Position numbers and translations under genes: made by a program. The notes beneath the pieces are model-generated. The model saw only the letters and a program-made list of their open reading frames with translations, made no database searches and had not been told where the DNA came from. DNA of 64,000 bases from Ruminococcus sp. GTDB taxonomy: Bacteria; Bacillota; Clostridia; Oscillospirales; Ruminococcaceae. Below are positions 1-64,000 of the stretch, piece by piece. The stretch covers positions 37,219 through 101,218 of the forward strand of contig JAGAQC010000001.1 in NCBI GenBank assembly GCA_017622925.1, written 5' to 3'. The first letter of the stretch is position 1; the number at the start of each line of letters is the position of its first letter.

Positions 1-546
1 AAGCGATTTTACGAGATAACAAAGGGCATCGGCAAGGAGCAGTATCTCGTGCCATACCTTATGTCCTCGCACCCGGGAAGTACGCTTAATGAAGCGATAG
101 AGCTTGCCCTGTTTCTGAGGGATAACAAGATACGTCCCGAGCAGGTGCAGGATTTTTACCCCACGCCGGGGACTATCTCAACTTGTATGTTCTATACGGA
201 GCTTGATCCGTATACAATGAAAAGTGTATACGTCCCGAAAACTCCGAAGGAAAAGGCTATGCAGCGAGCCTTGCTCCAGTATTTCCGACCGCAGAACAGG
301 GAGCTTGTCCTTGAAGCTCTTAAAAAAGCCGGAAGATACGATCTGATAGGAAGCTCGCCGAATTGTCTCGTTGACGATATTTCGCCGAGAACTGCAAATA
401 AAGGCGGTGGTAACGGGTGGCACGGAGGAAAAAATCAAACAAAACGAAATTCAGAACGTCCTCGTCAGACAAAAGGCCGCAGTTCAAAAGGCGGTCGGTC
501 AGACGTTCGTCCGCAAAGGAAAAAAGGCGGAAAACCGAGGGCATAG
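1..546 (+). CDS. YgiQ family radical SAM protein, C-terminal part (5' end outside window)
   Basis: The reading frame is open from base 1 and gives 181 residues. Phrases such as SHPGSTLNEAIELA and QDFYPTPGTISTCMFYTE are typical of the C-terminal half of YgiQ-type radical SAM proteins, whose substrate is not established; the radical SAM Cys cluster would lie upstream of the window. The last ~45 residues are a Gly/Lys/Arg-rich tail with no predicted fold. That tail overlaps the next gene by 130 bases in another frame. Family assignment is confident, function is not. Confidence 0.85.
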   Translation, partial: KRFYEITKGIGKEQYLVPYLMSSHPGSTLNEAIELALFLRDNKIRPEQVQDFYPTPGTISTCMFYTELDPYTMKSVYVPKTPKEKAMQRALLQYFRPQNRELVLEALKKAGRYDLIGSSPNCLVDDISPRTANKGGGNGWHGGKNQTKRNSERPRQTKGRSSKGGRSDVRPQRKKGGKPRA

Positions 547-1406
547 GCGGTTTCGGAACTGTTGTCATCAGCCTTGCGATACTTTTGGGACTGATGATCT
601 ACAGCAGTAACCGTGACGCATTGCATAAGTCCGCAGAAGAAACGCTTACCGTTCGATACATAGACGTGGGGCAGGGGGACTGTATCTGCATAACGTGCGG
701 CGGCGAGACTATGCTTATCGACTGCGGAGAAGCCTCCGAAGCCGAAAACGTCCGTCACTGTCTTAACAAGGCGGAGGTCGAGGCTTTCGATTTTGTGGTT
801 GCAACTCATCCTCATTCCGACCACATGGGCGGCATGGCGGAGATAGTGGAAAGCTATGATATAGGCGAATTTATAATGCCGTCCCTTGCCGAGAGAGATG
901 TCCCGACTACGCTGTATTTCGAGAAATTCCTTGATGCGGCGGAGGATAACGACCTGAAAGTGACCCCTGCCGAAGTGGGTAGGAAAGGAAAACTTGGCGA
1001 TGCACAGTGGGAGATAGTAGCTCCCATTTCGGACGAATACTCCAACGCAAATAATTATTCCGTGGGGATCGTTCTTTATCACGGCGAAAACAGCTTTATC
1101 TTCACGGGGGACGCCGAGACTTCTGCGGAGGAGGAAATGGTGAACTCGGGGCGTTTCGGGCATATCGACGTTTACAAGGCAGGTCACCACGGCAGCAAAA
1201 CGTCAAGCTCCAAATTGTTCATGGACACGATTTCGCCCGACATTGCGGTTATCTCATGCGGCAGCGGAAACTCCTACGGACACCCCGACGTCGAAGCTCT
1301 CAACGCAATACGGCGATATACCGATGAAATTTATCGCACCGATATGTGCGGCAGCGTTGAGATAACATCGGACGGCAAAGAGCTTGAAGTCAGGTGCGAG
1401 AGGTGA
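417..1406 (+). CDS. ComEC/Rec2-like MBL-fold hydrolase, membrane anchored
   Basis: A 329-residue protein from a GTG start. Residues 1-43 are strongly basic, about 45-63 form one membrane segment, and the rest is a metallo-beta-lactamase fold with HPHSDH at 131-136, a later FTGDAE and a GHHGS motif. It resembles the C-terminal hydrolase domain of the competence channel ComEC but stands alone, so it is probably an extracytoplasmic hydrolase (possibly a nuclease; inference). The start is unusual because it lies 130 bases inside the upstream gene. A weak AAGGCGG-type site precedes the GTG. A later start just before the membrane helix cannot be excluded. Confidence 0.85.
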   Translation: MARRKKSNKTKFRTSSSDKRPQFKRRSVRRSSAKEKRRKTEGIGGFGTVVISLAILLGLMIYSSNRDALHKSAEETLTVRYIDVGQGDCICITCGGETMLIDCGEASEAENVRHCLNKAEVEAFDFVVATHPHSDHMGGMAEIVESYDIGEFIMPSLAERDVPTTLYFEKFLDAAEDNDLKVTPAEVGRKGKLGDAQWEIVAPISDEYSNANNYSVGIVLYHGENSFIFTGDAETSAEEEMVNSGRFGHIDVYKAGHHGSKTSSSKLFMDTISPDIAVISCGSGNSYGHPDVEALNAIRRYTDEIYRTDMCGSVEITSDGKELEVRCER

Positions 1407-1411
1407 AAATT

Positions 1412-1618
1412 ATGATAATAGACAGGTTTGAGGGCGATATTGCAGTCATAGAAACAGACGGCGGAATGATCGAAGTCAACGTTTCGGAACTTCCCGACAA
1501 CGCTCGCGAGGGAGATGTTCTTGCCCTTGAAAACGGGCGGTATACCGTTGACTGCGAGGCATCGGAGGAACGGCGAAGAAAGGCTTCCGACAGGCTTCAG
1601 AGGCTCTTTGAGAGGTGA
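1412..1618 (+). CDS. DUF3006 family small protein
   Basis: A 68-residue protein starting at ATG 1412, preceded by GAGAGGTG. The sequence opens MIIDRFEGDIAVIE and continues with a VSELP motif. This matches DUF3006 proteins, which are often encoded next to MBL-fold ComEC-like hydrolases, as here (5 bases after that gene). The C-terminus is basic and helical. Biochemical function is unknown; the pairing suggests a partner role (inference). Confidence 0.8.
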   Translation: MIIDRFEGDIAVIETDGGMIEVNVSELPDNAREGDVLALENGRYTVDCEASEERRRKASDRLQRLFER

Positions 1619-1622
1619 AAAA

Positions 1623-2840
1623 ATGACCGACACCATTATAATAGGCGGCGGAGCGGCAGGCTGTACGGCGGCGATATTTGCGGCTCGTTTCGGAAAATCC
1701 GTGCTGCTTTTCGAGAAAAACGCCAATATAGGCAGAAAACTCCGCATTACGGGCAAGGGCAGGTGCAACGTTACCAATAATTCTCCGACAAGCGAGCATA
1801 TGGAGAATATCCCTGTAAACAGCCGATTTATGTACAGCTCTTTTTCCGTTTTCGGAGCGGAGGAGACAATGGCTTTTTTTGAGGAGCTTGGAGTTCCGCT
1901 GAAAACCGAGCGTGGAAACCGAGTTTTCCCTGTCAGCGACAAAGCGGAGGACATTGTTTCGGCTCTTGACGGCGAACTTGAACGGCTCGGCGTGAAGATA
2001 GTCAGAAAGGCTGTCGAGTCCCTTATTATAGAGGACGGCAGATGTACGGGAGTAATTGCAGGGGGTAGGGAATACCGCAGCGGCAGCGTACTTGTTGCCT
2101 GCGGAGGAAAGTCCTATCCTGCGACTGGTTCAACGGGGGACGGCTATATATTGGCAAAGCAAGCAGGTCATACGGTCACGGAGCTTAAACCGAGCCTTGT
2201 TCCGCTTGTTTCGCCCGATAAATTCTGCGCCGAGCTTATGGGACTTTCCCTGCGCAACGTCACGTTGAAGCTCATGGACGGCGAAAAGACGATATACAGT
2301 GAAATGGGGGAGATGCTGTTCACTCATTTCGGTATCAGCGGACCGTTGGTGCTTTCCGCAAGCAGTCATATCCGAAAAATGCAGCCTGATCGGTACAAAG
2401 CGGTGATAGACCTGAAGCCTGCCCTGACCGCCGAGCAGCTCGACGCAAGGATAAAACGGGATTTCGCCGATAATCTCAACCGTGACTTTATTAACGGTAT
2501 ACGAAAGCTTCTTCCTGCAAAGCTTATTCCCGTCATGGTGAGACTGTCGGGAATTGCAGCCGAAAGGAAGATAAACGGTATCACCAAAGAGGAACGTCTG
2601 CGTTTCGGGGAACTGATGAAGGCTTTTCCTGTGCGTATCTCGGGTTTCCGACCCATTGATGAAGCTATAATCACAAGCGGCGGCGTGTCGGTAAAGGAAA
2701 TAGACCCTAAGACTATGGAATCTAAGCTGACGGAGGGACTTTTCTTTGCCGGAGAGGTCATTGACGTTGACGCGTATACGGGCGGATTCAATTTGCAGAT
2801 CGCTTTTTCAACAGCGTATTCGGCGGCGATGTGTCTATAG
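1623..2840 (+). CDS. HI0933/BaiN-like NAD(P)/FAD-dependent oxidoreductase
   Basis: A 405-residue flavoprotein. The ATG at 1623 follows GAGAGGTGAAAAA, 4 bases after the DUF3006 stop; in-frame codons upstream overlap that gene and were not used. The N-terminus carries the dinucleotide-binding GGGAAG (residues 8-13), then GKGRCNVTN, and near the C-terminus GEVIDVDAYTGGFNLQ, all signatures of the HI0933-like family. Members bind FAD in the cytoplasm; substrates are mostly unknown, and a bile-acid role is known only for some. It probably belongs to the same operon as the upstream genes. Confidence 0.88.
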   Translation: MTDTIIIGGGAAGCTAAIFAARFGKSVLLFEKNANIGRKLRITGKGRCNVTNNSPTSEHMENIPVNSRFMYSSFSVFGAEETMAFFEELGVPLKTERGNRVFPVSDKAEDIVSALDGELERLGVKIVRKAVESLIIEDGRCTGVIAGGREYRSGSVLVACGGKSYPATGSTGDGYILAKQAGHTVTELKPSLVPLVSPDKFCAELMGLSLRNVTLKLMDGEKTIYSEMGEMLFTHFGISGPLVLSASSHIRKMQPDRYKAVIDLKPALTAEQLDARIKRDFADNLNRDFINGIRKLLPAKLIPVMVRLSGIAAERKINGITKEERLRFGELMKAFPVRISGFRPIDEAIITSGGVSVKEIDPKTMESKLTEGLFFAGEVIDVDAYTGGFNLQIAFSTAYSAAMCL

Positions 2841-2857
2841 ACGCAGGAGGTTTCTTC

Positions 2858-3376
2858 ATGAAAAAAGAATTTTCGAGAACAGCGTTCCGATACGTTTTTG
2901 AATTTATGCTTGCAGGCTTTATCGGGTGGCTGTACGAGGTCGCAACGGTATGGGTAATGTGGGGATATTTTGACAACCGTGGAATGCTCCACATGCCGAT
3001 AGTACCGATATATGCCGTGGGAGCGTTCATTTTATTAGCCGTGCTGCGTGAGAAAAAGAGAAATCCTGTTTTTGTTTTTCTTTTTTCCGTGGTCGTCACG
3101 ACAGTTTTTGAGCTTGGAGCGTCTTATCTGCTGGAATTTATTTTCCACAAGCAGTTCTGGACGTACCGTAGCTGGAAATTTTCTATCCTCGACAGATCGA
3201 GCCTTATCTCAAGCGGAATATTCGGGATATTTGCCCTGCTGTATTTCTTTCTCGTTCACCCGATGTCGGGAAAGCTCAGCGAAAAGCTGCCGAAATGGCT
3301 GTGTATAGGCTTTTCGGCAATATCGGCGGCGGCAGTCCTCACCGATCTTGTAATTTCCGTATCTGAATTGATTTAA
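2858..3376 (+). CDS. CmpB-like (PF06541) putative ABC transporter permease/membrane protein
   Basis: A 172-residue integral membrane protein with about four to five hydrophobic segments. The ATG at 2858 has a strong CAGGAGG site at 2844-2850. The FIGWLYE-like start, the CmpB-type motif GMLHMPIVPIYAVGA and the WTYRSWKFSI region fit PF06541. No ATPase gene is adjacent, so transport activity cannot be inferred. It lies between a flavoprotein and cmk with short gaps and is probably co-transcribed. Confidence 0.75.
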   Translation: MKKEFSRTAFRYVFEFMLAGFIGWLYEVATVWVMWGYFDNRGMLHMPIVPIYAVGAFILLAVLREKKRNPVFVFLFSVVVTTVFELGASYLLEFIFHKQFWTYRSWKFSILDRSSLISSGIFGIFALLYFFLVHPMSGKLSEKLPKWLCIGFSAISAAAVLTDLVISVSELI

Positions 3377-3390
3377 AAGGAGTAGTTTTT

Positions 3391-4050
3391 ATGAATACGA
3401 TCAACATAGCTATTGACGGACCTGCCGGAGCAGGAAAAAGCACTATAGCCAAAATGGTTTCAGCCGAAATGGGGTACATCTATGTGGACACGGGGGCGAT
3501 GTACCGTGCTGTTGCCCTGTATATCACCGAGAATAATATTTCCGATGAGAACATCGAAAACGCTTTGAAAAATGCGGACGTATCTCTCAGGTTCGCGGAC
3601 GGAGTTCAGCGTGTTTATCTCGGCGACAGGGACGTTTCCGAGCTTATCAGAACTCCCGAGATCTCTATGGCTGCCTCACGCACCTCGGCGATTCCGGCGG
3701 TCAGAGCGAGACTTTTCGATTTACAGCAAAAGCTTGCCCGTGAGAACAATATCATCATGGACGGCAGAGACATAGGCACGGTAGTTCTCCCGAATGCGAA
3801 CGTTAAAATTTTCCTTACGGCTTCGGCTGAGGAACGTGCAAACCGCCGTTATAAGGAGCTTTCCGAGAAGCCTGATTGTCCGTCCTACGAGGAGATACTC
3901 AGGGACATCAACGAACGCGACTATCAGGATATGCACCGTGAAACAGCTCCGCTCAGACAGGCAGAGGACGCTGTTCTTGTGGATACGACCGAGCTGACTT
4001 TAGAGCAGTCCGCAGCGAAGATAGCCGAGATGATCAAGGAGAGAATTTAA
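3391..4050 (+). CDS. cmk: Cytidylate kinase
   Basis: A 219-residue P-loop kinase that phosphorylates CMP/dCMP with ATP. The Walker A GPAGAGKST is at residues 10-18, followed by YVDTGAMYR and the MDGRDIGTVV motif, all diagnostic. Length is normal. AAAAGGAG precedes the ATG. The stop overlaps the plsC start by one base (TAATG), indicating translational coupling. The cmk-plsC-ispH-rpsA order is common in Clostridia. Confidence 0.97.
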   Translation: MNTINIAIDGPAGAGKSTIAKMVSAEMGYIYVDTGAMYRAVALYITENNISDENIENALKNADVSLRFADGVQRVYLGDRDVSELIRTPEISMAASRTSAIPAVRARLFDLQQKLARENNIIMDGRDIGTVVLPNANVKIFLTASAEERANRRYKELSEKPDCPSYEEILRDINERDYQDMHRETAPLRQAEDAVLVDTTELTLEQSAAKIAEMIKERI

Positions 4051-4682
4051 TGTATTACATTGCTAAAGTGCTTGTGTGGATAGCCTTTCATATCGCCTTT
4101 AACCTGAAATTCGAGGGCAGGAAAAATATCCCTAAAAAAACTCCCGTGATATACGCTTCAAATCACCGTACCAACGCCGATCCGCCGCTTGTTGGCTGCG
4201 GAGCAAGGGGAACTTACGCATTTATGGCTAAGGAGGAGCTTTTCAGGAACAAGCTTTTCGCATGGCTTATACGCAGTCTCGGAGCGTTCCCTGTGTCTCG
4301 TGGAAAGGGCGATACGGCTGTACTCGATACGGCGGTCGAAAGGCTTAACAACGGCAAATGCCTTATGATCTTCCCCGAGGGTACGCGTTCTAAGGACGGC
4401 AAGGTACACAGAGGACACTCGGGAGCAGCGGTCATCGCTGCGCGTTCAGGCAGGCAGATAATCCCCGTAGGTATTGTTTTCGGGGATAAGCTGAAATTCC
4501 GCGCCAAGATCACCGTAAAATACGGCGAACCAATAGACCCTGCGGAGTATGTTGAAAATCCAGACGACCCGAATCCCCGTCAGCTTGTCAAGCTGAAAAA
4601 TCGCTATATGGCTGAAATAAAGAAGCTTGTGGAGGGCGATGAGACCACGGAGAACAGCGGAAAGGAGCAGGAAAATGAGTAA
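4050..4682 (+). CDS. plsC: 1-acyl-sn-glycerol-3-phosphate acyltransferase
   Basis: A 210-residue membrane-associated acyltransferase of phospholipid synthesis. The HX4D catalytic motif is His39-Asp44 (NHRTNADP) and the EGTR substrate motif is at 110-113. It has an N-terminal hydrophobic helix. It starts in the TAATG overlap with cmk and overlaps ispH by 8 bases. The charged C-terminal extension (DETTENSGKEQENE) is variable in this family. Confidence 0.93.
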   Translation: MYYIAKVLVWIAFHIAFNLKFEGRKNIPKKTPVIYASNHRTNADPPLVGCGARGTYAFMAKEELFRNKLFAWLIRSLGAFPVSRGKGDTAVLDTAVERLNNGKCLMIFPEGTRSKDGKVHRGHSGAAVIAARSGRQIIPVGIVFGDKLKFRAKITVKYGEPIDPAEYVENPDDPNPRQLVKLKNRYMAEIKKLVEGDETTENSGKEQENE

Positions 4683-6642
4683 AGTCACAGTCGCAAGATC
4701 GGCAGGCTTTTGTTTTGGGGTTGACAGAGCCGTAAAAATGGTGTATAATGAATTGGAGAGCAATACTAAAGTAGCTACTCTCGGTCCTATAATCCACAAT
4801 CAGGACGTCGTAAACGATATGAAAGCCAAGGGCGCAAGGGTAGTCGAGTCGGTTGACGAGCTGCTTCCCGACGAAACGGTCGTTATCCGTTCTCACGGCG
4901 TAGGCAGGGCGGTTTACGACAGGATAGCGGAAAAGGGCTGCCGAATGCTTGACGCGACCTGTCCTTTCGTAGCGAAAATTCACAGGATAGTCGCCGAAAA
5001 GTCCAAAGAGGGCTACATGATACTCATAGCAGGCGATGTGAACCACCCCGAAGTTCAAGGAATCATTGGACATTGTGAACAAAATTGTATTGTTTTTAGG
5101 GATAACATTGAGCTAAAACACGTTTTTGAGAAAAACGGGAATTTTTTGGAAAAAAAGCTTGCATTCGTTGCGCAAACAACGTATAATATAATAGAATGGG
5201 AAGAATGTTTGAAGGTGATCCCAAAAGGCAATCCCGATATTGTCATATTCGATACCATATGCAGCGCCACCGATACAAGGCAGTCAGATGCGGCTGAGCT
5301 TGCTAAAAGCTCTGATGTCATGCTCGTTGTCGGAGGAAAACACAGCTCCAACACGGTCAAGCTTTACGAGGTGTGCAGCCGTTACTGCAAAACGTATCAC
5401 ATAGAAAATTCGGACGAGCTTTCATCTTTGATGCTGCCCTGTGCCGGCAAAATCGGCATAACAGCCGGGGCTTCAACGCCGGCATATATAATCAAGGAGG
5501 TACAAACCACTATGACAGAAAATGTTAATCTTACTGCAAATCAGGATGAGGAGATCGACTTCGCTGAGGCTCTCGATCAGTCATTCAAAAAAATACATAC
5601 AGGAGAAAAAGTCAAGGGCATAGTTGTAGGCATAGATAATGCCGAGATCACCGTTGATTTGGGAACAAAACACACAGGCTACGTTAAGCTTGAGGACCTT
5701 ACGGACGACTCGACAAAGAAGCCCGCTGACCTCGTTGCAGTCGGCGATGAGATCGACCTTATCGTTATCAAGGTAAACGACAGCGAGGGTACTGTCGCTC
5801 TCTCCAAGAGAAAGGTTGACGAGCAGGCAGGCTACGACACGGTCGTTAAGGCTAAGGAAGACGGTACAGTCCTCGAGGGTACTGTAAGCCGTATTGTAAA
5901 TAAGGGCGTTACTCTTAATTACATGGGCGTAAGAGTTTTCATTCCCGCTTCACAGTCGGGTCTCCCGAGAGGCGCAGAGCTTGACCAGCTTAATAAGCAG
6001 AAGGTACAGTTCAAGATCATTGAGGTAGACGAGGGCGGCAAAAAGAGAGCCGTTGGTTCTATAAAGGCTGTTGACGCTGCAAAGAAAGAAGAAGCGCGCG
6101 CCGCATTCTGGGCAGGAGCTGAGATCGGCAAGACGTATGTGGGCAAGGTAAAGTCCCTTACAAGCTTCGGTGCATTCGTTGACCTCGGCGGTATCGACGG
6201 CATGGTTCATATTTCTGAGCTTTCATGGAAGAGGATCAAGCACCCCAACGAGGTAGTTTCCGTTGGCGATACTCTTGAAGTATACATCAAGGATCTCAAC
6301 GCAGAGGAAAACAGAATTTCTCTCGGCTTCAAGAAGGCTGAGGATAATCCGTGGGAGATATTCAAGTCCAACTACAGCGTAGGCGATGTTGTTAAGGCTA
6401 CTATCGTATCTATCACAAGCTTCGGAGCTTTCGCTCAGATCATTGACGGAGTTGACGGACTTATCCATATTTCTCAGCTTGCCGATAAGAAAGTTGAGAA
6501 CGTAAAGGATATTGTTTCCGTAGGCGACGTTGTGGACGTTAAGATCATTGACATCGACTCCGAGACAAAGAGGATCAGCATTTCTATGCGCGCTCTTGCC
6601 GAGGACGCTGCCGATGATGAAGAATACGACGACGAGGATTGA
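4675..6642 (+). CDS. ispH: Bifunctional IspH (HMBPP reductase) / ribosomal protein S1 fusion
   Basis: A 655-residue fusion starting at ATG 4675 (AAAGGAGCAG upstream). Residues 1-279 are IspH, the iron-sulfur reductase of the last MEP-pathway step, with cluster cysteines in GFCFG (Cys13), DATCPFV and DTICSATDTRQ. Residues 280-655 are an S1-type protein with four S1 RNA-binding repeats; the last two have the canonical SFGAF and GLIHIS/GMVHIS cores. The tail is acidic. Such fusions are established in Clostridia. An internal ATG at the domain boundary has its own AAGGAGG, listed separately. Confidence 0.95.
   Translation: MSKVTVARSAGFCFGVDRAVKMVYNELESNTKVATLGPIIHNQDVVNDMKAKGARVVESVDELLPDETVVIRSHGVGRAVYDRIAEKGCRMLDATCPFVAKIHRIVAEKSKEGYMILIAGDVNHPEVQGIIGHCEQNCIVFRDNIELKHVFEKNGNFLEKKLAFVAQTTYNIIEWEECLKVIPKGNPDIVIFDTICSATDTRQSDAAELAKSSDVMLVVGGKHSSNTVKLYEVCSRYCKTYHIENSDELSSLMLPCAGKIGITAGASTPAYIIKEVQTTMTENVNLTANQDEEIDFAEALDQSFKKIHTGEKVKGIVVGIDNAEITVDLGTKHTGYVKLEDLTDDSTKKPADLVAVGDEIDLIVIKVNDSEGTVALSKRKVDEQAGYDTVVKAKEDGTVLEGTVSRIVNKGVTLNYMGVRVFIPASQSGLPRGAELDQLNKQKVQFKIIEVDEGGKKRAVGSIKAVDAAKKEEARAAFWAGAEIGKTYVGKVKSLTSFGAFVDLGGIDGMVHISELSWKRIKHPNEVVSVGDTLEVYIKDLNAEENRISLGFKKAEDNPWEIFKSNYSVGDVVKATIVSITSFGAFAQIIDGVDGLIHISQLADKKVENVKDIVSVGDVVDVKIIDIDSETKRISISMRALAEDAADDEEYDDED
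5494..5514 (+). promoter_or_regulatory. Possible internal ribosome binding site and start for stand-alone S1
   Basis: AAGGAGG at 5494-5500 is followed 11 bases later by an in-frame ATG at 5512, exactly at the IspH/S1 boundary (codon 280). It could give a separate S1 protein. The same bases encode Lys-Glu-Val, which IspH commonly has at this point, so the site may be coincidental. The spacing is slightly long. Confidence 0.35.
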
Positions 6643-6666
6643 TTTTTCGCTGTATTAGTATGAATT

Positions 6667-6697
6667 AAAGGGCTGTGCTGTAAGGTGCAGCCCTTTT
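6667..6697 (+). terminator. Rho-independent terminator after ispH/rpsA
   Basis: AAAGGGCTG (6667-6675) pairs with CAGCCCTTT (6688-6696), followed by a short T-run. It closes the cmk-plsC-ispH/rpsA transcript. Confidence 0.75.
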
Positions 6698-6717
6698 CAG
6701 CATGGGGAGGGGATTTT

Positions 6718-7611
6718 GTGAATAATTATGATGATCCGCACAGAAAAGCGTCCGACGACTACAATAACGGTACGATAGATGAAAAGATGTGTCCCTTGTG
6801 CGGAACTATTCTTCCGGGGAACGTCAGATTCTGTACCGAATGCGGCACGGTACAGGAAACTCAGAAGCGGAAAAAAGAAGGGGAAAATAAACGCTTGATA
6901 GCTGTTTTTATTGCATTAGCCGCTGTCGTTCTTGCGGTTATAGCTGTAAATCTTGTTTTTTATATACTTGCAAATAAAGAGAATACTAAAAAACGCCTTG
7001 ACGGAACTTACCACGGAATCTCGGTCAATGTGTCCGATATAAGCGTGCCTGAAATACCGAATATTGACGAATTCTCGGACTTAACTGAAAATGCCGCTGC
7101 TTCGGAGAATTATACAGAGAAATACCCCGATGGAAACTATAGGATAGGCGAGGATATTCCCAAGGGTACATATATACTGACGGTGAGCGACAGCAACTTT
7201 GACGATATGCGGAGAGAGGCGTATTATGCGATATACAGCGATCCCGAATGTAATAACGTTATCAGCGGCAAGTGGTTTGAAAGCTCCGCAATAGTTAAAC
7301 TTGAAACGGACGGTTACATAAAATTTTCGTGGTGCGAGGCTGTTGCGCTCGATGATTTTGACGGCGAAAACAGTCCCTTTGAACACTCGGGAATGTTTCG
7401 CTGCGGAATTGATTTTGAAGCGGGAACATACAGGCTCGTACCCACGACAGATCAGGGCTATCAGATGTATTACGTTCACGAGAACGTTGATTCCATAGAC
7501 TATGACGTCATTTATAGGGAGGGGAATCACGGCTTTCCCGAGGGTACGGAGGTTACTGTCAAAGAGGGCGAGATACTCGAATTAAGCTACTGCATTCTTG
7601 AAAAATCATGA
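6718..7611 (+). CDS. Zinc-ribbon single-pass membrane protein with duplicated extracellular module
   Basis: A 297-residue protein from GTG 6718, preceded by GGGGAGGGG. Residues 25-42 hold a CPLC...CTEC zinc ribbon, 60-84 a membrane helix, and the rest is outside the cell. Two similar beta-rich modules can be seen: GNYRIGEDIPKGTYILTV to KFSWCEAV, and GMFRCGIDFEAGTYRLVP to LELSYCIL. No enzymatic motif is present. Cytoplasmic ribbon plus external duplicated domain suggests a sensor or assembly protein (inference). It sits alone between a terminator and the cellulase promoter. Confidence 0.7.
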   Translation: MNNYDDPHRKASDDYNNGTIDEKMCPLCGTILPGNVRFCTECGTVQETQKRKKEGENKRLIAVFIALAAVVLAVIAVNLVFYILANKENTKKRLDGTYHGISVNVSDISVPEIPNIDEFSDLTENAAASENYTEKYPDGNYRIGEDIPKGTYILTVSDSNFDDMRREAYYAIYSDPECNNVISGKWFESSAIVKLETDGYIKFSWCEAVALDDFDGENSPFEHSGMFRCGIDFEAGTYRLVPTTDQGYQMYYVHENVDSIDYDVIYREGNHGFPEGTEVTVKEGEILELSYCILEKS

Positions 7612-7619
7612 AAATTATC

Positions 7620-7648
7620 TTGACAAATCGGTAAAAATAGTGTATAGT
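7620..7648 (+). promoter_or_regulatory. Sigma-A promoter of the first GH9 cellulase gene
   Basis: TTGACA (7620-7625), a 17-base spacer and TATAGT (7643-7648) with an upstream TG. The transcribed leader contains an inverted repeat GTCTGTC...GACAGAC before the GAGGGGG ribosome site. Confidence 0.8.
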
Positions 7649-7720
7649 AAAATTACGGATATTTAGTTGGTCTGTCGAGAGAAATATGACAGACGATCTG
7701 AACGAGGGGGTAATTAACTT

Positions 7721-10138
7721 ATGAAACTAAAAAAATTTACGGCGGCGCTGTCCGCTATGGCTGTTTCGGCAGGTATGCTTTCGGCTCTGCCCGTGGCGCA
7801 GTCCTCTGCGGCTGTTGACGTCAACTACGGCGAGGCTTTGCAGAAGTCGCTTTTCTTCTATGAGGTTCAGCAGGCAGGCGTTTTGCCCGAGTGGAACTCC
7901 GTTTCATGGAGAGCTGATTCCATGGTCAATGAGGACGGAACTCCTACTGACGTTGTGGACGGCGGTTGGTTCGATGCAGGAGATCACTTTAAATTTACGC
8001 TTACAAATGCCTATAGCGCGTCAATTCTTGCATGGGGATATATGGAATATAAGGACGCTGTAGATAAGGCGGGACTTGGCGAGGCTTACAAAAACAACCT
8101 TAAATGGGGCATAGATTATGTCCTTGCCGCAGACCGCGGAAGCGGAAAAATGGTCGGCACGATAGGCGACTTTACAGGCGGTTCAACTGACCATAACATC
8201 TGGTGCAGCGCCGAGGTCTACCTCAGAAAGCATCACCTTAACAACGACGATTGGGAGCGCCCCTACGATATTATAGAAAATTCCACCGTTGCAGCTCTTT
8301 CCGCAGCCGTTCTTGCGCAGGGCTATATGCTTTTCAAGGATACCGACCCTACAAAGGCTGAGGAATATCTTGAACACGCAAAGGACCTTTTCGACGGCGC
8401 GGATAAGATACGTGATACAAAGGACGTAGGCGGCATGGCAGGAATGTATAATACGTCAACATGGATAGACGACTGTATGTATGCCGCTTGCTGGCTCTAT
8501 AAGGCAACGGGCGACAAGCAGTACCTTGACAAGATCGAAAAGGATTATATCCCGAACTTCCCCACAGAAAGCCAGTCTACAGATTGGAAGTATACATGGG
8601 GTCTTGCATGGGACGATACAACGCAGGCTGCGGCTCTCCTCTATGCGCAGATCACGGGCAAGGAAGAATGGATAAACCACATCGACAAGCATATCCGCTA
8701 CTGGATGAACGAGGGCAGCGCAGGCGGACTTAAACCTTTTGAGGGAAAAGTTACCCCCGGCGGTCTTTCGCATCTTACAAACTGGGGCTGTCTCCGCCAT
8801 GCGGCAAATACGGCGTTCCTCGCTAAGCTTGCAAGCGATACCGTATTCAAGGAGGATTCCGCAAAGTCTGAGAAGTACAATAAATGGGCTGACAGTCAGA
8901 TGAATTACTGTTTCGGCGATAATGAGGAAAATATCAGCTATGTGCTTGGAATGGGCGAAAAAAATCCGACTGCGATCCACCACAGAACGGCTTCGGGTAT
9001 TCACGACGATCACTGGAACGAGCTTGGTCAGGAATCAGGCGGCGACGAGGGCTGGCAGACAGAATATGCTCATACCCTTTACGGCGCGCTTATCGGCGGT
9101 CCGGACAGCTCGGGCAGCTATGGAAGCTATAAGGTTTCGGATTATCAGTATACAGAGGTCGCAATTGACTATAATGCAGGATATACGGCTTCTCTCTGCG
9201 CTATGATAGACGATTACGGCGGAGAAAAGCTTGCCGACTTCCCTACAAAGGAAGCTCCCAAGTGGGCTGAATGGAAAATGGCGGCTGTCCTCAACGGGAA
9301 GGGCGACAGCTATTCGGAAATAAAGGCGTGGACGATGAATCACACGGCATGGCCTGCGCGAGTATATAAGGACATCAAGTACCGCTATTTCTTCGACATT
9401 TCGGAGGTTTTGGCAGCAGGACTTTCTGTTGACAACATCTCTCTGGAGGTCAAGTCTCAGCAGTACAAAGAGGGCGATGCCGGATTTGGAGTCTCCAACG
9501 GAATTCACAAGTATGAGGGCGATCCTACGGGAAATACCTACTATGCAGAGATAGCTTTCGAGGACGGCAGAGCGATCATGCCTACGGGACAGAGCGAACA
9601 TCGTGACGAGGTTCAGTTCAGACTTTCAATTCCCGACGCTATCGACGGTAAACCTACAAAGGGCGCATGGGATCCCACGAACGACTGGTCTTACGAGGGC
9701 ATTGAGGACTGTGATAATATCAAGTCCACCGATGCGTACAACGGTAACATTACGATGTACGTAAACGACATTCTCGTTTGGGGAACCGAGCCTGACGGTA
9801 CTACCGCTGTTGCAGGCGCAGACCTCGGCAGCTCGGGCGGAGAAATTTCCACCCCCACAGAACCTCAGGTAAAGCCTACGACCTCGCAGCCCGCTCCGAC
9901 AACACCCCCGGGCGACTATCTTGCAGGCGACGCTAACTGCGACGGCGTTGTGACTATCGCCGATTCTACGGCTATTCTCCAGCATCTTGGAAATCAGGAT
10001 AAGTACGGTCTTTCCGAGCAGGGAGCGATAAACGGCGATGTAAACGGCGAGTCGGGAATCACACCTGACGATGCTCTTGTAATTGCCAAAGTTGACGCTA
10101 AAATTATAAAACTCGAAGATCTTCCTTTAAAGAAATAA
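7721..10138 (+). CDS. Secreted GH9 endoglucanase with CBM3c-like module and type I dockerin
   Basis: An 805-residue cellulosomal enzyme. A signal peptide ends near residue 31. The GH9 catalytic domain spans about 32-495, with DAGD (85-88, catalytic base region), the HHR motif (420-422) and the acid Glu479 in TEVAIDYNAG. Residues about 505-690 resemble a family 3c carbohydrate module (KMAAVLNGKGD, SGIHKYEG-like region), the arrangement of processive theme-B GH9 enzymes. A Pro/Thr linker leads to a dockerin at ~730-800 with two Ca-binding loops (GDANCDGVVTIADS and a second, degenerate NGESGITPDD). It cleaves beta-1,4-glucan outside the cell and should dock to a cohesin encoded elsewhere. Confidence 0.95.
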   Translation: MKLKKFTAALSAMAVSAGMLSALPVAQSSAAVDVNYGEALQKSLFFYEVQQAGVLPEWNSVSWRADSMVNEDGTPTDVVDGGWFDAGDHFKFTLTNAYSASILAWGYMEYKDAVDKAGLGEAYKNNLKWGIDYVLAADRGSGKMVGTIGDFTGGSTDHNIWCSAEVYLRKHHLNNDDWERPYDIIENSTVAALSAAVLAQGYMLFKDTDPTKAEEYLEHAKDLFDGADKIRDTKDVGGMAGMYNTSTWIDDCMYAACWLYKATGDKQYLDKIEKDYIPNFPTESQSTDWKYTWGLAWDDTTQAAALLYAQITGKEEWINHIDKHIRYWMNEGSAGGLKPFEGKVTPGGLSHLTNWGCLRHAANTAFLAKLASDTVFKEDSAKSEKYNKWADSQMNYCFGDNEENISYVLGMGEKNPTAIHHRTASGIHDDHWNELGQESGGDEGWQTEYAHTLYGALIGGPDSSGSYGSYKVSDYQYTEVAIDYNAGYTASLCAMIDDYGGEKLADFPTKEAPKWAEWKMAAVLNGKGDSYSEIKAWTMNHTAWPARVYKDIKYRYFFDISEVLAAGLSVDNISLEVKSQQYKEGDAGFGVSNGIHKYEGDPTGNTYYAEIAFEDGRAIMPTGQSEHRDEVQFRLSIPDAIDGKPTKGAWDPTNDWSYEGIEDCDNIKSTDAYNGNITMYVNDILVWGTEPDGTTAVAGADLGSSGGEISTPTEPQVKPTTSQPAPTTPPGDYLAGDANCDGVVTIADSTAILQHLGNQDKYGLSEQGAINGDVNGESGITPDDALVIAKVDAKIIKLEDLPLKK

Positions 10139-10152
10139 CTTATTCATAATTT

Positions 10153-10186
10153 GAAAACAAAGAGGGATTCGTTCCTCTTTGTTTTC
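10153..10186 (+). terminator. Rho-independent terminator after first GH9 gene
   Basis: A 13-bp stem: GAAAACAAAGAGG (10153-10165) pairs with CCTCTTTGTTTTC (10174-10186). T-rich sequence follows. It isolates the two cellulase transcription units. Confidence 0.85.
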
Positions 10187-10259
10187 ATATTGCTATTGTC
10201 AAAAATACACAAAAATAACACGTTGTTATTATAGGAATATACGAAATTTCAGAAAGCTA

Positions 10260-10288
10260 TTTACTTTTTTTGAGTTATATACTATAAT
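10260..10288 (+). promoter_or_regulatory. Probable promoter and long leader of the second GH9 gene
   Basis: TTTACT (10260-10265), 17-base spacer, TATAAT (10283-10288). The rest of the 300-base gap (to 10438) would be a ~145-base 5' leader. It contains an inverted repeat GCGGCA...TGCCGC near 10303-10325 and a GGGAGGG ribosome site just before the ATG. No other gene or known riboswitch is recognisable in it. Confidence 0.6.
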
Positions 10289-10438
10289 TAGGATAACGGA
10301 AAGCGGCAGGTGCAGATTATGCCGCTCGTCATACTTTTCTCTATGGAGGAGAGTATATATCACACATATAATCGCAGCGTATGCACTGGCGCGGCGTTAT
10401 AGAAACATAATTTTAAAATTTTATGGGAGGGTATACAA

Positions 10439-13400
10439 ATGCACAAGAAAATTTCTAAGGCAATTGCCGGAAGTCTTATGTCTATGGCTATGCTCGCTAC
10501 TGCCGTTACCGGCACGATCGCTCCTCTGAGCGCTTCGGCAGGTCAGGTGCTTGGTGAGACGTCGTTTACAAATAAGGCTCTGCCTTGGCACACATGTGAA
10601 ACGTCTCCTGCTAAGCAGGACTTCAGACTTGAAGACGAAGCGTTCCATATTACAGTAAAGGTTCCGGAGGGCGGCGAAAAGTCCAAGTGGGATCTTCAGT
10701 TCCGTCACAGAAATCTTAACTTCAAGGCAGGCCATGAATACGAGGTAAGCTTTAAGGTTAAGGCTAAGAGAAGCGGTATGGAGCTTTGCTCTAAGATCGG
10801 TGATATTTCTGGTAATGATGAATACTTCAGCCTTAAAGACGGTCAGTTCGTCATGGGCATCAGCATGGGCGGTGATTGGGGTAACGCTGTAAAGCTTACT
10901 ACCGAATATCAGACATTCTCAGGTACGTTCAAGCCTACAAAGGATCTTGAGGCTGCTGAGTGGACATTCCACTATGCTAAGGATTCCAACGGCTATGGCG
11001 GCAACGCTCAGGAGGGCGACGAGCTTTGGTTTGACGATATGTCCATCATATGCAAGACCTGCGGTGATGGCGGTGAATGCGACGCAGACCCGAACAAGTC
11101 ATACGGCGCTACAAACCGTGACTACGGCGCAACTTTCACAGACGAGATCGCAGAATATATGACAGTTGACGGAAAGTCCGTAAACTTTGTTTCTGTAAAC
11201 CAGATCGGTTACTATCCAAATCTGGCTAAGGTTGCCGTTCTCGGCGATAACCAGGGCGACGTTCTGCCTAACGCTACAAAGATTACTCTCAGCGGCACAT
11301 ACGGATTTGACGTATGCGATGCTGCTACGGGTGAGGTCAAATGGTCAGGCACATCTACTGCTCCTCAGAAGGACGGAGATTCTGCCGACAGCGTTTGCAA
11401 GCTCGATTTCTCTGAGTTCAATGTTCCCGGCAGATACTACATCAAGATTCAGGGACAGGATTGGAGATCGTTCGAGTTCAATATCGGCGATAACATCTAC
11501 TATGATGAGTCTCACAACCTCCTCACAAACGCTATGAACTACTTCTATCAGAACCGTTCAGGTATTGATATTGAAGACGAATACTGTACATCAGGCGGCT
11601 CTGACGGCAAGGGTACAGGAATGGGTCACAAGGGCGGTCATAAGACCGATACGGCTTCTATCCAGAAGATTTGGAAGAACGAGTACGCATCTAAGGAAGA
11701 GGCTACTTCTACCTACAAGTCAGGCACACTTACCGCAAACGGCGGTTGGTACGATGCCGGTGACCACGGTAAGTACGTTGTAAACGGCGGTATTTCTATT
11801 TGGACGCTCCAGAATATGTATGAGAGAGCTATTAAGACAGAAGAGGGCAAGGCTAAGTTTGCCGACGGTTCAGGCACAGTTGTTGTTCCTGAGGCAGGCA
11901 ACGGAGTTCCCGATGTTCTTGATGAAGCTGCTGTTGAACTTGACTGGATCGCACAGATGAAGGTTACTTCAAGCGATACTGCATGGGGCAAGTACGAAGG
12001 TCTTTACTATCACAAGCTCCACGACCATAAGTGGACTGGTCTTGCTACCAGACCTTGGGACTATGACAAGCCTACGATGGATAACGGTCAGAAGGGTTGG
12101 GGAACAACTCGTATCGTAAAGCCTCCGACGTTCGCTGCTACGCTTAACTATGCTGCTTGTGCCGGTCAGGCTGCAAGACTTTGGCAGGATTATGACGGCA
12201 CTAAGGCTGAGACATACCTCAAAACAGCTGTTGAGGCATTCAAGGCATATAAAGAGTATTACTATCCTTATGATGATACAAAGACTACACATCCGACACT
12301 GAATTGCGAGTGCCCGAAGGAAGAGATCAGAGAGGATTCTCTGTACGCTCCTATGTGGCAGGCAAAGGGCGGCGGACCTTACGGTGATAACAACGTTCTT
12401 GACGACGCTTACTGGGCAGCTTGCGAGATCTACCTTTCTGCAAAGGCAATGGGCGACGACGCTACAGCATCAAAGTTCAAGGCTATCATGGACGAATCCG
12501 AGTACGCTTACACATGTAACACAGCTATGGTAGGCGGCGAGAACAAGGACGGCTCGTTCACATCGTTCAACTGGGGTAATACTGCTTCCGCAGGTACTCT
12601 CTCGCTTGCTCTCCACGAAGATATGCTCGATGCTTCCGAGTTTACAAAGGTTCAGTCAAATATCAAGAAGGCTGCCGACGACTATATCGCTCAGGAAGAA
12701 AAGCAGGGCTACGGTATTCCTTATAAGGCTCCCGCAGAAGCTTACAACGACCCGAACAACCTCGATCCTTCCGTTATGATCAAGGGTTACGAGTGGGGTT
12801 CAAACTCAATGGTAATCAACAACAGTATCGTTATGGCTTACGCTTACGATATTGACAATGATATTAAGTACATGAACGGCGTTTCCAAGGCTCTTGACTA
12901 TCTCTTTGGTACAAACCCGCTTTCATTCTCATTCGTAACAGGCTACGGTACTTATGTTGAGAAGAATCCTCACCACAGATACTGGTCTTACGAGCTTGAT
13001 AAGACTCTGCCTATGGCTCCCGATGGAATCCTTTCCGGCGGTCCTAACGCAGGTCTCCAGGATCCTTATGTACGCGCTCTTGCTTTCGTTCCCGGTGATC
13101 CTGACAACCCGTCGCAGAGATGCTTCGTTGACTCTATCGAAGCATGGTCTACAAACGAGGTAACTATCAACTGGAACGCTCCTCTTGCTTGGATCGCTTC
13201 CTTTATGCAGGACGAGGCAGCGGATGCTTCGGGTACTCCCGGACCTAAGCCCACTGATCCTACAGATCCTTCAACTCCTTCCGGTGATACTCTCTGGGGC
13301 GACGCTAACTGTGACGGTCAGGTAACTATCGCTGACTCTACAGCTATCCTCCAGGCTCTCGGTAATCCCGATAAGTACGGTCTGTCAGCTCAGGGTGCTA

Positions 13401-13537
13401 TCAATGCTGACGTTATCGACAACGGCGACGGCGTTAAGACGTCTGATGCTCTTGCAATTCAGGCTGTTGACGCTAAGCTCATTAAGCAGGCACAGTTCCC
13501 CATGTCACAGGCTGAGTACGACGCAGCTGCAAAGTAA
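10439..13537 (+). CDS. Secreted GH9 cellulase: CBM4-like, Ig-like, GH9 and type I dockerin
   Basis: A 1032-residue multidomain cellulase. A signal peptide ends near residue 35. A CBM4/9-type module follows at ~36-205 (KWDLQFRHRNLNF, WTFHY regions), then the Ig-like CelD_N domain (~250-345, FVSVNQIGYYPN) and a GH9 domain (~350-920) with WYDAGDHGKYVVNGG, NPHHRYW and the acid motif STNEVTINWNAPL. A Pro/Thr linker leads to a dockerin at ~945-1025 (GDANCDGQVTIADS). The architecture matches theme-D GH9 enzymes such as CbhA/CelK types. Codons are strongly biased (GCT, AAG, TCT, ATC) compared with neighbours, which suggests high expression (inference). Confidence 0.95.
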   Translation: MHKKISKAIAGSLMSMAMLATAVTGTIAPLSASAGQVLGETSFTNKALPWHTCETSPAKQDFRLEDEAFHITVKVPEGGEKSKWDLQFRHRNLNFKAGHEYEVSFKVKAKRSGMELCSKIGDISGNDEYFSLKDGQFVMGISMGGDWGNAVKLTTEYQTFSGTFKPTKDLEAAEWTFHYAKDSNGYGGNAQEGDELWFDDMSIICKTCGDGGECDADPNKSYGATNRDYGATFTDEIAEYMTVDGKSVNFVSVNQIGYYPNLAKVAVLGDNQGDVLPNATKITLSGTYGFDVCDAATGEVKWSGTSTAPQKDGDSADSVCKLDFSEFNVPGRYYIKIQGQDWRSFEFNIGDNIYYDESHNLLTNAMNYFYQNRSGIDIEDEYCTSGGSDGKGTGMGHKGGHKTDTASIQKIWKNEYASKEEATSTYKSGTLTANGGWYDAGDHGKYVVNGGISIWTLQNMYERAIKTEEGKAKFADGSGTVVVPEAGNGVPDVLDEAAVELDWIAQMKVTSSDTAWGKYEGLYYHKLHDHKWTGLATRPWDYDKPTMDNGQKGWGTTRIVKPPTFAATLNYAACAGQAARLWQDYDGTKAETYLKTAVEAFKAYKEYYYPYDDTKTTHPTLNCECPKEEIREDSLYAPMWQAKGGGPYGDNNVLDDAYWAACEIYLSAKAMGDDATASKFKAIMDESEYAYTCNTAMVGGENKDGSFTSFNWGNTASAGTLSLALHEDMLDASEFTKVQSNIKKAADDYIAQEEKQGYGIPYKAPAEAYNDPNNLDPSVMIKGYEWGSNSMVINNSIVMAYAYDIDNDIKYMNGVSKALDYLFGTNPLSFSFVTGYGTYVEKNPHHRYWSYELDKTLPMAPDGILSGGPNAGLQDPYVRALAFVPGDPDNPSQRCFVDSIEAWSTNEVTINWNAPLAWIASFMQDEAADASGTPGPKPTDPTDPSTPSGDTLWGDANCDGQVTIADSTAILQALGNPDKYGLSAQGAINADVIDNGDGVKTSDALAIQAVDAKLIKQAQFPMSQAEYDAAAK

Positions 13538-13556
13538 TTTGAATATTGCTAAAATT

Positions 13557-13581
13557 AAGGGACGCTTCGGCGTCCCTTTTT
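13557..13581 (+). terminator. Rho-independent terminator after second GH9 gene
   Basis: AAGGGACGC (13557-13565), a TTCG tetraloop, GCGTCCCTT (13570-13578) and a T-run form a near-ideal terminator. Confidence 0.93.
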
Positions 13582-13605
13582 GTATGATTTAATATGCGGA
13601 AATAC

Positions 13606-13634
13606 TTGCTTTTTTTTTCAATATGTGGTATAAT
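13606..13634 (+). promoter_or_regulatory. Sigma-A promoter of the yicC-remA-gmk-rpoZ-priA run
   Basis: TTGCTT (13606-13611), 17-base spacer, TATAAT (13629-13634), 48 bases before the yicC start. Confidence 0.75.
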
Positions 13635-13681
13635 AAAACAGTGTCTTTATGCGCAAACTTATACTGAAAGAAGGCGGTTTG

Positions 13682-14560
13682 GTGATAAAAAGCATGACAG
13701 GCTACGGCAGGTCGCAGAAAATACTCAACGGGCGTGATATTCTTGTGGAGATACGCTCCGTTAATCATAGATATTACGAGTATAGCTCACGCATACCGAG
13801 AGCATATAATTATATTGACGAAAAGCTAAAGGCTCTGCTGAAATCGAAAATTTCGCGCGGTAAGGTGGACGTTTCGGTAACTATCAGCAATATCGAGGGC
13901 AGAGATACGGAGATCGCCATAAACAAGGGCGTGGCTGAGGGGTACGTCAATGCGCTGAGAAGCGTTGCGGAGGACCTGAATGTCGCGGACGACCTCACGC
14001 TTTCAAAGCTTATAAAGCTGCCGGATATTTTTAACGTTCAGAAAACTCCCGATAACGAGGAGGAAGTGTGGAACGACGTATCCGAGGTCGCGGCGGAAGC
14101 TTTGGAGAGATTTGTTGCTATGCGCGAGACCGAGGGCGAAAAAATGCGGCTCGACGTTCTCGAAAAGTCCGAGTGCATCATGGAAATGGTCGCAAGTGTC
14201 GAGGAGCTTTCGCCTCAGACTGTTGAAAACTATCGGGAACGGCTTTACAAAAAGCTGAGCGAGGTTTTGGAAAGCCGTGATATAGATGAACAGAGGATCG
14301 TTACCGAAGCGGCTGTTTTTGCCGAGAAAATTGCGGTCGATGAAGAAACAGTCCGCCTGAGAAGCCATATCTCGCAGCTTCGGGGGCTTGTAAATTCCGA
14401 CGAATCTATTGGCAGAAAGCTGGATTTTATTGTTCAGGAAATGAACCGTGAAGTAAACACTATCGGCTCAAAGGCTCAGGATCTCGGCATTACCAAGCTT
14501 GTGGTGGACATGAAAGCGGAGCTTGAAAAGATTCGCGAGCAGATACAGAACATCGAGTAA
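13682..14560 (+). CDS. yicC: YicC/YloC family endoribonuclease
   Basis: A 292-residue cytoplasmic protein from GTG 13682, giving the family's usual start VIKSMTGYGR; an upstream in-frame ATG at 13649 adds 11 residues that do not match the family. The C-terminal EMNREVNTIGSKAQD motif is diagnostic (DUF1732). Homologues are stress-linked endoribonucleases. It precedes remA and gmk as in many Firmicutes. Confidence 0.92.
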   Translation: MIKSMTGYGRSQKILNGRDILVEIRSVNHRYYEYSSRIPRAYNYIDEKLKALLKSKISRGKVDVSVTISNIEGRDTEIAINKGVAEGYVNALRSVAEDLNVADDLTLSKLIKLPDIFNVQKTPDNEEEVWNDVSEVAAEALERFVAMRETEGEKMRLDVLEKSECIMEMVASVEELSPQTVENYRERLYKKLSEVLESRDIDEQRIVTEAAVFAEKIAVDEETVRLRSHISQLRGLVNSDESIGRKLDFIVQEMNREVNTIGSKAQDLGITKLVVDMKAELEKIREQIQNIE

Positions 14561-14563
14561 GCT

Positions 14564-14821
14564 ATGAGAATGATAAATATTGGCTACGGAAATATGGTTT
14601 CCGCAGATAGGATAGTGACGGTCATCAGTCCTGATTCCGCGCCCATAAAGCGGCTTATTCAAGAGGCGAGGGACGACGGCAGGGCGATAGACGCTACATA
14701 CGGCAGAAAAACAAGGGCGGTCATTGTGATGGACAGCGGACATATTGTCCTTTCGTCGCTCATAACCGACACTCTTGCTTCAAGGATAAATGAAAACGGA
14801 GGTGCAGACGAAGATGAATAG
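14564..14821 (+). CDS. remA: RemA-like (DUF370) regulatory protein
   Basis: An 85-residue protein with [15 protein letters not shown] at its start and the family's [25 protein letters not shown]. In Bacillus, RemA is a DNA-binding activator of matrix and osmoprotection genes; the yicC-remA-gmk-rpoZ order is conserved. An alternative ATG at 14570 is equally plausible. The end overlaps the gmk start. Confidence 0.88.
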
Positions 14822-15419
14822 GGGACGACTTATAGTTTTTTCCGCTCCCTCGGGCTGCGGAAAGGGTACTATGCTGGCGGAGATATTGAAAGACGAGAGT
14901 TTTTACTGCTCGATCTCCGCAACGACCCGTAAGCCCCGTGAGGGCGAGGTTGACGGCGTGAATTATTACTTCCTTGAAAAAGAGGACTTCGTTCAAAGAA
15001 TTGACAGAAATGAATTTCTCGAGCATGCCTGCTACTGCGGCAATTACTACGGTACGCTTGTTTCCGAGGTCGAATCCAAATTAGATGCAGGCGTAAATGT
15101 TATACTTGAGATCGAGGTTCAGGGAGCTATGAAGATAAAGGAGCTTCGTCCCGACGCTCTGTTCGTGTTCATTGCGCCGCCGTCTGTAGGCGAACTCCGC
15201 AGACGTCTTAACAAAAGAGGTACGGAGACTCAGGAAGTGATCGACGATCGCATTGCTCAGGCAACCGAGGAGCTTAAATATATGGGACGATACGATTACA
15301 TCATTGTCAACGATGCTTTGGAGGACGCCGTAAACGACTTTTTCACGGTAATACGTGCAGAATCGCTGAAAACGTCCGCACAGGCTGAATTTATAGAGGA
15401 GGTTATCAAAAATGCTTAG
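14814..15419 (+). CDS. gmk: Guanylate kinase
   Basis: A 201-residue nucleotide kinase (GMP + ATP to GDP + ADP). The P-loop [11 protein letters not shown] is near residues 9-19, followed by [19 protein letters not shown] and ILEIEVQGA. The ATG at 14814 was chosen because GGAGGTG lies 10 bases upstream; it overlaps remA. It overlaps rpoZ by 8 bases. Confidence 0.96.
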
Positions 15420-15615
15420 ACCCGCAGTAAACCAGATAATTTCAAAGAACGAGAGCTGTTATTCGCTTGTTATCGCTGTTGCAAAGCGTGCGAGAGAAAT
15501 TTCCGACGAGCTTTACGCAAACGGCGAGACCCTTGAGGAGAAGCCCGTAAAGACAGCGGTGGAGGAGCTTGCAAGCGGAAAGTGCAAGATAGTCAGCACA
15601 GTCAGCGAGGGATGA
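15412..15615 (+). CDS. rpoZ: RNA polymerase omega subunit
   Basis: A 67-residue protein starting [29 protein letters not shown], the omega fold that chaperones the beta' subunit. A GAGGAGG site lies inside the gmk end, and the ATG overlaps gmk. Size and position after gmk are as in other Firmicutes. Confidence 0.92.
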   Translation: MLRPAVNQIISKNESCYSLVIAVAKRAREISDELYANGETLEEKPVKTAVEELASGKCKIVSTVSEG

Positions 15616-15618
15616 TCT

Positions 15619-18057
15619 TTGATTGCGGAAACTGCTGTCAGCGGTACTTCCTATTCCTTTGACATGCTTTTCAGCTATCGTGTCCCAAAGGGCATGACGC
15701 TGAAAAGAGGCTGCCGTGTTCTCGTTCCGTTTGGCAGGGGAAATCGGCGGCGTGTCGGAGTGGTCATGCGGCTCACCGAGGGCGATGAAACGTCCTTGAA
15801 GCCTGTTGCCGCTCAGATCGACAGTGAGCCAGTGCTGAATGAGGAACTGCTTCAATTGGCGGAATTTCTTCACGACCGCACTTTCTGCACATATTATGAC
15901 GGTATAAAAACCATGCTTCCCCCTGCGATGAGCGTAAGAGCCGATGAAAATTTTCGGCTTGTCAAGGGATTTTCCGATACGTCATCTCTTTCGGAGAAAG
16001 CGGTGGAGCTGCTTGACGTGTTGAGTTCCGTTGAGGACGACAGTATTCTCACGGAGCTGCTGAAAAATTATACGGCGGAAAACGGCAGGCTCTATGTTGA
16101 CGAGCTTTTAGAGGCAGGCGCGCTCAGCTCCGCAAATATATTCAAGCAGACCGTCGGCGATGCTTCAGTGCGCATGATACGTCTTTCCGACAGGTATCTT
16201 GCCGACCCCGAAAGCTTTACCCTCACCCCGAAGCAGAAAAAAGCGGCGGAGTTCCTACGTGACTGGGGGAGCGCTTCGGTGAAAGAAGCGGCGTATATGT
16301 GCGGATTTTCCGAATCTGTTATTAAACGCCTTGCGGCAAACGGCGCGGCGGAGGAATACGATATGGAAGTCCTACGCGCTGTGGACGACGGTTCGGACGA
16401 ACGCATCGACCCCGATTCCACTGTGCTTTCCGAGGAGCAGCAAAACGTCCACGACAGAGTTTTTTCCCGAATTTTCGAGAAAAAGCCTGCTGTGTTCCTG
16501 CTTCATGGAGTAACGGGCAGCGGCAAAACGTCTGTTTTTGAAAAGCTTATCGGAAATACCGTAAAACTCGGCAGACGTGCGATGCTGCTTATTCCCGAGA
16601 TAGGACTTACGCCGCAGGTTCTGACACGTTTCAGGTCGCTTTTCGGAGAGCGAGTGGCGGTTATCCACAGCGGACTTTCGCTCGGACAGCGGCTTGACGA
16701 GTACAAAAGAATAAAACGGGGCGAAGCGGACATCATAATCGGGACAAGAAGCGCAGTTTTTGCGCCTGCTGAAAATCTCGGACTTATAATAATAGACGAG
16801 GAGGGCGAAAGGTCGTATAAATCCGACAGTTCCCCAAGGTATATGGCGCACGATATTGCAAAACAGCGGTGCGCTTATCATGGTGCATGCCTGCTTTTAG
16901 CGTCCGCCACGCCGTCCGTGGAAAGCTATTATTTGGCGGAAAAGGGCGTTTACAAGCTCCTTGAAATGAAAAAACGCTACAACGACGCATGTCTCCCCGA
17001 GACTGTGATAGTCGATATGAACGAGGAACGCATGGAGGGTAATCCCTCGGAATTCAGCCAAAAACTGGTAGACGAGGTAAATCTGAACCTGAAAAACGGC
17101 GAGCAGAGTATACTTTTGCTGAACCGCCGCGGCTTTCATACTATCATGAGCTGCGTGGACTGCTATCAGCCAATATACTGCCCGAACTGTTCTGTTCCGC
17201 TGACGTATCACAAGAAAAACGGCAAGCTTATGTGTCATTACTGCGGCTTTGCGGAAGACCCCGTGACGATTTGTCCCGTGTGCGGCTCAGACAGGCTGAA
17301 AAGCATGGGATTCGGGACTCAGCGGCTCGAGGAGGAGCTTAACGCACTGTTCCCAAACGCGCGTATACTGCGTATGGACGCGGATACGACTTTTTCCCGA
17401 TATTCCTACGAGAAAGGCTTTAAGGCGTTCAAGGACGGAGAATACGACATTATGGTCGGAACGCAAATGATAGGCAAGGGGCTGGACTTCCCGAACGTCA
17501 CGCTTGTGGGTGTGCTTTCGATAGATAAAGCGCTGTATGCCGGAGATTTCCGAAGTTATGAGCGGACTTTTTCCCTGATAACTCAGGTCGTGGGACGGGG
17601 AGGTCGCGGCAGCCGCAGAGGACGCGCCGTTTTGCAGACCTTTATGCCCGACCATTACGTCATGAAGCTTGCCGCAGCGCAGGATTACAGGGGCTTTTAC
17701 AATGAGGAAATTTCCATTCGCCGAACTCTTATATTTCCGCCGCTGTGCGATATGTGCGTGTTCTGCTTTGCAGGCGGAGATGAAGAAGCGGTAAGATCGG
17801 GAACTGAGGCGATAATTGCTTTGATGAACAAAAAGCTCGAAGCGTTGCAGCCGAAAACTCCCGTAAGGGTTCTCGGACCTGTAAGAGCCTCCTACGGCAG
17901 ACTTAACGGGAAATTCCGCTGGCGGATAATCATGAAATTCAAGAATACCGCCGAAATGCGGAGCTTTATCAGCGATGTCCTTATCGAGGGGGCAAAGCTG
18001 AAGGAAATGAAAAAAATAACATTCTACGCCGACATCAACGGGGACGTAGGTGTGTAA
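15619..18057 (+). CDS. priA: Primosomal protein N' (replication restart helicase)
   Basis: An 812-residue superfamily 2 helicase from a TTG start (GAGGGA upstream). Walker A is HGVTGSGKTS (about residue 295-305). The Walker B box reads IIIDEEG (Asp393-Gly396) where DEEH is usual. Eight cysteines between the helicase lobes (CVDC, CPNC, CHYC, CPVC) form the two zinc sites. The C-terminal helicase motif VGTQMIGKGLDFPNV is present. The protein restarts stalled forks by loading the primosome. Assignment is firm; the His-to-Gly change is noted as a finding. Confidence 0.95.
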   Translation: MIAETAVSGTSYSFDMLFSYRVPKGMTLKRGCRVLVPFGRGNRRRVGVVMRLTEGDETSLKPVAAQIDSEPVLNEELLQLAEFLHDRTFCTYYDGIKTMLPPAMSVRADENFRLVKGFSDTSSLSEKAVELLDVLSSVEDDSILTELLKNYTAENGRLYVDELLEAGALSSANIFKQTVGDASVRMIRLSDRYLADPESFTLTPKQKKAAEFLRDWGSASVKEAAYMCGFSESVIKRLAANGAAEEYDMEVLRAVDDGSDERIDPDSTVLSEEQQNVHDRVFSRIFEKKPAVFLLHGVTGSGKTSVFEKLIGNTVKLGRRAMLLIPEIGLTPQVLTRFRSLFGERVAVIHSGLSLGQRLDEYKRIKRGEADIIIGTRSAVFAPAENLGLIIIDEEGERSYKSDSSPRYMAHDIAKQRCAYHGACLLLASATPSVESYYLAEKGVYKLLEMKKRYNDACLPETVIVDMNEERMEGNPSEFSQKLVDEVNLNLKNGEQSILLLNRRGFHTIMSCVDCYQPIYCPNCSVPLTYHKKNGKLMCHYCGFAEDPVTICPVCGSDRLKSMGFGTQRLEEELNALFPNARILRMDADTTFSRYSYEKGFKAFKDGEYDIMVGTQMIGKGLDFPNVTLVGVLSIDKALYAGDFRSYERTFSLITQVVGRGGRGSRRGRAVLQTFMPDHYVMKLAAAQDYRGFYNEEISIRRTLIFPPLCDMCVFCFAGGDEEAVRSGTEAIIALMNKKLEALQPKTPVRVLGPVRASYGRLNGKFRWRIIMKFKNTAEMRSFISDVLIEGAKLKEMKKITFYADINGDVGV

Positions 18058-18072
18058 AGAGGATAGATCATT

Positions 18073-18534
18073 ATGGCACTTAGAAGAATATTAACGGATA
18101 AGGACGAATCGCTTCATAAGGTTTGCAGACCTGTGGAGAAATTCGATAACAAATTAGCTCAACTTTTGGACGATATGCACGAAACGCTCGATAAGGCGGA
18201 GGGGCTTGGCTTGGCTGCGCCGCAGATCGGAATATGCAGGCGCATATTTATAATGCACCTTGAGGAGGGCAATGTTGAAGCTATAAATCCGGAAATTAAA
18301 CTTAAAAAGGGCAAACAGCGTGTTCAGGAGGGGTGTCTTTCGTGTCCGAACGTGTGGGGATATGTGATACGCCCTGCCGTGGTGGTTCTTAAAGCGCAGG
18401 ATCGCAGCGGAAACTGGTATGAGCGTGAGTTCACCAAGCTCGGCGCACAGTGCGCAAGCCATGAAAACGATCATCTTGACGGACATGTGTTTACCGAGAT
18501 AGTAGAGGAATTTTTCGTACCCGAGGAGGAGTAG
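18073..18534 (+). CDS. def: Peptide deformylase
   Basis: A 153-residue metalloenzyme that removes the N-formyl group from nascent proteins. All three motifs are visible: GLGLAAPQIG, EGCLS and HENDHLDG (metal ligands Cys, His, His and catalytic Glu). It is 2 bases upstream of fmt, the enzyme that installs the formyl group on initiator tRNA. Confidence 0.95.
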   Translation: MALRRILTDKDESLHKVCRPVEKFDNKLAQLLDDMHETLDKAEGLGLAAPQIGICRRIFIMHLEEGNVEAINPEIKLKKGKQRVQEGCLSCPNVWGYVIRPAVVVLKAQDRSGNWYEREFTKLGAQCASHENDHLDGHVFTEIVEEFFVPEEE

Positions 18535-18536
18535 GT

Positions 18537-19460
18537 TTGAAGATCGTATTTATGGGAACTCCCGAATTTGCCGTGCCGTGCCTGAGAGCGTTGGCAGAGT
18601 CCGAACACGAGACAGCGGCGGTATTTACTCAGCCTGACAGACCGAAAGGGCGAGGATACAAGCTTATCCCAACACCTGTTAAGGCGGCGGCGGAGGAATA
18701 CGGCATTCCCGTGTATCAGCCGCTTTCCCTGAGAAAGGGCGACGACGCTGAACAGGCAATGAAGATTTTGAACGATATTGCTCCCGACCTGATAGCTGTT
18801 ACGGCATACGGTCAGATACTTCCGAAAGAAATTCTGGAGCTTCCGAAGTACGGCTGCGTTAATATACACGCTTCGCTGCTTCCGAAATACCGTGGAGCTG
18901 CCCCGATAAACTGGGTGCTGCTGAACGGCGAAAAGGTCACGGGCGTTACCTCGATGCAGATGAATGAGGGTCTCGACACGGGAGATATGCTCATAAAGGA
19001 ATCGGTCGATATAGGCGAGAATGAGACTTATTCCGAGCTATACAGCCGACTTTCCGTTATCGGCGGACGTGTCCTCATAGAAACTATCGAGGGCTTGGAG
19101 CAGGGAACGCTCGTTCCCGAAAAGCAGGACGATTCTCTTAGCTGCTATTCGCCTATGATAAAAAAGGAAATGAGCAGTCTTGATTTCAGCAGACCTGCGG
19201 AGGAGCTGCACAATATTATAAGGGGCGTTACAGGCTTCACCGTAATGGGCGGCAAGCGTCTGAAAGTGTTTGCTTCGGAAATTTCGCACGATATTGCTCA
19301 GGGCGAAGCGGGTACTATAGCTGACGCCGACGTCTTTGCAGTAAACTGCGGTGACGGTGTGATAATATTCAACGAGATACAGCTCGAGGGAGGAAAACGC
19401 ATGAAAACAGCCGACTTCCTTCGTGGCAGAAAACTTACAAAAGGCGAAAAACTCGGATAA
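18537..19460 (+). CDS. fmt: Methionyl-tRNA formyltransferase
   Basis: A 307-residue enzyme using 10-formyl-tetrahydrofolate. It starts at TTG after a GAGGAGGAG site. MGTPEFAVPCL opens the protein and the catalytic ASLLPKYRGAAPINW loop follows, then a C-terminal OB-like domain. Normal length. It is coupled with def. Confidence 0.95.
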   Translation: MKIVFMGTPEFAVPCLRALAESEHETAAVFTQPDRPKGRGYKLIPTPVKAAAEEYGIPVYQPLSLRKGDDAEQAMKILNDIAPDLIAVTAYGQILPKEILELPKYGCVNIHASLLPKYRGAAPINWVLLNGEKVTGVTSMQMNEGLDTGDMLIKESVDIGENETYSELYSRLSVIGGRVLIETIEGLEQGTLVPEKQDDSLSCYSPMIKKEMSSLDFSRPAEELHNIIRGVTGFTVMGGKRLKVFASEISHDIAQGEAGTIADADVFAVNCGDGVIIFNEIQLEGGKRMKTADFLRGRKLTKGEKLG

Positions 19461-19475
19461 AAGGGGGATAATCAT

Positions 19476-20147
19476 ATGATGCTCGATATTTTATTGCTGG
19501 TCTTAATGCTCGTTTTGCCGCTTATTGCGCAGGCGGCGGTCACAGGTACGTTCAATAAGTACAGCAAGGTGAGAAATTCCAGAGGACTTACAGCCGATCA
19601 GGTCGCAAGAATGATCCTTGACAGCAACGGTCTGAGCCATATACGCATAGAGCATACGCCGGGTAAGCTCAGCGACCATTTTTCACCGAAAGAGGACGTT
19701 GTAAGACTTTCCGATTCGGTGTACGGTCAGACTTCCGTTGCGGCGATAGGCGTTGCGGCTCACGAGTGCGGTCATGCCTGTCAGCACGCCGAGAATTATA
19801 CGCCGATCGTTTTGCGTTCGGCTATAGTTCCTGCGGTAAACATTTGCTCACGCCTTTGGTATATGGCGTTCGTACTCGGCATTGTCTTATTCGATACCCT
19901 GCCGTTCCTCATTTATGTGGGGATCGCAATGTTCGGAGCCGTAGTTCTGTTTCAGCTTGTCACACTTCCAACGGAGCTTAACGCAAGCCGCAGAGCATTG
20001 CAGACCTTGGAAAACGACGGAATACTGGAGATGTCCGAAGTGCCTATGGCGAGAAAGGTGCTGACCGCAGCCGCCATGACCTACGTAACAGCTCTTGTAA
20101 CCTCGATTATGCAGCTTGTACGCTTGCTGCTGAGGACAAGAAAATGA
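19476..20147 (+). CDS. YugP-type membrane zinc metallopeptidase (PF04298)
   Basis: A 223-residue membrane protein with an N-terminal hydrophobic helix, an HECGHACQH zinc motif near residues 100-108, and two to three further hydrophobic segments. The family is conserved in Firmicutes and the physiological substrate is unknown. AAGGGGGA precedes the ATG. The stop overlaps the next gene by 4 bases. Confidence 0.88.
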   Translation: MMLDILLLVLMLVLPLIAQAAVTGTFNKYSKVRNSRGLTADQVARMILDSNGLSHIRIEHTPGKLSDHFSPKEDVVRLSDSVYGQTSVAAIGVAAHECGHACQHAENYTPIVLRSAIVPAVNICSRLWYMAFVLGIVLFDTLPFLIYVGIAMFGAVVLFQLVTLPTELNASRRALQTLENDGILEMSEVPMARKVLTAAAMTYVTALVTSIMQLVRLLLRTRK

Positions 20148-21460
20148 CCGAACCGCGTTATCTTGCGGCAAAGCTTTTGGATAAGACATTCAAAAGCGGC
20201 AGCTATTCAAATATTCAGCTTGGCAGCGGACTTGAACGCTCCGATCTTGACTCTCAGGGCAGGCGGCTCTGCACGGTGTTGTACTACGGGGTCATTCAGC
20301 GCAGGATAACGCTCGACCACGTTTTAGCACGATATTGCTCTCGCCCGTTGGCAAAAATGGACAGCATAATTGTAACTATATTGCGCTGCGGATTGTACCA
20401 AATATTGTACATGGATAATATTCCCGACAATGCGGCGGTCAATGAAAGCGTCAGGCTTGCCAAGCAGTTCGGTAAAACAAGCGCGTCGGGCATGGTCAAT
20501 GCGGTTCTGAGGAATTTCATAAGGGACGGAAAAGTTGTTATTTCTGAGCGCGATAAGGAAAATATTTCCGAACTCGGGCGTATTTCGGCGGTCTGGTCGA
20601 TTCCCGAGGAGCTTGCGGAAAGCCTTATATCGGACTACGGCGAGGATATTGTCGAACGCTTTATTAGATTCACTGTTACGGACAGCGGCGAAACGTTTAT
20701 CCGCAGAAATCCGCTGAAATGCACTCACGAGGAGCTTTCGGAGGCTCTGCACGGCGTGGAGCTTCAGACTGACGACCAACTCTGCTATCGGCTCAAAAGC
20801 GGTTCTGTCATCGACACGGACGCTTTCAGATCGGGATTTTTTCACGTTCAGGATATTTCGTCTCAACTATGCTGCATGGCTCTTGCGCCGACAGAAAACG
20901 ACCGTGTGCTGGATATTTGCGCCGCTCCTGGCGGAAAGACGTTCACAATGGCGGAAATGATGAACGGCAGGGGCGAGATACATGCCTTTGACCTCCACGA
21001 AAAGCGAGTGAAGCTGATACGAGAGGGCGCAGAACGTTTGGGACTTTCCAATATATCGGCAAAAACGGGGGACGCGATTGTGTTCATGCCCGAACTGCCG
21101 AAGTTTACGAAAATCCTGTGCGATGTGCCGTGTTCGGGCTATGGGGTCATAGGTCACAAGCCCGAAATAAAGTATAAAAGGCTGTCGGAGTTTGAGAGAC
21201 TTCCCGAAATTCAGTACAATATTGCTGACAACGCTTTGAACTATCTTGCGGTCGGCGGAGAAATGGTTTACTCGACATGTACGGTGCGAAAAGCCGAAAA
21301 CGAAGCCGTCGTCCAAAAGATTCTGGAAAACCACCCCGAAACTGAGCTTGCGGAGCTTCCCGAGCTTTACGGCAGGTCATTCGATAACCCAAAAACATTT
21401 TTCCCGTGCGATTTTTCGGGGGACGGGTTCTTTATAGCGAAATTCAGAAAGAAATTTTGA
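20144..21460 (+). CDS. rsmB: 16S rRNA (cytosine-967-C5)-methyltransferase
   Basis: A 438-residue RNA m5C methyltransferase. Residues ~1-130 are the NusB-like RNA-binding domain (ARYCSRPLAKMDSII, PDNAAVNESVRLAK). The SAM domain has DICAAPGGKTF, and catalytic cysteines lie in DVPCSGYG and YSTCTV. It overlaps the metallopeptidase gene (ATGA). Confidence 0.95.
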   Translation: MTEPRYLAAKLLDKTFKSGSYSNIQLGSGLERSDLDSQGRRLCTVLYYGVIQRRITLDHVLARYCSRPLAKMDSIIVTILRCGLYQILYMDNIPDNAAVNESVRLAKQFGKTSASGMVNAVLRNFIRDGKVVISERDKENISELGRISAVWSIPEELAESLISDYGEDIVERFIRFTVTDSGETFIRRNPLKCTHEELSEALHGVELQTDDQLCYRLKSGSVIDTDAFRSGFFHVQDISSQLCCMALAPTENDRVLDICAAPGGKTFTMAEMMNGRGEIHAFDLHEKRVKLIREGAERLGLSNISAKTGDAIVFMPELPKFTKILCDVPCSGYGVIGHKPEIKYKRLSEFERLPEIQYNIADNALNYLAVGGEMVYSTCTVRKAENEAVVQKILENHPETELAELPELYGRSFDNPKTFFPCDFSGDGFFIAKFRKKF

Positions 21461-21477
21461 TTCAAGAAGGTGAACCG

Positions 21478-22527
21478 TTGGAAAAAACAGATATTCTGAG
21501 CCTCGATCTGCACGAGCTTGAAGCCGAGCTTGTGAGAGCAGGCGAGAAAAAATTCAGGGCAAAACAAATTTTTCAATGGCTTCATGTAAAAAAAGTTTTC
21601 GATTTCGACAAAATGACTGATATTTCTGTCCAACTCAGAGGGCGATTGAAAGAAAATTTTTGTGTAAATGGACTATTTGTGCAGAAAAGACTTGAATCTT
21701 GTATAGATAATACTGTAAAATATCTGTATAGGCTTTGTGATGGGAACTTTGTGGAGACAGTCCTCATGGAGTACAGCTACGGCTACAGCCTTTGTATTTC
21801 CACGCAGGTGGGTTGTAAAATGGGGTGTCGGTTCTGCGCTTCGGCTATCGCAGGCTTCGTCAGAAATTTAGAGCCTTCGGAAATGCTCATGCAGATATAT
21901 GAGACTGAGAAAAACTCGGGCGTTAAGATCTCTGGGCTGGTGCTTATGGGCATTGGCGAACCGCTGGATAATTACGACAACGTGGTGAAGTTCCTGCGGC
22001 TTCTATCCCACAAGGACGGCAATAATTTCAGCCTGCGGCACGTTTCGCTTTCGACCTGCGGTATCGTTCCTAAGATATACGAGCTTGCGGAGCTGAAATT
22101 GGGACTTACCCTGTGTATTTCCCTCCACAGCGCCGAAAATTCTGCAAGAAGTGAAATAATGCCGATAAATCGGGCATATAATATACAGGAGCTTTTAGAA
22201 GCGTGCAGGACTTATATCGCCGAAACGGGGCGGCGTATCACCTTTGAGTACGCTGTTATGGACGGCGTGAACTCCTCGGAAAAAGACGCGGACAGGCTTG
22301 CCGCACTTCTCAGGGGTATGAACTGCCATGTGAATCTTATCCCCGTAAACAAGGTCAAGGAAAGACAATACACCACCGCAGGAACAGCCGTGGCAGACTT
22401 TGCAAAACGGCTCGAAAAGCGCGGTATCAACGCTACCGTGAGAAGAACTCTCGGAAGCGATATAGAAGCGGCGTGCGGTCAGCTCAGACGCGACGCCATA
22501 AACAGAGTGGGAAACGGAGGTGCATAG
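21478..22527 (+). CDS. rlmN: Dual-specificity 23S rRNA/tRNA m2A methyltransferase RlmN
   Basis: A 349-residue radical SAM methyltransferase. The 4Fe-4S motif is in GCKMGCRFCAS, with GLVLMGIGEPLDNYDNV downstream and conserved cysteines near the C-terminus. The TTG start at 21478 follows AAGAAGGTG; an in-frame ATG inside rsmB would add 24 unrelated residues. The first part (21560-21760) is more AT-rich than the surroundings. Confidence 0.94.
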   Translation: MEKTDILSLDLHELEAELVRAGEKKFRAKQIFQWLHVKKVFDFDKMTDISVQLRGRLKENFCVNGLFVQKRLESCIDNTVKYLYRLCDGNFVETVLMEYSYGYSLCISTQVGCKMGCRFCASAIAGFVRNLEPSEMLMQIYETEKNSGVKISGLVLMGIGEPLDNYDNVVKFLRLLSHKDGNNFSLRHVSLSTCGIVPKIYELAELKLGLTLCISLHSAENSARSEIMPINRAYNIQELLEACRTYIAETGRRITFEYAVMDGVNSSEKDADRLAALLRGMNCHVNLIPVNKVKERQYTTAGTAVADFAKRLEKRGINATVRRTLGSDIEAACGQLRRDAINRVGNGGA

Positions 22528-22529
22528 GA

Positions 22530-23255
22530 ATGAGGTTCAGATTCGGCACTGACATCGGACTTCGGCGCGAGGAAAATCAGGACGCTGTCAGATGCGAGTA
22601 CTTCGGACATAATATTCTCGCCGTTGTCTGTGACGGCATGGGCGGCGAACGGGCAGGCAAGGAGGCAAGCGCGATCGCCATAAACGAATTTTTTCAGCGG
22701 TTTGCGGACGGCTACAGCGAAAGTCTCGGCGAGGACGATATACGAAAGCTTATGATCTCCTCGATCTCCGCCGCAAATTCCGTGATATATACCCGCGCAA
22801 GGCTGGATTTCAAGAATTTCGGCATGGGAACGACCTGTGTGGCAGCTTTTGTGACTGCCGACGCAGCGTATATCGCCAATGTGGGGGACAGCCGAGCGTA
22901 CCTTATAACCGAAAACGGACTTTGCCCCGTAACTACCGACCATAACGTGGCTTCGCTGCTTTACGAGCAGGGGAAGATCACAGAGGCGGAAATGGCGGTG
23001 CATCCGCAAAAGCATATGCTGACACGAGCGGTCGGCGTTGAAAAAACGGTGCTGACGGATACTTTTATTTTGACATATGAGGATAAGATAAGCCTGCTGC
23101 TTTGTTCGGACGGGTTGTCAGGCTATTGCAGCGACGAAGAAATATACGGTGTGTTATCGGGTACGGACTTCGATAATGCGGCGGAATCACTGATACAGCT
23201 TGCCTTGAACAAGGGCGGCAGAGATAATGTTACCGTGGCTGTTATCAGCGAATGA
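22530..23255 (+). CDS. prpC: PP2C-type Ser/Thr protein phosphatase (PrpC/Stp)
   Basis: A 241-residue metal-dependent phosphatase that reverses PrkC phosphorylation. Metal-binding motifs are GLRREENQDAV, VCDGMGGERAG, ANVGDSRAYL, LLLCSDGLSGY and GGRDNVTV. ATG 22530 has GGAGGTG upstream and is 2 bases after rlmN. It precedes prkC as in Bacillus. Confidence 0.95.
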   Translation: MRFRFGTDIGLRREENQDAVRCEYFGHNILAVVCDGMGGERAGKEASAIAINEFFQRFADGYSESLGEDDIRKLMISSISAANSVIYTRARLDFKNFGMGTTCVAAFVTADAAYIANVGDSRAYLITENGLCPVTTDHNVASLLYEQGKITEAEMAVHPQKHMLTRAVGVEKTVLTDTFILTYEDKISLLLCSDGLSGYCSDEEIYGVLSGTDFDNAAESLIQLALNKGGRDNVTVAVISE

Positions 23256-23327
23256 TTTTTGTTTAATTTATTTTCAATATCGGTTTGCTGGGTACAACCG
23301 GCAGATCAGAAAAGGAAGGGTAAGGCA

Positions 23328-25649
23328 ATGGATAAGTACATTGGCAAAAAGCTCGACGGCAGATATGAGATCACAGAGCTTATCGGCGTCGGCGGAATGG
23401 CTGAGGTTTATAAGGGCGTTGATGTTATCGACAATAAGCCTGTAGCTATTAAGATCCTTAAAAAGGAGTATGCGGAAAACGAAGAATTTCTCCGCCGTTT
23501 CCGCAACGAATCTAAGGCGATAGCAGTTCTTTCTCACCCTAATATTGTCAAGATATACGACGTGGGCTTTTCCGACAAGCTCCAGTATATCGTCATGGAG
23601 TATATTGACGGTATCACGCTCAAAGAGTATATCGAGGAGGAGAAGGTCCTCACATGGAAGGATACGGTGCATTTCGTTATCCAGATATTGAGAGCGCTCC
23701 AGCATGCTCACGATAAGGGCATCGTACACAGAGACATAAAGCCTCAGAATATCATGATGTTCAGCGACGGCACGATCAAGGTCATGGATTTCGGCATTGC
23801 CAAGTTCGCCCGTGAGGAGGGCAAGACGGCTACAGATCAGGCTATCGGCAGCGTACACTATATCAGTCCCGAGCAGGCGAGCGGAGCTGTTACCGACGCC
23901 AAGAGCGATATTTATTCCGTGGGCGCTATGATGTACGAGATGCTGTCGGGAAGAAAGCCCTTTGACAGCGATAATCCCGTTGCGATCGCCGTAATGCACA
24001 TGCACGATATTCCCGAACGTCCGAGAGCTGTCAACCCCGATATTCCCGACGGTCTGGAGGAGATCGTCCTCAAAGCTATGGAGAAAGCTCCCGAGGACAG
24101 ATACCGCACTACGGGCGAAATGATCGCCGATATTGAAAGATTTAAGGCAGACCCGACAATGACCTTCGGCTACTACCGTGAGGAGGGCGTGGACGACAAC
24201 GAGGATACCCAGTATTACTCGGGCAGCATCGAGCTTCCTCCTGCGGACGAACCCGTTCCCACAGGTCAGCCTGCTTATGCAGCCGCCGCCGCAGGGGCAA
24301 GAGCGCCTCAGCGTAATCAGCCATACGGAACGGTCGATGATTACTACGACGATGATGACGACGATGACGAGGACGAGGAGGAAGAACGTTCTTCACTTGT
24401 AGTTCCCGTACTTACAGCAGTTGTAGTAGTTGTAATTATAGTTGGAGTTATAATTATAGCTATGCTGTTTACCGATATGCTCAAGGACTCCTCTCAGAAG
24501 AACGACTGGAAAATGCCCGACGTTGTAGGAATGGACTTCAACGATGCGGTAAGCACTTACGGAAATAATATCATGTTCCAAGAGGACGGACAAGAGTTCA
24601 ACGAGGCTGAACCCGGCATAATCATCGAGCAGGATATTGCGCCCGGCAGCGAATTCAAGAAGGGCGATACCCTGAAAGTAAAGATAAGCAAGGGCATGGA
24701 GACTGAGGAAGTTCCCGATGTTACGAACAAAAACGTCGAACTTGCAAAGGATATGCTGAAGCAGTTGGAATTTGATTTCGAGATAAGAAATTCCTCCAGT
24801 ACCGACGTAAAGAAAGGCAACGTTATCAAGACAGAGCCTCCCGCAGGTCAGCAGGCGCATAAGGGTACTGCGATCATTCTTTACGTAAGTATAGGCGAGG
24901 ACGCAGGACAGATAAAGGCTGATAACTGGGTCGGCAAGTCTATCGACGAAGCGGCGGCTCTTGCAGAATACAAGGGCTTCAAGGTAAAGACCAAGGACGA
25001 GGCTTCATATGAGCCCGAGGGGCAGGTCGTAAGACAGTCCATCGAGGAGGGCGAAAAGGTTGAAAAGGGTACTGAGATAACGCTTTTCTTCAGTAACGGA
25101 AAGAAGCCTGACGGCGAGGTCGAATATACTCTTGACTTCCCGGCGGAAGCGTTCGGACGTTTTGTTATCGCATTTATTGTTCAGAAAGAGGACGGAACTA
25201 TCGACACACAGGAATCGGGCTATATCTATTGTCCCGAACATGCTTCTATCGCTCAGAAGGTCCTCGGTTCGGGTGAAAATGTAAATGTAACGGTTCTGCT
25301 TACAAACCTTAACAACAATTCAAGGGCGCAGATAGGAACGTACAGCTTCAACTTTGCTGAGGGTACGTATGTATGTATGTCGGGAGGAGATGCATATGCC
25401 GCATTCGAGAATGTCGGAGGATTCCCCGAGCCTGAGACAGAAGCTCCGCCTGAGCCTACAGATCCGCCTTATGTAGAGCCACCCGTAACAGAGCCGCCTT
25501 ATGTTGACCCGAATCCACAGCCGACTCCCGAACCGGGTGTAAACGGAGAATGGGTAAACGATCAATTCATATATTACTCACCGGGCGTAAACGGCGATTG
25601 GGTCTACGATGAAACAACAGGTATAACATCATGGCAGTGGTGGTGGTAA
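23328..25649 (+). CDS. prkC: PASTA-domain Ser/Thr protein kinase (PrkC/Stk)
   Basis: A 773-residue transmembrane kinase. The cytoplasmic kinase domain (1-275) has GVGGMAEVYKG, VHRDIKPQN and MDFGIAK. A juxtamembrane acidic run (DDDDDDDEDEEEE-like) precedes the membrane helix at ~356-385. Outside are three PASTA repeats (~390-590), which bind peptidoglycan fragments, then an extra beta-rich domain with two cysteines, a Pro/Thr linker and two PGVNG(E/D)WV repeats ending in WQWWW. The C-terminal part beyond the PASTA repeats is not standard. The end overlaps rsgA by 19 bases. Confidence 0.95.
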   Translation: MDKYIGKKLDGRYEITELIGVGGMAEVYKGVDVIDNKPVAIKILKKEYAENEEFLRRFRNESKAIAVLSHPNIVKIYDVGFSDKLQYIVMEYIDGITLKEYIEEEKVLTWKDTVHFVIQILRALQHAHDKGIVHRDIKPQNIMMFSDGTIKVMDFGIAKFAREEGKTATDQAIGSVHYISPEQASGAVTDAKSDIYSVGAMMYEMLSGRKPFDSDNPVAIAVMHMHDIPERPRAVNPDIPDGLEEIVLKAMEKAPEDRYRTTGEMIADIERFKADPTMTFGYYREEGVDDNEDTQYYSGSIELPPADEPVPTGQPAYAAAAAGARAPQRNQPYGTVDDYYDDDDDDDEDEEEERSSLVVPVLTAVVVVVIIVGVIIIAMLFTDMLKDSSQKNDWKMPDVVGMDFNDAVSTYGNNIMFQEDGQEFNEAEPGIIIEQDIAPGSEFKKGDTLKVKISKGMETEEVPDVTNKNVELAKDMLKQLEFDFEIRNSSSTDVKKGNVIKTEPPAGQQAHKGTAIILYVSIGEDAGQIKADNWVGKSIDEAAALAEYKGFKVKTKDEASYEPEGQVVRQSIEEGEKVEKGTEITLFFSNGKKPDGEVEYTLDFPAEAFGRFVIAFIVQKEDGTIDTQESGYIYCPEHASIAQKVLGSGENVNVTVLLTNLNNNSRAQIGTYSFNFAEGTYVCMSGGDAYAAFENVGGFPEPETEAPPEPTDPPYVEPPVTEPPYVDPNPQPTPEPGVNGEWVNDQFIYYSPGVNGDWVYDETTGITSWQWWW

Positions 25650-26524
25650 ACACAACTAATGTCAGCGGAATAATATTAAAATGCTTAGGGGGACTCTATA
25701 CCGTAGAGTCCCCTGACGGCATATTTGAGTGCAAGGCAAGGGGCATATTCCGCAGCAGAGGTATCAGTCCTGCCGCAGGGGACAGAGTTATCGTCAGCGG
25801 AGGCGTTATCTCGGAGATAGAAGAACGGAAAAATTTCATTATAAGACCCCCTCTTGCAAACCTTGACCAGTTGATATTCGTTGTTTCGACTGTAAGTCCG
25901 AATCCGAATTATCTTATTCTCGATAAGTTCATAGCTATCGCCGAGTACAAGGGAATAGAGCCAGTTGTGGCGATAACAAAGACCGACCTCGGGGATTGCT
26001 CCGAGCTTCGTGAGGTCTACGAAAAAATCGGAATCAGAGTAATAACCGTAGACTACTCCGACAGCGGAACGGTCGATGCCGTTCGTGAACTTCTGAAAGG
26101 CAGAATAAGCGCGTTTACGGGAAATTCGGGAGCAGGAAAGTCTACTCTGCTGAACGCCGTTGACCCTAAGCTGAATATTCCCACAGGAGAGATAAGTCAA
26201 AAGCTGGGCAGGGGACGGCATACTACCCGTCACGCCGAGCTGTACAAGCTGAGGGACGGCGGTTATATCGCCGATACTCCGGGATTTTCCACGTTTGAAA
26301 CCGCTCGTTACGATATGATACGTAAAGAGGAGTTGTACTCGTGTTTTCGGGAGTTCGAGGGACTTGCGGAGAACTGCCGTTTCAGGGACTGCTCACATAC
26401 CTGCGAAAAGGGCTGCGCTGTGCTTGAAGCGGTGAGCGAGGGAAAAATACCCAAAACACGCCATGAAAGCTACTGCGCCATGTACGAGGAGGCAAAGCAG
26501 ATCAAGGAGTGGGAACTGAAATGA
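25631..26524 (+). CDS. rsgA: Ribosome small subunit-dependent GTPase A
   Basis: A 297-residue circularly permuted GTPase for late 30S maturation. An OB domain comes first, then G4 (TKTD), G1 (GNSGAGKST) and G3 (DTPG) in permuted order, and a C-terminal zinc knuckle (CRFRDCSHTCEKGC). The start is taken as ATG 25631, inside prkC; ribosome site evidence there is weak and nearby GTG codons are alternatives. It follows prkC as in Bacillus. Confidence 0.94.
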   Translation: MAVVVVNTTNVSGIILKCLGGLYTVESPDGIFECKARGIFRSRGISPAAGDRVIVSGGVISEIEERKNFIIRPPLANLDQLIFVVSTVSPNPNYLILDKFIAIAEYKGIEPVVAITKTDLGDCSELREVYEKIGIRVITVDYSDSGTVDAVRELLKGRISAFTGNSGAGKSTLLNAVDPKLNIPTGEISQKLGRGRHTTRHAELYKLRDGGYIADTPGFSTFETARYDMIRKEELYSCFREFEGLAENCRFRDCSHTCEKGCAVLEAVSEGKIPKTRHESYCAMYEEAKQIKEWELK

Positions 26525-27153
26525 GGAGCTGTGTGATTTTTGCAGGCGGACCCGTATCTGATCTGAGCTTTATTGAACCCGAAAAAATTATCGGCGGCGG
26601 AGATTTTGTTATATGCGCCGACAGCGGTCTGAAAATCGCCGAAAAACTGGGACTAAATCCCGATCTTATCGTTGGGGACTTTGATTCCTATTCCGAAACG
26701 CTCCCCGAGGGTGTTGAAACGATAAGATGCGTCCCCGAAAAGGACGATACCGACACGCTGGTCGCCTTAAAAGAAGCGATAAAGCGAGGTTTCAGGGAGG
26801 TTCGGCTATACGGCGGTCTTGGCGCAAGGTTCGACCATTCCTTTGCAAACGTGCAGTCGCTTGTCTACGCTTATGAACACGGCTGCAAGATGACTGTCTG
26901 CGACCCCGATAACGAATTGACGGTGTGCGGGGAAGGAGAGCATGTTTTTCCAAAGCGTGAGGGCTGGTATTTTTCTCTGTTCGCGCTTACGGAAACGACT
27001 GTTATCGGACGTTACAGCGGTGTAAAATATCCTTTGGAGGCATACCCCATGACCATAGGCTATCCCATAGGCGTTAGCAACGAAATAACCGCAGATTCTG
27101 CATTCTTACGCATTGATTCGGGACTTGCCCTTGTAATAAGATCAAAAAAATAA
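26521..27153 (+). CDS. thiN: Thiamine pyrophosphokinase
   Basis: A 210-residue enzyme transferring pyrophosphate from ATP to thiamine. Motifs include GGDFVICADSGL, PDLIVGDFDSY, EKDDTDTLVALKEA and GGLGARFDHSFANV. It overlaps rsgA by an ATGA. The rpe gene found between rsgA and thiN in Bacillus is absent. Confidence 0.93.
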   Translation: MRSCVIFAGGPVSDLSFIEPEKIIGGGDFVICADSGLKIAEKLGLNPDLIVGDFDSYSETLPEGVETIRCVPEKDDTDTLVALKEAIKRGFREVRLYGGLGARFDHSFANVQSLVYAYEHGCKMTVCDPDNELTVCGEGEHVFPKREGWYFSLFALTETTVIGRYSGVKYPLEAYPMTIGYPIGVSNEITADSAFLRIDSGLALVIRSKK

Positions 27154-27154
27154 A

Positions 27155-27188
27155 AAAACGGACTAAGCTGTTACGCTTAGTCCGTTTT
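27155..27188 (+). terminator. Rho-independent terminator after thiN
   Basis: A 14-bp stem (27155-27168 with 27175-27188), loop TGTTAC, A-run on the left and T-run on the right. It can act in both directions and also faces the end of spoVM. Confidence 0.92.
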
Positions 27189-27196
27189 CTTAGCTT

Positions 27197-27419
27197 AGAG
27201 CCTGTTCAGTATCTCGGCGTGTGCGGATTTTCGAGCATAATTTTGTCGAGGTCAAGGAAAAAATTCGCAGGCATACTTTGTGTATGGCAAGGTGACTCCC
27301 CACAGTGTGGGGAGATGTCACGAAGTGACAGAGGGGACGGTTTCCCGTTGGGAATTTTGACGCAGGATTCGGCAAAATTTGCCGAAAAGACGTGCGCGGT
27401 GAGGTGCTGAACAGGCTCT
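27197..27419. repeat. Repeat family A, copy 1 (carries a 61-bp insertion)
   Basis: A terminal inverted repeat starting AGAGCCTGTTCAGTATCTC at the left matches a mirror ending in GAACAGGCTCT at the right, with the family's inner TTCGGCAAA/TTTGCCGAA palindrome. It is 223 bp instead of ~162 because about 61 bp (near 27292-27352) with its own hairpins (CTCCCCACAGTGTGGGGAG; GTCACGAAGTGAC) is inserted. The right end abuts the stop codon of spoVM. Confidence 0.85.
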
Positions 27420-27505
27420 TATACTTCGTCCTCTTTTTTGATCTTGAATATCGCTCTGAGAAGTCCCGAGAGCAGTTTTGGACTTTTGATTACAATGATC
27501 TTCAT
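27419..27505 (-). CDS. spoVM: Stage V sporulation protein VM (28 residues)
   Basis: A 28-codon gene with AAAGGAGGGA seven bases before the ATG. The peptide starts MKIIVIKSPKLLSGLLRA and ends in KKEDEV, closely paralleling Bacillus SpoVM (MKFYTIKLPKFLGGIVRA). SpoVM is an amphipathic helix that recognises the convex forespore membrane and anchors SpoIVA. Position next to thiN matches the Bacillus thiN-spoVM neighbourhood, though here it is convergent. The TAA stop coincides with the edge of repeat A. Confidence 0.88.
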   Translation of the reverse strand: MKIIVIKSPKLLSGLLRAIFKIKKEDEV

Positions 27506-27582
27506 ATGTAATCCCTCCTTTGCATACCATATTATATTCGCAAATGAGGATTATGTGACTTGCAGCCTAAAAAATATTTGTT

Positions 27583-28080
27583 TTAGCGGCTGTCTTTAAG
27601 CTTATGCTTATTTTTGAAAATTGTTAATAAAACGAACGAAAACAGTATTCCTGCAAGTCCGCCGCAGGTATCGAGAAGAACGTCCGAGAACATGCAGGCT
27701 CGTTGGGGTACGAAATACTGATGAAGCTCGTCGGTGCAGGCGTAAAGGAAACAGAATCCGAGAACTCCCAAGGAGCGCAGGCTGATGATACGCCGCCGAC
27801 CTGCCGTAAGGGAAGCGAAAGTCCCCAAAGCGGCAAATATGGTGAAATGAGCCGTTTTTCGGACAAGGTGGCTGATATTATCCAAAAATGCCGTTTGCTC
27901 GTCAGGGGACATGCCGTTGAACTTTTTTGAAAAAATATTCGTGATGATATTGACAAAAAATCCGCTTGTATCCGAGGATTCCTCTGCGTTCTCGCATGAA
28001 AAAAGGAAAATACAGACCATAACTGCGGCGGTAAGCAGGGCGAATATTATTCTTGACTTTGAAAGCGATATGTTTTTCAT
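27583..28080 (-). CDS. VanZ-like family membrane protein
   Basis: A 165-residue protein with four hydrophobic segments. Family motifs are RKTAHFTIFAALG and TDELHQYFVPQRACMFSDVLLDTCGG. VanZ proteins are linked to low-level teicoplanin resistance, but most chromosomal members have unknown roles. It is transcribed from the promoter at 28111-28139; its ribosome site reads AGGAG. Confidence 0.88.
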   Translation of the reverse strand: MKNISLSKSRIIFALLTAAVMVCIFLFSCENAEESSDTSGFFVNIITNIFSKKFNGMSPDEQTAFLDNISHLVRKTAHFTIFAALGTFASLTAGRRRIISLRSLGVLGFCFLYACTDELHQYFVPQRACMFSDVLLDTCGGLAGILFSFVLLTIFKNKHKLKDSR

Positions 28081-28110
28081 TGTTAAAAATCTCCTATTTG
28101 ATGTACACTT

Positions 28111-28139
28111 ATTATATCATATTTTGTAAGAGTTGTAAA
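28111..28139 (-). promoter_or_regulatory. Promoter of the vanZ-like gene
   Basis: On the minus strand TTTACA (28139-28134), 17 bases, TATAAT (28116-28111). It is divergent from the promoter at 28188-28216. Confidence 0.75.
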
Positions 28140-28187
28140 GTGTTTGGAAATTGTAACCAATTAGTAATAATTAATTGCAAAAATGAC

Positions 28188-28216
28188 TTGTAACTTTACT
28201 TCAAAAATGATATAAT
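28188..28216 (+). promoter_or_regulatory. Promoter of the membrane protein gene at 28479
   Basis: TTGTAA (28188-28193), 17 bases, TATAAT (28211-28216). A copy of repeat A (28287-28448) lies between it and the start codon, so the repeat would be part of the ~255-base leader. Confidence 0.7.
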
Positions 28217-28286
28217 ATATTTATATGTGAGTAAATGTAAAGCTCTGCCCTATGGCATGATTTTACGAACGCTGTAAAGCAGACCA

Positions 28287-28448
28287 AGAGCCTGTTCAGA
28301 ATCTCCCCACGCACGTCTTTTCGGCAAATTTTGCCGAGTCCTGCGTCAAAAATCCTTGCCATACGACAGTATGCCTGCGAATTTTTTCCTTGTCTTCGAC
28401 AAAATTATGCTCGAAAATCTGCACATGCCGAGATTCTTAACAGGCTCT
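28287..28448. repeat. Repeat family A, copy 2 (reverse orientation)
   Basis: 162 bp with terminal inverted repeats AGAGCCTGTTCAGAATCTC and GAGATTCTTAACAGGCTCT. The interior has TTTTCGGCAAATTTTGCCGA and the GCCATAC...GTATGCC stretch seen in the other copies. It lies in the leader of the next gene. Confidence 0.9.
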
Positions 28449-28478
28449 AATATAGATATGACATTATCGGAGGTTCAA

Positions 28479-29705
28479 ATGAAAGCTTTTTTCTCAAATG
28501 TATGGACAAAACGATTTGTATCGCTTATCGCCGCATTGTATACCGTAGCGGTGTGTTTTCTGTGTTACTACTCGATTTTTTACGATATTCATATTGAATC
28601 AAGGGCTTCTGTATGTATGATAGTTTCGGCATTATCGGTCATTGCGCTGATACTTATGCTGTATACCCGTAATCAGCTCGTTACAAAAATATCAAGCTTT
28701 GTGATACTGACGGCTATGCTGCCGGTGGTTTTGCTGTATTTCGATGAAAAAGCCTTGCTGATACCAATAGTTGCCACGGGCGTTATTATACTTCTTCTTT
28801 CGGGCGCAGGAGAGGGCAAAAAGACCTTGTTCGGTACGATAATCCTGCTTATGTACATTTTCGGCGCATTGGGATATTTCCTGTTTACCTCGTTTTTCGT
28901 TACTCATGCCAAACAAGAGGTCATCGAAAAAGGTCTTTCGCCTTCGGGACGTTACCGCTACGAAATAATCAACACCGAAGATACCTCCGGCGGCAGTACG
29001 GCTATATACCTTGAACCGAACTACGCCGACGTTACTTATCCTTTTGTGACCTTTACGCTCAAAGATATGGAGCATATCTGCTATCAGGAACGTCCCATTT
29101 GCGAGAATGTCCAGCTTGAATGGTCTACTCAGACAAGAGCCGCGATAACGGAGCAGCTTAATAATGTCTCGAATAATATTAAGATAACCCTTACCGACAG
29201 CGAGCTTGAACGCTACGGAATTACGATAGACAGCAGACTTCAGATTTCGGGAATAAATGTCTATAAGCTTATGGAGATAGGCAAAACTGCTTCGGACGTT
29301 GACCCCTTGAAGCTCGATACACTTGACGAAACTCAGCTTGCAGCCTTTGATATAGGCAAGGACGAGGAGGGATATTACGTCCTCGAACCTGATACGGAAT
29401 TTCTTGCGGCTATCAACAGAATGGAGGGCGAACGTATTTACCTCAGCGAGCTTGACGGCAAGGGCAGAGAGGCGTTCAACGAATCTCATCTTGACGAGCT
29501 TGGTTATACGCTGTTCGAGCTGGAGAAGAATAATGAGGTTCTTCTTTCAAGTCTTAGCGACGAGCAGCTTGCGGAGCTTGGCGTTTCGGAGGAGGGCGAC
29601 GTTCTGTCCTTCAACGGCAAAGTTTGTTTCCGTTTTTATGTTGCGGAACTTGAGGACTACTTTGATACCGATTCGAGGAAGTTCTCCGTTAATCTGTTGA
29701 CCTGA
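28479..29705 (+). CDS. Membrane protein of unknown function with repeated extracytoplasmic motif
   Basis: A 408-residue protein starting at ATG 28479 (GGAGG upstream). The frame stays open upstream through repeat A, but that part is repeat DNA. About five hydrophobic segments fill residues 10-145. The remainder is soluble and acidic. A loose repeat recurs: SELERYGITIDSRL, ETQLAAFDIGKDEEG, ESHLDELGYTLFEL, DEQLAELGVSEEGD. No known domain is recognised. It is monocistronic, followed by xylB with its own upstream region. Confidence 0.6.
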   Translation: MKAFFSNVWTKRFVSLIAALYTVAVCFLCYYSIFYDIHIESRASVCMIVSALSVIALILMLYTRNQLVTKISSFVILTAMLPVVLLYFDEKALLIPIVATGVIILLLSGAGEGKKTLFGTIILLMYIFGALGYFLFTSFFVTHAKQEVIEKGLSPSGRYRYEIINTEDTSGGSTAIYLEPNYADVTYPFVTFTLKDMEHICYQERPICENVQLEWSTQTRAAITEQLNNVSNNIKITLTDSELERYGITIDSRLQISGINVYKLMEIGKTASDVDPLKLDTLDETQLAAFDIGKDEEGYYVLEPDTEFLAAINRMEGERIYLSELDGKGREAFNESHLDELGYTLFELEKNNEVLLSSLSDEQLAELGVSEEGDVLSFNGKVCFRFYVAELEDYFDTDSRKFSVNLLT

Positions 29706-29764
29706 GTTGGAAATTGCATTGTCTGTATTTTTAGACAGTGATAGTTTTATATTTTTGCGGATAG

Positions 29765-29770
29765 TATAAT
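29765..29770 (+). promoter_or_regulatory. Possible -10 box of xylB
   Basis: TATAAT at 29765-29770 with no convincing -35 box. Just upstream, TGTCT and AGACA (about 29720-29738) form a short inverted repeat that could be an operator; this is a guess. Confidence 0.35.
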
Positions 29771-29807
29771 TAGTGGATTAAAATATTATACGAATGGAGA
29801 AAAAATT

Positions 29808-31331
29808 ATGTCATACGTTATCGGTGTGGACTGCGGTACAAGCGGAACAAAGACCGTACTTTTTGACGAAAAGGGCAGCGTTATAGCGTCCAAAACCATT
29901 GAATATCCACTGTATCAGCCGAAAAACGGCTATGCGGAGCAAGAGCCGTCCGATTGGGCGAACGCTATGGTAAATACCGTAAAATCGGTCATGGCTCAGA
30001 GCGGCATTAAAAAAGAGGACGTTAAGGGCATCGGAATTTCGGGTCAGATGCACGGACTTGTACTGCTTGACAAGGATAACAACGTTCTGAGAAGATCAAT
30101 TATTTGGTGCGATCAGCGTACAGCTCACGAGGTGGACGAAATGAACTGCATCGTGGGACGGGATAAGCTTGTGGATATAACGGCAAATCCTGCTCTCACA
30201 GGCTGGACGGCTGCGAAAATCCTTTGGGTAAAAAACAACGAACCCGAAGTCTACAGCAAGATCGCTCATATTCTTCTTCCAAAGGATTACCTTAGATTTG
30301 TGCTTACCCATGAGTACGCTACGGAGGTTTCGGACGCTTCGGGTATGCAGCTTCTTGACGTTCCGAACAGAAAGTGGTCTGATGAACTGCTGTCCGCATT
30401 TGAGATCGACAAGAACTGGCTCGGCAGGGTCTACGAGTCCTGCGAGGTCACGGGAACGCTTACAAAGTCAATGGCGGAGGAGCTTGGATTGTGCGAGGGA
30501 ACTATCGTAGTCGGCGGCGCAGGCGACAATGCGGCTGCCGCGGTCGGTACGGGCGTTGTGGAGGACGGAAAGGCGTTCACAACTATCGGAACTTCGGGAG
30601 TAGTTTTCGCTCATACCTCAAAAATTTCTATTGATAAGCAGGGTCGTGTGCATACCTGCTGTGCCGCTGTGCCGAATACGTGGCACGTAATGGGCGTTAC
30701 TCAGGGCGCAGGACTTTCCTTGAAGTGGTTCAGGGACAATTTCTGCATGACGGAAAAAGAGGCTGCAAGGCTCATGGGCGTTGACGAATATTATCTTATG
30801 GATAAGCAGGCTGAGGCTGTTCCTGTCGGCGCAAATCGTCTTTTGTATCTGCCCTATCTCATGGGCGAACGCACGCCGCACCTTGACCCCGATGCAAGAG
30901 GAGTTTTCTTCGGACTTTCGGCGATACACACACGCCGCGACATGCTGCGGTCTGTTATGGAGGGCGTTACTTACTCGCTCAGGGACTGCGTTGAGGTTTT
31001 CCGTGAAATGGGCGTGAACGTAAGCGACATGATGGCTTGCGGCGGCGGAGGTTCATCGCCGCTTTGGAGAAGTATGCTTGCCGATCTGTTCAACAGCAGC
31101 GTTAAGACTGCGGCTTCAAAGGAAGGTCCTGCGCTCGGCGTTGGAATACTTGCAGCCGTTGGTGCGGGACTGTACAGCAGCGTTCCCGAGGCTTGCGCGG
31201 AGATAGTCAAGACCGATAAGGTGCAGACTCCGAATGAGAAAAATGTCGGCGAATACGAAAAGTATTATCAGCTTTACCGTGAAATTTATCCTGCTTTAAA
31301 GGATAAATTCGCAAAGCTTGCGGTTCTTTAA
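29808..31331 (+). CDS. xylB: Xylulokinase
   Basis: A 507-residue FGGY kinase that phosphorylates D-xylulose. Signatures are DCGTSGTKTVLFD, GISGQMHGLVLLD, the IIWCDQRTA loop and the C-terminal GGGGSSPLWRSMLADLF. No xylose isomerase or transporter is adjacent. It fits growth on hemicellulose-derived xylose in a fibre degrader (inference). GGAG precedes the ATG. Confidence 0.94.
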   Translation: MSYVIGVDCGTSGTKTVLFDEKGSVIASKTIEYPLYQPKNGYAEQEPSDWANAMVNTVKSVMAQSGIKKEDVKGIGISGQMHGLVLLDKDNNVLRRSIIWCDQRTAHEVDEMNCIVGRDKLVDITANPALTGWTAAKILWVKNNEPEVYSKIAHILLPKDYLRFVLTHEYATEVSDASGMQLLDVPNRKWSDELLSAFEIDKNWLGRVYESCEVTGTLTKSMAEELGLCEGTIVVGGAGDNAAAAVGTGVVEDGKAFTTIGTSGVVFAHTSKISIDKQGRVHTCCAAVPNTWHVMGVTQGAGLSLKWFRDNFCMTEKEAARLMGVDEYYLMDKQAEAVPVGANRLLYLPYLMGERTPHLDPDARGVFFGLSAIHTRRDMLRSVMEGVTYSLRDCVEVFREMGVNVSDMMACGGGGSSPLWRSMLADLFNSSVKTAASKEGPALGVGILAAVGAGLYSSVPEACAEIVKTDKVQTPNEKNVGEYEKYYQLYREIYPALKDKFAKLAVL

Positions 31332-31338
31332 ATTCTAT

Positions 31339-31564
31339 CATTGTTTACAACTTTAGTGGGGGACTCTGTCCCCCACACCCCCTGCCAAAGGGGTGACCCC
31401 TTTGGAATCTCTGTTGTCGTAAATTTTCCTGCATAAAGCCTTCCATATAAATCCGAATCCATATTTTTATGGCTTTATGCAGGGAAATTTACGATATAGG
31501 GTTCAATAGATAACCTTTTGGCAAAAGATATGAGAAACAATATCCAACTAAGTTGCAGACAATA
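31339..31564 (+). repeat. Repeat family B, copy 1
   Basis: About 226 bp with ends CATTGTTTACAACTTTAG and CTAAGTTGCAGACAAT. Inside are GGGGGACTCTGTCCCCC, CCAAAGGGGTGACCCCTTTGG and a long hairpin with arms CCTGCATAAAGCC / GGCTTTATGCAGG. No target duplication is visible here. It fills the gap between xylB and the M23 gene. Confidence 0.88.
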
Positions 31565-31642
31565 ATCAAAATTCAAAAAAATTTCCATAGGACACGAATA
31601 ACATCTCCGAAAAAACTCATACTAATAGCGGAGGTGTTATAC

Positions 31643-32425
31643 GTGAAAAAAATTTCAGATAACAAAAAAGGCTCAAAGGGTTTTTATGCCGCTTTGGGAA
31701 TAAGCGCGGTAATGATCGGCTCGGCATGCTATTTTGCATACGATCAGGGCGAACGGCTCACAGAAGATTTTACCGCCAAGGAAATACAGGAAGCATCGGA
31801 AGCGGCAGTTGACAGGCATGTAGACGACCTGCCAAAAGGAACGTCGCCGGCATATCGTGTTACTGCGCCGAACGTGACGGCTGCGCCAAAACCGGCGGCT
31901 ACAGCTCCGCCTGTGGTTACTTTGCCTGCCGAGGCGATAGTGATCGACCCTGCCGAGCCTGTTGTGGAGGAAGTTCCCGAGGACGCCGAACCGGCAGCCG
32001 TGACGAAAATGGAGAACGTTAAGCCGCCTCTTGCTGAAATGGGCGACGTTATAGGGATATTCAGTGCAGGAGAGCTTGTAAAGAATCCGACTACGGGTTC
32101 GTGGCAGACTCATAACGGCGCGGATATTGCCGCAGAAGTTGGCGCGGAGGTATACGCCGTGTCAAACGGTGAAATAATGGAGGTCAAAAACGACCCTGTA
32201 TGGGGCGTAACTGTCGAGCTTGACCACCATAACGGATACGTTACCCGTTATTGCGGACTTTCCAGCGGACTTTCGGTGCAGGCAGGAGATATGCTTGTCA
32301 GCGGCGACCTTATAGGTACGGTGGGCGATACTGCGGACATAGAATCTGCATTGTCTCCGCATCTTCATATCGAAATTCTCCACAACGGAAATTATATTGA
32401 CCCAATGTCGGAGATCAATAAATAG
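31643..32425 (+). CDS. Membrane-anchored M23 (LytM) peptidase, SpoIIQ-like
   Basis: A 260-residue protein from GTG 31643 (GCGGAGGTG upstream). A basic N-terminus and one membrane helix (~13-32) are followed by a Pro/Ala/Val-rich linker and an M23 domain at the C-terminus. The zinc ligands are present: His157...Asp161 (HNGAD) and HLH at 240-242. Size and layout resemble SpoIIQ, the forespore channel protein, which keeps its active site in Clostridia. A general cell-wall endopeptidase is the alternative. Confidence 0.75.
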   Translation: MKKISDNKKGSKGFYAALGISAVMIGSACYFAYDQGERLTEDFTAKEIQEASEAAVDRHVDDLPKGTSPAYRVTAPNVTAAPKPAATAPPVVTLPAEAIVIDPAEPVVEEVPEDAEPAAVTKMENVKPPLAEMGDVIGIFSAGELVKNPTTGSWQTHNGADIAAEVGAEVYAVSNGEIMEVKNDPVWGVTVELDHHNGYVTRYCGLSSGLSVQAGDMLVSGDLIGTVGDTADIESALSPHLHIEILHNGNYIDPMSEINK

Positions 32426-32431
32426 CAAAAG

Positions 32432-32447
32432 CCCTCGCTTTCGAGGG
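32432..32447 (+). terminator. Weak terminator-like hairpin after the M23 gene
   Basis: CCCTCG/CGAGGG with loop CTTT, preceded by AAAAG but lacking a good T-run. Confidence 0.4.
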
Positions 32448-32453
32448 TTATAC

Positions 32454-32604
32454 CAATCCTCTAAATTCAGATAGACAAGGGCTATCTGAATTTAGCCGCC
32501 GAAGGTGGCGTAGAGGATTGCATGAGACGGCAATCGGCACAGCCGATTGTAGCCTGCGTAGCAGGCGTTCCCTAAAAATCCGTTGTCTATCGGATTTTTA
32601 GGGA
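32454..32604 (+). repeat. Array of five hairpins ahead of the ttcA-like gene
   Basis: CAATCCTCTA (32454-32463) pairs with TAGAGGATTG (32511-32520), enclosing AATTCAGATAG/CTATCTGAATT and GCCGCC/GGTGGC, a three-way junction. Then come CAATCGGC/GCCGATTG, GCCTGC/GCAGGC and a 14-bp stem at 32569-32582/32591-32604. The last loop, TTGTCTAT, is complementary to ATAGACAA at 32471-32478. It may be a structured leader RNA or a composite repeat. Confidence 0.65.
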
Positions 32605-32630
32605 TTAGTATTACATACGGAGCGGATATT

Positions 32631-33497
32631 GTGAATACATCAGCGGAAGAAATAAAAAATATCACAGAAAAAGCGGAACTCAGCCTGCGCAAGAAGTTCA
32701 AAAAGAGCATATGGTGCAAATTTACAAAGGGTATAAACGAGTACGAGCTTGTTCAGCCAAATGATAAGATAGCCGTGTGTATTTCGGGCGGTAAGGATTC
32801 AATGCTCATGGCGAAGCTTTTTCAGGAGCTAAAGCGTCACGATAAGTTTCCATTCGAGGTGGAGTTTCTTGTGATGGATCCGGGATATAATGCGGTAAAT
32901 CGCCGTAAGATCGAAGAAAATGCGGAGAAGCTCTCAGTACCCGTAAATATTTTTGAGTCGGACATATTCGGTTCTGTGGTGCATATCGAAAAAAATCCCT
33001 GCTATATCTGCGCAAGAATGCGGAGGGGCTATCTCTACAGCAAGGCAAAGGAGCTGGGGTGCAATAAGATCGCTCTCGGTCATCATTTTGACGATGTTAT
33101 CGAAACTATACTCATGGGAATGCTCTACGGCGGACAGGTTCAGACTATGATGCCGAAGCTGCACAGTACCAATTTTGAGGGCATGGAGCTGATACGTCCC
33201 ATGTATCTTGTCCGAGAGGCGGATATAAAGCATTGGTGCAGCTACAATGAGCTTGATTTTATACAGTGCGCCTGCAAGTTCACCGAGACCTGCTCAGACG
33301 TCGGGGAGGACGGGCGTTCGGTGTCAAAACGAATGGAAACAAAGGCTCTTATCGCCGAGCTGAAAAAAATCAATCCGCAGGTGGAGAAGAATATTTTCCG
33401 AAGCGTTGAAAATGTCAATTTGAACACTATCATAGCATACAAGGATAACGAAGGAGTTCATAATTTTCTTGATAAATATTGTGAACATGATACATAA
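32631..33497 (+). CDS. TtcA/TilS-type PP-loop ATPase (tRNA 2-thiolation-like)
   Basis: A 288-residue PP-loop protein from GTG 32631 with CGGAGCGG upstream; the longer frame would begin inside the hairpin array. SGGKDS is at 52-57, with CYICARMRRGYLY, GHHFDDVIETILMGMLYGG and a late CACKFTETC. The paired cysteines suggest an iron-sulfur TtcA-like enzyme that thiolates cytidine 32 in tRNA, but substrate is inferred. Confidence 0.82.
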   Translation: MNTSAEEIKNITEKAELSLRKKFKKSIWCKFTKGINEYELVQPNDKIAVCISGGKDSMLMAKLFQELKRHDKFPFEVEFLVMDPGYNAVNRRKIEENAEKLSVPVNIFESDIFGSVVHIEKNPCYICARMRRGYLYSKAKELGCNKIALGHHFDDVIETILMGMLYGGQVQTMMPKLHSTNFEGMELIRPMYLVREADIKHWCSYNELDFIQCACKFTETCSDVGEDGRSVSKRMETKALIAELKKINPQVEKNIFRSVENVNLNTIIAYKDNEGVHNFLDKYCEHDT

Positions 33498-33518
33498 AAA
33501 TGCCGCTATATAAGCAAT

Positions 33519-33557
33519 GCCCGAAAGTAGTTTTTCAACTGCTTTCGGGCTTATTTT
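33519..33557 (+). terminator. Terminator after the ttcA-like gene (bidirectional)
   Basis: GCCCGAAAG...CTTTCGGGC with an inner AGTT/AACT extension (33519-33550) and T-rich sequence after it. It lies between convergent genes. Confidence 0.75.
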
Positions 33558-33590
33558 AATTATTTGTTTATTCGCATAAATCAGAATTTG

Positions 33591-33782
33591 TCAATCTAAT
33601 AAACCATATTCTTTATACAGTGAAATCACACGGTTGTAAAATAAGCGGTTTCCCATATACTGCCGATATGTTGCAGATTTTTCTTTACCATGCAATTTAA
33701 GTTCGTCCATTGTGAGCTTTTCTGATTCGGCTTGTTCAAGTACCATTTTCATCATAGCTTCAAATGCTTCTAATCGTTCCAT
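33591..33782 (-). CDS. Small hypothetical protein (63 residues)
   Basis: A short gene with a clear GGAGGCG ribosome site and a consensus promoter (33841-33869). The peptide is helical and charged (MERLEAFEAMMKMVLEQAESEKL..., ending VISLYKEYGLLD). The family is not recognised. It is more AT-rich than neighbours and lies in an otherwise unoccupied gap next to repeat C. Confidence 0.6.
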   Translation of the reverse strand: MERLEAFEAMMKMVLEQAESEKLTMDELKLHGKEKSATYRQYMGNRLFYNRVISLYKEYGLLD

Positions 33783-33840
33783 ATTTCGCCTCCGTTAATA
33801 CCGACATTCTGTTTGTTTAATTCCGATTTATTTTACTATA

Positions 33841-33869
33841 ATTATACACCAAGAGGAGTTATATGTCAA
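33841..33869 (-). promoter_or_regulatory. Consensus sigma-A promoter of the 63-residue gene
   Basis: On the minus strand TTGACA (33869-33864), 17 bases, TATAAT (33846-33841). The same arrangement and much of the same sequence recur at 58542-58570. Confidence 0.85.
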
Positions 33870-33936
33870 TAGAAACGCCATAGTATTTTGGACTTATAAT
33901 CAAAAATACTATGGCTAAAAATTTCTATATGAGTAT
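33861..33936. repeat. Repeat family C, copy 1
   Basis: A ~76-bp unit starting ATATGTCAATAGAAA, with arms GCCATAGTATTTT (33877-33889) and AAAATACTATGGC (33903-33915), ending TTTCTATATGAGTAT. It is almost identical to 58800-58875. It lies 15 bases beyond the PBP2 stop and its edge contains the -35 box of the 63-residue gene. Confidence 0.85.
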
Positions 33937-33951
33937 GATTGGCGGCGATTT

Positions 33952-36075
33952 TTATTCTGTCGTAACTGCTGTAGTTACCGTATCAGTTGATTTGGTCTTT
34001 TTTGATTTGGCTTTGGAAGTCGTAGTGGAAGTAGTCGTTTTCGCAGTAGTTCCGCCTCTGACCTCGGGAGGCATTTCGGCAGTCGGCTTAGAGCCGTTGA
34101 TGCCGAAGCATTCGCTGTAAGCATTGATTATATCCCTTATCATATATTTGGAATATTCGCCGCCCTCGATAACGCCTGCAAAAGCGATCTCGGGGTCTTC
34201 AGCCGGAGCAAATCCGATAAATACGGAGTTCTGCTTGCTCAGATCGTTCATATCGGTCTGAGGAGTACCCGTTTTTATCGCTACGTTAAAGCCCAGTCCC
34301 GTGAGCGAATACGGCGCAGGAACGTTGTATGAAGCGTCTATCATTCCGCCGACAATGTAATCGTAAACATAATCGTTATTAAGCGTGATTTTTTCCGCAA
34401 CAGTCGGCTTGGTTTTGGAGGTCATTTCCTTTGTTCCGTAGGTATAGAGACTGTCCACCAGATAGGGTTTATAGCGCACACCGCGGTTTGCGATAGTGTT
34501 TGCAACAGTCGCAAGCTGTAGGGGCGTGAAGCCGCAGTCCTGATTTCCGATACCTGCCTGTATAACGTAGCCGACGTACCACGGCTGACCTCGTTCCGCA
34601 AAGGTCTCGGGATTACAGAGGAATCCCGAAGCGTCGCCTGTTTCCAGACCGAGGGACGAGCCGAGACCGTACTGCTCGGCGTATTTTGTAATATTGTCGA
34701 TACCAAGAAGTCTCGAAGTCTCATAGAAAAAGATATTGCAGGAAACCTGAATCGCCTGTCTTACGGCAATACCGCCATGAGTACCCGTACAGCCGAAAGT
34801 GCTTCCGTAGAAGTTGTAGCTTCTCGGACCTGTGCAGTTGAAATAAGTTCCGCCGTTGATAACGCCCTCGTTAAGTCCTGCTGTAGCGGTTACTGTTTTG
34901 AATGTTGAGCCGGGGAGATACTGACCCCATGTACAGCGGTTGAACATCGGCGAATTTTCGGCTTTTAAAAGCTTGTCGTAGTCTCTCTCGAAGTCCTTTA
35001 AATTGTATGTGGGAGCGGTCGCCATACCACGGACAGCTCCCGTTTTTGCGTCGAGGACTACCACCGCTCCTTTTTCGACCTTTCTGCCGTTGAAGTAGCC
35101 GAAACGGTTAAGGAAGTTATCAAGCACACCCTGTAGCTTTACCTGAAAAGCTCCGTCAACGGTCAGCTTTACGGTCTGTCCCGGAACAGTTTCTTCAAGC
35201 GTGCGAATATCCACGATAGCGTTGTCGAGTATCGTTACTTCTTCCTCGCCGCTTTTGCCCCTAAGCTCGGATTCCATGGCGTATTCGATACCGTTTTTGC
35301 CGACCTGATCGTTCATGGCGTAGCCCTTTTCTTTCAGTTCCTCGTATTCCTCGGCATAAATAGGACCTACCATACCGATCTCGTGGGGGAGAATATCGCC
35401 TCGGATTATTTCGCGGTCGGCTGCTTCAACTGCTTCTATGCCTTTGAGAACGTTGCCAAGCTCCTTTAATTTTATAATTGTAAATCTGTTAACGTCTTTC
35501 GCAAGAACCAGATCGTTGGTGTAGGAAAAATCTTTGGCAAGCATAGCGTACCGCAGACCCGCAATAATTCTTTTTTCCTCCTCAGTGTAGGTGTCCGCTA
35601 TCTCGTAGTCGGAAATAAGCTTGTCGATGCAGTTTTCCGCAGTAGCGTAGACGTTGAGATTCAGCCGTTCCGTGACGTCCGACGTATCGTCCTGAGTGTA
35701 AGTATATGGGGACGTAACGCTTATGGGGAGGACTTCCTCGAAAATATACTCTTTTGCCGCAAGCTCGTTGTATATTCTGAGAAGTATCTCGTTGCCCTCC
35801 TGAAGCTCCTCGGGGAAGAAAGCGTATTGCAGAACAACGTCTATACGGGAATTGTTTCCGATAAGGACGTTGCCCCTGTAATCGAGAATTTCTCCTCTCG
35901 TAGGCGTAACTTCACGCCTGAAAGTGGTCGCTTTGCTGTCATATCTCGGTGAAGCCGCCGCATCGTCGCCCTCGACTATCTGGAGCTTCATAAGCTTCAT
36001 GGACGACAGAACGCCGAGACAAATGACAAGAGCCACAATAATGATAGATTTTATAGTATCTGAAATTGATTTCAT
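33952..36075 (-). CDS. mrdA: Penicillin-binding protein 2 (elongasome transpeptidase)
   Basis: A 707-residue class B PBP. An N-terminal membrane helix (~8-28) is followed by the dimerisation domain and a transpeptidase domain with Ser390 (STFK), Ser-Cys-Asn 445-447 and KTG 601-603. A Thr/Ser/Lys-rich tail follows. It crosslinks lateral-wall peptidoglycan and is the last gene of mreB-mreC-mreD-PBP2. An insertion of ~100 residues in the N-terminal part (residues ~85-215) is typical of clostridial PBP2. Confidence 0.94.
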   Translation of the reverse strand: MKSISDTIKSIIIVALVICLGVLSSMKLMKLQIVEGDDAAASPRYDSKATTFRREVTPTRGEILDYRGNVLIGNNSRIDVVLQYAFFPEELQEGNEILLRIYNELAAKEYIFEEVLPISVTSPYTYTQDDTSDVTERLNLNVYATAENCIDKLISDYEIADTYTEEEKRIIAGLRYAMLAKDFSYTNDLVLAKDVNRFTIIKLKELGNVLKGIEAVEAADREIIRGDILPHEIGMVGPIYAEEYEELKEKGYAMNDQVGKNGIEYAMESELRGKSGEEEVTILDNAIVDIRTLEETVPGQTVKLTVDGAFQVKLQGVLDNFLNRFGYFNGRKVEKGAVVVLDAKTGAVRGMATAPTYNLKDFERDYDKLLKAENSPMFNRCTWGQYLPGSTFKTVTATAGLNEGVINGGTYFNCTGPRSYNFYGSTFGCTGTHGGIAVRQAIQVSCNIFFYETSRLLGIDNITKYAEQYGLGSSLGLETGDASGFLCNPETFAERGQPWYVGYVIQAGIGNQDCGFTPLQLATVANTIANRGVRYKPYLVDSLYTYGTKEMTSKTKPTVAEKITLNNDYVYDYIVGGMIDASYNVPAPYSLTGLGFNVAIKTGTPQTDMNDLSKQNSVFIGFAPAEDPEIAFAGVIEGGEYSKYMIRDIINAYSECFGINGSKPTAEMPPEVRGGTTAKTTTSTTTSKAKSKKTKSTDTVTTAVTTE

Positions 36076-36642
36076 TTATGCCCCCTGATTTGTGCGTATA
36101 ACTTCTTCAATGGTCAGATGCTCCTTTGGCATGAGCCAATTGTTGATTATTTTAAACAATATATAGATGAAAACAGACGAAATGACCGTATAGCCCCAGA
36201 CTTTAAGGGTAGTGTTCCTGAATATCCGTTCAACGTCCGCAAATCCCCATATTTCGTAGAAGAACTTGTAATCGAGCCAGCACTGCAAAAACGCCGCCGC
36301 CGCCGCAATTACTATGAAGTTGACAAATTTTCTCCGCAGATAAAGTTCAAAGATCAAAGTGGAGGCAACGCAGAAAACGGTCAGCAGAACTGCATTATAC
36401 CCCACAAGCCGTCCGCAGGCAACGTCTATGAGCAGTCCGCAGAACGCTCCCGTATACGCAGACGCCATTATATCGTTATTTATGGCGATGCAAAGAGCCA
36501 CAGGGACTAAAAGTACGGGCTTTTTCCATGAACCCGAGGTCATAACGATAAAGCTTGAAAATATTATAAGATAGTATATTATCCAGCGGAGCGTCGTTTT
36601 AAAGTAGAGGATCCGCTTTTCACGAGTTGTCTTTATCCTCAT
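36076..36642 (-). CDS. mreD: Rod shape-determining protein MreD
   Basis: A 188-residue integral membrane protein with five or six hydrophobic segments. The start at 36642 is chosen for AAGGAGGA just upstream; the frame also opens 12 codons earlier. It overlaps the mreC end by 23 bases and abuts PBP2. The family is poorly conserved, so the call rests on size, topology and position. Confidence 0.85.
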   Translation of the reverse strand: MRIKTTREKRILYFKTTLRWIIYYLIIFSSFIVMTSGSWKKPVLLVPVALCIAINNDIMASAYTGAFCGLLIDVACGRLVGYNAVLLTVFCVASTLIFELYLRRKFVNFIVIAAAAAFLQCWLDYKFFYEIWGFADVERIFRNTTLKVWGYTVISSVFIYILFKIINNWLMPKEHLTIEEVIRTNQGA

Positions 36643-37507
36643 CGGTGTCCTCCTTAGTTGAGTCGTTCTTGCCGTCAAAATCTGTGATAACGAATACCGA
36701 GCGCAGTCTGGAAATGTCGGCGCACGGTTCTATTTCAGCGTAGGCAGAGAGACCGTTCGCCTCTATCCCTGTTTTGGTGACTGTTCCGATAGCGTGGTCT
36801 TTGGGGAAAAGTCCGCTGCTTCCCGAGGTTATCATAAGGTCGCCCTTTTTTATCTGATGATTCTTGTCAAGGTGCGTAAGCTTTGTCATGCCGTTTTCCG
36901 CCGTAATTACCGTACCCTCGATAATTCCGAAGTCGGTGTTGGTGGAGGAGCATATTGCCGCAATTGACAGATCGGGGGAAAGCAGAGTACGTACAGTCGA
37001 GCTGTGCTGTGAAACGTCAATAACTATCCCGACAATGCCCTCGGGCGTGATAACGGGGGAGTAAGGCTCGATGTCGTCGGCATATCCGCGGTCGATAGTA
37101 AATCCCTTGAACGGGTCGTTAGCGATGTAACCCATTACCTCCGCAGGCTGAGAGAAAATATTATCGGGGTGTTCTTCTTTTATAACAACAAGCTTGCGAA
37201 GCTCCTCGACCTCGGCAACAAGGTCGTCATAGTTGGTGAGCTTTTTGTTAAGCTCTCCTATCTGCTTTTTCAGCTCTTGATTTTCCTCGTAGTAAGCGTC
37301 GGCATTGTTTATGCTGTCGGCGTTTTTTTCGATTTTCATGGAAATGCTGTTGGAAATATACCGAAACGGCTTTGTTATCGTATTTATAAAGGAAACTCCC
37401 GACAGAGAGTAGCCGCCCTTGGTGACGGAATATATCATAATTCCCACAAGAAAGGCGAGAAATGCAAGCAGGACTTTGAAACGTGTGCTTTTTAAAAATT
37501 CGCCCAT
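36620..37507 (-). CDS. mreC: Rod shape-determining protein MreC
   Basis: A 295-residue protein with one N-terminal membrane helix (~12-28), a coiled coil (~65-110, ENQELKKQIGELNKKL) and the beta-rich MreC domain (GIVGIVIDVSQHSSTVRTLLSPD). It links MreB to the periplasmic-side synthases. The C-terminus is acidic. Confidence 0.93.
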   Translation of the reverse strand: MGEFLKSTRFKVLLAFLAFLVGIMIYSVTKGGYSLSGVSFINTITKPFRYISNSISMKIEKNADSINNADAYYEENQELKKQIGELNKKLTNYDDLVAEVEELRKLVVIKEEHPDNIFSQPAEVMGYIANDPFKGFTIDRGYADDIEPYSPVITPEGIVGIVIDVSQHSSTVRTLLSPDLSIAAICSSTNTDFGIIEGTVITAENGMTKLTHLDKNHQIKKGDLMITSGSSGLFPKDHAIGTVTKTGIEANGLSAYAEIEPCADISRLRSVFVITDFDGKNDSTKEDTDEDKDNS

Positions 37508-37519
37508 TAAGCAGCCTCC

Positions 37520-38539
37520 TTAGTAATACTTGACGTTTTCGGTAAGAGCGTCCTGATAGTCGCTGATGTTTTCGAGAATTTTACCTGTTCCCTCCGCAAC
37601 GCAGTCGAGGGGATATTCTGCGATATATACGGGCATTCCCGTTTCTCTTGAAATAAGCTTGTCGAGACCCCTCAAAAGCGCGCCGCCGCCTGCAAGCGTA
37701 ATTCCGTGGTCTATGATGTCCGCAGAAAGCTCGGGAGGAGTTTCCTCCAGAGTAGCCTTTACAGCGTCAATGACTTTGGCAAGCGGTTCTACAAGAGCAT
37801 CTCTTATTTCGGCAGAGTTCACGGTGACGTTTTCGGGGAGACCGTTGAGAAGATTTCTGCCCTTTATTTCCATAGTGTCCTCTTTTTCGCCGGGGAAAGC
37901 CGAGCCTATCTCTATTTTGATATTTTCGGCAGTCCTTTCACCGATAAGAAGATTGTACTTTTTCTTGATGTAGTTGATTATCGAAGCGTCGAACTCGTCG
38001 CCTGCGCATCTTATAGAGCGTGACGAAACTATTCCGCCGAGGGAAATGACCGCCACTTCGCTTGTTCCTCCGCCGATGTCGATTATCATGCTGCCGGAGG
38101 GAGTGTTTGTCGGCAGACCTGCGCCTATTGCCGCCGCCATAGGTTCTTCGATTATAAGGACGTTGTTCGCGCCCGCTTTTTTGCAGGATTCACGGACGGC
38201 TCGTCTTTCTACGGCGGTAACGCCCGAGGGAATACATATTATAACATTAGCCTTTGTGAGTATTGTACCCCTTAAAGCCTTTTTTATGAATTCCTGAAGC
38301 ATAGTTGTGGCAATGTCAAAATCTGCTATTACGCCGTCTTTCAGTGGACGAACGGCAACGATAGAGCCGGGCGTGCGTCCGATGACCTCTTTCGCTTCCA
38401 TACCGACGTATCTGGTTTTGTCGGTTCTGGTATTAACGGCGACAACGGACGGTTCTCTTATGATTATTCCCTTGCCCCGAAGGTATACAAGGGTGTTTGC
38501 AGTTCCTAAATCTATACCAATATCTTTTGTAAACATCAT
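37520..38539 (-). CDS. mreB: Rod shape-determining protein MreB/Mbl
   Basis: A 339-residue actin-like ATPase. Motifs include [43 protein letters not shown] and [12 protein letters not shown]. It organises lateral wall synthesis with MreC, MreD and PBP2 encoded downstream. AAGGAG precedes the ATG. Confidence 0.96.
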
Positions 38540-38565
38540 GAAGCTCCTTAAAATAATCTAAATTT

Positions 38566-38574
38566 ATTATATCA
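38566..38574 (-). promoter_or_regulatory. Possible extended -10 promoter of mreB
   Basis: On the minus strand TGATATAAT (TG-N-TATAAT), 27 bases before the mreB start, with no good -35. It lies between DUF4321 and mreB. Confidence 0.45.
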
Positions 38575-38609
38575 CCAATAAACAATTGAATTATCAGAAA
38601 AATATTTCC

Positions 38610-38876
38610 TTATTTGGTGAAAATTTTCGGAGCTGTTTTGGTGTAAATGATTATTGCGGCGATTATAAGTATAAGCTGGGCAATATTTACGGCAAAATGG
38701 AATCCGAAGGTTATGTTGAACACATCAAAAAAATCAAAAGTTCCCGGATCAAAGCCGAATTTTTTCGAGTAGCTGAGCCAGTTCAGACCCTCCGTACCTA
38801 TAACCGTATTTCCCAAAAGGTTGCCTGCAATTGAAGCGCAGCCTATAAGAAAGATCATGTAGATCGTTCGTTTCAT
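38610..38876 (-). CDS. DUF4321 small membrane protein
   Basis: An 88-residue protein with a hydrophobic helix at each end and a central GLNWLSYSKKFGFDPGTFDFFD-like region with the NITFGFHFAVNIAQ motif, fitting DUF4321. These proteins are often found next to mreB in Clostridia. AAAGGAG precedes the start. Function is unknown. Confidence 0.75.
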   Translation of the reverse strand: MKRTIYMIFLIGCASIAGNLLGNTVIGTEGLNWLSYSKKFGFDPGTFDFFDVFNITFGFHFAVNIAQLILIIAAIIIYTKTAPKIFTK

Positions 38877-38947
38877 TGTTTATCTCCTTTATTTTTTTCT
38901 CGTTATAAGCCGATGATATGTTTAAGGCAGTACCGTGTCTTTATTAA

Positions 38948-39110
38948 GGGAACGCCCTCTCTTGCAGGGCGTTCCCTCTTTCCAAACAGTCCGTCGGACT
39001 GTTTGGAAATTCACCCTTTGCGGAGCGCTTAAACGCTATGCAGGGCTTCGCCCCGCACCCCACCAGAGGCGCTGCCTCTGGACTCCGCCAAAGGGACACC
39101 GTCCCTTTGG
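38948..39110. repeat. Hairpin cluster downstream of dut
   Basis: GGGAACGCCCT/AGGGCGTTCCC, TCCAAACAGTC/GACTGTTTGGA, a GGGC-ttc-GCCC stem, CCAGAGGC/GCCTCTGG and CCAAAGGGAC/GTCCCTTTGG lie in a row. The last part resembles the left half of repeat B in plan (GC hairpin, CACCCC, CCAAAGGG hairpin, AATC). The first hairpin is homologous to the terminator at 48714. It fills the 274-base gap and probably ends the murC-dut transcript. Confidence 0.7.
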
Positions 39111-39150
39111 AATCCCGATGTTAGTTCTGCGATATTACCTTATAAATTTA

Positions 39151-39588
39151 TTATATTCCCGATGAGCCGAAGCCTTTGCTGCCCCGTTCTGTTTCGGTAA
39201 GCGTATCGCTGACCTCAATTTCGGGGAAAAGAGCCTTAGTCGGGATAAGCTGAGCTATCCTCATGCCGTTTTCCACGGTGAACGTCTGTTTTCCGTGATT
39301 TATCAGCGGAATGAACCATGCTCCCCTGTAATCGCTGTCAACCACGCCGACGCAGTTTGCCAAAGATACGCCGTATTTTGTGGAAAGTCCCGAACGGGGA
39401 TATATCAGCATAACAACATCGTCGCAGTCAACCATTGCGGACAAGCCCGTAGGTATCATTTTTATTTCGCCCGAAGCGATCTCAACGGGTTCGTCAAGAC
39501 AAGCGTAAATATCAAGACCTGCGCTTGACGGCGTTGCCCGTGTGGGAATAATTGCGTTTTCGTTTAACTTTTTAAACGTAAGCTTCAT
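39151..39588 (-). CDS. dut: dUTP diphosphatase
   Basis: A 145-residue trimeric dUTPase (dUTP to dUMP + PPi). Motifs are PSSAGLDIYA, YPRSGLSTKYGVSLAN, GVVDSDYRG and a C-terminal ERGSKGFGSSG. The ATG at 39588 is chosen for GAGGAG upstream; the longer frame runs into the U32 gene, which ends at 39590. Confidence 0.95.
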   Translation of the reverse strand: MKLTFKKLNENAIIPTRATPSSAGLDIYACLDEPVEIASGEIKMIPTGLSAMVDCDDVVMLIYPRSGLSTKYGVSLANCVGVVDSDYRGAWFIPLINHGKQTFTVENGMRIAQLIPTKALFPEIEVSDTLTETERGSKGFGSSGI

Positions 39589-39589
39589 A

Positions 39590-41623
39590 TTACAAAACTC
39601 CTCTGTAATAAAGTCCTCTTGTGACGTTGCCTGTCGGCTTTTCACCTGATATTGCGGACTTAGTCTGTTCTGCATTTTCATCGTGAAGCAGCACGGCGGC
39701 AAAGCTTATATTGGAAAATTCGTTTATTCTGTCAGCCATATAGAGTATGTCGGAATTGAGTATTTCAACGTAGTCTGCGGAGCAGGCAACGGGGAAGTTT
39801 CTTGCCGTCCTGTCGGTAAGACGTCCCGTGCAGTTCCGGCAGCCGACCTCATTTTTTATGGGACAGTTTCGGGTAAGCATAAGCGGCAGCCGACCGTAGA
39901 CAACAGCTCCGACAGGCATATCTGTTGAAAGCGTATCAAGCTGAGTTACAGTCGTTTCTATAGAGACAATGCAGTCCTCAAAGTCGAGTTTATGCAGATA
40001 TTCCGCCGAAAACGAGTTGAACATATTCATCGTGAAACTGCCGTGGAGCTTAAATCCGAGGGCTTTTCCGATTGCGGCGGAATCGAGCGTGTGGCACAAA
40101 AGCCGATTAAAGCCGAGTTCCCTTAGTTCCGAAAGGCGTGAAATAAGCTTGTCCTCGTCCGCAATAAATCTCGGAGGGGAAATAATTATGCGGCTTTGGG
40201 GAATACGCTCCGTGGTCTTAGGAGTTATAAGGCTTTCGGGAATGATCACGTATTCCGAAAGCTCAGCCGCCGCTTTCGCCTGTTCCTCAGTGCGACAGAA
40301 TGTGCGCACAGGAATTTCAGCGGCTGTTTTATCCCTGTTTACAGCGGTTTTCAGCGGAATATAGTCTGTTATTGCGTATTTCGGAGTATTTTTCCCGATA
40401 ATAAGCGCGGTGAGTTTTTCAATAACGTTCCGCCTGAGTTCGTTGAGTTTGCCTGTCGGGACGAAAAGTCCGCCGTCGATGTTGACCGTGATATTTCCGC
40501 ACTTGAAAACCGTATCGCCGAGCTTTGAAAGCTGTTTTTTGACCGTTTCTTCGTCGGTGGGAGCGTTTCTTGCCGTATCGGGGACTTCTCCGATGACTTT
40601 TGCGGAAATATTGCCGATAAACGCCGTTATTTCAATCGGCTTGCCCGTGAGTATATCGGCATGGAAATCAACGGTGAAAACCGCTCTTTCACGGCGGTAA
40701 AGCTCATGGAGCGTCGGTATCATTTCACGGGCGGCAAGTACATCGTCCTTTTCCCGAACTCCGAACATATCCTGCATTTTCCCCGAAAAATAGCCGTCCG
40801 TGAAGCCGCTTCGGGAAAAAATACCTCGAAGTGTCCGCATATCTGGTGAGCTGCCGTCAAGAGCCTTTTGCAGTTGAGTAACGGCGGCGGCGATGTACTC
40901 GGGACGTTTCATACGACCCTCGATTTTCAGCGAATCAACGCCGATACGGCATAGCTCGTCCGTACTTTCGAGAAGCGAGAGGTCTTTAAGTGACAGCGCC
41001 GAAAAGCTTTTGTTTTCCGCGGCGGAGAACGGCAGACGGCACGCCTGACCGCAGCAGCCGCGGTTCGCCGACCGAGAACCTATTATGGCGGACATGTAGC
41101 ATTGTCCCGAAACAGACATGCACAGTGCGCCATGCACAAAGACCTCGACCTCTATATCTTCACGGCAGATTTTTTTCAGCGTATCTGCGGAAAGCTCACG
41201 GGCAGGGACGGCGCGTTCAAACCCCATGCTTTTCAGAAGCTTCACTCCCGAAACCGTGTGTACGGAGAGCTGGGTCGAGCCGTGAAGCACAGCGTTCGGA
41301 ACGGCTGAACGTATAATGTACGCCGCACCTAAATCCTGTACTATGTAGCCGTCTGCGCCTGCTTCGGCTGCAAATTTTATGAAGCGGCAGAATTTCTCTG
41401 CTTCCGTGTCGGATATTACGGTGTTTACCGCAAGGTACAGCTTGGCGTTGTGGAGGTGGCAGAGCCGAATCGCCTCCGAAAGTTCCTCGTTGGTGAAATT
41501 TGCGGCATTATTTCTTGCCGAGAAATTTTTTCCGCCTGCATAAACGGCGTCTGCGCCTGTTCTGAGGGCGGCGGTCAGCGCCTCCATGCTGCCTGCGGGA
41601 GCAAGTATCTCGGGTCGCTTCAT
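39590..41623 (-). CDS. U32 family peptidase / RlhA-like RNA hydroxylation protein
   Basis: A 677-residue protein with ILAPAGSMEALTAALRTGADAVYAGG at its start and the Cys-rich signature SGQCYMSAIIGSRSANRGCCGQACR, followed by a C-terminal DUF3656-like region. RlhA in E. coli hydroxylates 23S rRNA C2501; others are called collagenases. It overlaps zapA by 4 bases. Confidence 0.85.
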   Translation of the reverse strand: MKRPEILAPAGSMEALTAALRTGADAVYAGGKNFSARNNAANFTNEELSEAIRLCHLHNAKLYLAVNTVISDTEAEKFCRFIKFAAEAGADGYIVQDLGAAYIIRSAVPNAVLHGSTQLSVHTVSGVKLLKSMGFERAVPARELSADTLKKICREDIEVEVFVHGALCMSVSGQCYMSAIIGSRSANRGCCGQACRLPFSAAENKSFSALSLKDLSLLESTDELCRIGVDSLKIEGRMKRPEYIAAAVTQLQKALDGSSPDMRTLRGIFSRSGFTDGYFSGKMQDMFGVREKDDVLAAREMIPTLHELYRRERAVFTVDFHADILTGKPIEITAFIGNISAKVIGEVPDTARNAPTDEETVKKQLSKLGDTVFKCGNITVNIDGGLFVPTGKLNELRRNVIEKLTALIIGKNTPKYAITDYIPLKTAVNRDKTAAEIPVRTFCRTEEQAKAAAELSEYVIIPESLITPKTTERIPQSRIIISPPRFIADEDKLISRLSELRELGFNRLLCHTLDSAAIGKALGFKLHGSFTMNMFNSFSAEYLHKLDFEDCIVSIETTVTQLDTLSTDMPVGAVVYGRLPLMLTRNCPIKNEVGCRNCTGRLTDRTARNFPVACSADYVEILNSDILYMADRINEFSNISFAAVLLHDENAEQTKSAISGEKPTGNVTRGLYYRGVL

Positions 41624-41988
41624 TCAATGCTGTCCTTGAGCTGCTTCAGTTTTACCATATTTTCAAGCTGAACTATTTTTGCTTTAAGGGCTTCAATTTC
41701 TTTCTGTGCGGAATCACGCTCGATACGGTTTTTGCCTGCTTCGTCAACGTATTCTTTGGTCTGAGTGCGAATGTTTTCAAGCCGCTGATTGGCTTTGTTG
41801 AGGTCGTCGAGAACGCTGAGAGCGACCATGATAGCTGCCGTATACGGAGAAGTTCCGCTGCCCGAATTCATATGCTCGCTTATTTTTGCTTCTAAAGAAC
41901 GGGCGAGGGAAAACACGTAGTTGGGGGATTCGGCAGTGCGGAGCTTGTATTCTTTTCCGCAGATTATAACTTTTACATCGTTAAGCAT
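41620..41988 (-). CDS. zapA: Cell division protein ZapA
   Basis: A 122-residue protein. The N-terminal domain (VKVIICGKEYKLRTAESPNYV) matches ZapA, and residues ~65-115 form a coiled coil. It bundles FtsZ filaments. It is commonly found before U32 peptidase genes in Firmicutes. Confidence 0.88.
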   Translation of the reverse strand: MLNDVKVIICGKEYKLRTAESPNYVFSLARSLEAKISEHMNSGSGTSPYTAAIMVALSVLDDLNKANQRLENIRTQTKEYVDEAGKNRIERDSAQKEIEALKAKIVQLENMVKLKQLKDSIE

Positions 41989-42022
41989 TTTTATTTCCTT
42001 TCTTTTGTTTATTTATTTATCT

Positions 42023-43438
42023 TTATTGCTTTTCCGAAAGCTTTTTAAGGATCATTTTAGCTATCTTATAAGCGTCGCCGCAGCCGAGAGTTATCACGAG
42101 GTCGCCCGGTTGAGCGTTTTCGCATACGTGATCGCATATCTGTCCGAAGTTGAAGTATTTTCGCTCGTCAGTCCATTCGGCAGTCTCGTCCTGCGGAAAC
42201 CAGATACAGTCGGGTATCTTTTCCGCTAAATGACGTGTGAAAATGCCGTAGGTGTTCTTTTCGCGGCTACCCATAATATCGGTGAGCAGGGTATAGTTGG
42301 GAATTTGCAGAACTCGCGCGAAATCGTCAAGCAGCAGGCTTGTGCGGCTGAAAGTAAAGGGCTGGAATATCGCCCAAACCTTGCGGAAATTCATTTCCAT
42401 AGCCGCATTGAGAGTGGCTTCAAGCTCAGTCGGGTGGTGGGCGTAGTCGTCCACAACGGTAATTCCGTTGACCTCGCCAAGCTTGTCGAAACGGCGTTTT
42501 GCGCCCCTGAATGCTTCAAGTCCCTCGGCGATATATTCAAAGTCAACGCCGCAGTATCTTGCGGCAGCAACAGCCGCCAAGGAGTTCATTACATTGTGGA
42601 TACCTGCTACATGGAGCGTTATCCTGCCCAGTTTTTCGCCTTTGTACATGGTGTCATACGAGGTGAGCAGACCGTTGTGGCTGATATTTTCGGGGTAGTA
42701 GTCGCAGTCCGCCGTGTTGCCGAAGGTAATTATTTCCTTGCCTTCAACGCCCTCCAACGATCTCATGGAATTTTCGTCCGAACCGTTGATAATAATACAT
42801 TTTGAAGTTTTTTGGTTGAATTTATTAAAAGATTTTATGATATTTTCGAGAGTTCCGAAGTAGTCAAGGTGATCGGCGTCAATGTTGAGAACTACCGAAA
42901 TATCGGGGGAAAATTTGAGAAAGTGATCTTCAAATTCGCAGGATTCGCACACGAGTATATCGCTTGTACCAGCCTTTCCGCTGCCGCCTATGCAGGGGAG
43001 CTTTCCGCCTATATACGCTGAAATGTCGATATCGGCGGTACACATTATCTGAGTTATCATGGACGTGGTTGAGGTCTTGCCGTGAGTTCCCGAAACGCAG
43101 ATCGCTCTGTCGTATCGGTCGGTAACGATACCGAGCAGATCGGCACGTTCAAGCACAGGCACACCGCTTGCTTTTGCGGCGATAAGCTCGGGATTGTCAG
43201 CCATAATGGCGGCGGTGTGGACTATTAAGTCCGCGCCCTCTATATTTTCCGCTCTCTGTCCGATAAACACGGGGATACCCATGCTTCTTACCGCATCGAG
43301 AGTTTCTGTTTCGTTATTGTCCGAGCCTGTAAGATAGAAGCCCTGACCGTGAAGTATCTGAGCGAGTGGGTACATTCCCGAGCCGCCGATACCGATAAAA
43401 TGGATATGTTTTTTTCCGTTCAGTATATTTCTGTCCAA
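42023..43438 (-). CDS. murC: UDP-N-acetylmuramate--L-alanine ligase
   Basis: A 471-residue Mur ligase. IHFIGIGGSGMYPLAQIL opens the protein, the ATP-binding CVSGTHGKTSTTSMI and the DDYAHHPTELEATL motif follow. It adds L-Ala to UDP-MurNAc in the cytoplasm. First gene of murC-zapA-U32-dut. Confidence 0.96.
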   Translation of the reverse strand: MDRNILNGKKHIHFIGIGGSGMYPLAQILHGQGFYLTGSDNNETETLDAVRSMGIPVFIGQRAENIEGADLIVHTAAIMADNPELIAAKASGVPVLERADLLGIVTDRYDRAICVSGTHGKTSTTSMITQIMCTADIDISAYIGGKLPCIGGSGKAGTSDILVCESCEFEDHFLKFSPDISVVLNIDADHLDYFGTLENIIKSFNKFNQKTSKCIIINGSDENSMRSLEGVEGKEIITFGNTADCDYYPENISHNGLLTSYDTMYKGEKLGRITLHVAGIHNVMNSLAAVAAARYCGVDFEYIAEGLEAFRGAKRRFDKLGEVNGITVVDDYAHHPTELEATLNAAMEMNFRKVWAIFQPFTFSRTSLLLDDFARVLQIPNYTLLTDIMGSREKNTYGIFTRHLAEKIPDCIWFPQDETAEWTDERKYFNFGQICDHVCENAQPGDLVITLGCGDAYKIAKMILKKLSEKQ

Positions 43439-43510
43439 TTATATCACCGTTCCTTTTATTACTGATGCCGTTTTCTGAATATAAACAGCGCATAATGATA
43501 CTATTCTATT

Positions 43511-43539
43511 ATTATACTATATTTTTCGGATTATTTCAA
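43511..43539 (-). promoter_or_regulatory. Promoter of murC-zapA-U32-dut
   Basis: On the minus strand TTGAAA (43539-43534), 17 bases, TATAAT (43516-43511). Divergent from the spoVG promoter. The 340-base gap between murC and spoVG otherwise contains only AT-rich sequence. Confidence 0.8.
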
Positions 43540-43653
43540 TAGGGAAAAAGGAAAAATATGACGGAAATTAACGAGTTTTTTGCAAGTATTTTTACCTTTA
43601 AAGCTGAAATAAGCGATAATTTGCAAAACGCATGAATTTTTTGAAAAAATGTA

Positions 43654-43682
43654 TTGATTTTTTCCGAAATATGAGTTATAAT
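43654..43682 (+). promoter_or_regulatory. Promoter of spoVG
   Basis: TTGATT (43654-43659), 17 bases, TATAAT (43677-43682), about 97 bases before the ATG. This is a sigma-A type site; I see no clear sigma-H box. Confidence 0.8.
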
Positions 43683-43778
43683 AGAATTTAGGCATATATA
43701 TGGAGTACGGTCGTTTTTGGAGCGATCGAGGAATTGGAGTATTAAAATATATGTCAAGTCATAAGGAGGTTTTTCATA

Positions 43779-44144
43779 ATGCAGATCACAGACGTAAAAA
43801 TCAGAAAGCTGATGTCAGGAGGCAGACTTCGCGCCGTAGTTTCGATCACGATCGACGATATGCTTGCGGTGCATGACATCAAGGTAGTTCAGGGCGATGA
43901 AAGATTATTTGTAGCAATGCCCAGCAGAAGGGATGAAAACGGGATTTTCCGTGACATAGTTCATCCTATTTCACCTGATGCAAGAAAGATCATCGAGGCG
44001 AGCATTCTCGAAGCTTATGAGCGTCAGGCGGCTCTTATGGCAGCCGAGGAAGAAGCGGCGAACGCTTACGAGGCGGCTGTAGAGGCTACATATGCTGCGA
44101 CAGTTGAGTCGGCAGAGGATTCCGACGTTAAAGCGGCTGAATGA
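43779..44144 (+). CDS. spoVG: SpoVG family regulator
   Basis: A 121-residue protein. Residues 1-85 match SpoVG (MQITDVKIRKL, LRAVVSITIDDMLAVHDIKVV, FVAMPSRRDENG, FRDIVHPI). SpoVG proteins bind nucleic acid and influence septation and sporulation in Firmicutes. The C-terminal Ala/Glu-rich extension is variable in the family. AAGGAGG precedes the ATG. Confidence 0.93.
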   Translation: MQITDVKIRKLMSGGRLRAVVSITIDDMLAVHDIKVVQGDERLFVAMPSRRDENGIFRDIVHPISPDARKIIEASILEAYERQAALMAAEEEAANAYEAAVEATYAATVESAEDSDVKAAE

Positions 44145-44160
44145 GTATACTTATCAGCAA

Positions 44161-44194
44161 AAAGACCTGTTCCGTTATTTGGAGCAGGTCTTTT
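44161..44194. terminator. Bidirectional terminator between spoVG and the NUDIX gene
   Basis: AAAGACCTGTTCC pairs with GGAGCAGGTCTTT (one T-G pair), flanked by an A-run and T-run. It sits between convergent genes. Confidence 0.88.
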
Positions 44195-44203
44195 ATTATT
44201 TAA

Positions 44204-44740
44204 TTAAATATTAAGCAGTCTTGCCGCTTTAAGGACGGCGATCTGTGTTTTTCCGTCGCGGATAACACCGTCCATAACAAGCTTTACGGCGTCTGCGAGG
44301 GGAATTTTCTCCACGTCGAGAAATTCGTCCTCGTCCAGATTCTGACGGCTGAATTTCAATCCTTTGGCAAGGTACATATAGGTTATTTCGGAATTGTACG
44401 CAGGAGTGGGCAGCATTTCGCCGAGGTATATCATTTCGTCGCAGATATAGCCCGTTTCCTCCATAAGCTCGCGTTTTCCGCATTCGAGGTGGCTTTCGCC
44501 CTTTTCGAGCTTGCCGGCAGGGACTTCGCTTGTAACGGTGTGAAACGGATAGCGGTACTGCTTTACAAGGAAAATCTCGTTTTCCTCCGTCACGGGAATA
44601 ACGCATACTCCGCCGTGGTGCAGGAGTATGTCGCGGACAGCCGTACTGCCGTTTTCGAGCAGAGCCGTATCGTGGGTTATGGTGAAAATCTTACCCTCGT
44701 ATATAACTTCGCTTTCGATAGTTTTTTCTTCAAGGTGCAT
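44204..44740 (-). CDS. NUDIX hydrolase, probable ADP-ribose pyrophosphatase
   Basis: A 178-residue protein with a complete NUDIX box GKLEKGE...RELMEETGY and the downstream P(T/A)PAYNSEI loop typical of ADP-ribose pyrophosphatases (NudF). It lies directly behind the YfhO-type gene, 1 base apart. Confidence 0.9.
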   Translation of the reverse strand: MHLEEKTIESEVIYEGKIFTITHDTALLENGSTAVRDILLHHGGVCVIPVTEENEIFLVKQYRYPFHTVTSEVPAGKLEKGESHLECGKRELMEETGYICDEMIYLGEMLPTPAYNSEITYMYLAKGLKFSRQNLDEDEFLDVEKIPLADAVKLVMDGVIRDGKTQIAVLKAARLLNI

Positions 44741-47257
44741 TTATTTTTCCTCCTTATTCTTTACACAGCTTCGGGTGTAGACCTCTGCCGCCGTTATTTT
44801 TTGGCATGAGTTATAGTCGTAGCTGTGGGATATTTTGTTAAACTTTTGTTTTTTGTCGGTAAAACGGCATATTATCAGCAGAACGATAAGAGCCGTAAGT
44901 CCGCCTGCTGAAATGATAAGACCTGTTTTAAGTCCGGGGGTCGTGTAGCGGAAAGTAATAGTGTTCGCGCCTGCCTCGGCTTTGACCGCCATAAAGCCGT
45001 ATGATACCCGTTCGACGTCGGCGGACTGACCGTTGACCTCCGCTGTCCAGCCCTTGCTGTAGGGAACGCTGAAAAACACAAGCTGCGGCTTATCGAGAAT
45101 TATCTCGGACTGAAATCCCTTTGAATCGAACGTGAAGCTTTCGGAACAGTTCCTGCGCTTTTGCAGACAAGCTCTGATGTAGTCCTCTTTATTCGAGCCG
45201 AAAATTGTCGGGTCTGCTTCTGTCATAATATCGGAATATTTCTCTATCTGTTCATCGTTAAGGACAAGAGCATTCATTAGGAGCTTTTCACGGGTATTTT
45301 TTCCCTTTTCCTCGGCATTTTCTTCTGAAACGAACGTGTCGTAGCCGAATCCCATGGGGATATACAGCGTATTTTCGTATATCTCAAAATTGTCGTTTGA
45401 GCCGATGTACTCAAAGCCGGGGAGTTCCTTTGTAACGTCTATCCGTGAAGCCTTAACGCCGTTTTTATCGGAGGTCTCGCTGCTGTCCGACGGTTTTTTT
45501 CCCGATTTAAGCTCCTCGTAGGAATAACCGTCAACCTTTTCACGGTAAAAATATTTTACGGAGAAAAGACCTCTGAGCGTGTAGTGGGTAACGTCCGCCC
45601 GTGAAGCGACGTCGCGCTGAACTCCTATCGAATCGTAAAAATCCATTATAGATGTCGTAACAACGCTCTGAAACGCCCTCATATTGGGAAGTCTCCACAA
45701 CATGGGGTAGTTGTCGCAGTTTTCGGATATATCTATGCGGAAAAAATTATCCTCCGAAACTTCTTCGTACACGCCGTTGCCGCCATTTATCGCTTTGTCA
45801 ATATAATCATGGGCGGACTTCGGAGTTACTGCGCCGTAGATCACCGTACACAGCACGCATACAAGGCTTGCGGCGGCTGTTGCGAAAACCATGAGCTTTT
45901 CGTAATAAAGACCTTTTTTCTTTCGACGCAGGATATAAACGGCAAAGGAAAGCATTGCCGCGGCGATACCGAATGTCAGCCAGAAATAGCCGAAATCATA
46001 CGGCAGAGTGAACCAACTGAGCTTGTCGTCCTTTTTTTCGGGAATGAACGAGACAAGTCCGAAAAATACCATAACGGCGGCAGTTATGATGACGGCAGGC
46101 TTGAAATCGGCGTCCTCGTCGTCGAGGGTCTGAGCGGTCATCATGGCGAAGATCAGTATCGGCATGTAGAACCAACGGGCGTAGTATGAGGAATTGAACG
46201 TGTAGAACATGCTGTTGAGGATCGGGATAAACGAGCAGAATATACATATCCACGACAGCCTTGCCGCCCAATGTTTTTTTCTTGTCCGCATGAACGTTAT
46301 AACGCCCAGCATGGAGAAAAGCGGCATATATCCGCCTACGGACGACCACTTTGCGCCGTCGCTCTTAAAAAGGTTCGGACGTGCAGGAATGTCGGACGGC
46401 AGGAAGAATGTCTGTATTATCCTCATGACACGGGAATCCTCGCTGTAGAAAATATACCTGTCACCGTACAGACGCTGACTTACTCGGTAATTTTCCAAAA
46501 TTCCGAGAGCCGAGGGGAGCAGGATAAATCCGGCTATAGCCGTACCGATGACGGCTTCGGCGAACAGACCGAGAAATTTTCTGAAAGTAACGGGGAAATC
46601 GCGGCACGGCATTCTCATGAAGAAATAGAGAATGAGGAAAACGGCTTGTCCCGTGAAGAAATAGTAGTTAAGAGCCGCCATAAACGCCACAATAACGGCG
46701 AACCAACCTCTGCGGCGGTTGCAGATGTTTTCCTCCATAGCAATGAGCATAAGGGGGAAGAAAGCGGTCACGTCCTGAAAGTGATTGAAAAAGATGTTGA
46801 AAACCTGAAATCCCGAATATGCGTAAAGCATTGCGCCTGTGAGAGCCGCTTCTTTGGAGCGTACAAATCTTCTGATGTAAATATATGCTGTCAAAGAAGC
46901 AAACCCGTGCTTTAGGGCGAGAAGTACGGGCAGGGAATAGCTGACCAACGCACGGGGAAGTATCGTTGTAAGCCAAAAAAACGGGCTTGCTATAAGGTAG
47001 AATGAATAGGAGATCATCAGATCGGAGCCGAGATCGGTGTACCAGTTCCAGCCGAATTGACCGTTTCGGACGGCGTCGTTGGCAAGGTTGTAGAAAGGTA
47101 TCTGCTGTGCGTTGAAGTCGCCGTAATAGATGAAATAGCCTTTATCGCATATCATTACGGGTATAAAAACTGTCAGCAAGGTCACAAAGCCGAGAAGAAA
47201 GGCGGTGAGATATTTTTCTTTTGAATATTGCGTATATCTGAGTTGTTGATTTTTCAT
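44741..47257 (-). CDS. YfhO family multi-pass membrane protein
   Basis: An 838-residue protein with about a dozen hydrophobic segments and a large extracytoplasmic C-terminal domain. Motifs fit YfhO (YYGDFNAQQIPFYNLAND, YAYSGFQVFN, YSKGWTAEVNGQ). YfhO-like proteins are GT-C-type, used in glycosylation of lipoteichoic acid or surface polymers in Bacillus; the role here is inferred. The start at 47257 is preferred because GGGAGG lies 5 bases upstream; the longer frame enters repeat B. Confidence 0.85.
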   Translation of the reverse strand: MKNQQLRYTQYSKEKYLTAFLLGFVTLLTVFIPVMICDKGYFIYYGDFNAQQIPFYNLANDAVRNGQFGWNWYTDLGSDLMISYSFYLIASPFFWLTTILPRALVSYSLPVLLALKHGFASLTAYIYIRRFVRSKEAALTGAMLYAYSGFQVFNIFFNHFQDVTAFFPLMLIAMEENICNRRRGWFAVIVAFMAALNYYFFTGQAVFLILYFFMRMPCRDFPVTFRKFLGLFAEAVIGTAIAGFILLPSALGILENYRVSQRLYGDRYIFYSEDSRVMRIIQTFFLPSDIPARPNLFKSDGAKWSSVGGYMPLFSMLGVITFMRTRKKHWAARLSWICIFCSFIPILNSMFYTFNSSYYARWFYMPILIFAMMTAQTLDDEDADFKPAVIITAAVMVFFGLVSFIPEKKDDKLSWFTLPYDFGYFWLTFGIAAAMLSFAVYILRRKKKGLYYEKLMVFATAAASLVCVLCTVIYGAVTPKSAHDYIDKAINGGNGVYEEVSEDNFFRIDISENCDNYPMLWRLPNMRAFQSVVTTSIMDFYDSIGVQRDVASRADVTHYTLRGLFSVKYFYREKVDGYSYEELKSGKKPSDSSETSDKNGVKASRIDVTKELPGFEYIGSNDNFEIYENTLYIPMGFGYDTFVSEENAEEKGKNTREKLLMNALVLNDEQIEKYSDIMTEADPTIFGSNKEDYIRACLQKRRNCSESFTFDSKGFQSEIILDKPQLVFFSVPYSKGWTAEVNGQSADVERVSYGFMAVKAEAGANTITFRYTTPGLKTGLIISAGGLTALIVLLIICRFTDKKQKFNKISHSYDYNSCQKITAAEVYTRSCVKNKEEK

Positions 47258-47280
47258 TTCAGCCTCCCGAATGTTATTAT

Positions 47281-47508
47281 TACTATCCATAACTTTAATG
47301 GGGGACTCTGTCCCCCATACCCCCTGCCAAAGGGGTGACCCCTTTGGAATCTCAGTTGTCGTAAATTTACCTGTATAAAGCCTTCTTATTTACTTGTAAT
47401 TTAAGTTCACATGGCTTTATACAGGTAAATTTACGATATTGGGTTCTAAGAGTTACCTATTTAGCAGAAAGTAAAGGGCAGCAAAATCCTATTAAGTTGT
47501 AGACAATG
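47281..47508 (+). repeat. Repeat family B, copy 2 (in the yfhO leader)
   Basis: 228 bp with ends TACTATCCATAACTTTAAT and ATTAAGTTGTAGACAATG, the GGGGGACTCTGTCCCCC and CCAAAGGGGTGACCCC hairpins and a hairpin with arms CCTGTATAAAGCC / GGCTTTATACAGG. It lies exactly between the promoter at 47514-47542 and the yfhO-like start. Flanks ATGTTATTAT / AATATATTAT agree at 7 of 10 positions, a possible decayed target duplication. Confidence 0.88.
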
Positions 47509-47513
47509 AATAT

Positions 47514-47542
47514 ATTATAGCACATTAACTTCAAAATTGCAA
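47514..47542 (-). promoter_or_regulatory. Promoter of the yfhO-like/NUDIX operon
   Basis: On the minus strand TTGCAA (47542-47537), 17 bases, TATAAT (47519-47514). Transcription would begin at the edge of repeat B. Confidence 0.75.
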
Positions 47543-47586
47543 CAGACGAGGAAAAAATTTGCGTTTCACAAAATCAACGAGTTTTT

Positions 47587-47616
47587 TTAACTTTTTGTCT
47601 GCGAGATACATATTAT
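47587..47616 (+). promoter_or_regulatory. Possible promoter of the DUF11 protein gene
   Basis: TTAACT (47587-47592), 18 bases, TATTAT (47611-47616), immediately upstream of repeat A copy 3. Confidence 0.4.
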
Positions 47617-47619
47617 ATA

Positions 47620-47782
47620 AGAGCCGGTTTAGTATCTCAATGTGTGCGGATTTTCGAGCATAATTTTGTCGAAGGCAAGGAAAAAATTCGCAGGCATACT
47701 TTGTGTATGACAAGGATTTTTGACGCAGGATTCGGCAAAATTTGCCGAAAAGACGTGCGCAGAGAGATGCTAAACAGGCTCT
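47620..47782. repeat. Repeat family A, copy 3 (forward)
   Basis: 163 bp, starting AGAGCCGGTTTAGTATCTC and ending GATGCTAAACAGGCTCT, with the shared interior (GTGCGGATTTTCGAGCATAA, TTCGGCAAAATTTGCCGAA). It is the intact counterpart of copy 1 and lies in the leader of the next gene. Confidence 0.9.
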
Positions 47783-47829
47783 TAGAGCAGCGGAAAAGCT
47801 GCAATTGATCTACGTTAGGGGGACTGAAT

Positions 47830-48705
47830 ATGGCAGTCTTTTATAATCAGGCTACGCTTTCCTATAACGGAAACGTGACCGGTTCAAATATAACGGCAGG
47901 CGAGATAGTTGCGACCCTGTCAGCAGATAAAAATGCCGTTTCCGATACCTATACGGGTACGGGAGATATAACCTATGTCATAAGTATGGTAAACAGCGGC
48001 GATACCGATTTTACAGACCTTACCGTCACGGACGATTTAGGCAGATACACCCTGCCGAACAGTACAACGGAGGTAGTTCCGCTGACTTATGTTGCAAACA
48101 CGGCGAATTATTATATAAACGGCGTTAAGCAGCCCGACCCCGAGGTTTCGGCGGAAGAACCGCTCACCTTTGAGGGAATACGAGTTCCTGCAAACGGCAA
48201 CGCCATAATTATCTATACCGCCCGTCCGAATCAGTTTGCGCCTGTAGGCGGAACTTCTTCAATTACGAATACGGCGACAGTAACGGGAGGCGGTCTTGTA
48301 AATCCTGTTACCGCCGAGGAAACTATAGCTCACAGCACGGACGCAAATCTTACTATCAGCAAATCTCTCGATCCGCTGGTAGTGTCCGAAAACGGAACTG
48401 TCACTTATACTTTTACTATTCAGAATTACGGCAGTACGGCGGCGGACGCGAGCGACAACGTAATATTCAGAGATACTTTTGACCCTGTTCTGAATATTTC
48501 CTCTGTAACGTTCAACGGCGCTCCGTGGGTAAGCGGTACTGATTACACGTACAGCATCACAAACGGCGAGTTCACATCGTTAGACGGACGTATCACCGTT
48601 CCTGCCGCAACGTTCAGTCAGGACGAAACAACAGGCGTATGGGCGGTACAGCCCGGAACAAGTACGCTTGTTATAACAGGTAATATTTCTTCCTCGGCTG
48701 ACTAA
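47830..48705 (+). CDS. DUF11 repeat protein without signal peptide
   Basis: A 291-residue beta-rich protein starting MAVFYNQATLSYNG. Two DUF11-type repeats are visible (TYVISMVNSGDTDFTDLTV... and TYTFTIQNYGSTAADASDN...). No signal peptide, membrane helix or LPXTG is seen. Similar short DUF11 proteins occur in many spore-forming Clostridia; function is unknown. TTAGGGGGA precedes the ATG. Thr/Asn/Ser-rich. Confidence 0.75.
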   Translation: MAVFYNQATLSYNGNVTGSNITAGEIVATLSADKNAVSDTYTGTGDITYVISMVNSGDTDFTDLTVTDDLGRYTLPNSTTEVVPLTYVANTANYYINGVKQPDPEVSAEEPLTFEGIRVPANGNAIIIYTARPNQFAPVGGTSSITNTATVTGGGLVNPVTAEETIAHSTDANLTISKSLDPLVVSENGTVTYTFTIQNYGSTAADASDNVIFRDTFDPVLNISSVTFNGAPWVSGTDYTYSITNGEFTSLDGRITVPAATFSQDETTGVWAVQPGTSTLVITGNISSSAD

Positions 48706-48713
48706 TAAAATCA

Positions 48714-48745
48714 AGGGAACGCCCTGCAAGATAGGGCGTTCTCTT
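48714..48745. terminator. Bidirectional terminator between DUF11 and ANTAR genes
   Basis: AGGGAACGCCCT (48714-48725) pairs with AGGGCGTTCTCT (48733-48744); A-rich before, T-rich after. The same hairpin sequence appears inverted at 38948-38976. Confidence 0.8.
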
Positions 48746-48746
48746 A

Positions 48747-49310
48747 TTATAGAATATCCGTAATTATTTTTTCCGCCGCTTCACGCCTTGTGCAGCGGTT
48801 GTTCATTGCCTGCTTTTCAATATAACGGTGCGCCTGCGGTTCGGTGAAACGCAGATACTTCATAAGAGCCGATTTCGCCTTGTTTATCAGCCTGATATCG
48901 TCTATCCTGCGGAGTACCTCGTCTGATTCCTCAATATCGGAAAACGGCGCAGTATCGGCTTCAAGCAGACGTATTCCGCTGCGAAGAACGTCACGGTCAA
49001 CAGGCTTTGAGAGGACAAGAACGTCATATGCCGAAAGCCTGTCCGCAAGTTCGTCGGTAATATTTCCGCTGCAAAGAAGTATTGTTTTGAGGTTCGCTTC
49101 GGCAGCGGCTTCGGCAAGCTCTATCCCGAATTCATCGGGCAGAGGGGCGTTGATTATGATAAGCTCGGGGGGACTTTCGCTTCGTATGATACGCCGAGCT
49201 TCACCGCCTGTAGAAGCTTCGGATATGCCGTCAAAGCCGAGACTTTGCAGCGTTCGGCGGACGGTATCGGCGGTCTGGTCGGGACGGGAAATAATAAACG
49301 CTCTGTACAT
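48747..49310 (-). CDS. ANTAR-domain response regulator (receiver lacks phospho-Asp)
   Basis: A 187-residue protein with a receiver fold (1-120) and a C-terminal ANTAR RNA-binding domain (~125-185; INKAKSALMKYLRFTEPQAHRYIEKQAM). Where the phosphorylated Asp is expected the sequence reads ELIIINAPLPDEFG, with Asn. It is therefore probably a pseudo-receiver. ANTAR proteins antiterminate transcription at paired hairpins. It lies 9 bases after the glutamine synthetase homologue, a pairing common in Clostridia. Confidence 0.88.
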   Translation of the reverse strand: MYRAFIISRPDQTADTVRRTLQSLGFDGISEASTGGEARRIIRSESPPELIIINAPLPDEFGIELAEAAAEANLKTILLCSGNITDELADRLSAYDVLVLSKPVDRDVLRSGIRLLEADTAPFSDIEESDEVLRRIDDIRLINKAKSALMKYLRFTEPQAHRYIEKQAMNNRCTRREAAEKIITDIL

Positions 49311-49319
49311 GGCTGCCCC

Positions 49320-50597
49320 TTAAATATACGGAAAGTAGACCGTATCTTCAAACTCCTCGGGCGAGCGGCTTTTCTCCAAGCGGCGGAGCTGAAGATCAAG
49401 GCGTTCAAGGATACCGTCCGTGACCTTTTCGGGCAGAGTACGCCTGATAAAATCGCTGTTTTTCGCAGGTACGACAGCTTCCGCAAGACTTTGCGGAAGA
49501 ATATTCGGAGCGTTGCCGCAGCTTTCAAAGGGAGTAGGGTCGCCGCTGACGATACCCTCTATGCCTGCCGCTAAAATAAGCTTAAAGGCGATATACGGGT
49601 TGCATGCGGCGTCGGCGGAACGAAGCTCAATGCGAGGCGGAGTTCCCGAAGCGGTGGGTATGCGGATAAGAGTCGAACGGCTGTGGTCGGACAGGTTCGC
49701 ATACTGCGGAGCGTACCCAACGCCGAAACGTCTGTAGGAGTTTGAGGTAGGGTTCAGGAATGCCGTCATTTCGCCTATTCTGCGTAATATTCCTGATATA
49801 AAGCATTTTCCCTCACGGGTTATATTTTCAAGAGAACTGCCGAAGATGTGTTCGCCGTTTTTCTTAACGCTCAGGGAAATATTCAGTGCGCTGCCGTGTC
49901 CGTCTTTCAGGGGCATGGGCATAAAGGACGCAAAAAGTCCGCATTGCGCGGCGATAGATTTTACAACAGTCTTGTAATGGACCATATCATCGGCGGCGTT
50001 TACGGGGTCGTTGGCTCGAAAATCTATCTCGTTCTGCCCCGGACCGTGCTTATGGCAGGAGCTTTTCGGGTTCAGACCCATTTCTTCAAGGGAAAGGCAT
50101 ATCTCACGGCGGATATTTTCGCATTTATCCAAGGGCGCAACGTCAAGATAGCCGCCGTTATCGTGGGGGAGCTTTGTGGGCGCGCCTTTATCGTCCAGAT
50201 CGAAAAGGTAAAATTCGCAGCGTGTGCTTACTTCGCAGGAAAAACCTCTTAGGCGGAGGTCGTTTATAAAGTTTACGAGGTCTGTACGCATGTCGGCGGA
50301 GTAATCCGAGCCGTCGGGGGACTTTAGCGAACAGAAAAATCGCACGACCCTGCCCGATTTTGGTCTCCACGGCAAAACCGAGAGCGTGGAGATGTCGGGA
50401 ACGAGGAGAAGCTCGGGACAGGAGCTGTCGAATTTTACGGCGTCAAAGGGTATTCCGTATGAGAAAGCCTGTTCGAGTTCGTTCGGCATAACGGCGATAT
50501 TTTTAAGGTTGCCGAAAATATCGCAGAAGGTAAGGCGTATAAATTTTACATCGTTTTCTTCGACAAATCGAAGTATCTCTTTTGGCGAATTATTCAT
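49320..50597 (-). CDS. Glutamine synthetase-family protein (type I fold) with altered metal-site motif
   Basis: A 425-residue homologue of GlnA. Recognisable are CEFYLF, GPGQNEIDFRA, NPTSNSYRRF, RSTLIRIP, RIELRSADAACNPYIAFK. The GSGMHxHxS-type motif that carries a metal-binding His reads HGSALNISLS, with Asn and Ser in place of both His. The D50-type loop is also atypical (FDSSCPELL). It may be a divergent glutamine synthetase or a gamma-glutamyl ligase relative; activity cannot be assumed. GGCGAATT/GGGGG region gives a weak ribosome site. Its leader contains repeat A copy 4. Confidence 0.82.
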   Translation of the reverse strand: MNNSPKEILRFVEENDVKFIRLTFCDIFGNLKNIAVMPNELEQAFSYGIPFDAVKFDSSCPELLLVPDISTLSVLPWRPKSGRVVRFFCSLKSPDGSDYSADMRTDLVNFINDLRLRGFSCEVSTRCEFYLFDLDDKGAPTKLPHDNGGYLDVAPLDKCENIRREICLSLEEMGLNPKSSCHKHGPGQNEIDFRANDPVNAADDMVHYKTVVKSIAAQCGLFASFMPMPLKDGHGSALNISLSVKKNGEHIFGSSLENITREGKCFISGILRRIGEMTAFLNPTSNSYRRFGVGYAPQYANLSDHSRSTLIRIPTASGTPPRIELRSADAACNPYIAFKLILAAGIEGIVSGDPTPFESCGNAPNILPQSLAEAVVPAKNSDFIRRTLPEKVTDGILERLDLQLRRLEKSRSPEEFEDTVYFPYI

Positions 50598-50609
50598 AAG
50601 AACCCCCTA

Positions 50610-50772
50610 AGAGCCTGTTCAGTATCTCCCCGCGCACGTCTTTTCGGCAAATTTTGTCGAATCCTGCGTCAAAAACCCTTGCCATACACAAAGTATGCCT
50701 GCGGATTTTTTCCTTGCCTTCGACAAAATTATGCTCGAAAATCCGCACACGTCGAGATACTGAACAGGCTCT
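50610..50772. repeat. Repeat family A, copy 4 (reverse; forward relative to glnA-like gene)
   Basis: 163 bp with AGAGCCTGTTCAGTATCTC and GAGATACTGAACAGGCTCT, a perfect 19-bp terminal inverted repeat. It starts 13 bases upstream of the glutamine synthetase homologue and ends 19 bases short of its -10 box. Confidence 0.93.
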
Positions 50773-50790
50773 GAAAAATATATCGAACTT

Positions 50791-50819
50791 ATTATAGCAT
50801 ATTTTGTTTAAAAAGTAAA
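50791..50819 (-). promoter_or_regulatory. Promoter of the glutamine synthetase homologue
   Basis: On the minus strand TTTACT (50819-50814), 17 bases, TATAAT (50796-50791). Repeat A copy 4 lies between it and the start codon. Confidence 0.7.
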
Positions 50820-50843
50820 GAGTCGCGGAAAAAAATTTCCCGA

Positions 50844-50927
50844 TGTAGGGGACGGCGCCCTCGACGTCCCGTTCCCAGACTGTAAACGTCACCCCATTTC
50901 GGGACGTCGAGGGCGCCGTCCCCTACA
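50844..50927. repeat. Perfect 28-bp inverted repeat
   Basis: Bases 50844-50871 (starting TGTAGGGGACGGCGCCCTCG) are the exact reverse complement of 50900-50927, with a 28-base loop. It is very GC-rich against an AT-rich background and is probably a REP-like palindromic element. Confidence 0.9.
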
Positions 50928-50953
50928 AAATTGTAACTGCCGCAATAAATATA

Positions 50954-50979
50954 AGGGAACGCTCCGAAAAACGTTCCCT
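50954..50979 (-). terminator. Terminator-like hairpin after the LRR-dockerin gene
   Basis: AGGGAACG/CGTTCCCT stem with a U-rich loop on the minus strand, 17 bases past the stop codon. Confidence 0.6.
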
Positions 50980-50995
50980 GTAGATTTAATTAAAA

Positions 50996-52807
50996 TTATT
51001 TTGTAAGCCATTTGGACATATCAGTTTCCGTACCGCCTGTTGAAATGTATGCGTAGAATTGCAAGATGATCGAAGCGTCCGAGGAATCTATCTTGCCGTC
51101 CTTATCAACGTCTGCGGCGATTTTCTGAGCGTCGGTAAGGTTGGATTCCTTGCCTGTGGAGGTCAGGGAATAGTCGGTGAGGACATCTGTAGCATCGCTG
51201 GAATCCACGGATCTATCGCCGTTCACATCGCCCAGAGCAAAGGCAGGAGCTTCGCCGATAGGTACAAACATATAGTCGTATTTTTCAGCGTATGCCTGTG
51301 CGGTGGAGTTTTTGTGACCGTAGATCGTGCCGTTAAAAAAGTAATATTCGGTTGAAATCGTTCTTTTGCTATCGTAAATCTCACATTCGGGATTTTCTAT
51401 TGTTATTGATGTTAAAAATTCACAATCTTTAAATGCGCCGTTGCCGATACTTTTAACGCTTTCGGGGATAGTTATTGTTTTCAGACTGCAACTTGAAAAC
51501 GCACTGCTGCCGATGCTTGTAACGCCCTCGGGAATAACAACGTCGCCCGAGCAAGTTGTACCGTCAATAAGGATACCGTTTACGATAACCAACGGATCTT
51601 CCTTTTGCTTATTTGCAAGCCATGGCGTATTATAAAACGCATTGCCGCCGATACTTTTAACGCTTTCGGGAATAGTTATTGTTTTCAGACTGCAACTTGA
51701 AAACGCATTGCTGCCGATAGTTGTAACGCCCTCGGGAATAATAACATCGCCCGAGCAAGTTGTACCGTCAATAAGAATACCGTTTACGATGACCAAAGGA
51801 TTTTCCTTTTGCTTATTTGCAAGCCATTGCGTATTATAAAACGCATTACGTCCGATAGTTGTGACGCTTTCGGGAACAGTTATTGACGTAAGACCCGAAC
51901 AGCCACCAAACGCATAATTGCCGATATTTGTAACGCCGTCGGGAATTGTTATCTCTGTCAGACCCGAACATTTCTCGAACGCATAATCGCCGATATTTGT
52001 AACGCTGTCGGGAATAGTTATCTTTGTCAGAGCCGAACATTCATAAAACGCATAATTGCCGATATTTGTAACGCCCTCGGGAATAACAACGTCCCCTGAG
52101 CAGGTCGTACCGTCAATAAGAATATCGTTTACGATAACCAAAGGATTTTCTTTTTGTTTATTTTCAAGCCATGGCGTATTATAAAACGCATGATCGCCGA
52201 TACTTTTAACGCTTTCGGGGAGCGTTATCTTTGTAAGATTTTTACAGTCAAAAAACGCCCCATCGCCGATGTTTGTAACGCTGCCCGAAATCGTTACCTC
52301 CGCTAAATCCGAACAGCCCTCAAACATACTCTCGCCGATATTTGCAATACCGTTCGGAATAATTATTGATGTCAGACGGAAGCATCCGCTAAACGCAGCA
52401 TCGCCGATGTTTGTAACGCTGTTTGGAATATTTATTGATGTCATTGAACAGTTGACAAAAGCAGAAACGCCGATATTTGTTACGCTGTCTGGAATAGTTA
52501 TTGCCGACACAGCAAGGCAGTTAGAAAATGCCTCATCGCCGATACTTGTAACAGGCAAGCCGTCAATTTCGCTTGGGATAACAATTTCTGTTTCGTCATC
52601 ATTACCGCCTATAAATTCAATATTACAGCCTGTAATTTCAATATGGTCGCCGTAAGCCTTATATGTAAGAGATTCGTAAGTACCCTCGGTGTAGTCCGCC
52701 GCATTAGAAATCATGGAGATTTCAGGCATATTCAGCGATACCGCAGGCATAGCCGTTCCAACAACCGCAGCCGCCAAAAGCGAAGCAAAAATTCGTTTGA
52801 TTTTCAT
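50996..52807 (-). CDS. Secreted BspA-type leucine-rich repeat protein with type I dockerin
   Basis: A 603-residue protein with a signal peptide (~1-36), LRR_5 repeats of the type (L)TSITIPDSVTNIGDYAF from about residue 60 to 505, and a dockerin at ~525-590 (GDVNGDRSVDSSDA and DVDKDGKIDSSDA). It should attach to a cellulosome or cell-surface cohesin. No catalytic domain is present, so binding or adhesion is the likely role (inference). A ~65-residue block with NAFYNTPWLANKQKE...CSGDVVIPEGVT recurs four times, nearly identical in two. AGGAGG precedes the ATG. Confidence 0.92.
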   Translation of the reverse strand: MKIKRIFASLLAAAVVGTAMPAVSLNMPEISMISNAADYTEGTYESLTYKAYGDHIEITGCNIEFIGGNDDETEIVIPSEIDGLPVTSIGDEAFSNCLAVSAITIPDSVTNIGVSAFVNCSMTSINIPNSVTNIGDAAFSGCFRLTSIIIPNGIANIGESMFEGCSDLAEVTISGSVTNIGDGAFFDCKNLTKITLPESVKSIGDHAFYNTPWLENKQKENPLVIVNDILIDGTTCSGDVVIPEGVTNIGNYAFYECSALTKITIPDSVTNIGDYAFEKCSGLTEITIPDGVTNIGNYAFGGCSGLTSITVPESVTTIGRNAFYNTQWLANKQKENPLVIVNGILIDGTTCSGDVIIPEGVTTIGSNAFSSCSLKTITIPESVKSIGGNAFYNTPWLANKQKEDPLVIVNGILIDGTTCSGDVVIPEGVTSIGSSAFSSCSLKTITIPESVKSIGNGAFKDCEFLTSITIENPECEIYDSKRTISTEYYFFNGTIYGHKNSTAQAYAEKYDYMFVPIGEAPAFALGDVNGDRSVDSSDATDVLTDYSLTSTGKESNLTDAQKIAADVDKDGKIDSSDASIILQFYAYISTGGTETDMSKWLTK

Positions 52808-52842
52808 ATAAAACCTCCTGATTTTTAATTTATTTTATCATT

Positions 52843-52871
52843 ATTATATCATAGTTACATTGAATTGTCAA
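52843..52871 (-). promoter_or_regulatory. Consensus promoter of the LRR-dockerin gene
   Basis: On the minus strand TTGACA (52871-52866), 17 bases, TATAAT (52848-52843). Confidence 0.88.
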
Positions 52872-52934
52872 TCGTTATTTGAAAAATAATATTTTTAATT
52901 TATATGAATTGTTTTTAACAAAAATATAGTCTAT

Positions 52935-52965
52935 AAAAAAAGCAGCTCATAGGAGCTGCTTTTTT
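52935..52965 (-). terminator. Rho-independent terminator after the feo genes
   Basis: AGCAGCTC/GAGCTGCT stem flanked by A and T runs on both sides. It lies 2 bases after the stop of the Cys-rich protein gene and also isolates the LRR-dockerin promoter. Confidence 0.9.
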
Positions 52966-52967
52966 GG

Positions 52968-53123
52968 TTATTCTTTTTTGTGTTCGCCGCTGCATTTTCC
53001 GCTGCATTTTTTTGCATACGGACAGCCGATACATGTCTCGTCACGTTTTTTTGCACGTACAAGATAGGCGACGACGGCTGCGATTATCGCCGCCACTATT
53101 AAAATAATTATAATATCTTCCAT
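52968..53123 (-). CDS. FeoB-associated Cys-rich membrane protein
   Basis: A 51-residue protein directly after feoB. An N-terminal hydrophobic helix (MEDIIIILIVAAIIAAVVAY) is followed by basic residues and a CIGCPYAKKCSGKC motif. This matches the small Cys-rich proteins (PF12669) encoded after feoB in Firmicutes, with a presumed role in ferrous iron uptake. The start lies 4 bases beyond the feoB stop. Confidence 0.85.
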   Translation of the reverse strand: MEDIIIILIVAAIIAAVVAYLVRAKKRDETCIGCPYAKKCSGKCSGEHKKE

Positions 53124-53126
53124 AGC

Positions 53127-55133
53127 TTATTTTGCTGCGGACAATGCGTATTCCGACTTAATGCTCTTGTTCGATCTTGCGATAAGCGTTCCAATGATTG
53201 ATACCATAACGATAACGGCGGCAAGTCCTGCCAAAGCTGCGCCGACATTGAGCGTTGACGGAGCTGTGATAAGAGTACCTATCGTGTATACAAGGTATGC
53301 AACGGTATATCCGACGCTGAGCTGAAGTCCGATACCGCCCCAAAGCCATTTTGCGCTCTTCATTTCCGCATTCATAGCTCCGATAGCCGCAAAGCAGGGA
53401 GGCGTATAAAGGTTGAACATAAGGTATGCCAACGCGGCAACTTTTGTGATAGCCATTACAGACGCAACGCTTTCGCCTGCACCCTCCATAAGGGCAAGTT
53501 CTTCGGTATCAATGAGATTTTCAAGTCCGACAAAGCATACTGCAAGCGTGCCGACAACGTTTTCTTTAGCGATAAAGCCCGTGACTGCCGCCGCTGCCAA
53601 CTGCCAACTGAGTACGCCTACTATCGGTACAAGGAGGTATGCAAAAGGACTTGCGATAGATGCGAGGATAGATTGGTCGGCTTCCTCGGCAACATGGAAC
53701 GACCAGTCGAACGTCTGCATTATCTGTACCGCCGTGTTGCAGAGGAGAATGATAGTTGCGGCTTTAACTATGTAAGCCCAGCCTCTGCCGCACATGGACT
53801 TGAAAGCTCCCCATATCGAGGGGAATTTGTATTCGGGAAGTTCTATTATGAAGAATGATTTTCTTGCTCTGTAGCCTGTAACGAGGTTGACAAGAAGTGC
53901 GCCGAGAAAGATAAGGGCGATTCCCGAAAGGTACATTACCCAGCTTACCCAGCCTGCATTGTCAAAGAAAGCTCCGGCAAAAAGCGCAATTACGGGAATT
54001 TTCGCTCCGCAGGGCATGAACGGAGACAGCATAGCGGTCGCTCGTCTTTCACGCTCGTTGCGGATAGTACGGCTTGCCATGATTCCGGGAACGGCACAGC
54101 CGACGGTAATAACAAAGGGGATAACGGATTTTCCCGAAAGTCCGACTTTTTTGAATATAGGGTCAAGTACGACAGCCGCTCTTGACATATATCCGCAATC
54201 CTCAAGAATTGCGATAAGGAAGTACATTATCATAACGAGCGGGAGGAATCCCAGAACTGCAATAACGCCGCCGATTATTCCGTCAACAAGAAGCGCGGAG
54301 AGCAGGGGAGAGGCGTTTTCAAGAAGTCCGCCGACCCAACTCTGAAACGTTTCAAGCCATGCAACGAGAGTATCGGCAATAAACGGACCTACCCAAACCT
54401 GAGAGATCTGGAAAACAAGCCACATTACAGCGGCAAAGATCGGTATTCCCACGATTTTATGGGTAATAACGGCGTCGATAGCGTCGCCTGTGTTTTTATC
54501 CTTTGTAAGTATTTTTCGCTTTTCGACCTCCTTGACGATATTATTTACAAAGTCGTATCGTTTGCGGTCGGCGGCTTCAACTGCGGATTTGTTTGTAAGG
54601 TCAATATTGTCCTGAACGTAAGGCGCGTTCTGACGATGACCTGCTCTTTCAACAGCGGCGTTTACTACGGCGGAAAGTCCGTCAGCCGAGGTCGAAACAG
54701 TGTCGATAACGGGACAGCCGAGCTTTTCGGAGAGCTTTTTGGTATCAATAACAGTTTCCTTTTTCTTGTTGATGTCGGACTTGTTAAGCGCGACTACCAT
54801 AGGTATGCCAAGCTCTAACAACTGAGTTGTAAAGAAAAGGCTTCGGCTAAGGTTTGTAGCGTCCACGATATTGATGATAACATCGGGATTTTCTTTTTTT
54901 ACATACGAGCTTGTTACGCTTTCTTCGCTGGTGAAAGGCGACATTGAGTACGCTCCGGGAAGATCGACGGCGATAAGCTCTTTATTTCCGTTGTAATAGG
55001 ACTTTTTTATGGCGTGTTCCTTTTTGTCAACGGTAACGCCCGCCCAGTTTCCGACCTTTTCGCTTCGTCCTGTGAGAGCGTTGTACATAGTTGTTTTACC
55101 CGAATTCGGGTTGCCTGTCAAGGCAATTCTCAT
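53127..55133 (-). CDS. feoB: Ferrous iron transporter FeoB
   Basis: A 668-residue membrane GTPase. The N-terminal G domain has GNPNSGKT (7-14), DLPGAYSMSPFTSEE and NKSD; the membrane part contains the two gate motifs (GCAVPGIMASRT, FIAKENVVGT). ATG 55133 is chosen for GGAGGAGG upstream and because the G1 motif should lie near the N-terminus. It is separated from feoA by a terminator and repeat A copy 5. Confidence 0.96.
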   Translation of the reverse strand: MRIALTGNPNSGKTTMYNALTGRSEKVGNWAGVTVDKKEHAIKKSYYNGNKELIAVDLPGAYSMSPFTSEESVTSSYVKKENPDVIINIVDATNLSRSLFFTTQLLELGIPMVVALNKSDINKKKETVIDTKKLSEKLGCPVIDTVSTSADGLSAVVNAAVERAGHRQNAPYVQDNIDLTNKSAVEAADRKRYDFVNNIVKEVEKRKILTKDKNTGDAIDAVITHKIVGIPIFAAVMWLVFQISQVWVGPFIADTLVAWLETFQSWVGGLLENASPLLSALLVDGIIGGVIAVLGFLPLVMIMYFLIAILEDCGYMSRAAVVLDPIFKKVGLSGKSVIPFVITVGCAVPGIMASRTIRNERERRATAMLSPFMPCGAKIPVIALFAGAFFDNAGWVSWVMYLSGIALIFLGALLVNLVTGYRARKSFFIIELPEYKFPSIWGAFKSMCGRGWAYIVKAATIILLCNTAVQIMQTFDWSFHVAEEADQSILASIASPFAYLLVPIVGVLSWQLAAAAVTGFIAKENVVGTLAVCFVGLENLIDTEELALMEGAGESVASVMAITKVAALAYLMFNLYTPPCFAAIGAMNAEMKSAKWLWGGIGLQLSVGYTVAYLVYTIGTLITAPSTLNVGAALAGLAAVIVMVSIIGTLIARSNKSIKSEYALSAAK

Positions 55134-55176
55134 ATAATTTTCCTCCTCCGTGAAGTAGTAACTTCGTTGTTTTATC

Positions 55177-55195
55177 GGAACTGTTATACAGTTCC
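55177..55195. other. Short inverted repeat in the feoB leader
   Basis: GGAACTG (55177-55183) and CAGTTCC (55189-55195), between feoB and repeat A copy 5. Role unknown. Confidence 0.4.
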
Positions 55196-55212
55196 TCAAT
55201 AATCAAGACCTT

Positions 55213-55375
55213 AGAGCCTGTTTAATATCTCATCGCGCACGTCTTTTCGGCAAAATTTGCCGATTACTGCGTTGAAAAAGCTCACCATACATCAAGTATG
55301 CTTTCGCTTTTTCTCCTTGTACTCGGCAAATTTATGCTCAAAAATCCGTACACGCCGAGATATTAAACAGGCTCT
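55213..55375. repeat. Repeat family A, copy 5 (between feoA and feoB)
   Basis: 163 bp with AGAGCCTGTTTAATATCTC and GAGATATTAAACAGGCTCT, a perfect 19-bp terminal inverted repeat. The interior is the most diverged of the five copies. It interrupts the feoA-feoB gap. Confidence 0.9.
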
Positions 55376-55386
55376 TACTCTTAATT

Positions 55387-55410
55387 ATATGTTACCATTA
55401 GCTAACATAT
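55387..55410. promoter_or_regulatory. Palindrome upstream of feoB, possible operator
   Basis: ATATGTTA (55387-55394) and TAACATAT (55403-55410), 8-base spacer, between the feoA terminator and repeat A copy 5. It could be a site for an iron-responsive repressor, but no exact Fur or DtxR consensus is matched. Confidence 0.4.
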
Positions 55411-55414
55411 TCGC

Positions 55415-55441
55415 AAAAAACACAGGCAGTCCTCTGCCTGT
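55415..55441 (-). terminator. Terminator after feoA
   Basis: ACAGGCAG/CTGCCTGT stem, loop of four, followed on the minus strand by a T-run. It would stop or attenuate reading from feoA into feoB. Confidence 0.8.
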
Positions 55442-55453
55442 ATTACGAGATCT

Positions 55454-55669
55454 TCAGCGAACAGAAATAGCTTCTGCAAGCTGATTGTCTATGCTGTATC
55501 TGCCGTCTTTTATCGAAACTACGCAGCTGTTTTTTTTACGTGATACGACTGTTATGGTTTCGCCGCTGTAGCAGCCCAATGAAAACAGGAAAGAATTAAG
55601 TTCCTCATCGTCGCTGTTTATTTCCTTGATGATATATTCCTGTCCCTCATTTGCTTCTCTCAATGACAT
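55454..55669 (-). CDS. feoA: FeoA family ferrous iron transport protein
   Basis: A 71-residue SH3-like protein (MSLREANEGQEYIIKEI, LGCYSGETITVVSRK, YSIDNQLAEAI). It assists FeoB. The ATG at 55669 with GGTGAT upstream is preferred; GTG codons four and five positions earlier are alternatives. Confidence 0.9.
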   Translation of the reverse strand: MSLREANEGQEYIIKEINSDDEELNSFLFSLGCYSGETITVVSRKKNSCVVSIKDGRYSIDNQLAEAISVR

Positions 55670-55726
55670 ACAAATCACCACACTTTTTTAATATGCAGTT
55701 ACAGTTATTGCTTGCTAACTAATTAT

Positions 55727-55755
55727 ATTATACACGTTTACAGCGTTTTTGTCAA
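55727..55755 (-). promoter_or_regulatory. Consensus promoter of feoA
   Basis: On the minus strand TTGACA (55755-55750), 17 bases, TATAAT (55732-55727). Confidence 0.88.
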
Positions 55756-55845
55756 GGGGTTGGCGAAAAAAATGTCAATTATCGTCATTTAAAACAAAAA
55801 TAGTTAGATACGGAAAACTTTATTAGTATTATATAACGTTTTATC

Positions 55846-55875
55846 TTGACCTAATGATGTTTACAAACGTGTAAT
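55846..55875 (+). promoter_or_regulatory. Possible promoter of the solute-binding lipoprotein gene
   Basis: TTGACC (55846-55851), 18 bases, TGTAAT (55870-55875). A repeat B copy (55891-56119) is inserted between it and the start codon. Confidence 0.45.
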
Positions 55876-55890
55876 TTATAGAAATAAAAG

Positions 55891-56119
55891 CCGTGTCTAC
55901 AACTTAATAGGATTTTGTTACCCTTTACTTTCTGTTAAAGAAGTAACTTGTGGTGTCCATTTTCGTGAATTGGACTGTGGAGGTCATGGAGAATAACAGC
56001 ATAGTGTTTATTTGGGGATTTCCACAGTCCAATTCACGACAACAGAGATTCCAAAGGGGTCACCCCTTTGGCAGGGGGTGCAGGGGGACAGAGTCCCCCT
56101 GATTAAGTTGTATATATTG
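55891..56119 (-). repeat. Repeat family B, copy 3 (inverted, with target duplication)
   Basis: 229 bp with ends CCGTGTCTACAACTTAAT and ATTAAGTTGTATATATTG. The central hairpin is the other subtype (arms GTGAATTGGACTGTGG / CCACAGTCCAATTCAC). The GC hairpins appear in reverse at the right. Flanking GAAATAAAAG (55881-55890) and GAAATACAAG (56120-56129) agree at 9 of 10 positions, a likely 10-bp target duplication. Confidence 0.9.
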
Positions 56120-56149
56120 GAAATACAAGTTATGAAAGGAATGCTTTAC

Positions 56150-57448
56150 ATGAAAAAGTTTGTTTATTTAATTGCTGCCGCTATGCTGCTGACAGGTTGT
56201 TCGGACGCTCCGTCAGCTCCGACAGAGGAAAGCTCCGAGCAGTTGTCCTTGACTGAGACAAAGGCGGACGAAAGTACCGAAAACTCGGAAAACGAACAGC
56301 ATGAACAGGTCACCCTTAAAATGGGAATATTTTACGAGGAGGACGATTTTTCGTCGTTCATTTCACAGCAGAACGGTTCTGAAAGCTATGTAAAGATAGA
56401 GCCGATATATTACACTCAATATGACGTTTATGACAAGGCGGCGGATAAACAGAAATCGACAGGGCTCGATCAACTGAATATTGACATTGTTTCGGGAAAT
56501 GCACCCGATATGGCGGTGTTTATGAATACGCCGCAGTACATAGCAAATAAGTCCGTTTTCGCCGACCTGTATTCGCTTATGGACGACGACCTTAGCCGTG
56601 ACGATTTTATGCCGAACGTTCTTGAAGCATGCGAGATAAACGGCAAACTCTTTTCACTTCCCACATCGTACAAGATATGGACTATGATATGTCATGACAG
56701 GTTTTCTCCCGTGAAAAATCAGACGTTCGACGATATGCTCGATACATTCGCAAACGCTCCCGAGGGGACAGAGTTTATGGCTATGACAGATCGCTCGGAG
56801 TTTCTGGAAAGTGTTTTGCAGTATTCCGACTTTGCCGCAAGCAGCAATGACGGCGTTTTCAGCGTCAACAGGGACAATATACAGCGTTTAATGGAGTTCT
56901 GCGGAACGCTGCCGGACGTTTTGGAGTATGATGAAAATTACGATTACAGAGCCGCCATGAACAACGCTGTATACAATAGTTTTGCGGCAAGCAGCTTCGG
57001 GGATTTTAAGCAGACATATGACATGCTCGATGAAAGCGTGACCTTTACGGGCTATCCCACCGAAAGCGGAAACGGCGCAGTCATTGATCCTGTGCATACG
57101 GTCGCCGTATTTGAAAGCTGCGAAAACAAAGAAGCGGCATGGGAGCTGATAAAGTGCATGTACAATTCCACAAACATCATAAAAGGCATAAATTCGGGAT
57201 TTCCTGTGATAAGCGACACATTTTATAAATGGGCGGACTCTGCGGAAAGCAGTCTCGGAGAGGAGAAATGCGCTCAGGCTGTGGGGACTGTGACTTCCGC
57301 CAAAAGCTTGGGCAGCGGCATTGACTCAGCTCTTTTCAGAATAATCACGGAGGAGTCTGAACGTTATTTCGCAGGGGAGTACACTGCTGAACAGGCGGCG
57401 GACTATATCAAAAACCGAACCGATATATATGTAAGTGAAAAATCGTAA
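56150..57448 (+). CDS. ABC-type solute-binding lipoprotein (family 1)
   Basis: A 432-residue lipoprotein: signal ending LLTGC with Cys17 as lipid anchor, a Ser/Glu-rich linker, then a family-1 sugar-binding fold (DIVSGNAPDMAVFMN, LFSLPTSYKIWTMICHD, GYPTESGNGAVIDP, AAWELIKCMYN). No permease or ATPase is adjacent. AAAGGA precedes the ATG at 56150; the frame opens upstream inside repeat B but that is not coding. Confidence 0.87.
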   Translation: MKKFVYLIAAAMLLTGCSDAPSAPTEESSEQLSLTETKADESTENSENEQHEQVTLKMGIFYEEDDFSSFISQQNGSESYVKIEPIYYTQYDVYDKAADKQKSTGLDQLNIDIVSGNAPDMAVFMNTPQYIANKSVFADLYSLMDDDLSRDDFMPNVLEACEINGKLFSLPTSYKIWTMICHDRFSPVKNQTFDDMLDTFANAPEGTEFMAMTDRSEFLESVLQYSDFAASSNDGVFSVNRDNIQRLMEFCGTLPDVLEYDENYDYRAAMNNAVYNSFAASSFGDFKQTYDMLDESVTFTGYPTESGNGAVIDPVHTVAVFESCENKEAAWELIKCMYNSTNIIKGINSGFPVISDTFYKWADSAESSLGEEKCAQAVGTVTSAKSLGSGIDSALFRIITEESERYFAGEYTAEQAADYIKNRTDIYVSEKS

Positions 57449-57456
57449 AAATTAAT

Positions 57457-57486
57457 AAAACCGCCCCGAAAAACAAGGGCGGTTTT
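57457..57486 (+). terminator. Terminator after the solute-binding lipoprotein gene
   Basis: AAAACCGCCC (57457-57466) pairs with GGGCGGTTTT (57477-57486), followed by T residues. Confidence 0.9.
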
Positions 57487-57503
57487 TTGTATTATATTGA
57501 TCG

Positions 57504-57527
57504 CTCAGACACCGTACTTAGCTGTAG
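57504..57527. repeat. Direct repeat of the rplA 3' end (left copy)
   Basis: The 24 bases CTCAGACACC-G-TACTTAG-C-TGTAG match the rplA 3' end at 58905-58928 except at two positions. On the minus strand they read TAKYGV-stop, as in rplA. Similarity stops at both edges. This is what an att site duplicated by integration would look like. Confidence 0.6.
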
Positions 57528-57632
57528 TAAAAAAAATCTGTGTTATTATAATTATGATACATCTCTTGTTTTAAATAATTACACCTATAAAATAGATATG
57601 TTACTATATTTAGCAAATGCAATTAAGCATAT

Positions 57633-57890
57633 TCAAAGTAAAACTAATATGCCATTAATTTTTAGTTCAAGCTTAAATGTTTTGTTATAATCACTCGAAA
57701 GAATAGAAGTACATAATGGTATAATTGCTCCTAAACATATTGATGCAAAAAAAGCATATAGCTGTAGCTCACCATCCATACTTTTAAAAAAGCGATATTC
57801 TATTATAGCAGCAAGTGGGATCGAAAACAAATTAAGACTTATCAGCCATGCAAAAAGCATAAAATAGCTTTTTCCGTTATTATAATTCAT
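57633..57890 (-). CDS. Small hypothetical membrane protein (85 residues)
   Basis: From ATG 57890 with GAGGT upstream. Two hydrophobic segments (~10-30 and ~40-65) and a Lys-rich end. AT-rich codons unlike the surrounding genes. Not recognised. It lies downstream of the 177-residue gene and is probably co-transcribed with it. Confidence 0.55.
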   Translation of the reverse strand: MNYNNGKSYFMLFAWLISLNLFSIPLAAIIEYRFFKSMDGELQLYAFFASICLGAIIPLCTSILSSDYNKTFKLELKINGILVLL

Positions 57891-57963
57891 TTTTACCTCA
57901 ATATATATTTCTGCCGTTTGTGGTTTCATCACCGTCAAGTTCAACTATACAATACATGGTCAA

Positions 57964-58497
57964 CTATGAATTTTCATACAGAAGTCTTCTTACCTGTTCG
58001 TTTTCGCCCTCAATAAATAACTGATAAATATCGGATTTCTCTATATAGCATTTTCCGAAATAATTGCCATATGGATCAATGCAATTTAGACATATACTCT
58101 CCTTATTCAATTCAGAGATAAATCCTGTAACATCACTTCTGTCATTTTCAATTTTAAAAATATTACAGAACAGGTTCTTTTCAAAGCAAATTTTTAATAT
58201 GGTTTCAAAAAGATTATCGTTTTCAGGAATTTCAAATCGCTCTGGTTTAATCTTTCTGATTTGAAATAGCTTTTCATGCCGTTTCGTATCAAGAGAATCA
58301 ATTTCAAAAGTAATTATATCCGTAAAAAATACAAAACCATTATTATATCCACCATAATTCAGCTTGCTTAACAACAGACCCGTATCATCAACAGCTTGAA
58401 TATATCCCGTATAATAAAAATCATTTTCATTGCTATTATATACTGCGACCATTTGATGTTGGTTCATTATTTTTGTCAATTCGTTAAGAAATTTCAT
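57964..58497 (-). CDS. Hypothetical protein with two similar beta modules (177 residues)
   Basis: An AT-rich gene with GAGGAG upstream and a consensus promoter (58542-58570). Two segments look alike: YYTGYIQAVDDTGLLLSKLN...DIITFEID (about 28-67) and VTGFISELNKESICLNCID...EKSDIYQLFI (about 122-161). The pattern (short strands, a Gly, and a final hydrophobic strand after Asp-Ile) recalls Sm-like or SH3-like barrels; this is inference from pattern only. Family not recognised. Confidence 0.65.
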   Translation of the reverse strand: MKFLNELTKIMNQHQMVAVYNSNENDFYYTGYIQAVDDTGLLLSKLNYGGYNNGFVFFTDIITFEIDSLDTKRHEKLFQIRKIKPERFEIPENDNLFETILKICFEKNLFCNIFKIENDRSDVTGFISELNKESICLNCIDPYGNYFGKCYIEKSDIYQLFIEGENEQVRRLLYENS

Positions 58498-58541
58498 AAT
58501 AATTTGTAACTCCTCTGATAAATTTTATTTATCTTACTAAA

Positions 58542-58570
58542 ATTATACATCTAAATTAGTTATATGTCAA
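58542..58570 (-). promoter_or_regulatory. Consensus promoter of the 177-residue gene
   Basis: On the minus strand TTGACA (58570-58565), 17 bases, TATAAT (58547-58542). It is homologous to 33841-33869. Its -35 lies in the 10-bp duplication made by repeat B copy 4. Confidence 0.88.
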
Positions 58571-58571
58571 T

Positions 58572-58799
58572 CACTGTCTACAATTTAAGTGGGGGACTCT
58601 GTCCCCCACACCCCCTGCCAAAGGGGTGACCCCTTTGGAATCTCTGTTGTCGTAAATTATCCTGCATAAAGCCTGCCACATAAATTATAATCCATATTTT
58701 TATGGCTTTATGCAGGAGAATTTACGATATAGGCTCCAAAAAATTACCTCTCAGGCAAGAAATGCGAAAAAACAATATCCGCTTAAATTGTGGATAGTG
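58572..58799 (+). repeat. Repeat family B, copy 4 (exact 10-bp target duplication)
   Basis: 228 bp. Terminal inverted repeats CACTGTCTACAATTTAAG (58572-58589) and CTTAAATTGTGGATAGTG (58782-58799) agree at 16 of 18. It is bounded by exact ATATGTCAAT at 58562-58571 and 58800-58809. Internal hairpins are as in copy 1. It sits inside a repeat C/promoter unit. Confidence 0.95.
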
Positions 58800-58875
58800 A
58801 TATGTCAATAGAAAAACCATAGTATTTTTGACTTACAATCAAAAATACTATGGCAAAAAATTTCTATATGAGTAT
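58800..58875. repeat. Repeat family C, copy 2 (interrupted by repeat B)
   Basis: ATATGTCAATAGAAA, arms CCATAGTATTTTT and AAAATACTATGG, then TTTCTATATGAGTAT; only about five differences from 33861-33936. The homologous promoter part lies on the far side of repeat B at 58530-58571. Confidence 0.88.
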
Positions 58876-58904
58876 CGCTCTTAATTTTAAGGACGATTAA
58901 ATTA

Positions 58905-58928
58905 CTCAGACACCATACTTAGTTGTAG
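58905..58928. repeat. Direct repeat of the rplA 3' end (native copy)
   Basis: CTCAGACACC-A-TACTTAG-T-TGTAG covers the last codons and stop of rplA. Partner copy at 57504-57527, 1.4 kb away; the interval holds two AT-rich hypothetical genes plus repeats B and C. Confidence 0.6.
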
Positions 58929-59601
58929 CAACGGGAACTCCGGGACCCATTGTGGAAGTTACAGTGCAGCTCTTGAGGTAAGTACCCTTAGCAGCAGCAG
59001 GCTTAGCCTTAACGATAGCTTCCATGAGAGTGGAGAAGTTTTCTTCGAGCTTAGCAGCTCCGAAAGAAGCCTTTCCGATAGGGCAGTGGATAATATTTGT
59101 CTTGTCAAGACGGTACTCGATCTTACCTGCCTTAGCCTCTGTTACAGCCTTGGCAACGTCGGGAGTTACAGTACCAGCCTTGGGGTTAGGCATAAGTCCG
59201 CGAGGACCGAGAACCTTACCAAGACGACCTACAAGACCCATCATATCGGGAGAAGCAACAACAACGTCGAAGTCCATCCAGTTTTCTTTCTGGATCTTCT
59301 CAACGTAATCCATACCGCCAACATAGTCAGCGCCTGCTGCCTGAGCAGCCTCGTACTTGTCCTCCTTGCAGAAAACGAGAACCTTAACGTTCTTACCTGT
59401 ACCGTTGGGGAGAACTACAGCGCCTCTTACCTGCTGATCGGCATGACGGGAGTCAACGCCGAGACGGATATGAGCTTCAACTGTTTCATCGAACTTTGCC
59501 TTTGCATTCTGGCAAACCAATTCAAGAGCCTCTGTGGACTCGTAAAGCTTTGCATAATCGACAGCCTTTGCACTGTCAACATATTTCTTGCCGTGTTTCA
59601 T
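58906..59601 (-). CDS. rplA: 50S ribosomal protein L1
   Basis: A 231-residue protein with the L1 signature [31 protein letters not shown] and the C-terminal [13 protein letters not shown]1 forms the mobile stalk of the E site and represses its own operon in other bacteria. Last gene of rpmG-secE-nusG-rplK-rplA; rplJ and rplL, usually next, are absent. Confidence 0.97.
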
Positions 59602-59608
59602 TATATTT

Positions 59609-59675
59609 CCTCCTATTTAAGTGGTAATACCGAACGCCTATAGCTATTCGGTTAGCGGAATTTTCCTCCCACCAA
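59609..59675 (-). promoter_or_regulatory. Structured leader of rplA, L1-type operator candidate
   Basis: On the minus strand GGTGGGAGGAAAAT, a hairpin CCGAATAGCTATAGGCGTTCGG, TACCAC and GGAGG follow each other. GTGG (part of 59666-59672) can pair with CCAC (59621-59624), closing the structure just before the ribosome site. The rplK leader has the same plan. Confidence 0.5.
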
Positions 59676-59725
59676 TAGAACTCTGAACGGGGAATGCCCC
59701 GAATCATCATTCAGTTAATTAAAAA

Positions 59726-60151
59726 TTAGTCAACAACTACAACGCCCATTGAACGTGCTGTACCTGCGATCATGCTCATTGCCGCTTCAAGAGAGCCAGC
59801 GTTGAGATCGGGCATCTTCTGCTCTGCGATCTTCTGGACCTGCTCCTTGGTGATGTTAGCAACCTTTGTCTTGTTGGGAACTCCCGAACCGCTGTTGATG
59901 TTGCAAGCCTTCTTGATAAGAACGGCTGCGGGGGGAGTTTTAGTGATAAATGAGAACGAACGGTCTGCATAAACAGTGATAACAACAGGAATGATCATTC
60001 CGATGTCGTTCTTGGTTCTCTCATTGAATTCCTTTGTGAATGCCATGATGTTTACGCCGTGCTGACCGAGTGCAGGTCCAACAGGCGGTGCAGGAGTAGC
60101 CTTTCCTGCTGCGATCTGAAGCTTAATGTAGCCAACTACTTTCTGTGCCAT
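59726..60151 (-). CDS. rplK: 50S ribosomal protein L11
   Basis: A 141-residue protein: [36 protein letters not shown], with the conserved [11 protein letters not shown] and [12 protein letters not shown]. The ATG at 60151 has GGAGGTG upstream; the longer frame is leader sequence. L11 forms the GTPase-associated centre. Confidence 0.97.
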
Positions 60152-60160
60152 GTATTCGCA

Positions 60161-60240
60161 CCTCCATAAATGTGGTAAATGGCGAGACTTTGCAAGCCGT
60201 GAGCCGATAATCAAACTACGGCTATTCTCTCCCACTGAAG
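60161..60240 (-). promoter_or_regulatory. Structured leader of rplK, L1-type operator candidate
   Basis: On the minus strand AGTGGGAGAGAATA, a hairpin with GCCGT/ACGGC arms, TTTACCACATTTATGGAGG. GTGG in 60229-60235 (complement CTCCCAC) pairs with CCAC (60172-60175). It shares GTGGGAG and TACCAC-N-GGAGG order with the rplA leader. Regulation by L1 is inferred. Confidence 0.5.
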
Positions 60241-60271
60241 TCCCGAGACTTCTTTTTTTAAATTAATGACC

Positions 60272-60802
60272 TTAATCCACCTCGACGACCTGACTTATAG
60301 GCAGGGTAGTGGGGGTTTCGCGGCCGAACATTGATACAAGAAGATCAACTGTGCGGTCGTCAAGATTAATGCTCTGGACAACGCCGATGAAGCCGTCCAT
60401 AGCGGTTCCGGATATCTGAACTCTGTCTCCCTCTTTGAAGTTCACCTCGACTATCGGTTCTGAAACGTCAATGCCGAAGGTTTTCTTAACTTCTTCTTCC
60501 GAGAGAGGGGTAGGAACGGAAGCCGGTCCGACGAAGCCTGTGCAGCCTCTGGTATTTCTTACGATATACCATGTATCATCGGTAACGACCATTTTAATAA
60601 GAACGTAGCCCGGAAAGGTCTTGCGCTCGTATTCTTTTTCCTTGCCGTTGACAGTTTCAACAACCCTTTCGGTAGGAACTCTGACCTCTGGGATAAGCTC
60701 GTGAAGCTTACGGTTTTCCACAACCTTTTCGATATTCTGAGCGACCTTGTTTTCGTAGCCCGAATAAGTGTGGATAACATACCACTTTGCTGCTTCTGAC
60801 AT
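60272..60802 (-). CDS. nusG: Transcription termination/antitermination protein NusG
   Basis: A 176-residue protein. The NGN domain has KWYVIHTYSGYENKV, FPGYVLIKM and WYIVRNTRGCTGFVG; the C-terminal KOW domain has FKEGDRVQISGTAMDGFIGVV. Normal length. Confidence 0.97.
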   Translation of the reverse strand: MSEAAKWYVIHTYSGYENKVAQNIEKVVENRKLHELIPEVRVPTERVVETVNGKEKEYERKTFPGYVLIKMVVTDDTWYIVRNTRGCTGFVGPASVPTPLSEEEVKKTFGIDVSEPIVEVNFKEGDRVQISGTAMDGFIGVVQSINLDDRTVDLLVSMFGRETPTTLPISQVVEVD

Positions 60803-60830
60803 AACAAATCCTCCTTCAGATTTCCGCAGA

Positions 60831-61103
60831 TCAGCCCTGCTGGTAGATAAGACGCATCAGGTTAAGGAAACCTGTGTCGAGCAATCCGACCAAAACAGCG
60901 GACGCAACAACAACGGCAAGAACAACGCTTGTGTTGTTGATAACGGTTTTCTTTGTCGGCCATACTACCTTTTTGAACTCGATCTTCAAGTCCTTGAACC
61001 ATTTAGCAACCTTATTGGGCTGTTTTTTCTCGGACTTTTTTTCTTTTTTGTCTTTCTTCTCAGACACTTCGGAAGCTGTATTTTCCTTGTCTTTTTTAGC
61101 CAT
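60831..61103 (-). CDS. secE: Preprotein translocase subunit SecE
   Basis: A 90-residue protein with a Lys-rich N-terminus, VAKWFKDLKIEFKKVVWPTKKTV and one membrane helix (~60-82). The ATG at 61103 gives the expected MAKKDKE start; the longer frame has no ribosome site. Between rpmG and nusG as usual. Confidence 0.95.
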   Translation of the reverse strand: MAKKDKENTASEVSEKKDKKEKKSEKKQPNKVAKWFKDLKIEFKKVVWPTKKTVINNTSVVLAVVVASAVLVGLLDTGFLNLMRLIYQQG

Positions 61104-61120
61104 AAGAATACTCCTTCCGA

Positions 61121-61270
61121 TTACTTTGTTTCCTTGTGAAGAGTGTGCTTGCGGCAGAACTTGCAATGCTTCATCATTTCGATTCTGTCGGGGTCGTTCT
61201 TCTTGTTTTTCTTGGAAACGTAATTACGCTGCTTGCACTCTGTGCATGCCAATGTAATTTTTACTCTCAT
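61121..61270 (-). CDS. rpmG: 50S ribosomal protein L33
   Basis: A 49-residue protein ([17 protein letters not shown], ending [13 protein letters not shown]) of the zinc-binding type with two CxxC pairs. CAGGAGGTG precedes the ATG. Confidence 0.96.
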
Positions 61271-61378
61271 ATCGGCACCTCCTGATAAAATTACTTCCCT
61301 CACCGATGAGATCGGCGAAGATAGGTTGTTTGCCTCCCTCTAAAGGACATAAAAATAAACCCCTAAAGAGGTGATTTA

Positions 61379-61407
61379 ATTATACCACACTTTTCGGGGC
61401 TTGTCAA
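61379..61407 (-). promoter_or_regulatory. Consensus promoter of rpmG-secE-nusG-rplK-rplA
   Basis: On the minus strand TTGACA (61407-61402), 17 bases, TATAAT (61384-61379). The ~105-base leader contains ACCTCTTTAGGGGT and GAGGGAGG. Confidence 0.9.
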
Positions 61408-61446
61408 GGGATTTTGGAAAAAAATCACGAAAAACATTTTTTAAGT

Positions 61447-61674
61447 TTTACGGTAAACTTACGCAGGGGGACGCCGTCCCCCTGCACCCCCTGCCAAAGG
61501 GGTGACCCCTTTGGAATCTCTGTTGTCGTGAATTGGACTGTGGCAATCCCCAAATCAGCAGATACTGTTAGTCTCCATTATTACCACAGACCAATTCACG
61601 ATAATAGACACCAAGAGTTACCTCTTTGACAGAAAATAAAGGGAACAGAATCTTCTGTATAAGTTTACTGTAAA
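61447..61674 (+). repeat. Repeat family B variant, copy 5 (different ends)
   Basis: 228 bp with ends TTTACGGTAAACTTACGCAG and CTGTATAAGTTTACTGTAAA, unlike the ACAACTTAA ends of the other copies. The GGGGGAC GCC GTCCCCC and CCAAAGGGGTGACCCC hairpins and a GTGAATTGGACTGTGG-type central hairpin are shared. No clear target duplication. Confidence 0.8.
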
Positions 61675-61746
61675 TATTAAAATTGATTCTCACGGAAAAA
61701 ACATTTTTGGTTTTTTACGCAGGGGAACTGTGCCGAGGAGTTTTGA

Positions 61747-63594
61747 TCATCTGCAAAGCTTGTCGGGGGCGGTAAGTGTTTTACCCGTCATATATTCGAG
61801 AAAAGCTGCCTGTATAACAGCGCCGGTATCTTCTCCGTTGGGGTACGCTTCCGCGTCATAGTCCGCAGCGGGGATTATCACGGTGTACTTGCCGTTCGGC
61901 TCAACGGTTCTGCCGTCCGACAGTTTTGCGGAGGTAATTTTACCGTTTTCCATTACAGCGTCCATTCCCGACCAATAGTAATCGAATACGGCGGTTTTGT
62001 CATTAAAAGTCATAGTTCTGCCGTTTTCGATAAGGCTGAACAGCTCCTCGCCCGTAAGCGTAAGTTTTACAAGGTTTTTTCCGTGGTTTCCGGGAATGCA
62101 GGTGCTGTAACTCTGATGATCCAACTCACCTGCGAAAAGCCTGCCGCTTATGCCGCTGTTGTTGGGTACTCCGTCTTTTGCGCCGCCATCGGAGACAACA
62201 GCCACATCGCCGCCTGCGTTCAGCAGCAGATCAGCCATTATCTGAACGGTTTGGGCGTGGGTCATATTCTCGGGAACTTCCGCTACGCTGACAGATGTGC
62301 TGCTCTCGCTGAGTGCCGATTTATGAAGCTCGTCTGCTTTTTCGGAAAGTCCGTCAAGGCTGCCGCTGGTGAACAATTCATCCTTGATAAACATACCTGC
62401 ATCTACCCATACGTCCTCGTAGTCCTCAACAATATAGGGCGCAGCCGAACCCGAACCGAACACGTCCCATACATCCTTATAAGGCGGAAACTCCTCGGAG
62501 GGAACGCTGCCTGCCAGCGGAGAAATATCTGTAACTGCCACGTGCATGGAGTTCTGTCCGGCTTCGGTGGAGAGATGTTCCATTACTTTAAGGGCTGCCT
62601 CCAGCCGTTTTTCGTTGCCCGGCTCGCCGAGCCTCTTACTGATACCCACATTATTTAAGGAGACATTCAGGAATTGCTGTTGAGGCGTGTCACCTAAGTA
62701 CGGAAAACCGCCGATTTCGTCAGGGCATTCCTTGAGCTTCGGCACAAGGTAAGCATAGCCGCCTATAACAAATGACATAGCCGCCTTACGGTTAATGATA
62801 TTGTCGGTCACATCGTCGTTTTTCGCTTCCTTGTCCGCAATATCAAATGCGTCTGCGTCGATCAGCTCCTGAAGCTTGTCTATAGCATCGCCGAAGCCTT
62901 CTTCAAAGGAGGCTTCGCCTGCGATATATTTTTCCTGCCAAAGCATACCTTCCTGTGTACCAAGAAAACCGCACTGTGCCATAGCGCCGAGCATTCGCCA
63001 ATAAGTGCCCGCCATAGAGCCGGCGTGGGTGATCGGGATAAGTTCGGGTTCCTCCTCACGTATCTGCTTGCAAAGGGAAATCAGCTCGCTATGAGTTTCG
63101 GGGACTTTCCAGCCGTGTTCGTTAAACAGCGTTTTGTTGTACATCATGGACATTATCGAGTAATTTGCAGGCAATAAGTACAAAGCGCCGTCAACGTCAC
63201 GCTGATTTACCATAGAGATGTTGTAATTCTGCAAAAAATCATATCTTGAAATATCCAACAGGTATTTTTTCTGAAACCCTTCTGAGGGAATATTGCTGAA
63301 ATAGACAATATCTGGCGGATCGCTGCTTGCAAGCTCCTGAGTGATGTAGCCCGTCGGATTTGGACCACTGTAATACTCTATATTCAGCGGCATATCAGGA
63401 TTACTGTTTTTGACCGCCTGAGTGAAATTGCGGAAGTAGTCATTGTTGATCTCCAGCAGATTCAAAGCAACTGTCTCATCATTATCGCTGCCGATCGAGT
63501 CCGATGTCTTGCCGCTGCACCCTGTAACGGAAAACAGCATAGCGGTACACAAAAAGACCGCTGTCATTTTTTTCAGTGTATTATTCTTTCTCAT
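61747..63594 (-). CDS. Solute-binding lipoprotein fused to a 5'-nucleotidase C-terminal-like domain
   Basis: A 615-residue lipoprotein with lipid Cys26 (FSVTGC). Residues ~40-430 are a family-1 solute-binding fold (SSDPPDIVYFSN, LYLLPANYSIMSMMYNKTLF, RKAAMSFVIGGYAYL). Residues ~445-615 resemble the C-terminal domain of 5'-nucleotidases: THAQTVQIMADLLLNAGGDVAVV, GGAKDGVP, GKNLVKLTLTGEELFSLIENG, FDYYWSGMDAV, GKYTVIIPAADYD. The metallophosphatase half is absent, so catalysis is unlikely alone; ligand binding is inferred. AGGAGA precedes the ATG. No transporter genes are adjacent. Confidence 0.82.
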   Translation of the reverse strand: MRKNNTLKKMTAVFLCTAMLFSVTGCSGKTSDSIGSDNDETVALNLLEINNDYFRNFTQAVKNSNPDMPLNIEYYSGPNPTGYITQELASSDPPDIVYFSNIPSEGFQKKYLLDISRYDFLQNYNISMVNQRDVDGALYLLPANYSIMSMMYNKTLFNEHGWKVPETHSELISLCKQIREEEPELIPITHAGSMAGTYWRMLGAMAQCGFLGTQEGMLWQEKYIAGEASFEEGFGDAIDKLQELIDADAFDIADKEAKNDDVTDNIINRKAAMSFVIGGYAYLVPKLKECPDEIGGFPYLGDTPQQQFLNVSLNNVGISKRLGEPGNEKRLEAALKVMEHLSTEAGQNSMHVAVTDISPLAGSVPSEEFPPYKDVWDVFGSGSAAPYIVEDYEDVWVDAGMFIKDELFTSGSLDGLSEKADELHKSALSESSTSVSVAEVPENMTHAQTVQIMADLLLNAGGDVAVVSDGGAKDGVPNNSGISGRLFAGELDHQSYSTCIPGNHGKNLVKLTLTGEELFSLIENGRTMTFNDKTAVFDYYWSGMDAVMENGKITSAKLSDGRTVEPNGKYTVIIPAADYDAEAYPNGEDTGAVIQAAFLEYMTGKTLTAPDKLCR

Positions 63595-63660
63595 GTGTTT
63601 TTCTCCTTTTAATATATGGATATATTACTTTGTCTTAGGGTACGAAAATCAATTTTAAGA

Positions 63661-63880
63661 TTTACAGTATACTTATACAGTAGATATTGTTTCGCTTTAC
63701 TTTCTGTCAAAGATGTAACTCTCGGCGTCCATTCTCGTGAATCGGACTGTGGAAATCATGTGACTAACAATATCGAATTAATTCGGGGATTTCCACAGCC
63801 CGATTCACGACAACAGAGATTCCAAAGGGGTCACCCCTTTGGCGGGGGGGTGCAGGGGGACAATGCCAACAACTTAAGGT
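63661..63880 (-). repeat. Repeat family B variant, copy 6 (inverted)
   Basis: Left end TTTACAGTATACTTATACAG matches copy 5; the right end resembles neither subtype clearly (ACAACTTAAGG). Central arms CGTGAATCGGACTGTGG / CCACAGCCCGATTCACG; CCAAAGGGGTCACCCCTTTGG is present. It lies upstream of the fused lipoprotein gene. The remaining 63881-64000 shows no gene that I can support; TTGACA at 63971 has no -10 within the window. Confidence 0.7.
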
Positions 63881-64000
63881 TTTTTAGCATTTACCCCGCA
63901 AATAACATCAATAAAAGCAACAAAGAAAATGATGCACAAAAACAAGTTGAAAGTTTGTGCAAAAAGCGAATTGACAAAACGAAAATGCCGACAAAATCGA

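What the first reader, a model, noticed from the sequence alone, without database searches (positions are those of the whole stretch)
58562..58809. A non-coding mobile element (family B) with exact 10-bp target duplication, nested in another repeat and duplicating a -35 box
Seen: 18-bp terminal inverted repeats (16/18 match) bounded by ATATGTCAAT on both sides. The duplicated bases include TTGACA (minus strand), the -35 of the gene at 57964-58497, so the promoter remains intact after insertion. The target itself is a repeat C/promoter unit whose uninterrupted copy is at 33841-33936. Inference: a MITE-like element moved by a transposase encoded elsewhere; 10-bp duplications are typical of IS4-like enzymes, but the parent is unknown.
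Basis: partly seen in the sequence, partly recalled or inferred. Interest (0 to 1): 0.72.

Follow-up and report, generated by a model that had tools for sequence, protein, structure and literature searches.

The report
IS4-type miniature transposon with hairpin core
A 228-base non-coding jumping element in a gut Ruminococcus genome; it belongs to a large family most likely moved by an IS4-type transposase, and its hairpin-rich middle is unusually well preserved.

Summary
Window 58572-58799 is a 228-bp non-coding element with 18-bp inverted ends (16/18) between exact copies of ATATGTCAAT, the only such case in the window. It belongs to a large family: 31+31 end hits in the same genome, control 0. 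Over 62 paired elements only a 10-bp duplication stands out: 14 exact, mean identity 0.72 against 0.41 shuffled.

The parent is known in kind: a 1413-bp insertion sequence with matching ends, an exact 10-bp duplication and a 445-aa IS4-type transposase in related Ruminococcus. Ends of a related copy (about 74% identity) lie at contig edges of this genome; no complete copy is assembled. So it is a MITE, most likely moved by that enzyme.

New: the parent shares only the ends. The interior is a row of hairpins with compensatory changes and a 34-bp core invariant in 29 of 29 aligned copies. Diverged, covarying relatives of two hairpins occur in other species without these ends and match no Rfam family at gathering score. 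Why the core is so uniform is unsolved.

The parts
58562..58571 (.). Left copy of the 10-bp target duplication ATATGTCAAT
58572..58799 (.). The 228-bp non-coding element
58572..58589 (+). Left terminal inverted repeat CACTGTCTACAATTTAAG
58589..58609 (+). Stem-loop 1; one outer pair is T-A in 17 and C-G in 10 of 29 copies
58611..58644 (+). 34-bp core, invariant in 29 of 29 aligned copies; 32 bp of it exact in 39 of the 40 copies
58618..58638 (+). Stem-loop 2 CCAAAGGGG-TGA-CCCCTTTGG (also listed as terminator-like, tail AATCTCTGTT)
58650..58666 (+). Left arm of stem 3, pairs with 58711-58727; sequence differs between copies, pairing mostly kept (95.9% of cells)
58711..58727 (+). Right arm of stem 3
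58782..58799 (-). Right terminal inverted repeat (CACTATCCACAATTTAAG on the minus strand)
58800..58809 (.). Right copy of the target duplication, with the displaced TTGACA
58565..58570 (-). TTGACA (-35-like) inside the left duplication copy
58542..58547 (-). TATAAT (-10-like), 17-bp spacer
58816..58854 (-). Terminator-like hairpin of the interrupted target repeat (unit C), downstream of the rplA-like ORF
33840..33936 (-). Uninterrupted paralogue of the target repeat (paralogous empty site)
31339..31564 (+). Older copy of the same family
47281..47508 (+). Older copy of the same family
55891..56119 (-). Older copy; flanks CTTGTATTTC/CTTTTATTTC, 9 of 10

Best explanation
A non-autonomous transposon (MITE) of a large family in this Ruminococcus genome. 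A transposase of the IS4 type, encoded by an insertion sequence with the same ends, binds the 18-bp inverted repeats, cuts the element out and inserts it at an AT-rich site with staggered cuts that leave a 10-bp duplication. Shown: matching ends, the 10-bp duplication, many copies, the kind of transposase in relatives, and both ends of a related insertion sequence in this genome. Inferred: the protein-DNA steps, that a complete working copy exists here, and that this very insertion was made by that enzyme. Here it entered the -35 region of a promoter-like sequence lying in another repeat; because TTGACA is inside the duplication, that sequence stayed whole next to the gene, while the terminator-like hairpin upstream was pushed 238 bp away. 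The interior is not a remnant of the insertion sequence: it is a row of hairpins whose pairing is kept while sequence drifts, around a core that hardly drifts in this genome and its sister species. I infer that the module is kept either because it has a role as folded DNA or RNA or because recombination among the many copies keeps it uniform.
For: 10-bp duplication: exact in 14 of 62 paired elements at length 10, in 1 at length 5, in 0 at the other lengths tested from 4 to 14; mean identity 0.719 vs 0.405 shuffled, maximum 0.453. Ends: 31+31 hits at up to 2 mismatches in the own genome, reversed control 0. Near-identical copies at different sites with different exact duplications (L001/L002, 99%). 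Parent: L074, 1413 bp, ends CACTATCCACAACTTAAC/CTTAAGTTGTGGATAGTG, GATGCTAAAC on both sides, 445-aa ORF; L114, also 1413 bp between ends, exact GTTTCGGTTG, open stretch of 454 codons; PF01609 1.1e-17, NF033592 139.2 bits over cut-off 115. Own genome: transposase residues 409-445 at 73% (1.6e-11) in one place and 1-25 at 68% (E 0.007) in two, next to the same ends at contig edges; four such stretches of 137-140 bp align over their whole length to L074 at 73.6-75.0%. Empty sites. Structure: z -9.7; 96.8% of cells paired, 80 cells with both sides changed vs 31.2 shuffled, 0 of 500 shuffles reach either.
Against: No complete parent insertion sequence was found in this assembly (87.8% complete, 76 contigs); only ends are seen. 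G080 has 108 end hits but no transposase match at 1e-10. In 100 genus genomes the ends are listed in 11, but 7 of these have a single hit, and the reversed control also gives single hits, in 10 genomes; only G000 (77), G080 (108), G043 (8) and G018 (3) stand clear of it. Transposase is in 6 of the same 100; overlap is 3 of the 11 (P 0.017) or 2 of the clear 4 (P 0.017): suggestive only. The D2-E spacing of the transposase is 85, below the published 100-150. In G080 the whole block 57531-58899 is absent, so it offers no empty site for this copy. On structure: the number of pairs with both sides changed (11 vs 8.8 shuffled, 20 of 500 reach it) and of pair types (21 vs 22.5, 472 of 500 reach it) is not remarkable, shuffles still pair 91.5% of cells, and the covariation term is -2.03 of -60.66 kcal/mol. 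Orientation towards genes within 200 bp is balanced (13 same, 20 opposite) and G-T vs A-C mismatches differ little (51 vs 34), so no transcribed strand is indicated.
Confidence: 0.92

Rival explanations
1. The hairpin interior is an undescribed structured module (RNA or DNA) with its own role, which IS4-type ends have captured and spread.
For: Relatives of the two-hairpin module occur in G017 and G001, which have no hit for these ends. By eye, the 13 G017 and 6 G001 copies read are followed by a short hairpin and a T-rich stretch; in the two loci scanned, L213 and L224, a terminator-like site lies just after the module. Over 20 module sequences from several species, 9 of 18 pairs have changes on both sides (shuffled 4.7, 0 of 500 reach it) and 97.0% of cells pair, 39-67% when slid. 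Within the MITEs. 34 bp invariant in 29 of 29. No Rfam family at gathering score.
Against: No clear strand bias in mismatches or insertion orientation. Further pair types are not above shuffles. Pairing may be kept by copying between arms. No expression data.
Confidence: 0.35
2. The core is uniform only because recombination (gene conversion) among the many copies homogenises it; no function beyond parasitism.
For: 129 core copies in G000 and 60 in G080, none in the other 123 genus genomes, all at up to 3 mismatches: alike within two sister species (rplA 97%), different in others, as concerted evolution predicts.
Against: Conversion would be expected to spread into the flanking stem 3 and tail, which differ strongly between copies that share the exact core.
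Confidence: 0.45
3. The element is moved by a different transposase (for example of another insertion sequence with similar ends) and the likeness to the IS4-type ends is secondary.
For: What looks like the end of a second insertion sequence with partly similar ends (CAATGCCAACAACTTAAGG; no transposase seen) lies at the window's right edge and in L033; some module copies have other or decayed ends.
Against: The 18-bp ends of this family agree with the insertion-sequence ends found in the own genome, and both the insertion sequences and the MITEs make 10-bp duplications.
Confidence: 0.06
4. Chance or assembly artefact.
For: None found.
Against: Single hit of its kind in the window, dozens of copies in two species with control 0, fold z-score -9.7.
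Confidence: 0.01

Closest known systems
MITEs of prokaryotes (review PMC10969869, passages seen)
   Same: Short, non-coding, TIRs, target duplications, stem-loop-forming, IS-derived ends
   Different: Interior not derived from the parent; its hairpin module has relatives in genomes that lack these ends; 34-bp core more uniform than the ends
IS4 family insertion sequences (PMC2266710, passages including Table 1 seen)
   Same: Single-ORF DDE transposase with YREK, about 10-bp duplications, 5'-CA ends, about 1.4 kb
   Different: D2-E spacing 85 instead of 100-150; by eye the ends fit none of the listed subgroup consensuses fully; AT-rich target with T at positions 2-3 and A at 8-9
BOX and RUP repeats of Streptococcus pneumoniae (PMC3049150, abstract and section 5 read)
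   Same: Over 100 copies each, MITE-like, modular (BOX), predicted secondary structure, dense in closely related species only, read by the authors as parasitic
   Different: Other sequences and ends; here a candidate parent with the same duplication length is identified
MIC231 / IS231 mobile insertion cassettes (recalled; only a search listing seen)
   Same: Non-autonomous elements moved by IS4-family transposases
   Different: No passenger gene here; different ends

Membership tests
MITE | Short and without a transposase gene | tested here: met
   228 bp, no ORF of 60 aa or more
MITE | Terminal inverted repeats | tested here: met
   16/18
MITE | Target duplication of fixed length over many copies | tested here: met
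   10 bp, 14 of 62 exact; at no other length from 4 to 14 does mean identity exceed the largest shuffle
MITE | Many copies at different sites, with empty sites | tested here: met
   a paralogous empty site and one for another copy; none for this copy
MITE | Ends shared with an autonomous element in the same genome | tested here: inconclusive
   Ends plus terminal transposase codons at contig edges; complete copies only in relatives
MITE | Mobilised in trans by that transposase | not testable with these tools
   needs an assay
IS4 family (the 1413-bp parent L074) | Y-(2)-R-(3)-E-(6)-K signature | tested here: met
   YFKRWPVEVKFDIVK in the 445-aa ORF, read by eye
IS4 family (the 1413-bp parent L074) | Single transposase ORF without frameshift | tested here: met
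IS4 family (the 1413-bp parent L074) | Target duplication of about one helix turn | tested here: met
   exact 10 bp in L074 and L114
IS4 family (the 1413-bp parent L074) | NCBIfam IS4 model above curated cut-off | tested here: met
   NF033592 139.2 vs 115 bits
IS4 family (the 1413-bp parent L074) | D(60-110)D(100-150)E spacing as given in PMC2266710 | tested here: not met
   D77D85E: first spacer fits, second is short. I therefore call it IS4-like and assign no subgroup
Rfam RNA families | Match at gathering score | tested here: not met
   0 in the window, 0 in 18 module loci of G017 and G001

The most novel reading that the evidence does not exclude
The tandem-hairpin module is an undescribed structured element of the genus Ruminococcus, functional as folded RNA or DNA, that exists in several carriers: repeats ending in a terminator-like hairpin in some species, and in this genome and its sister an IS4-type MITE that has spread it to well over a hundred sites with its core hardly changed. 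The MITE would then be a vehicle that disperses a working structured element.
Probability: 0.3. Interest if true: 0.68.

Novelty: new variant of a known kind. Interest (0 to 1): 0.47.

Why it matters
It ties a high-copy MITE family of a common gut genus to a transposase with predictable ends and a 10-bp footprint, so mobility can be tested directly. The contrast between a nearly invariant 34-bp hairpin core and freely changing neighbours within the same element, and the presence of relatives of that hairpin module outside the MITE, pose a testable question about what keeps non-coding mobile DNA conserved: function, recombination, or a requirement of transposition. It also shows a concrete way in which a target duplication spares a promoter-like sequence.

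Tried and rejected
Searched and empty: phage records, plasmid records and viral contigs for the exact core gave no match; the tool notes that records very near the window's genome may be left out. Rfam at gathering score gave nothing for the window or for 18 of the 19 G017 and G001 module loci; sub-threshold hits (lowest E 0.0014) are far below the family cut-offs and were disregarded. A pattern scan for a second type of ends, seen by eye in copies at 61.4 and 63.8 kb and in L023, L036, L158, L171, L176, L179 (its hit in L157 looks spurious), gave 0 hits at up to 3 mismatches in G000 and G080: those ends are too diverged or my consensus was poor, so a second end type rests alone, and no clean duplication could be read for it.

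Orthologous empty site for the window copy: not obtained. The neighbouring 177-aa gene has matches in only 2 of 124 other genus genomes, partial and with stops inside, and G080 lacks the whole block. For the folD copy (L003), G080 carries a different insertion near the same place, not a clean empty site; G043 shows a single ATTGAATAAA; G091 and G059 show no element but a changed target; 2 of the 6 loci printed (L206, L207) gave no readable site.

Strand test for RNA: G-T 51 vs A-C 34 mismatches, too weak. Insertion context: 29 of the 62 pairs passed the script's filters; 8 were spanned by an ORF in a rough ORF call, 12 tandem, 6 convergent, 1 divergent, 2 without a neighbour on one side; no conclusion drawn. 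The 62 pairs were not pruned; they include doubtful pairings (for example 124, 1013 and 1048 bp). A1 holds 29 of the 40 elements (which were picked for GGGG near an end): I left out the near-duplicate L002, nine copies of 278-287 bp with an extra hairpin insert, and L146. The core figure (offsets 1-33 nearly all 81 of 81) is biased, since the copies were found by that core; the 29 of 29 came from copies found by ends or whole-element similarity, and 39 of 40 hold the exact 32-bp core. In one search, ends were accepted at up to 6 mismatches. One search scored 40 of 177 first-look candidates. An identity count was off by one base and was redone.

Literature: MITE plus Ruminococcus (0 papers), MITE/BOX (15 of 25 listed), IS231/MITE (7 of 7 listed), Ruminococcus repeats (1 listed, PMC10589994, not opened), Ruminococcus noncoding RNA motifs (10 of 49 listed) and MITE plus IS4 (8 of 35 listed). 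None of the listed titles or abstract starts describes this family; apart from PMC2266710, PMC3049150 and PMC10969869 no paper was opened.

Full report
What is there. The element at 58572-58799 is 228 bp long, has 18-bp terminal inverted repeats with 16 matches, and lies between two exact copies of ATATGTCAAT. In the window it is the only place where an exact 10-bp direct repeat, 100-400 bp apart, encloses ends of at least 14/18. No listed ORF of 60 aa or more overlaps it. As single-stranded DNA it folds far better than its shuffles (-52.3 kcal/mol, z -9.7, 0 of 200 shuffles).

The insertion site. The duplicated bases contain TTGACA on the minus strand, followed after 17 bp by TATAAT, 12 of 12 consensus positions, in front of the gene at 57964-58497, which has no Pfam or NCBIfam match at E 0.01. 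The scan found 2 promoter-like sites where shuffles give 1.9, so only the perfect match is notable. The copy next to the gene keeps this sequence; the far copy is not listed as promoter-like. The rejoined target resembles window 33840-33936 at 87 of 97 positions, where ATATGTCAAT occurs once, and a third copy in C33.

Family and duplication length. The element has many relatives in its own genome: of 177 first-look candidates 40 were scored, and the ends occur 31+31 times with up to 2 mismatches, reversed control 0. In 100 genus genomes a degenerate end pattern with 1 mismatch is listed in 11; G000 (77), G080 (108), G043 (8) and G018 (3) stand clear of the reversed control, while the other 7 have one hit each, as 10 genomes have for the control. 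I paired ends in all loci read by then: over 62 pairs, flanks agree at length 10 (14 exact, mean identity 0.719; shuffled mean 0.405, maximum 0.453) and not above shuffles at the other lengths from 4 to 14, apart from one exact case at 5. The target is AT-rich with mostly T at positions 2-3 and A at 8-9. Size classes of about 180-190, 224-231, 253-254, 278-287 and 1413 bp share the ends. Near-identical copies at different sites with different exact duplications indicate recent movement.

Parent. L074, in G018, is 1413 bp with ends CACTATCCACAACTTAAC and CTTAAGTTGTGGATAGTG, GATGCTAAAC on both sides and a 445-aa ORF. The protein matches Pfam DDE_Tnp_1 (1.1e-17) and NCBIfam transpos_IS4_1 at 139.2 bits, cut-off 115, and shows YREK (by eye). 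Named copies: Ruminococcus sp. RGIG9104 from water deer rectum (L113, 100% identical, perhaps the same genome as G018) and an uncultured Ruminococcus (L114, 90%); L114 is also 1413 bp with exact GTTTCGGTTG and a 454-codon open stretch. In the window's genome only ends of such an element were found. Transposase residues 409-445 match in one place (1.6e-11) and 1-25 in two (E 0.007 each) beside the same terminal repeats. Four stretches (L034, L048, L049, L053) run 137-140 bp to a contig edge and align to L074 over their whole length at 73.6-75.0%. This is what a multi-copy insertion sequence looks like when an assembly collapses it (inference). The published IS4 description gives about 10-bp duplications, YREK and D(60-110)D(100-150)E (PMC2266710, passages); the protein here is D77D85E, so I call it IS4-like and name no subgroup. 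Against a tight link: G080 has many ends but no transposase match. Transposase is in 6 of 100 genomes; it overlaps the 11 end-bearing genomes in 3 (P 0.017) and the 4 clear ones in 2 (P 0.017).

Interior. The MITE shares only the terminal repeats with the insertion sequence (by eye). Inside it has stem-loop 1, stem-loop 2, a long variable stem 3 and an AT-rich tail. In 29 aligned copies, 34 consecutive positions (window 58611-58644) are invariant while mean column identity is 82%; 39 of the 40 copies hold the exact 32-bp core. Of 43 predicted pairs 11 have changes on both sides; the covariation term is small, -2.03 of -60.66 kcal/mol. 96.8% of cells pair (shuffled 91.5%, slid 37-48%), and 80 cells carry both-side changes against 31.2 in shuffles, 0 of 500 reaching either; but 20 of 500 shuffles reach 11 such pairs and 472 of 500 reach the 21 further pair types. 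These counts reflect few subfamily-level events and could in part come from copying between palindrome arms. The core occurs 64+65 times in G000 and 34+26 times in G080 with up to 3 mismatches, and in none of the other 123 genus genomes. Diverged relatives of the module occur in other species: G017 and G001 have no hit for the ends, yet carry many module copies, by eye after another hairpin and before a short hairpin with a T-rich stretch; a terminator-like site just after the module was listed in both loci scanned. Over 20 module sequences 9 of 18 pairs have both sides changed (4.7 shuffled, 0 of 500), 97.0% of cells pair (slid 39-67%), though further pair types are not above shuffles (491 of 500). 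Rfam has no match at gathering score. Of 81 module copies read in G000 and G080, 61 have the ends of this family on both sides at up to 6 mismatches and 20 have one or none, including a possible second end type that a pattern scan did not confirm.

Empty sites. For the window copy only the paralogous empty site is available, because G080, the nearest relative found (rplA 97%), lacks the whole block 57531-58899. For the copy after folD (L003, ATTGAATAAA on both sides), relative G043 has GGTATTGAATAAAC with no element, while G080 has a different insertion there.

How it works. Most likely cut-and-paste by the IS4-like transposase acting in trans on the ends (the family mechanism is from PMC2266710; its action here is inferred). 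The uniformity of the core is the open point. Recombination among copies explains it within two sister species but not why adjacent stems escape it; a role in transposition or as folded RNA or DNA explains conservation but finds no support in orientation or mismatch bias.

Verdict. As a MITE with an IS4-type parent it is a known kind; the captured, covarying and partly invariant hairpin module makes it a variant worth a test.

Noticed in passing
window 33840-33936, 58541-58571 plus 58810-58875; G000:C33:55608-55701: Unit C: a repeat of about 97-120 bp made of a long terminator-like hairpin and a consensus promoter-like sequence; in the window it lies in front of a 63-aa ORF (33591-33782) and of the 177-aa ORF; the gene at the C33 copy was not checked. 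Two more distant hairpin relatives in C44. Nature unknown.
   Followed up: partly
window 57531-58899: Block with two small ORFs, unit C and the MITE is absent between rplA and the lipoprotein-like gene in sister genome G080.
   Followed up: partly
window about 63860-64000 (right edge = contig end); L033: What looks like the end of a second insertion sequence (CAATGCCAACAACTTAAGG...; no transposase seen) set into stem-loop 1 of a MITE copy; the contig stops inside it.
   Followed up: partly
L152 (G080), L051 (G000), L142 (G080): Tiny remnants of 30-53 bp made of the two end repeats nearly fused, with flanks matching at 8-10 of 10 (GTTTTCGAGG exact in L152): probably internal deletions of the hairpin interior (by eye).
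   Followed up: no
L211-L223 (G017), L224-L229 (G001): Multi-copy repeats with the same two hairpins, an extra upstream hairpin and a terminator-like end; no Rfam match at gathering score in 18 of these 19 loci tested.
   Followed up: partly
L065 (G008) 1344-1546: Tandem array of the same hairpin module, about three units.
   Followed up: no
L009, L020, L052 and others; L036, L046, L058, L122, L133: The 278-287-bp class has a hairpin insert of about 55 bp in the loop of stem-loop 1; the five 253-254-bp elements carry a different but similarly built hairpin module between the same ends.
   Followed up: partly
L203, L152 (G080): Another small repeat with AGACCTCCTCG...CGAGGAGGTCT ends at or near sites of this family in G080.
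   Followed up: no
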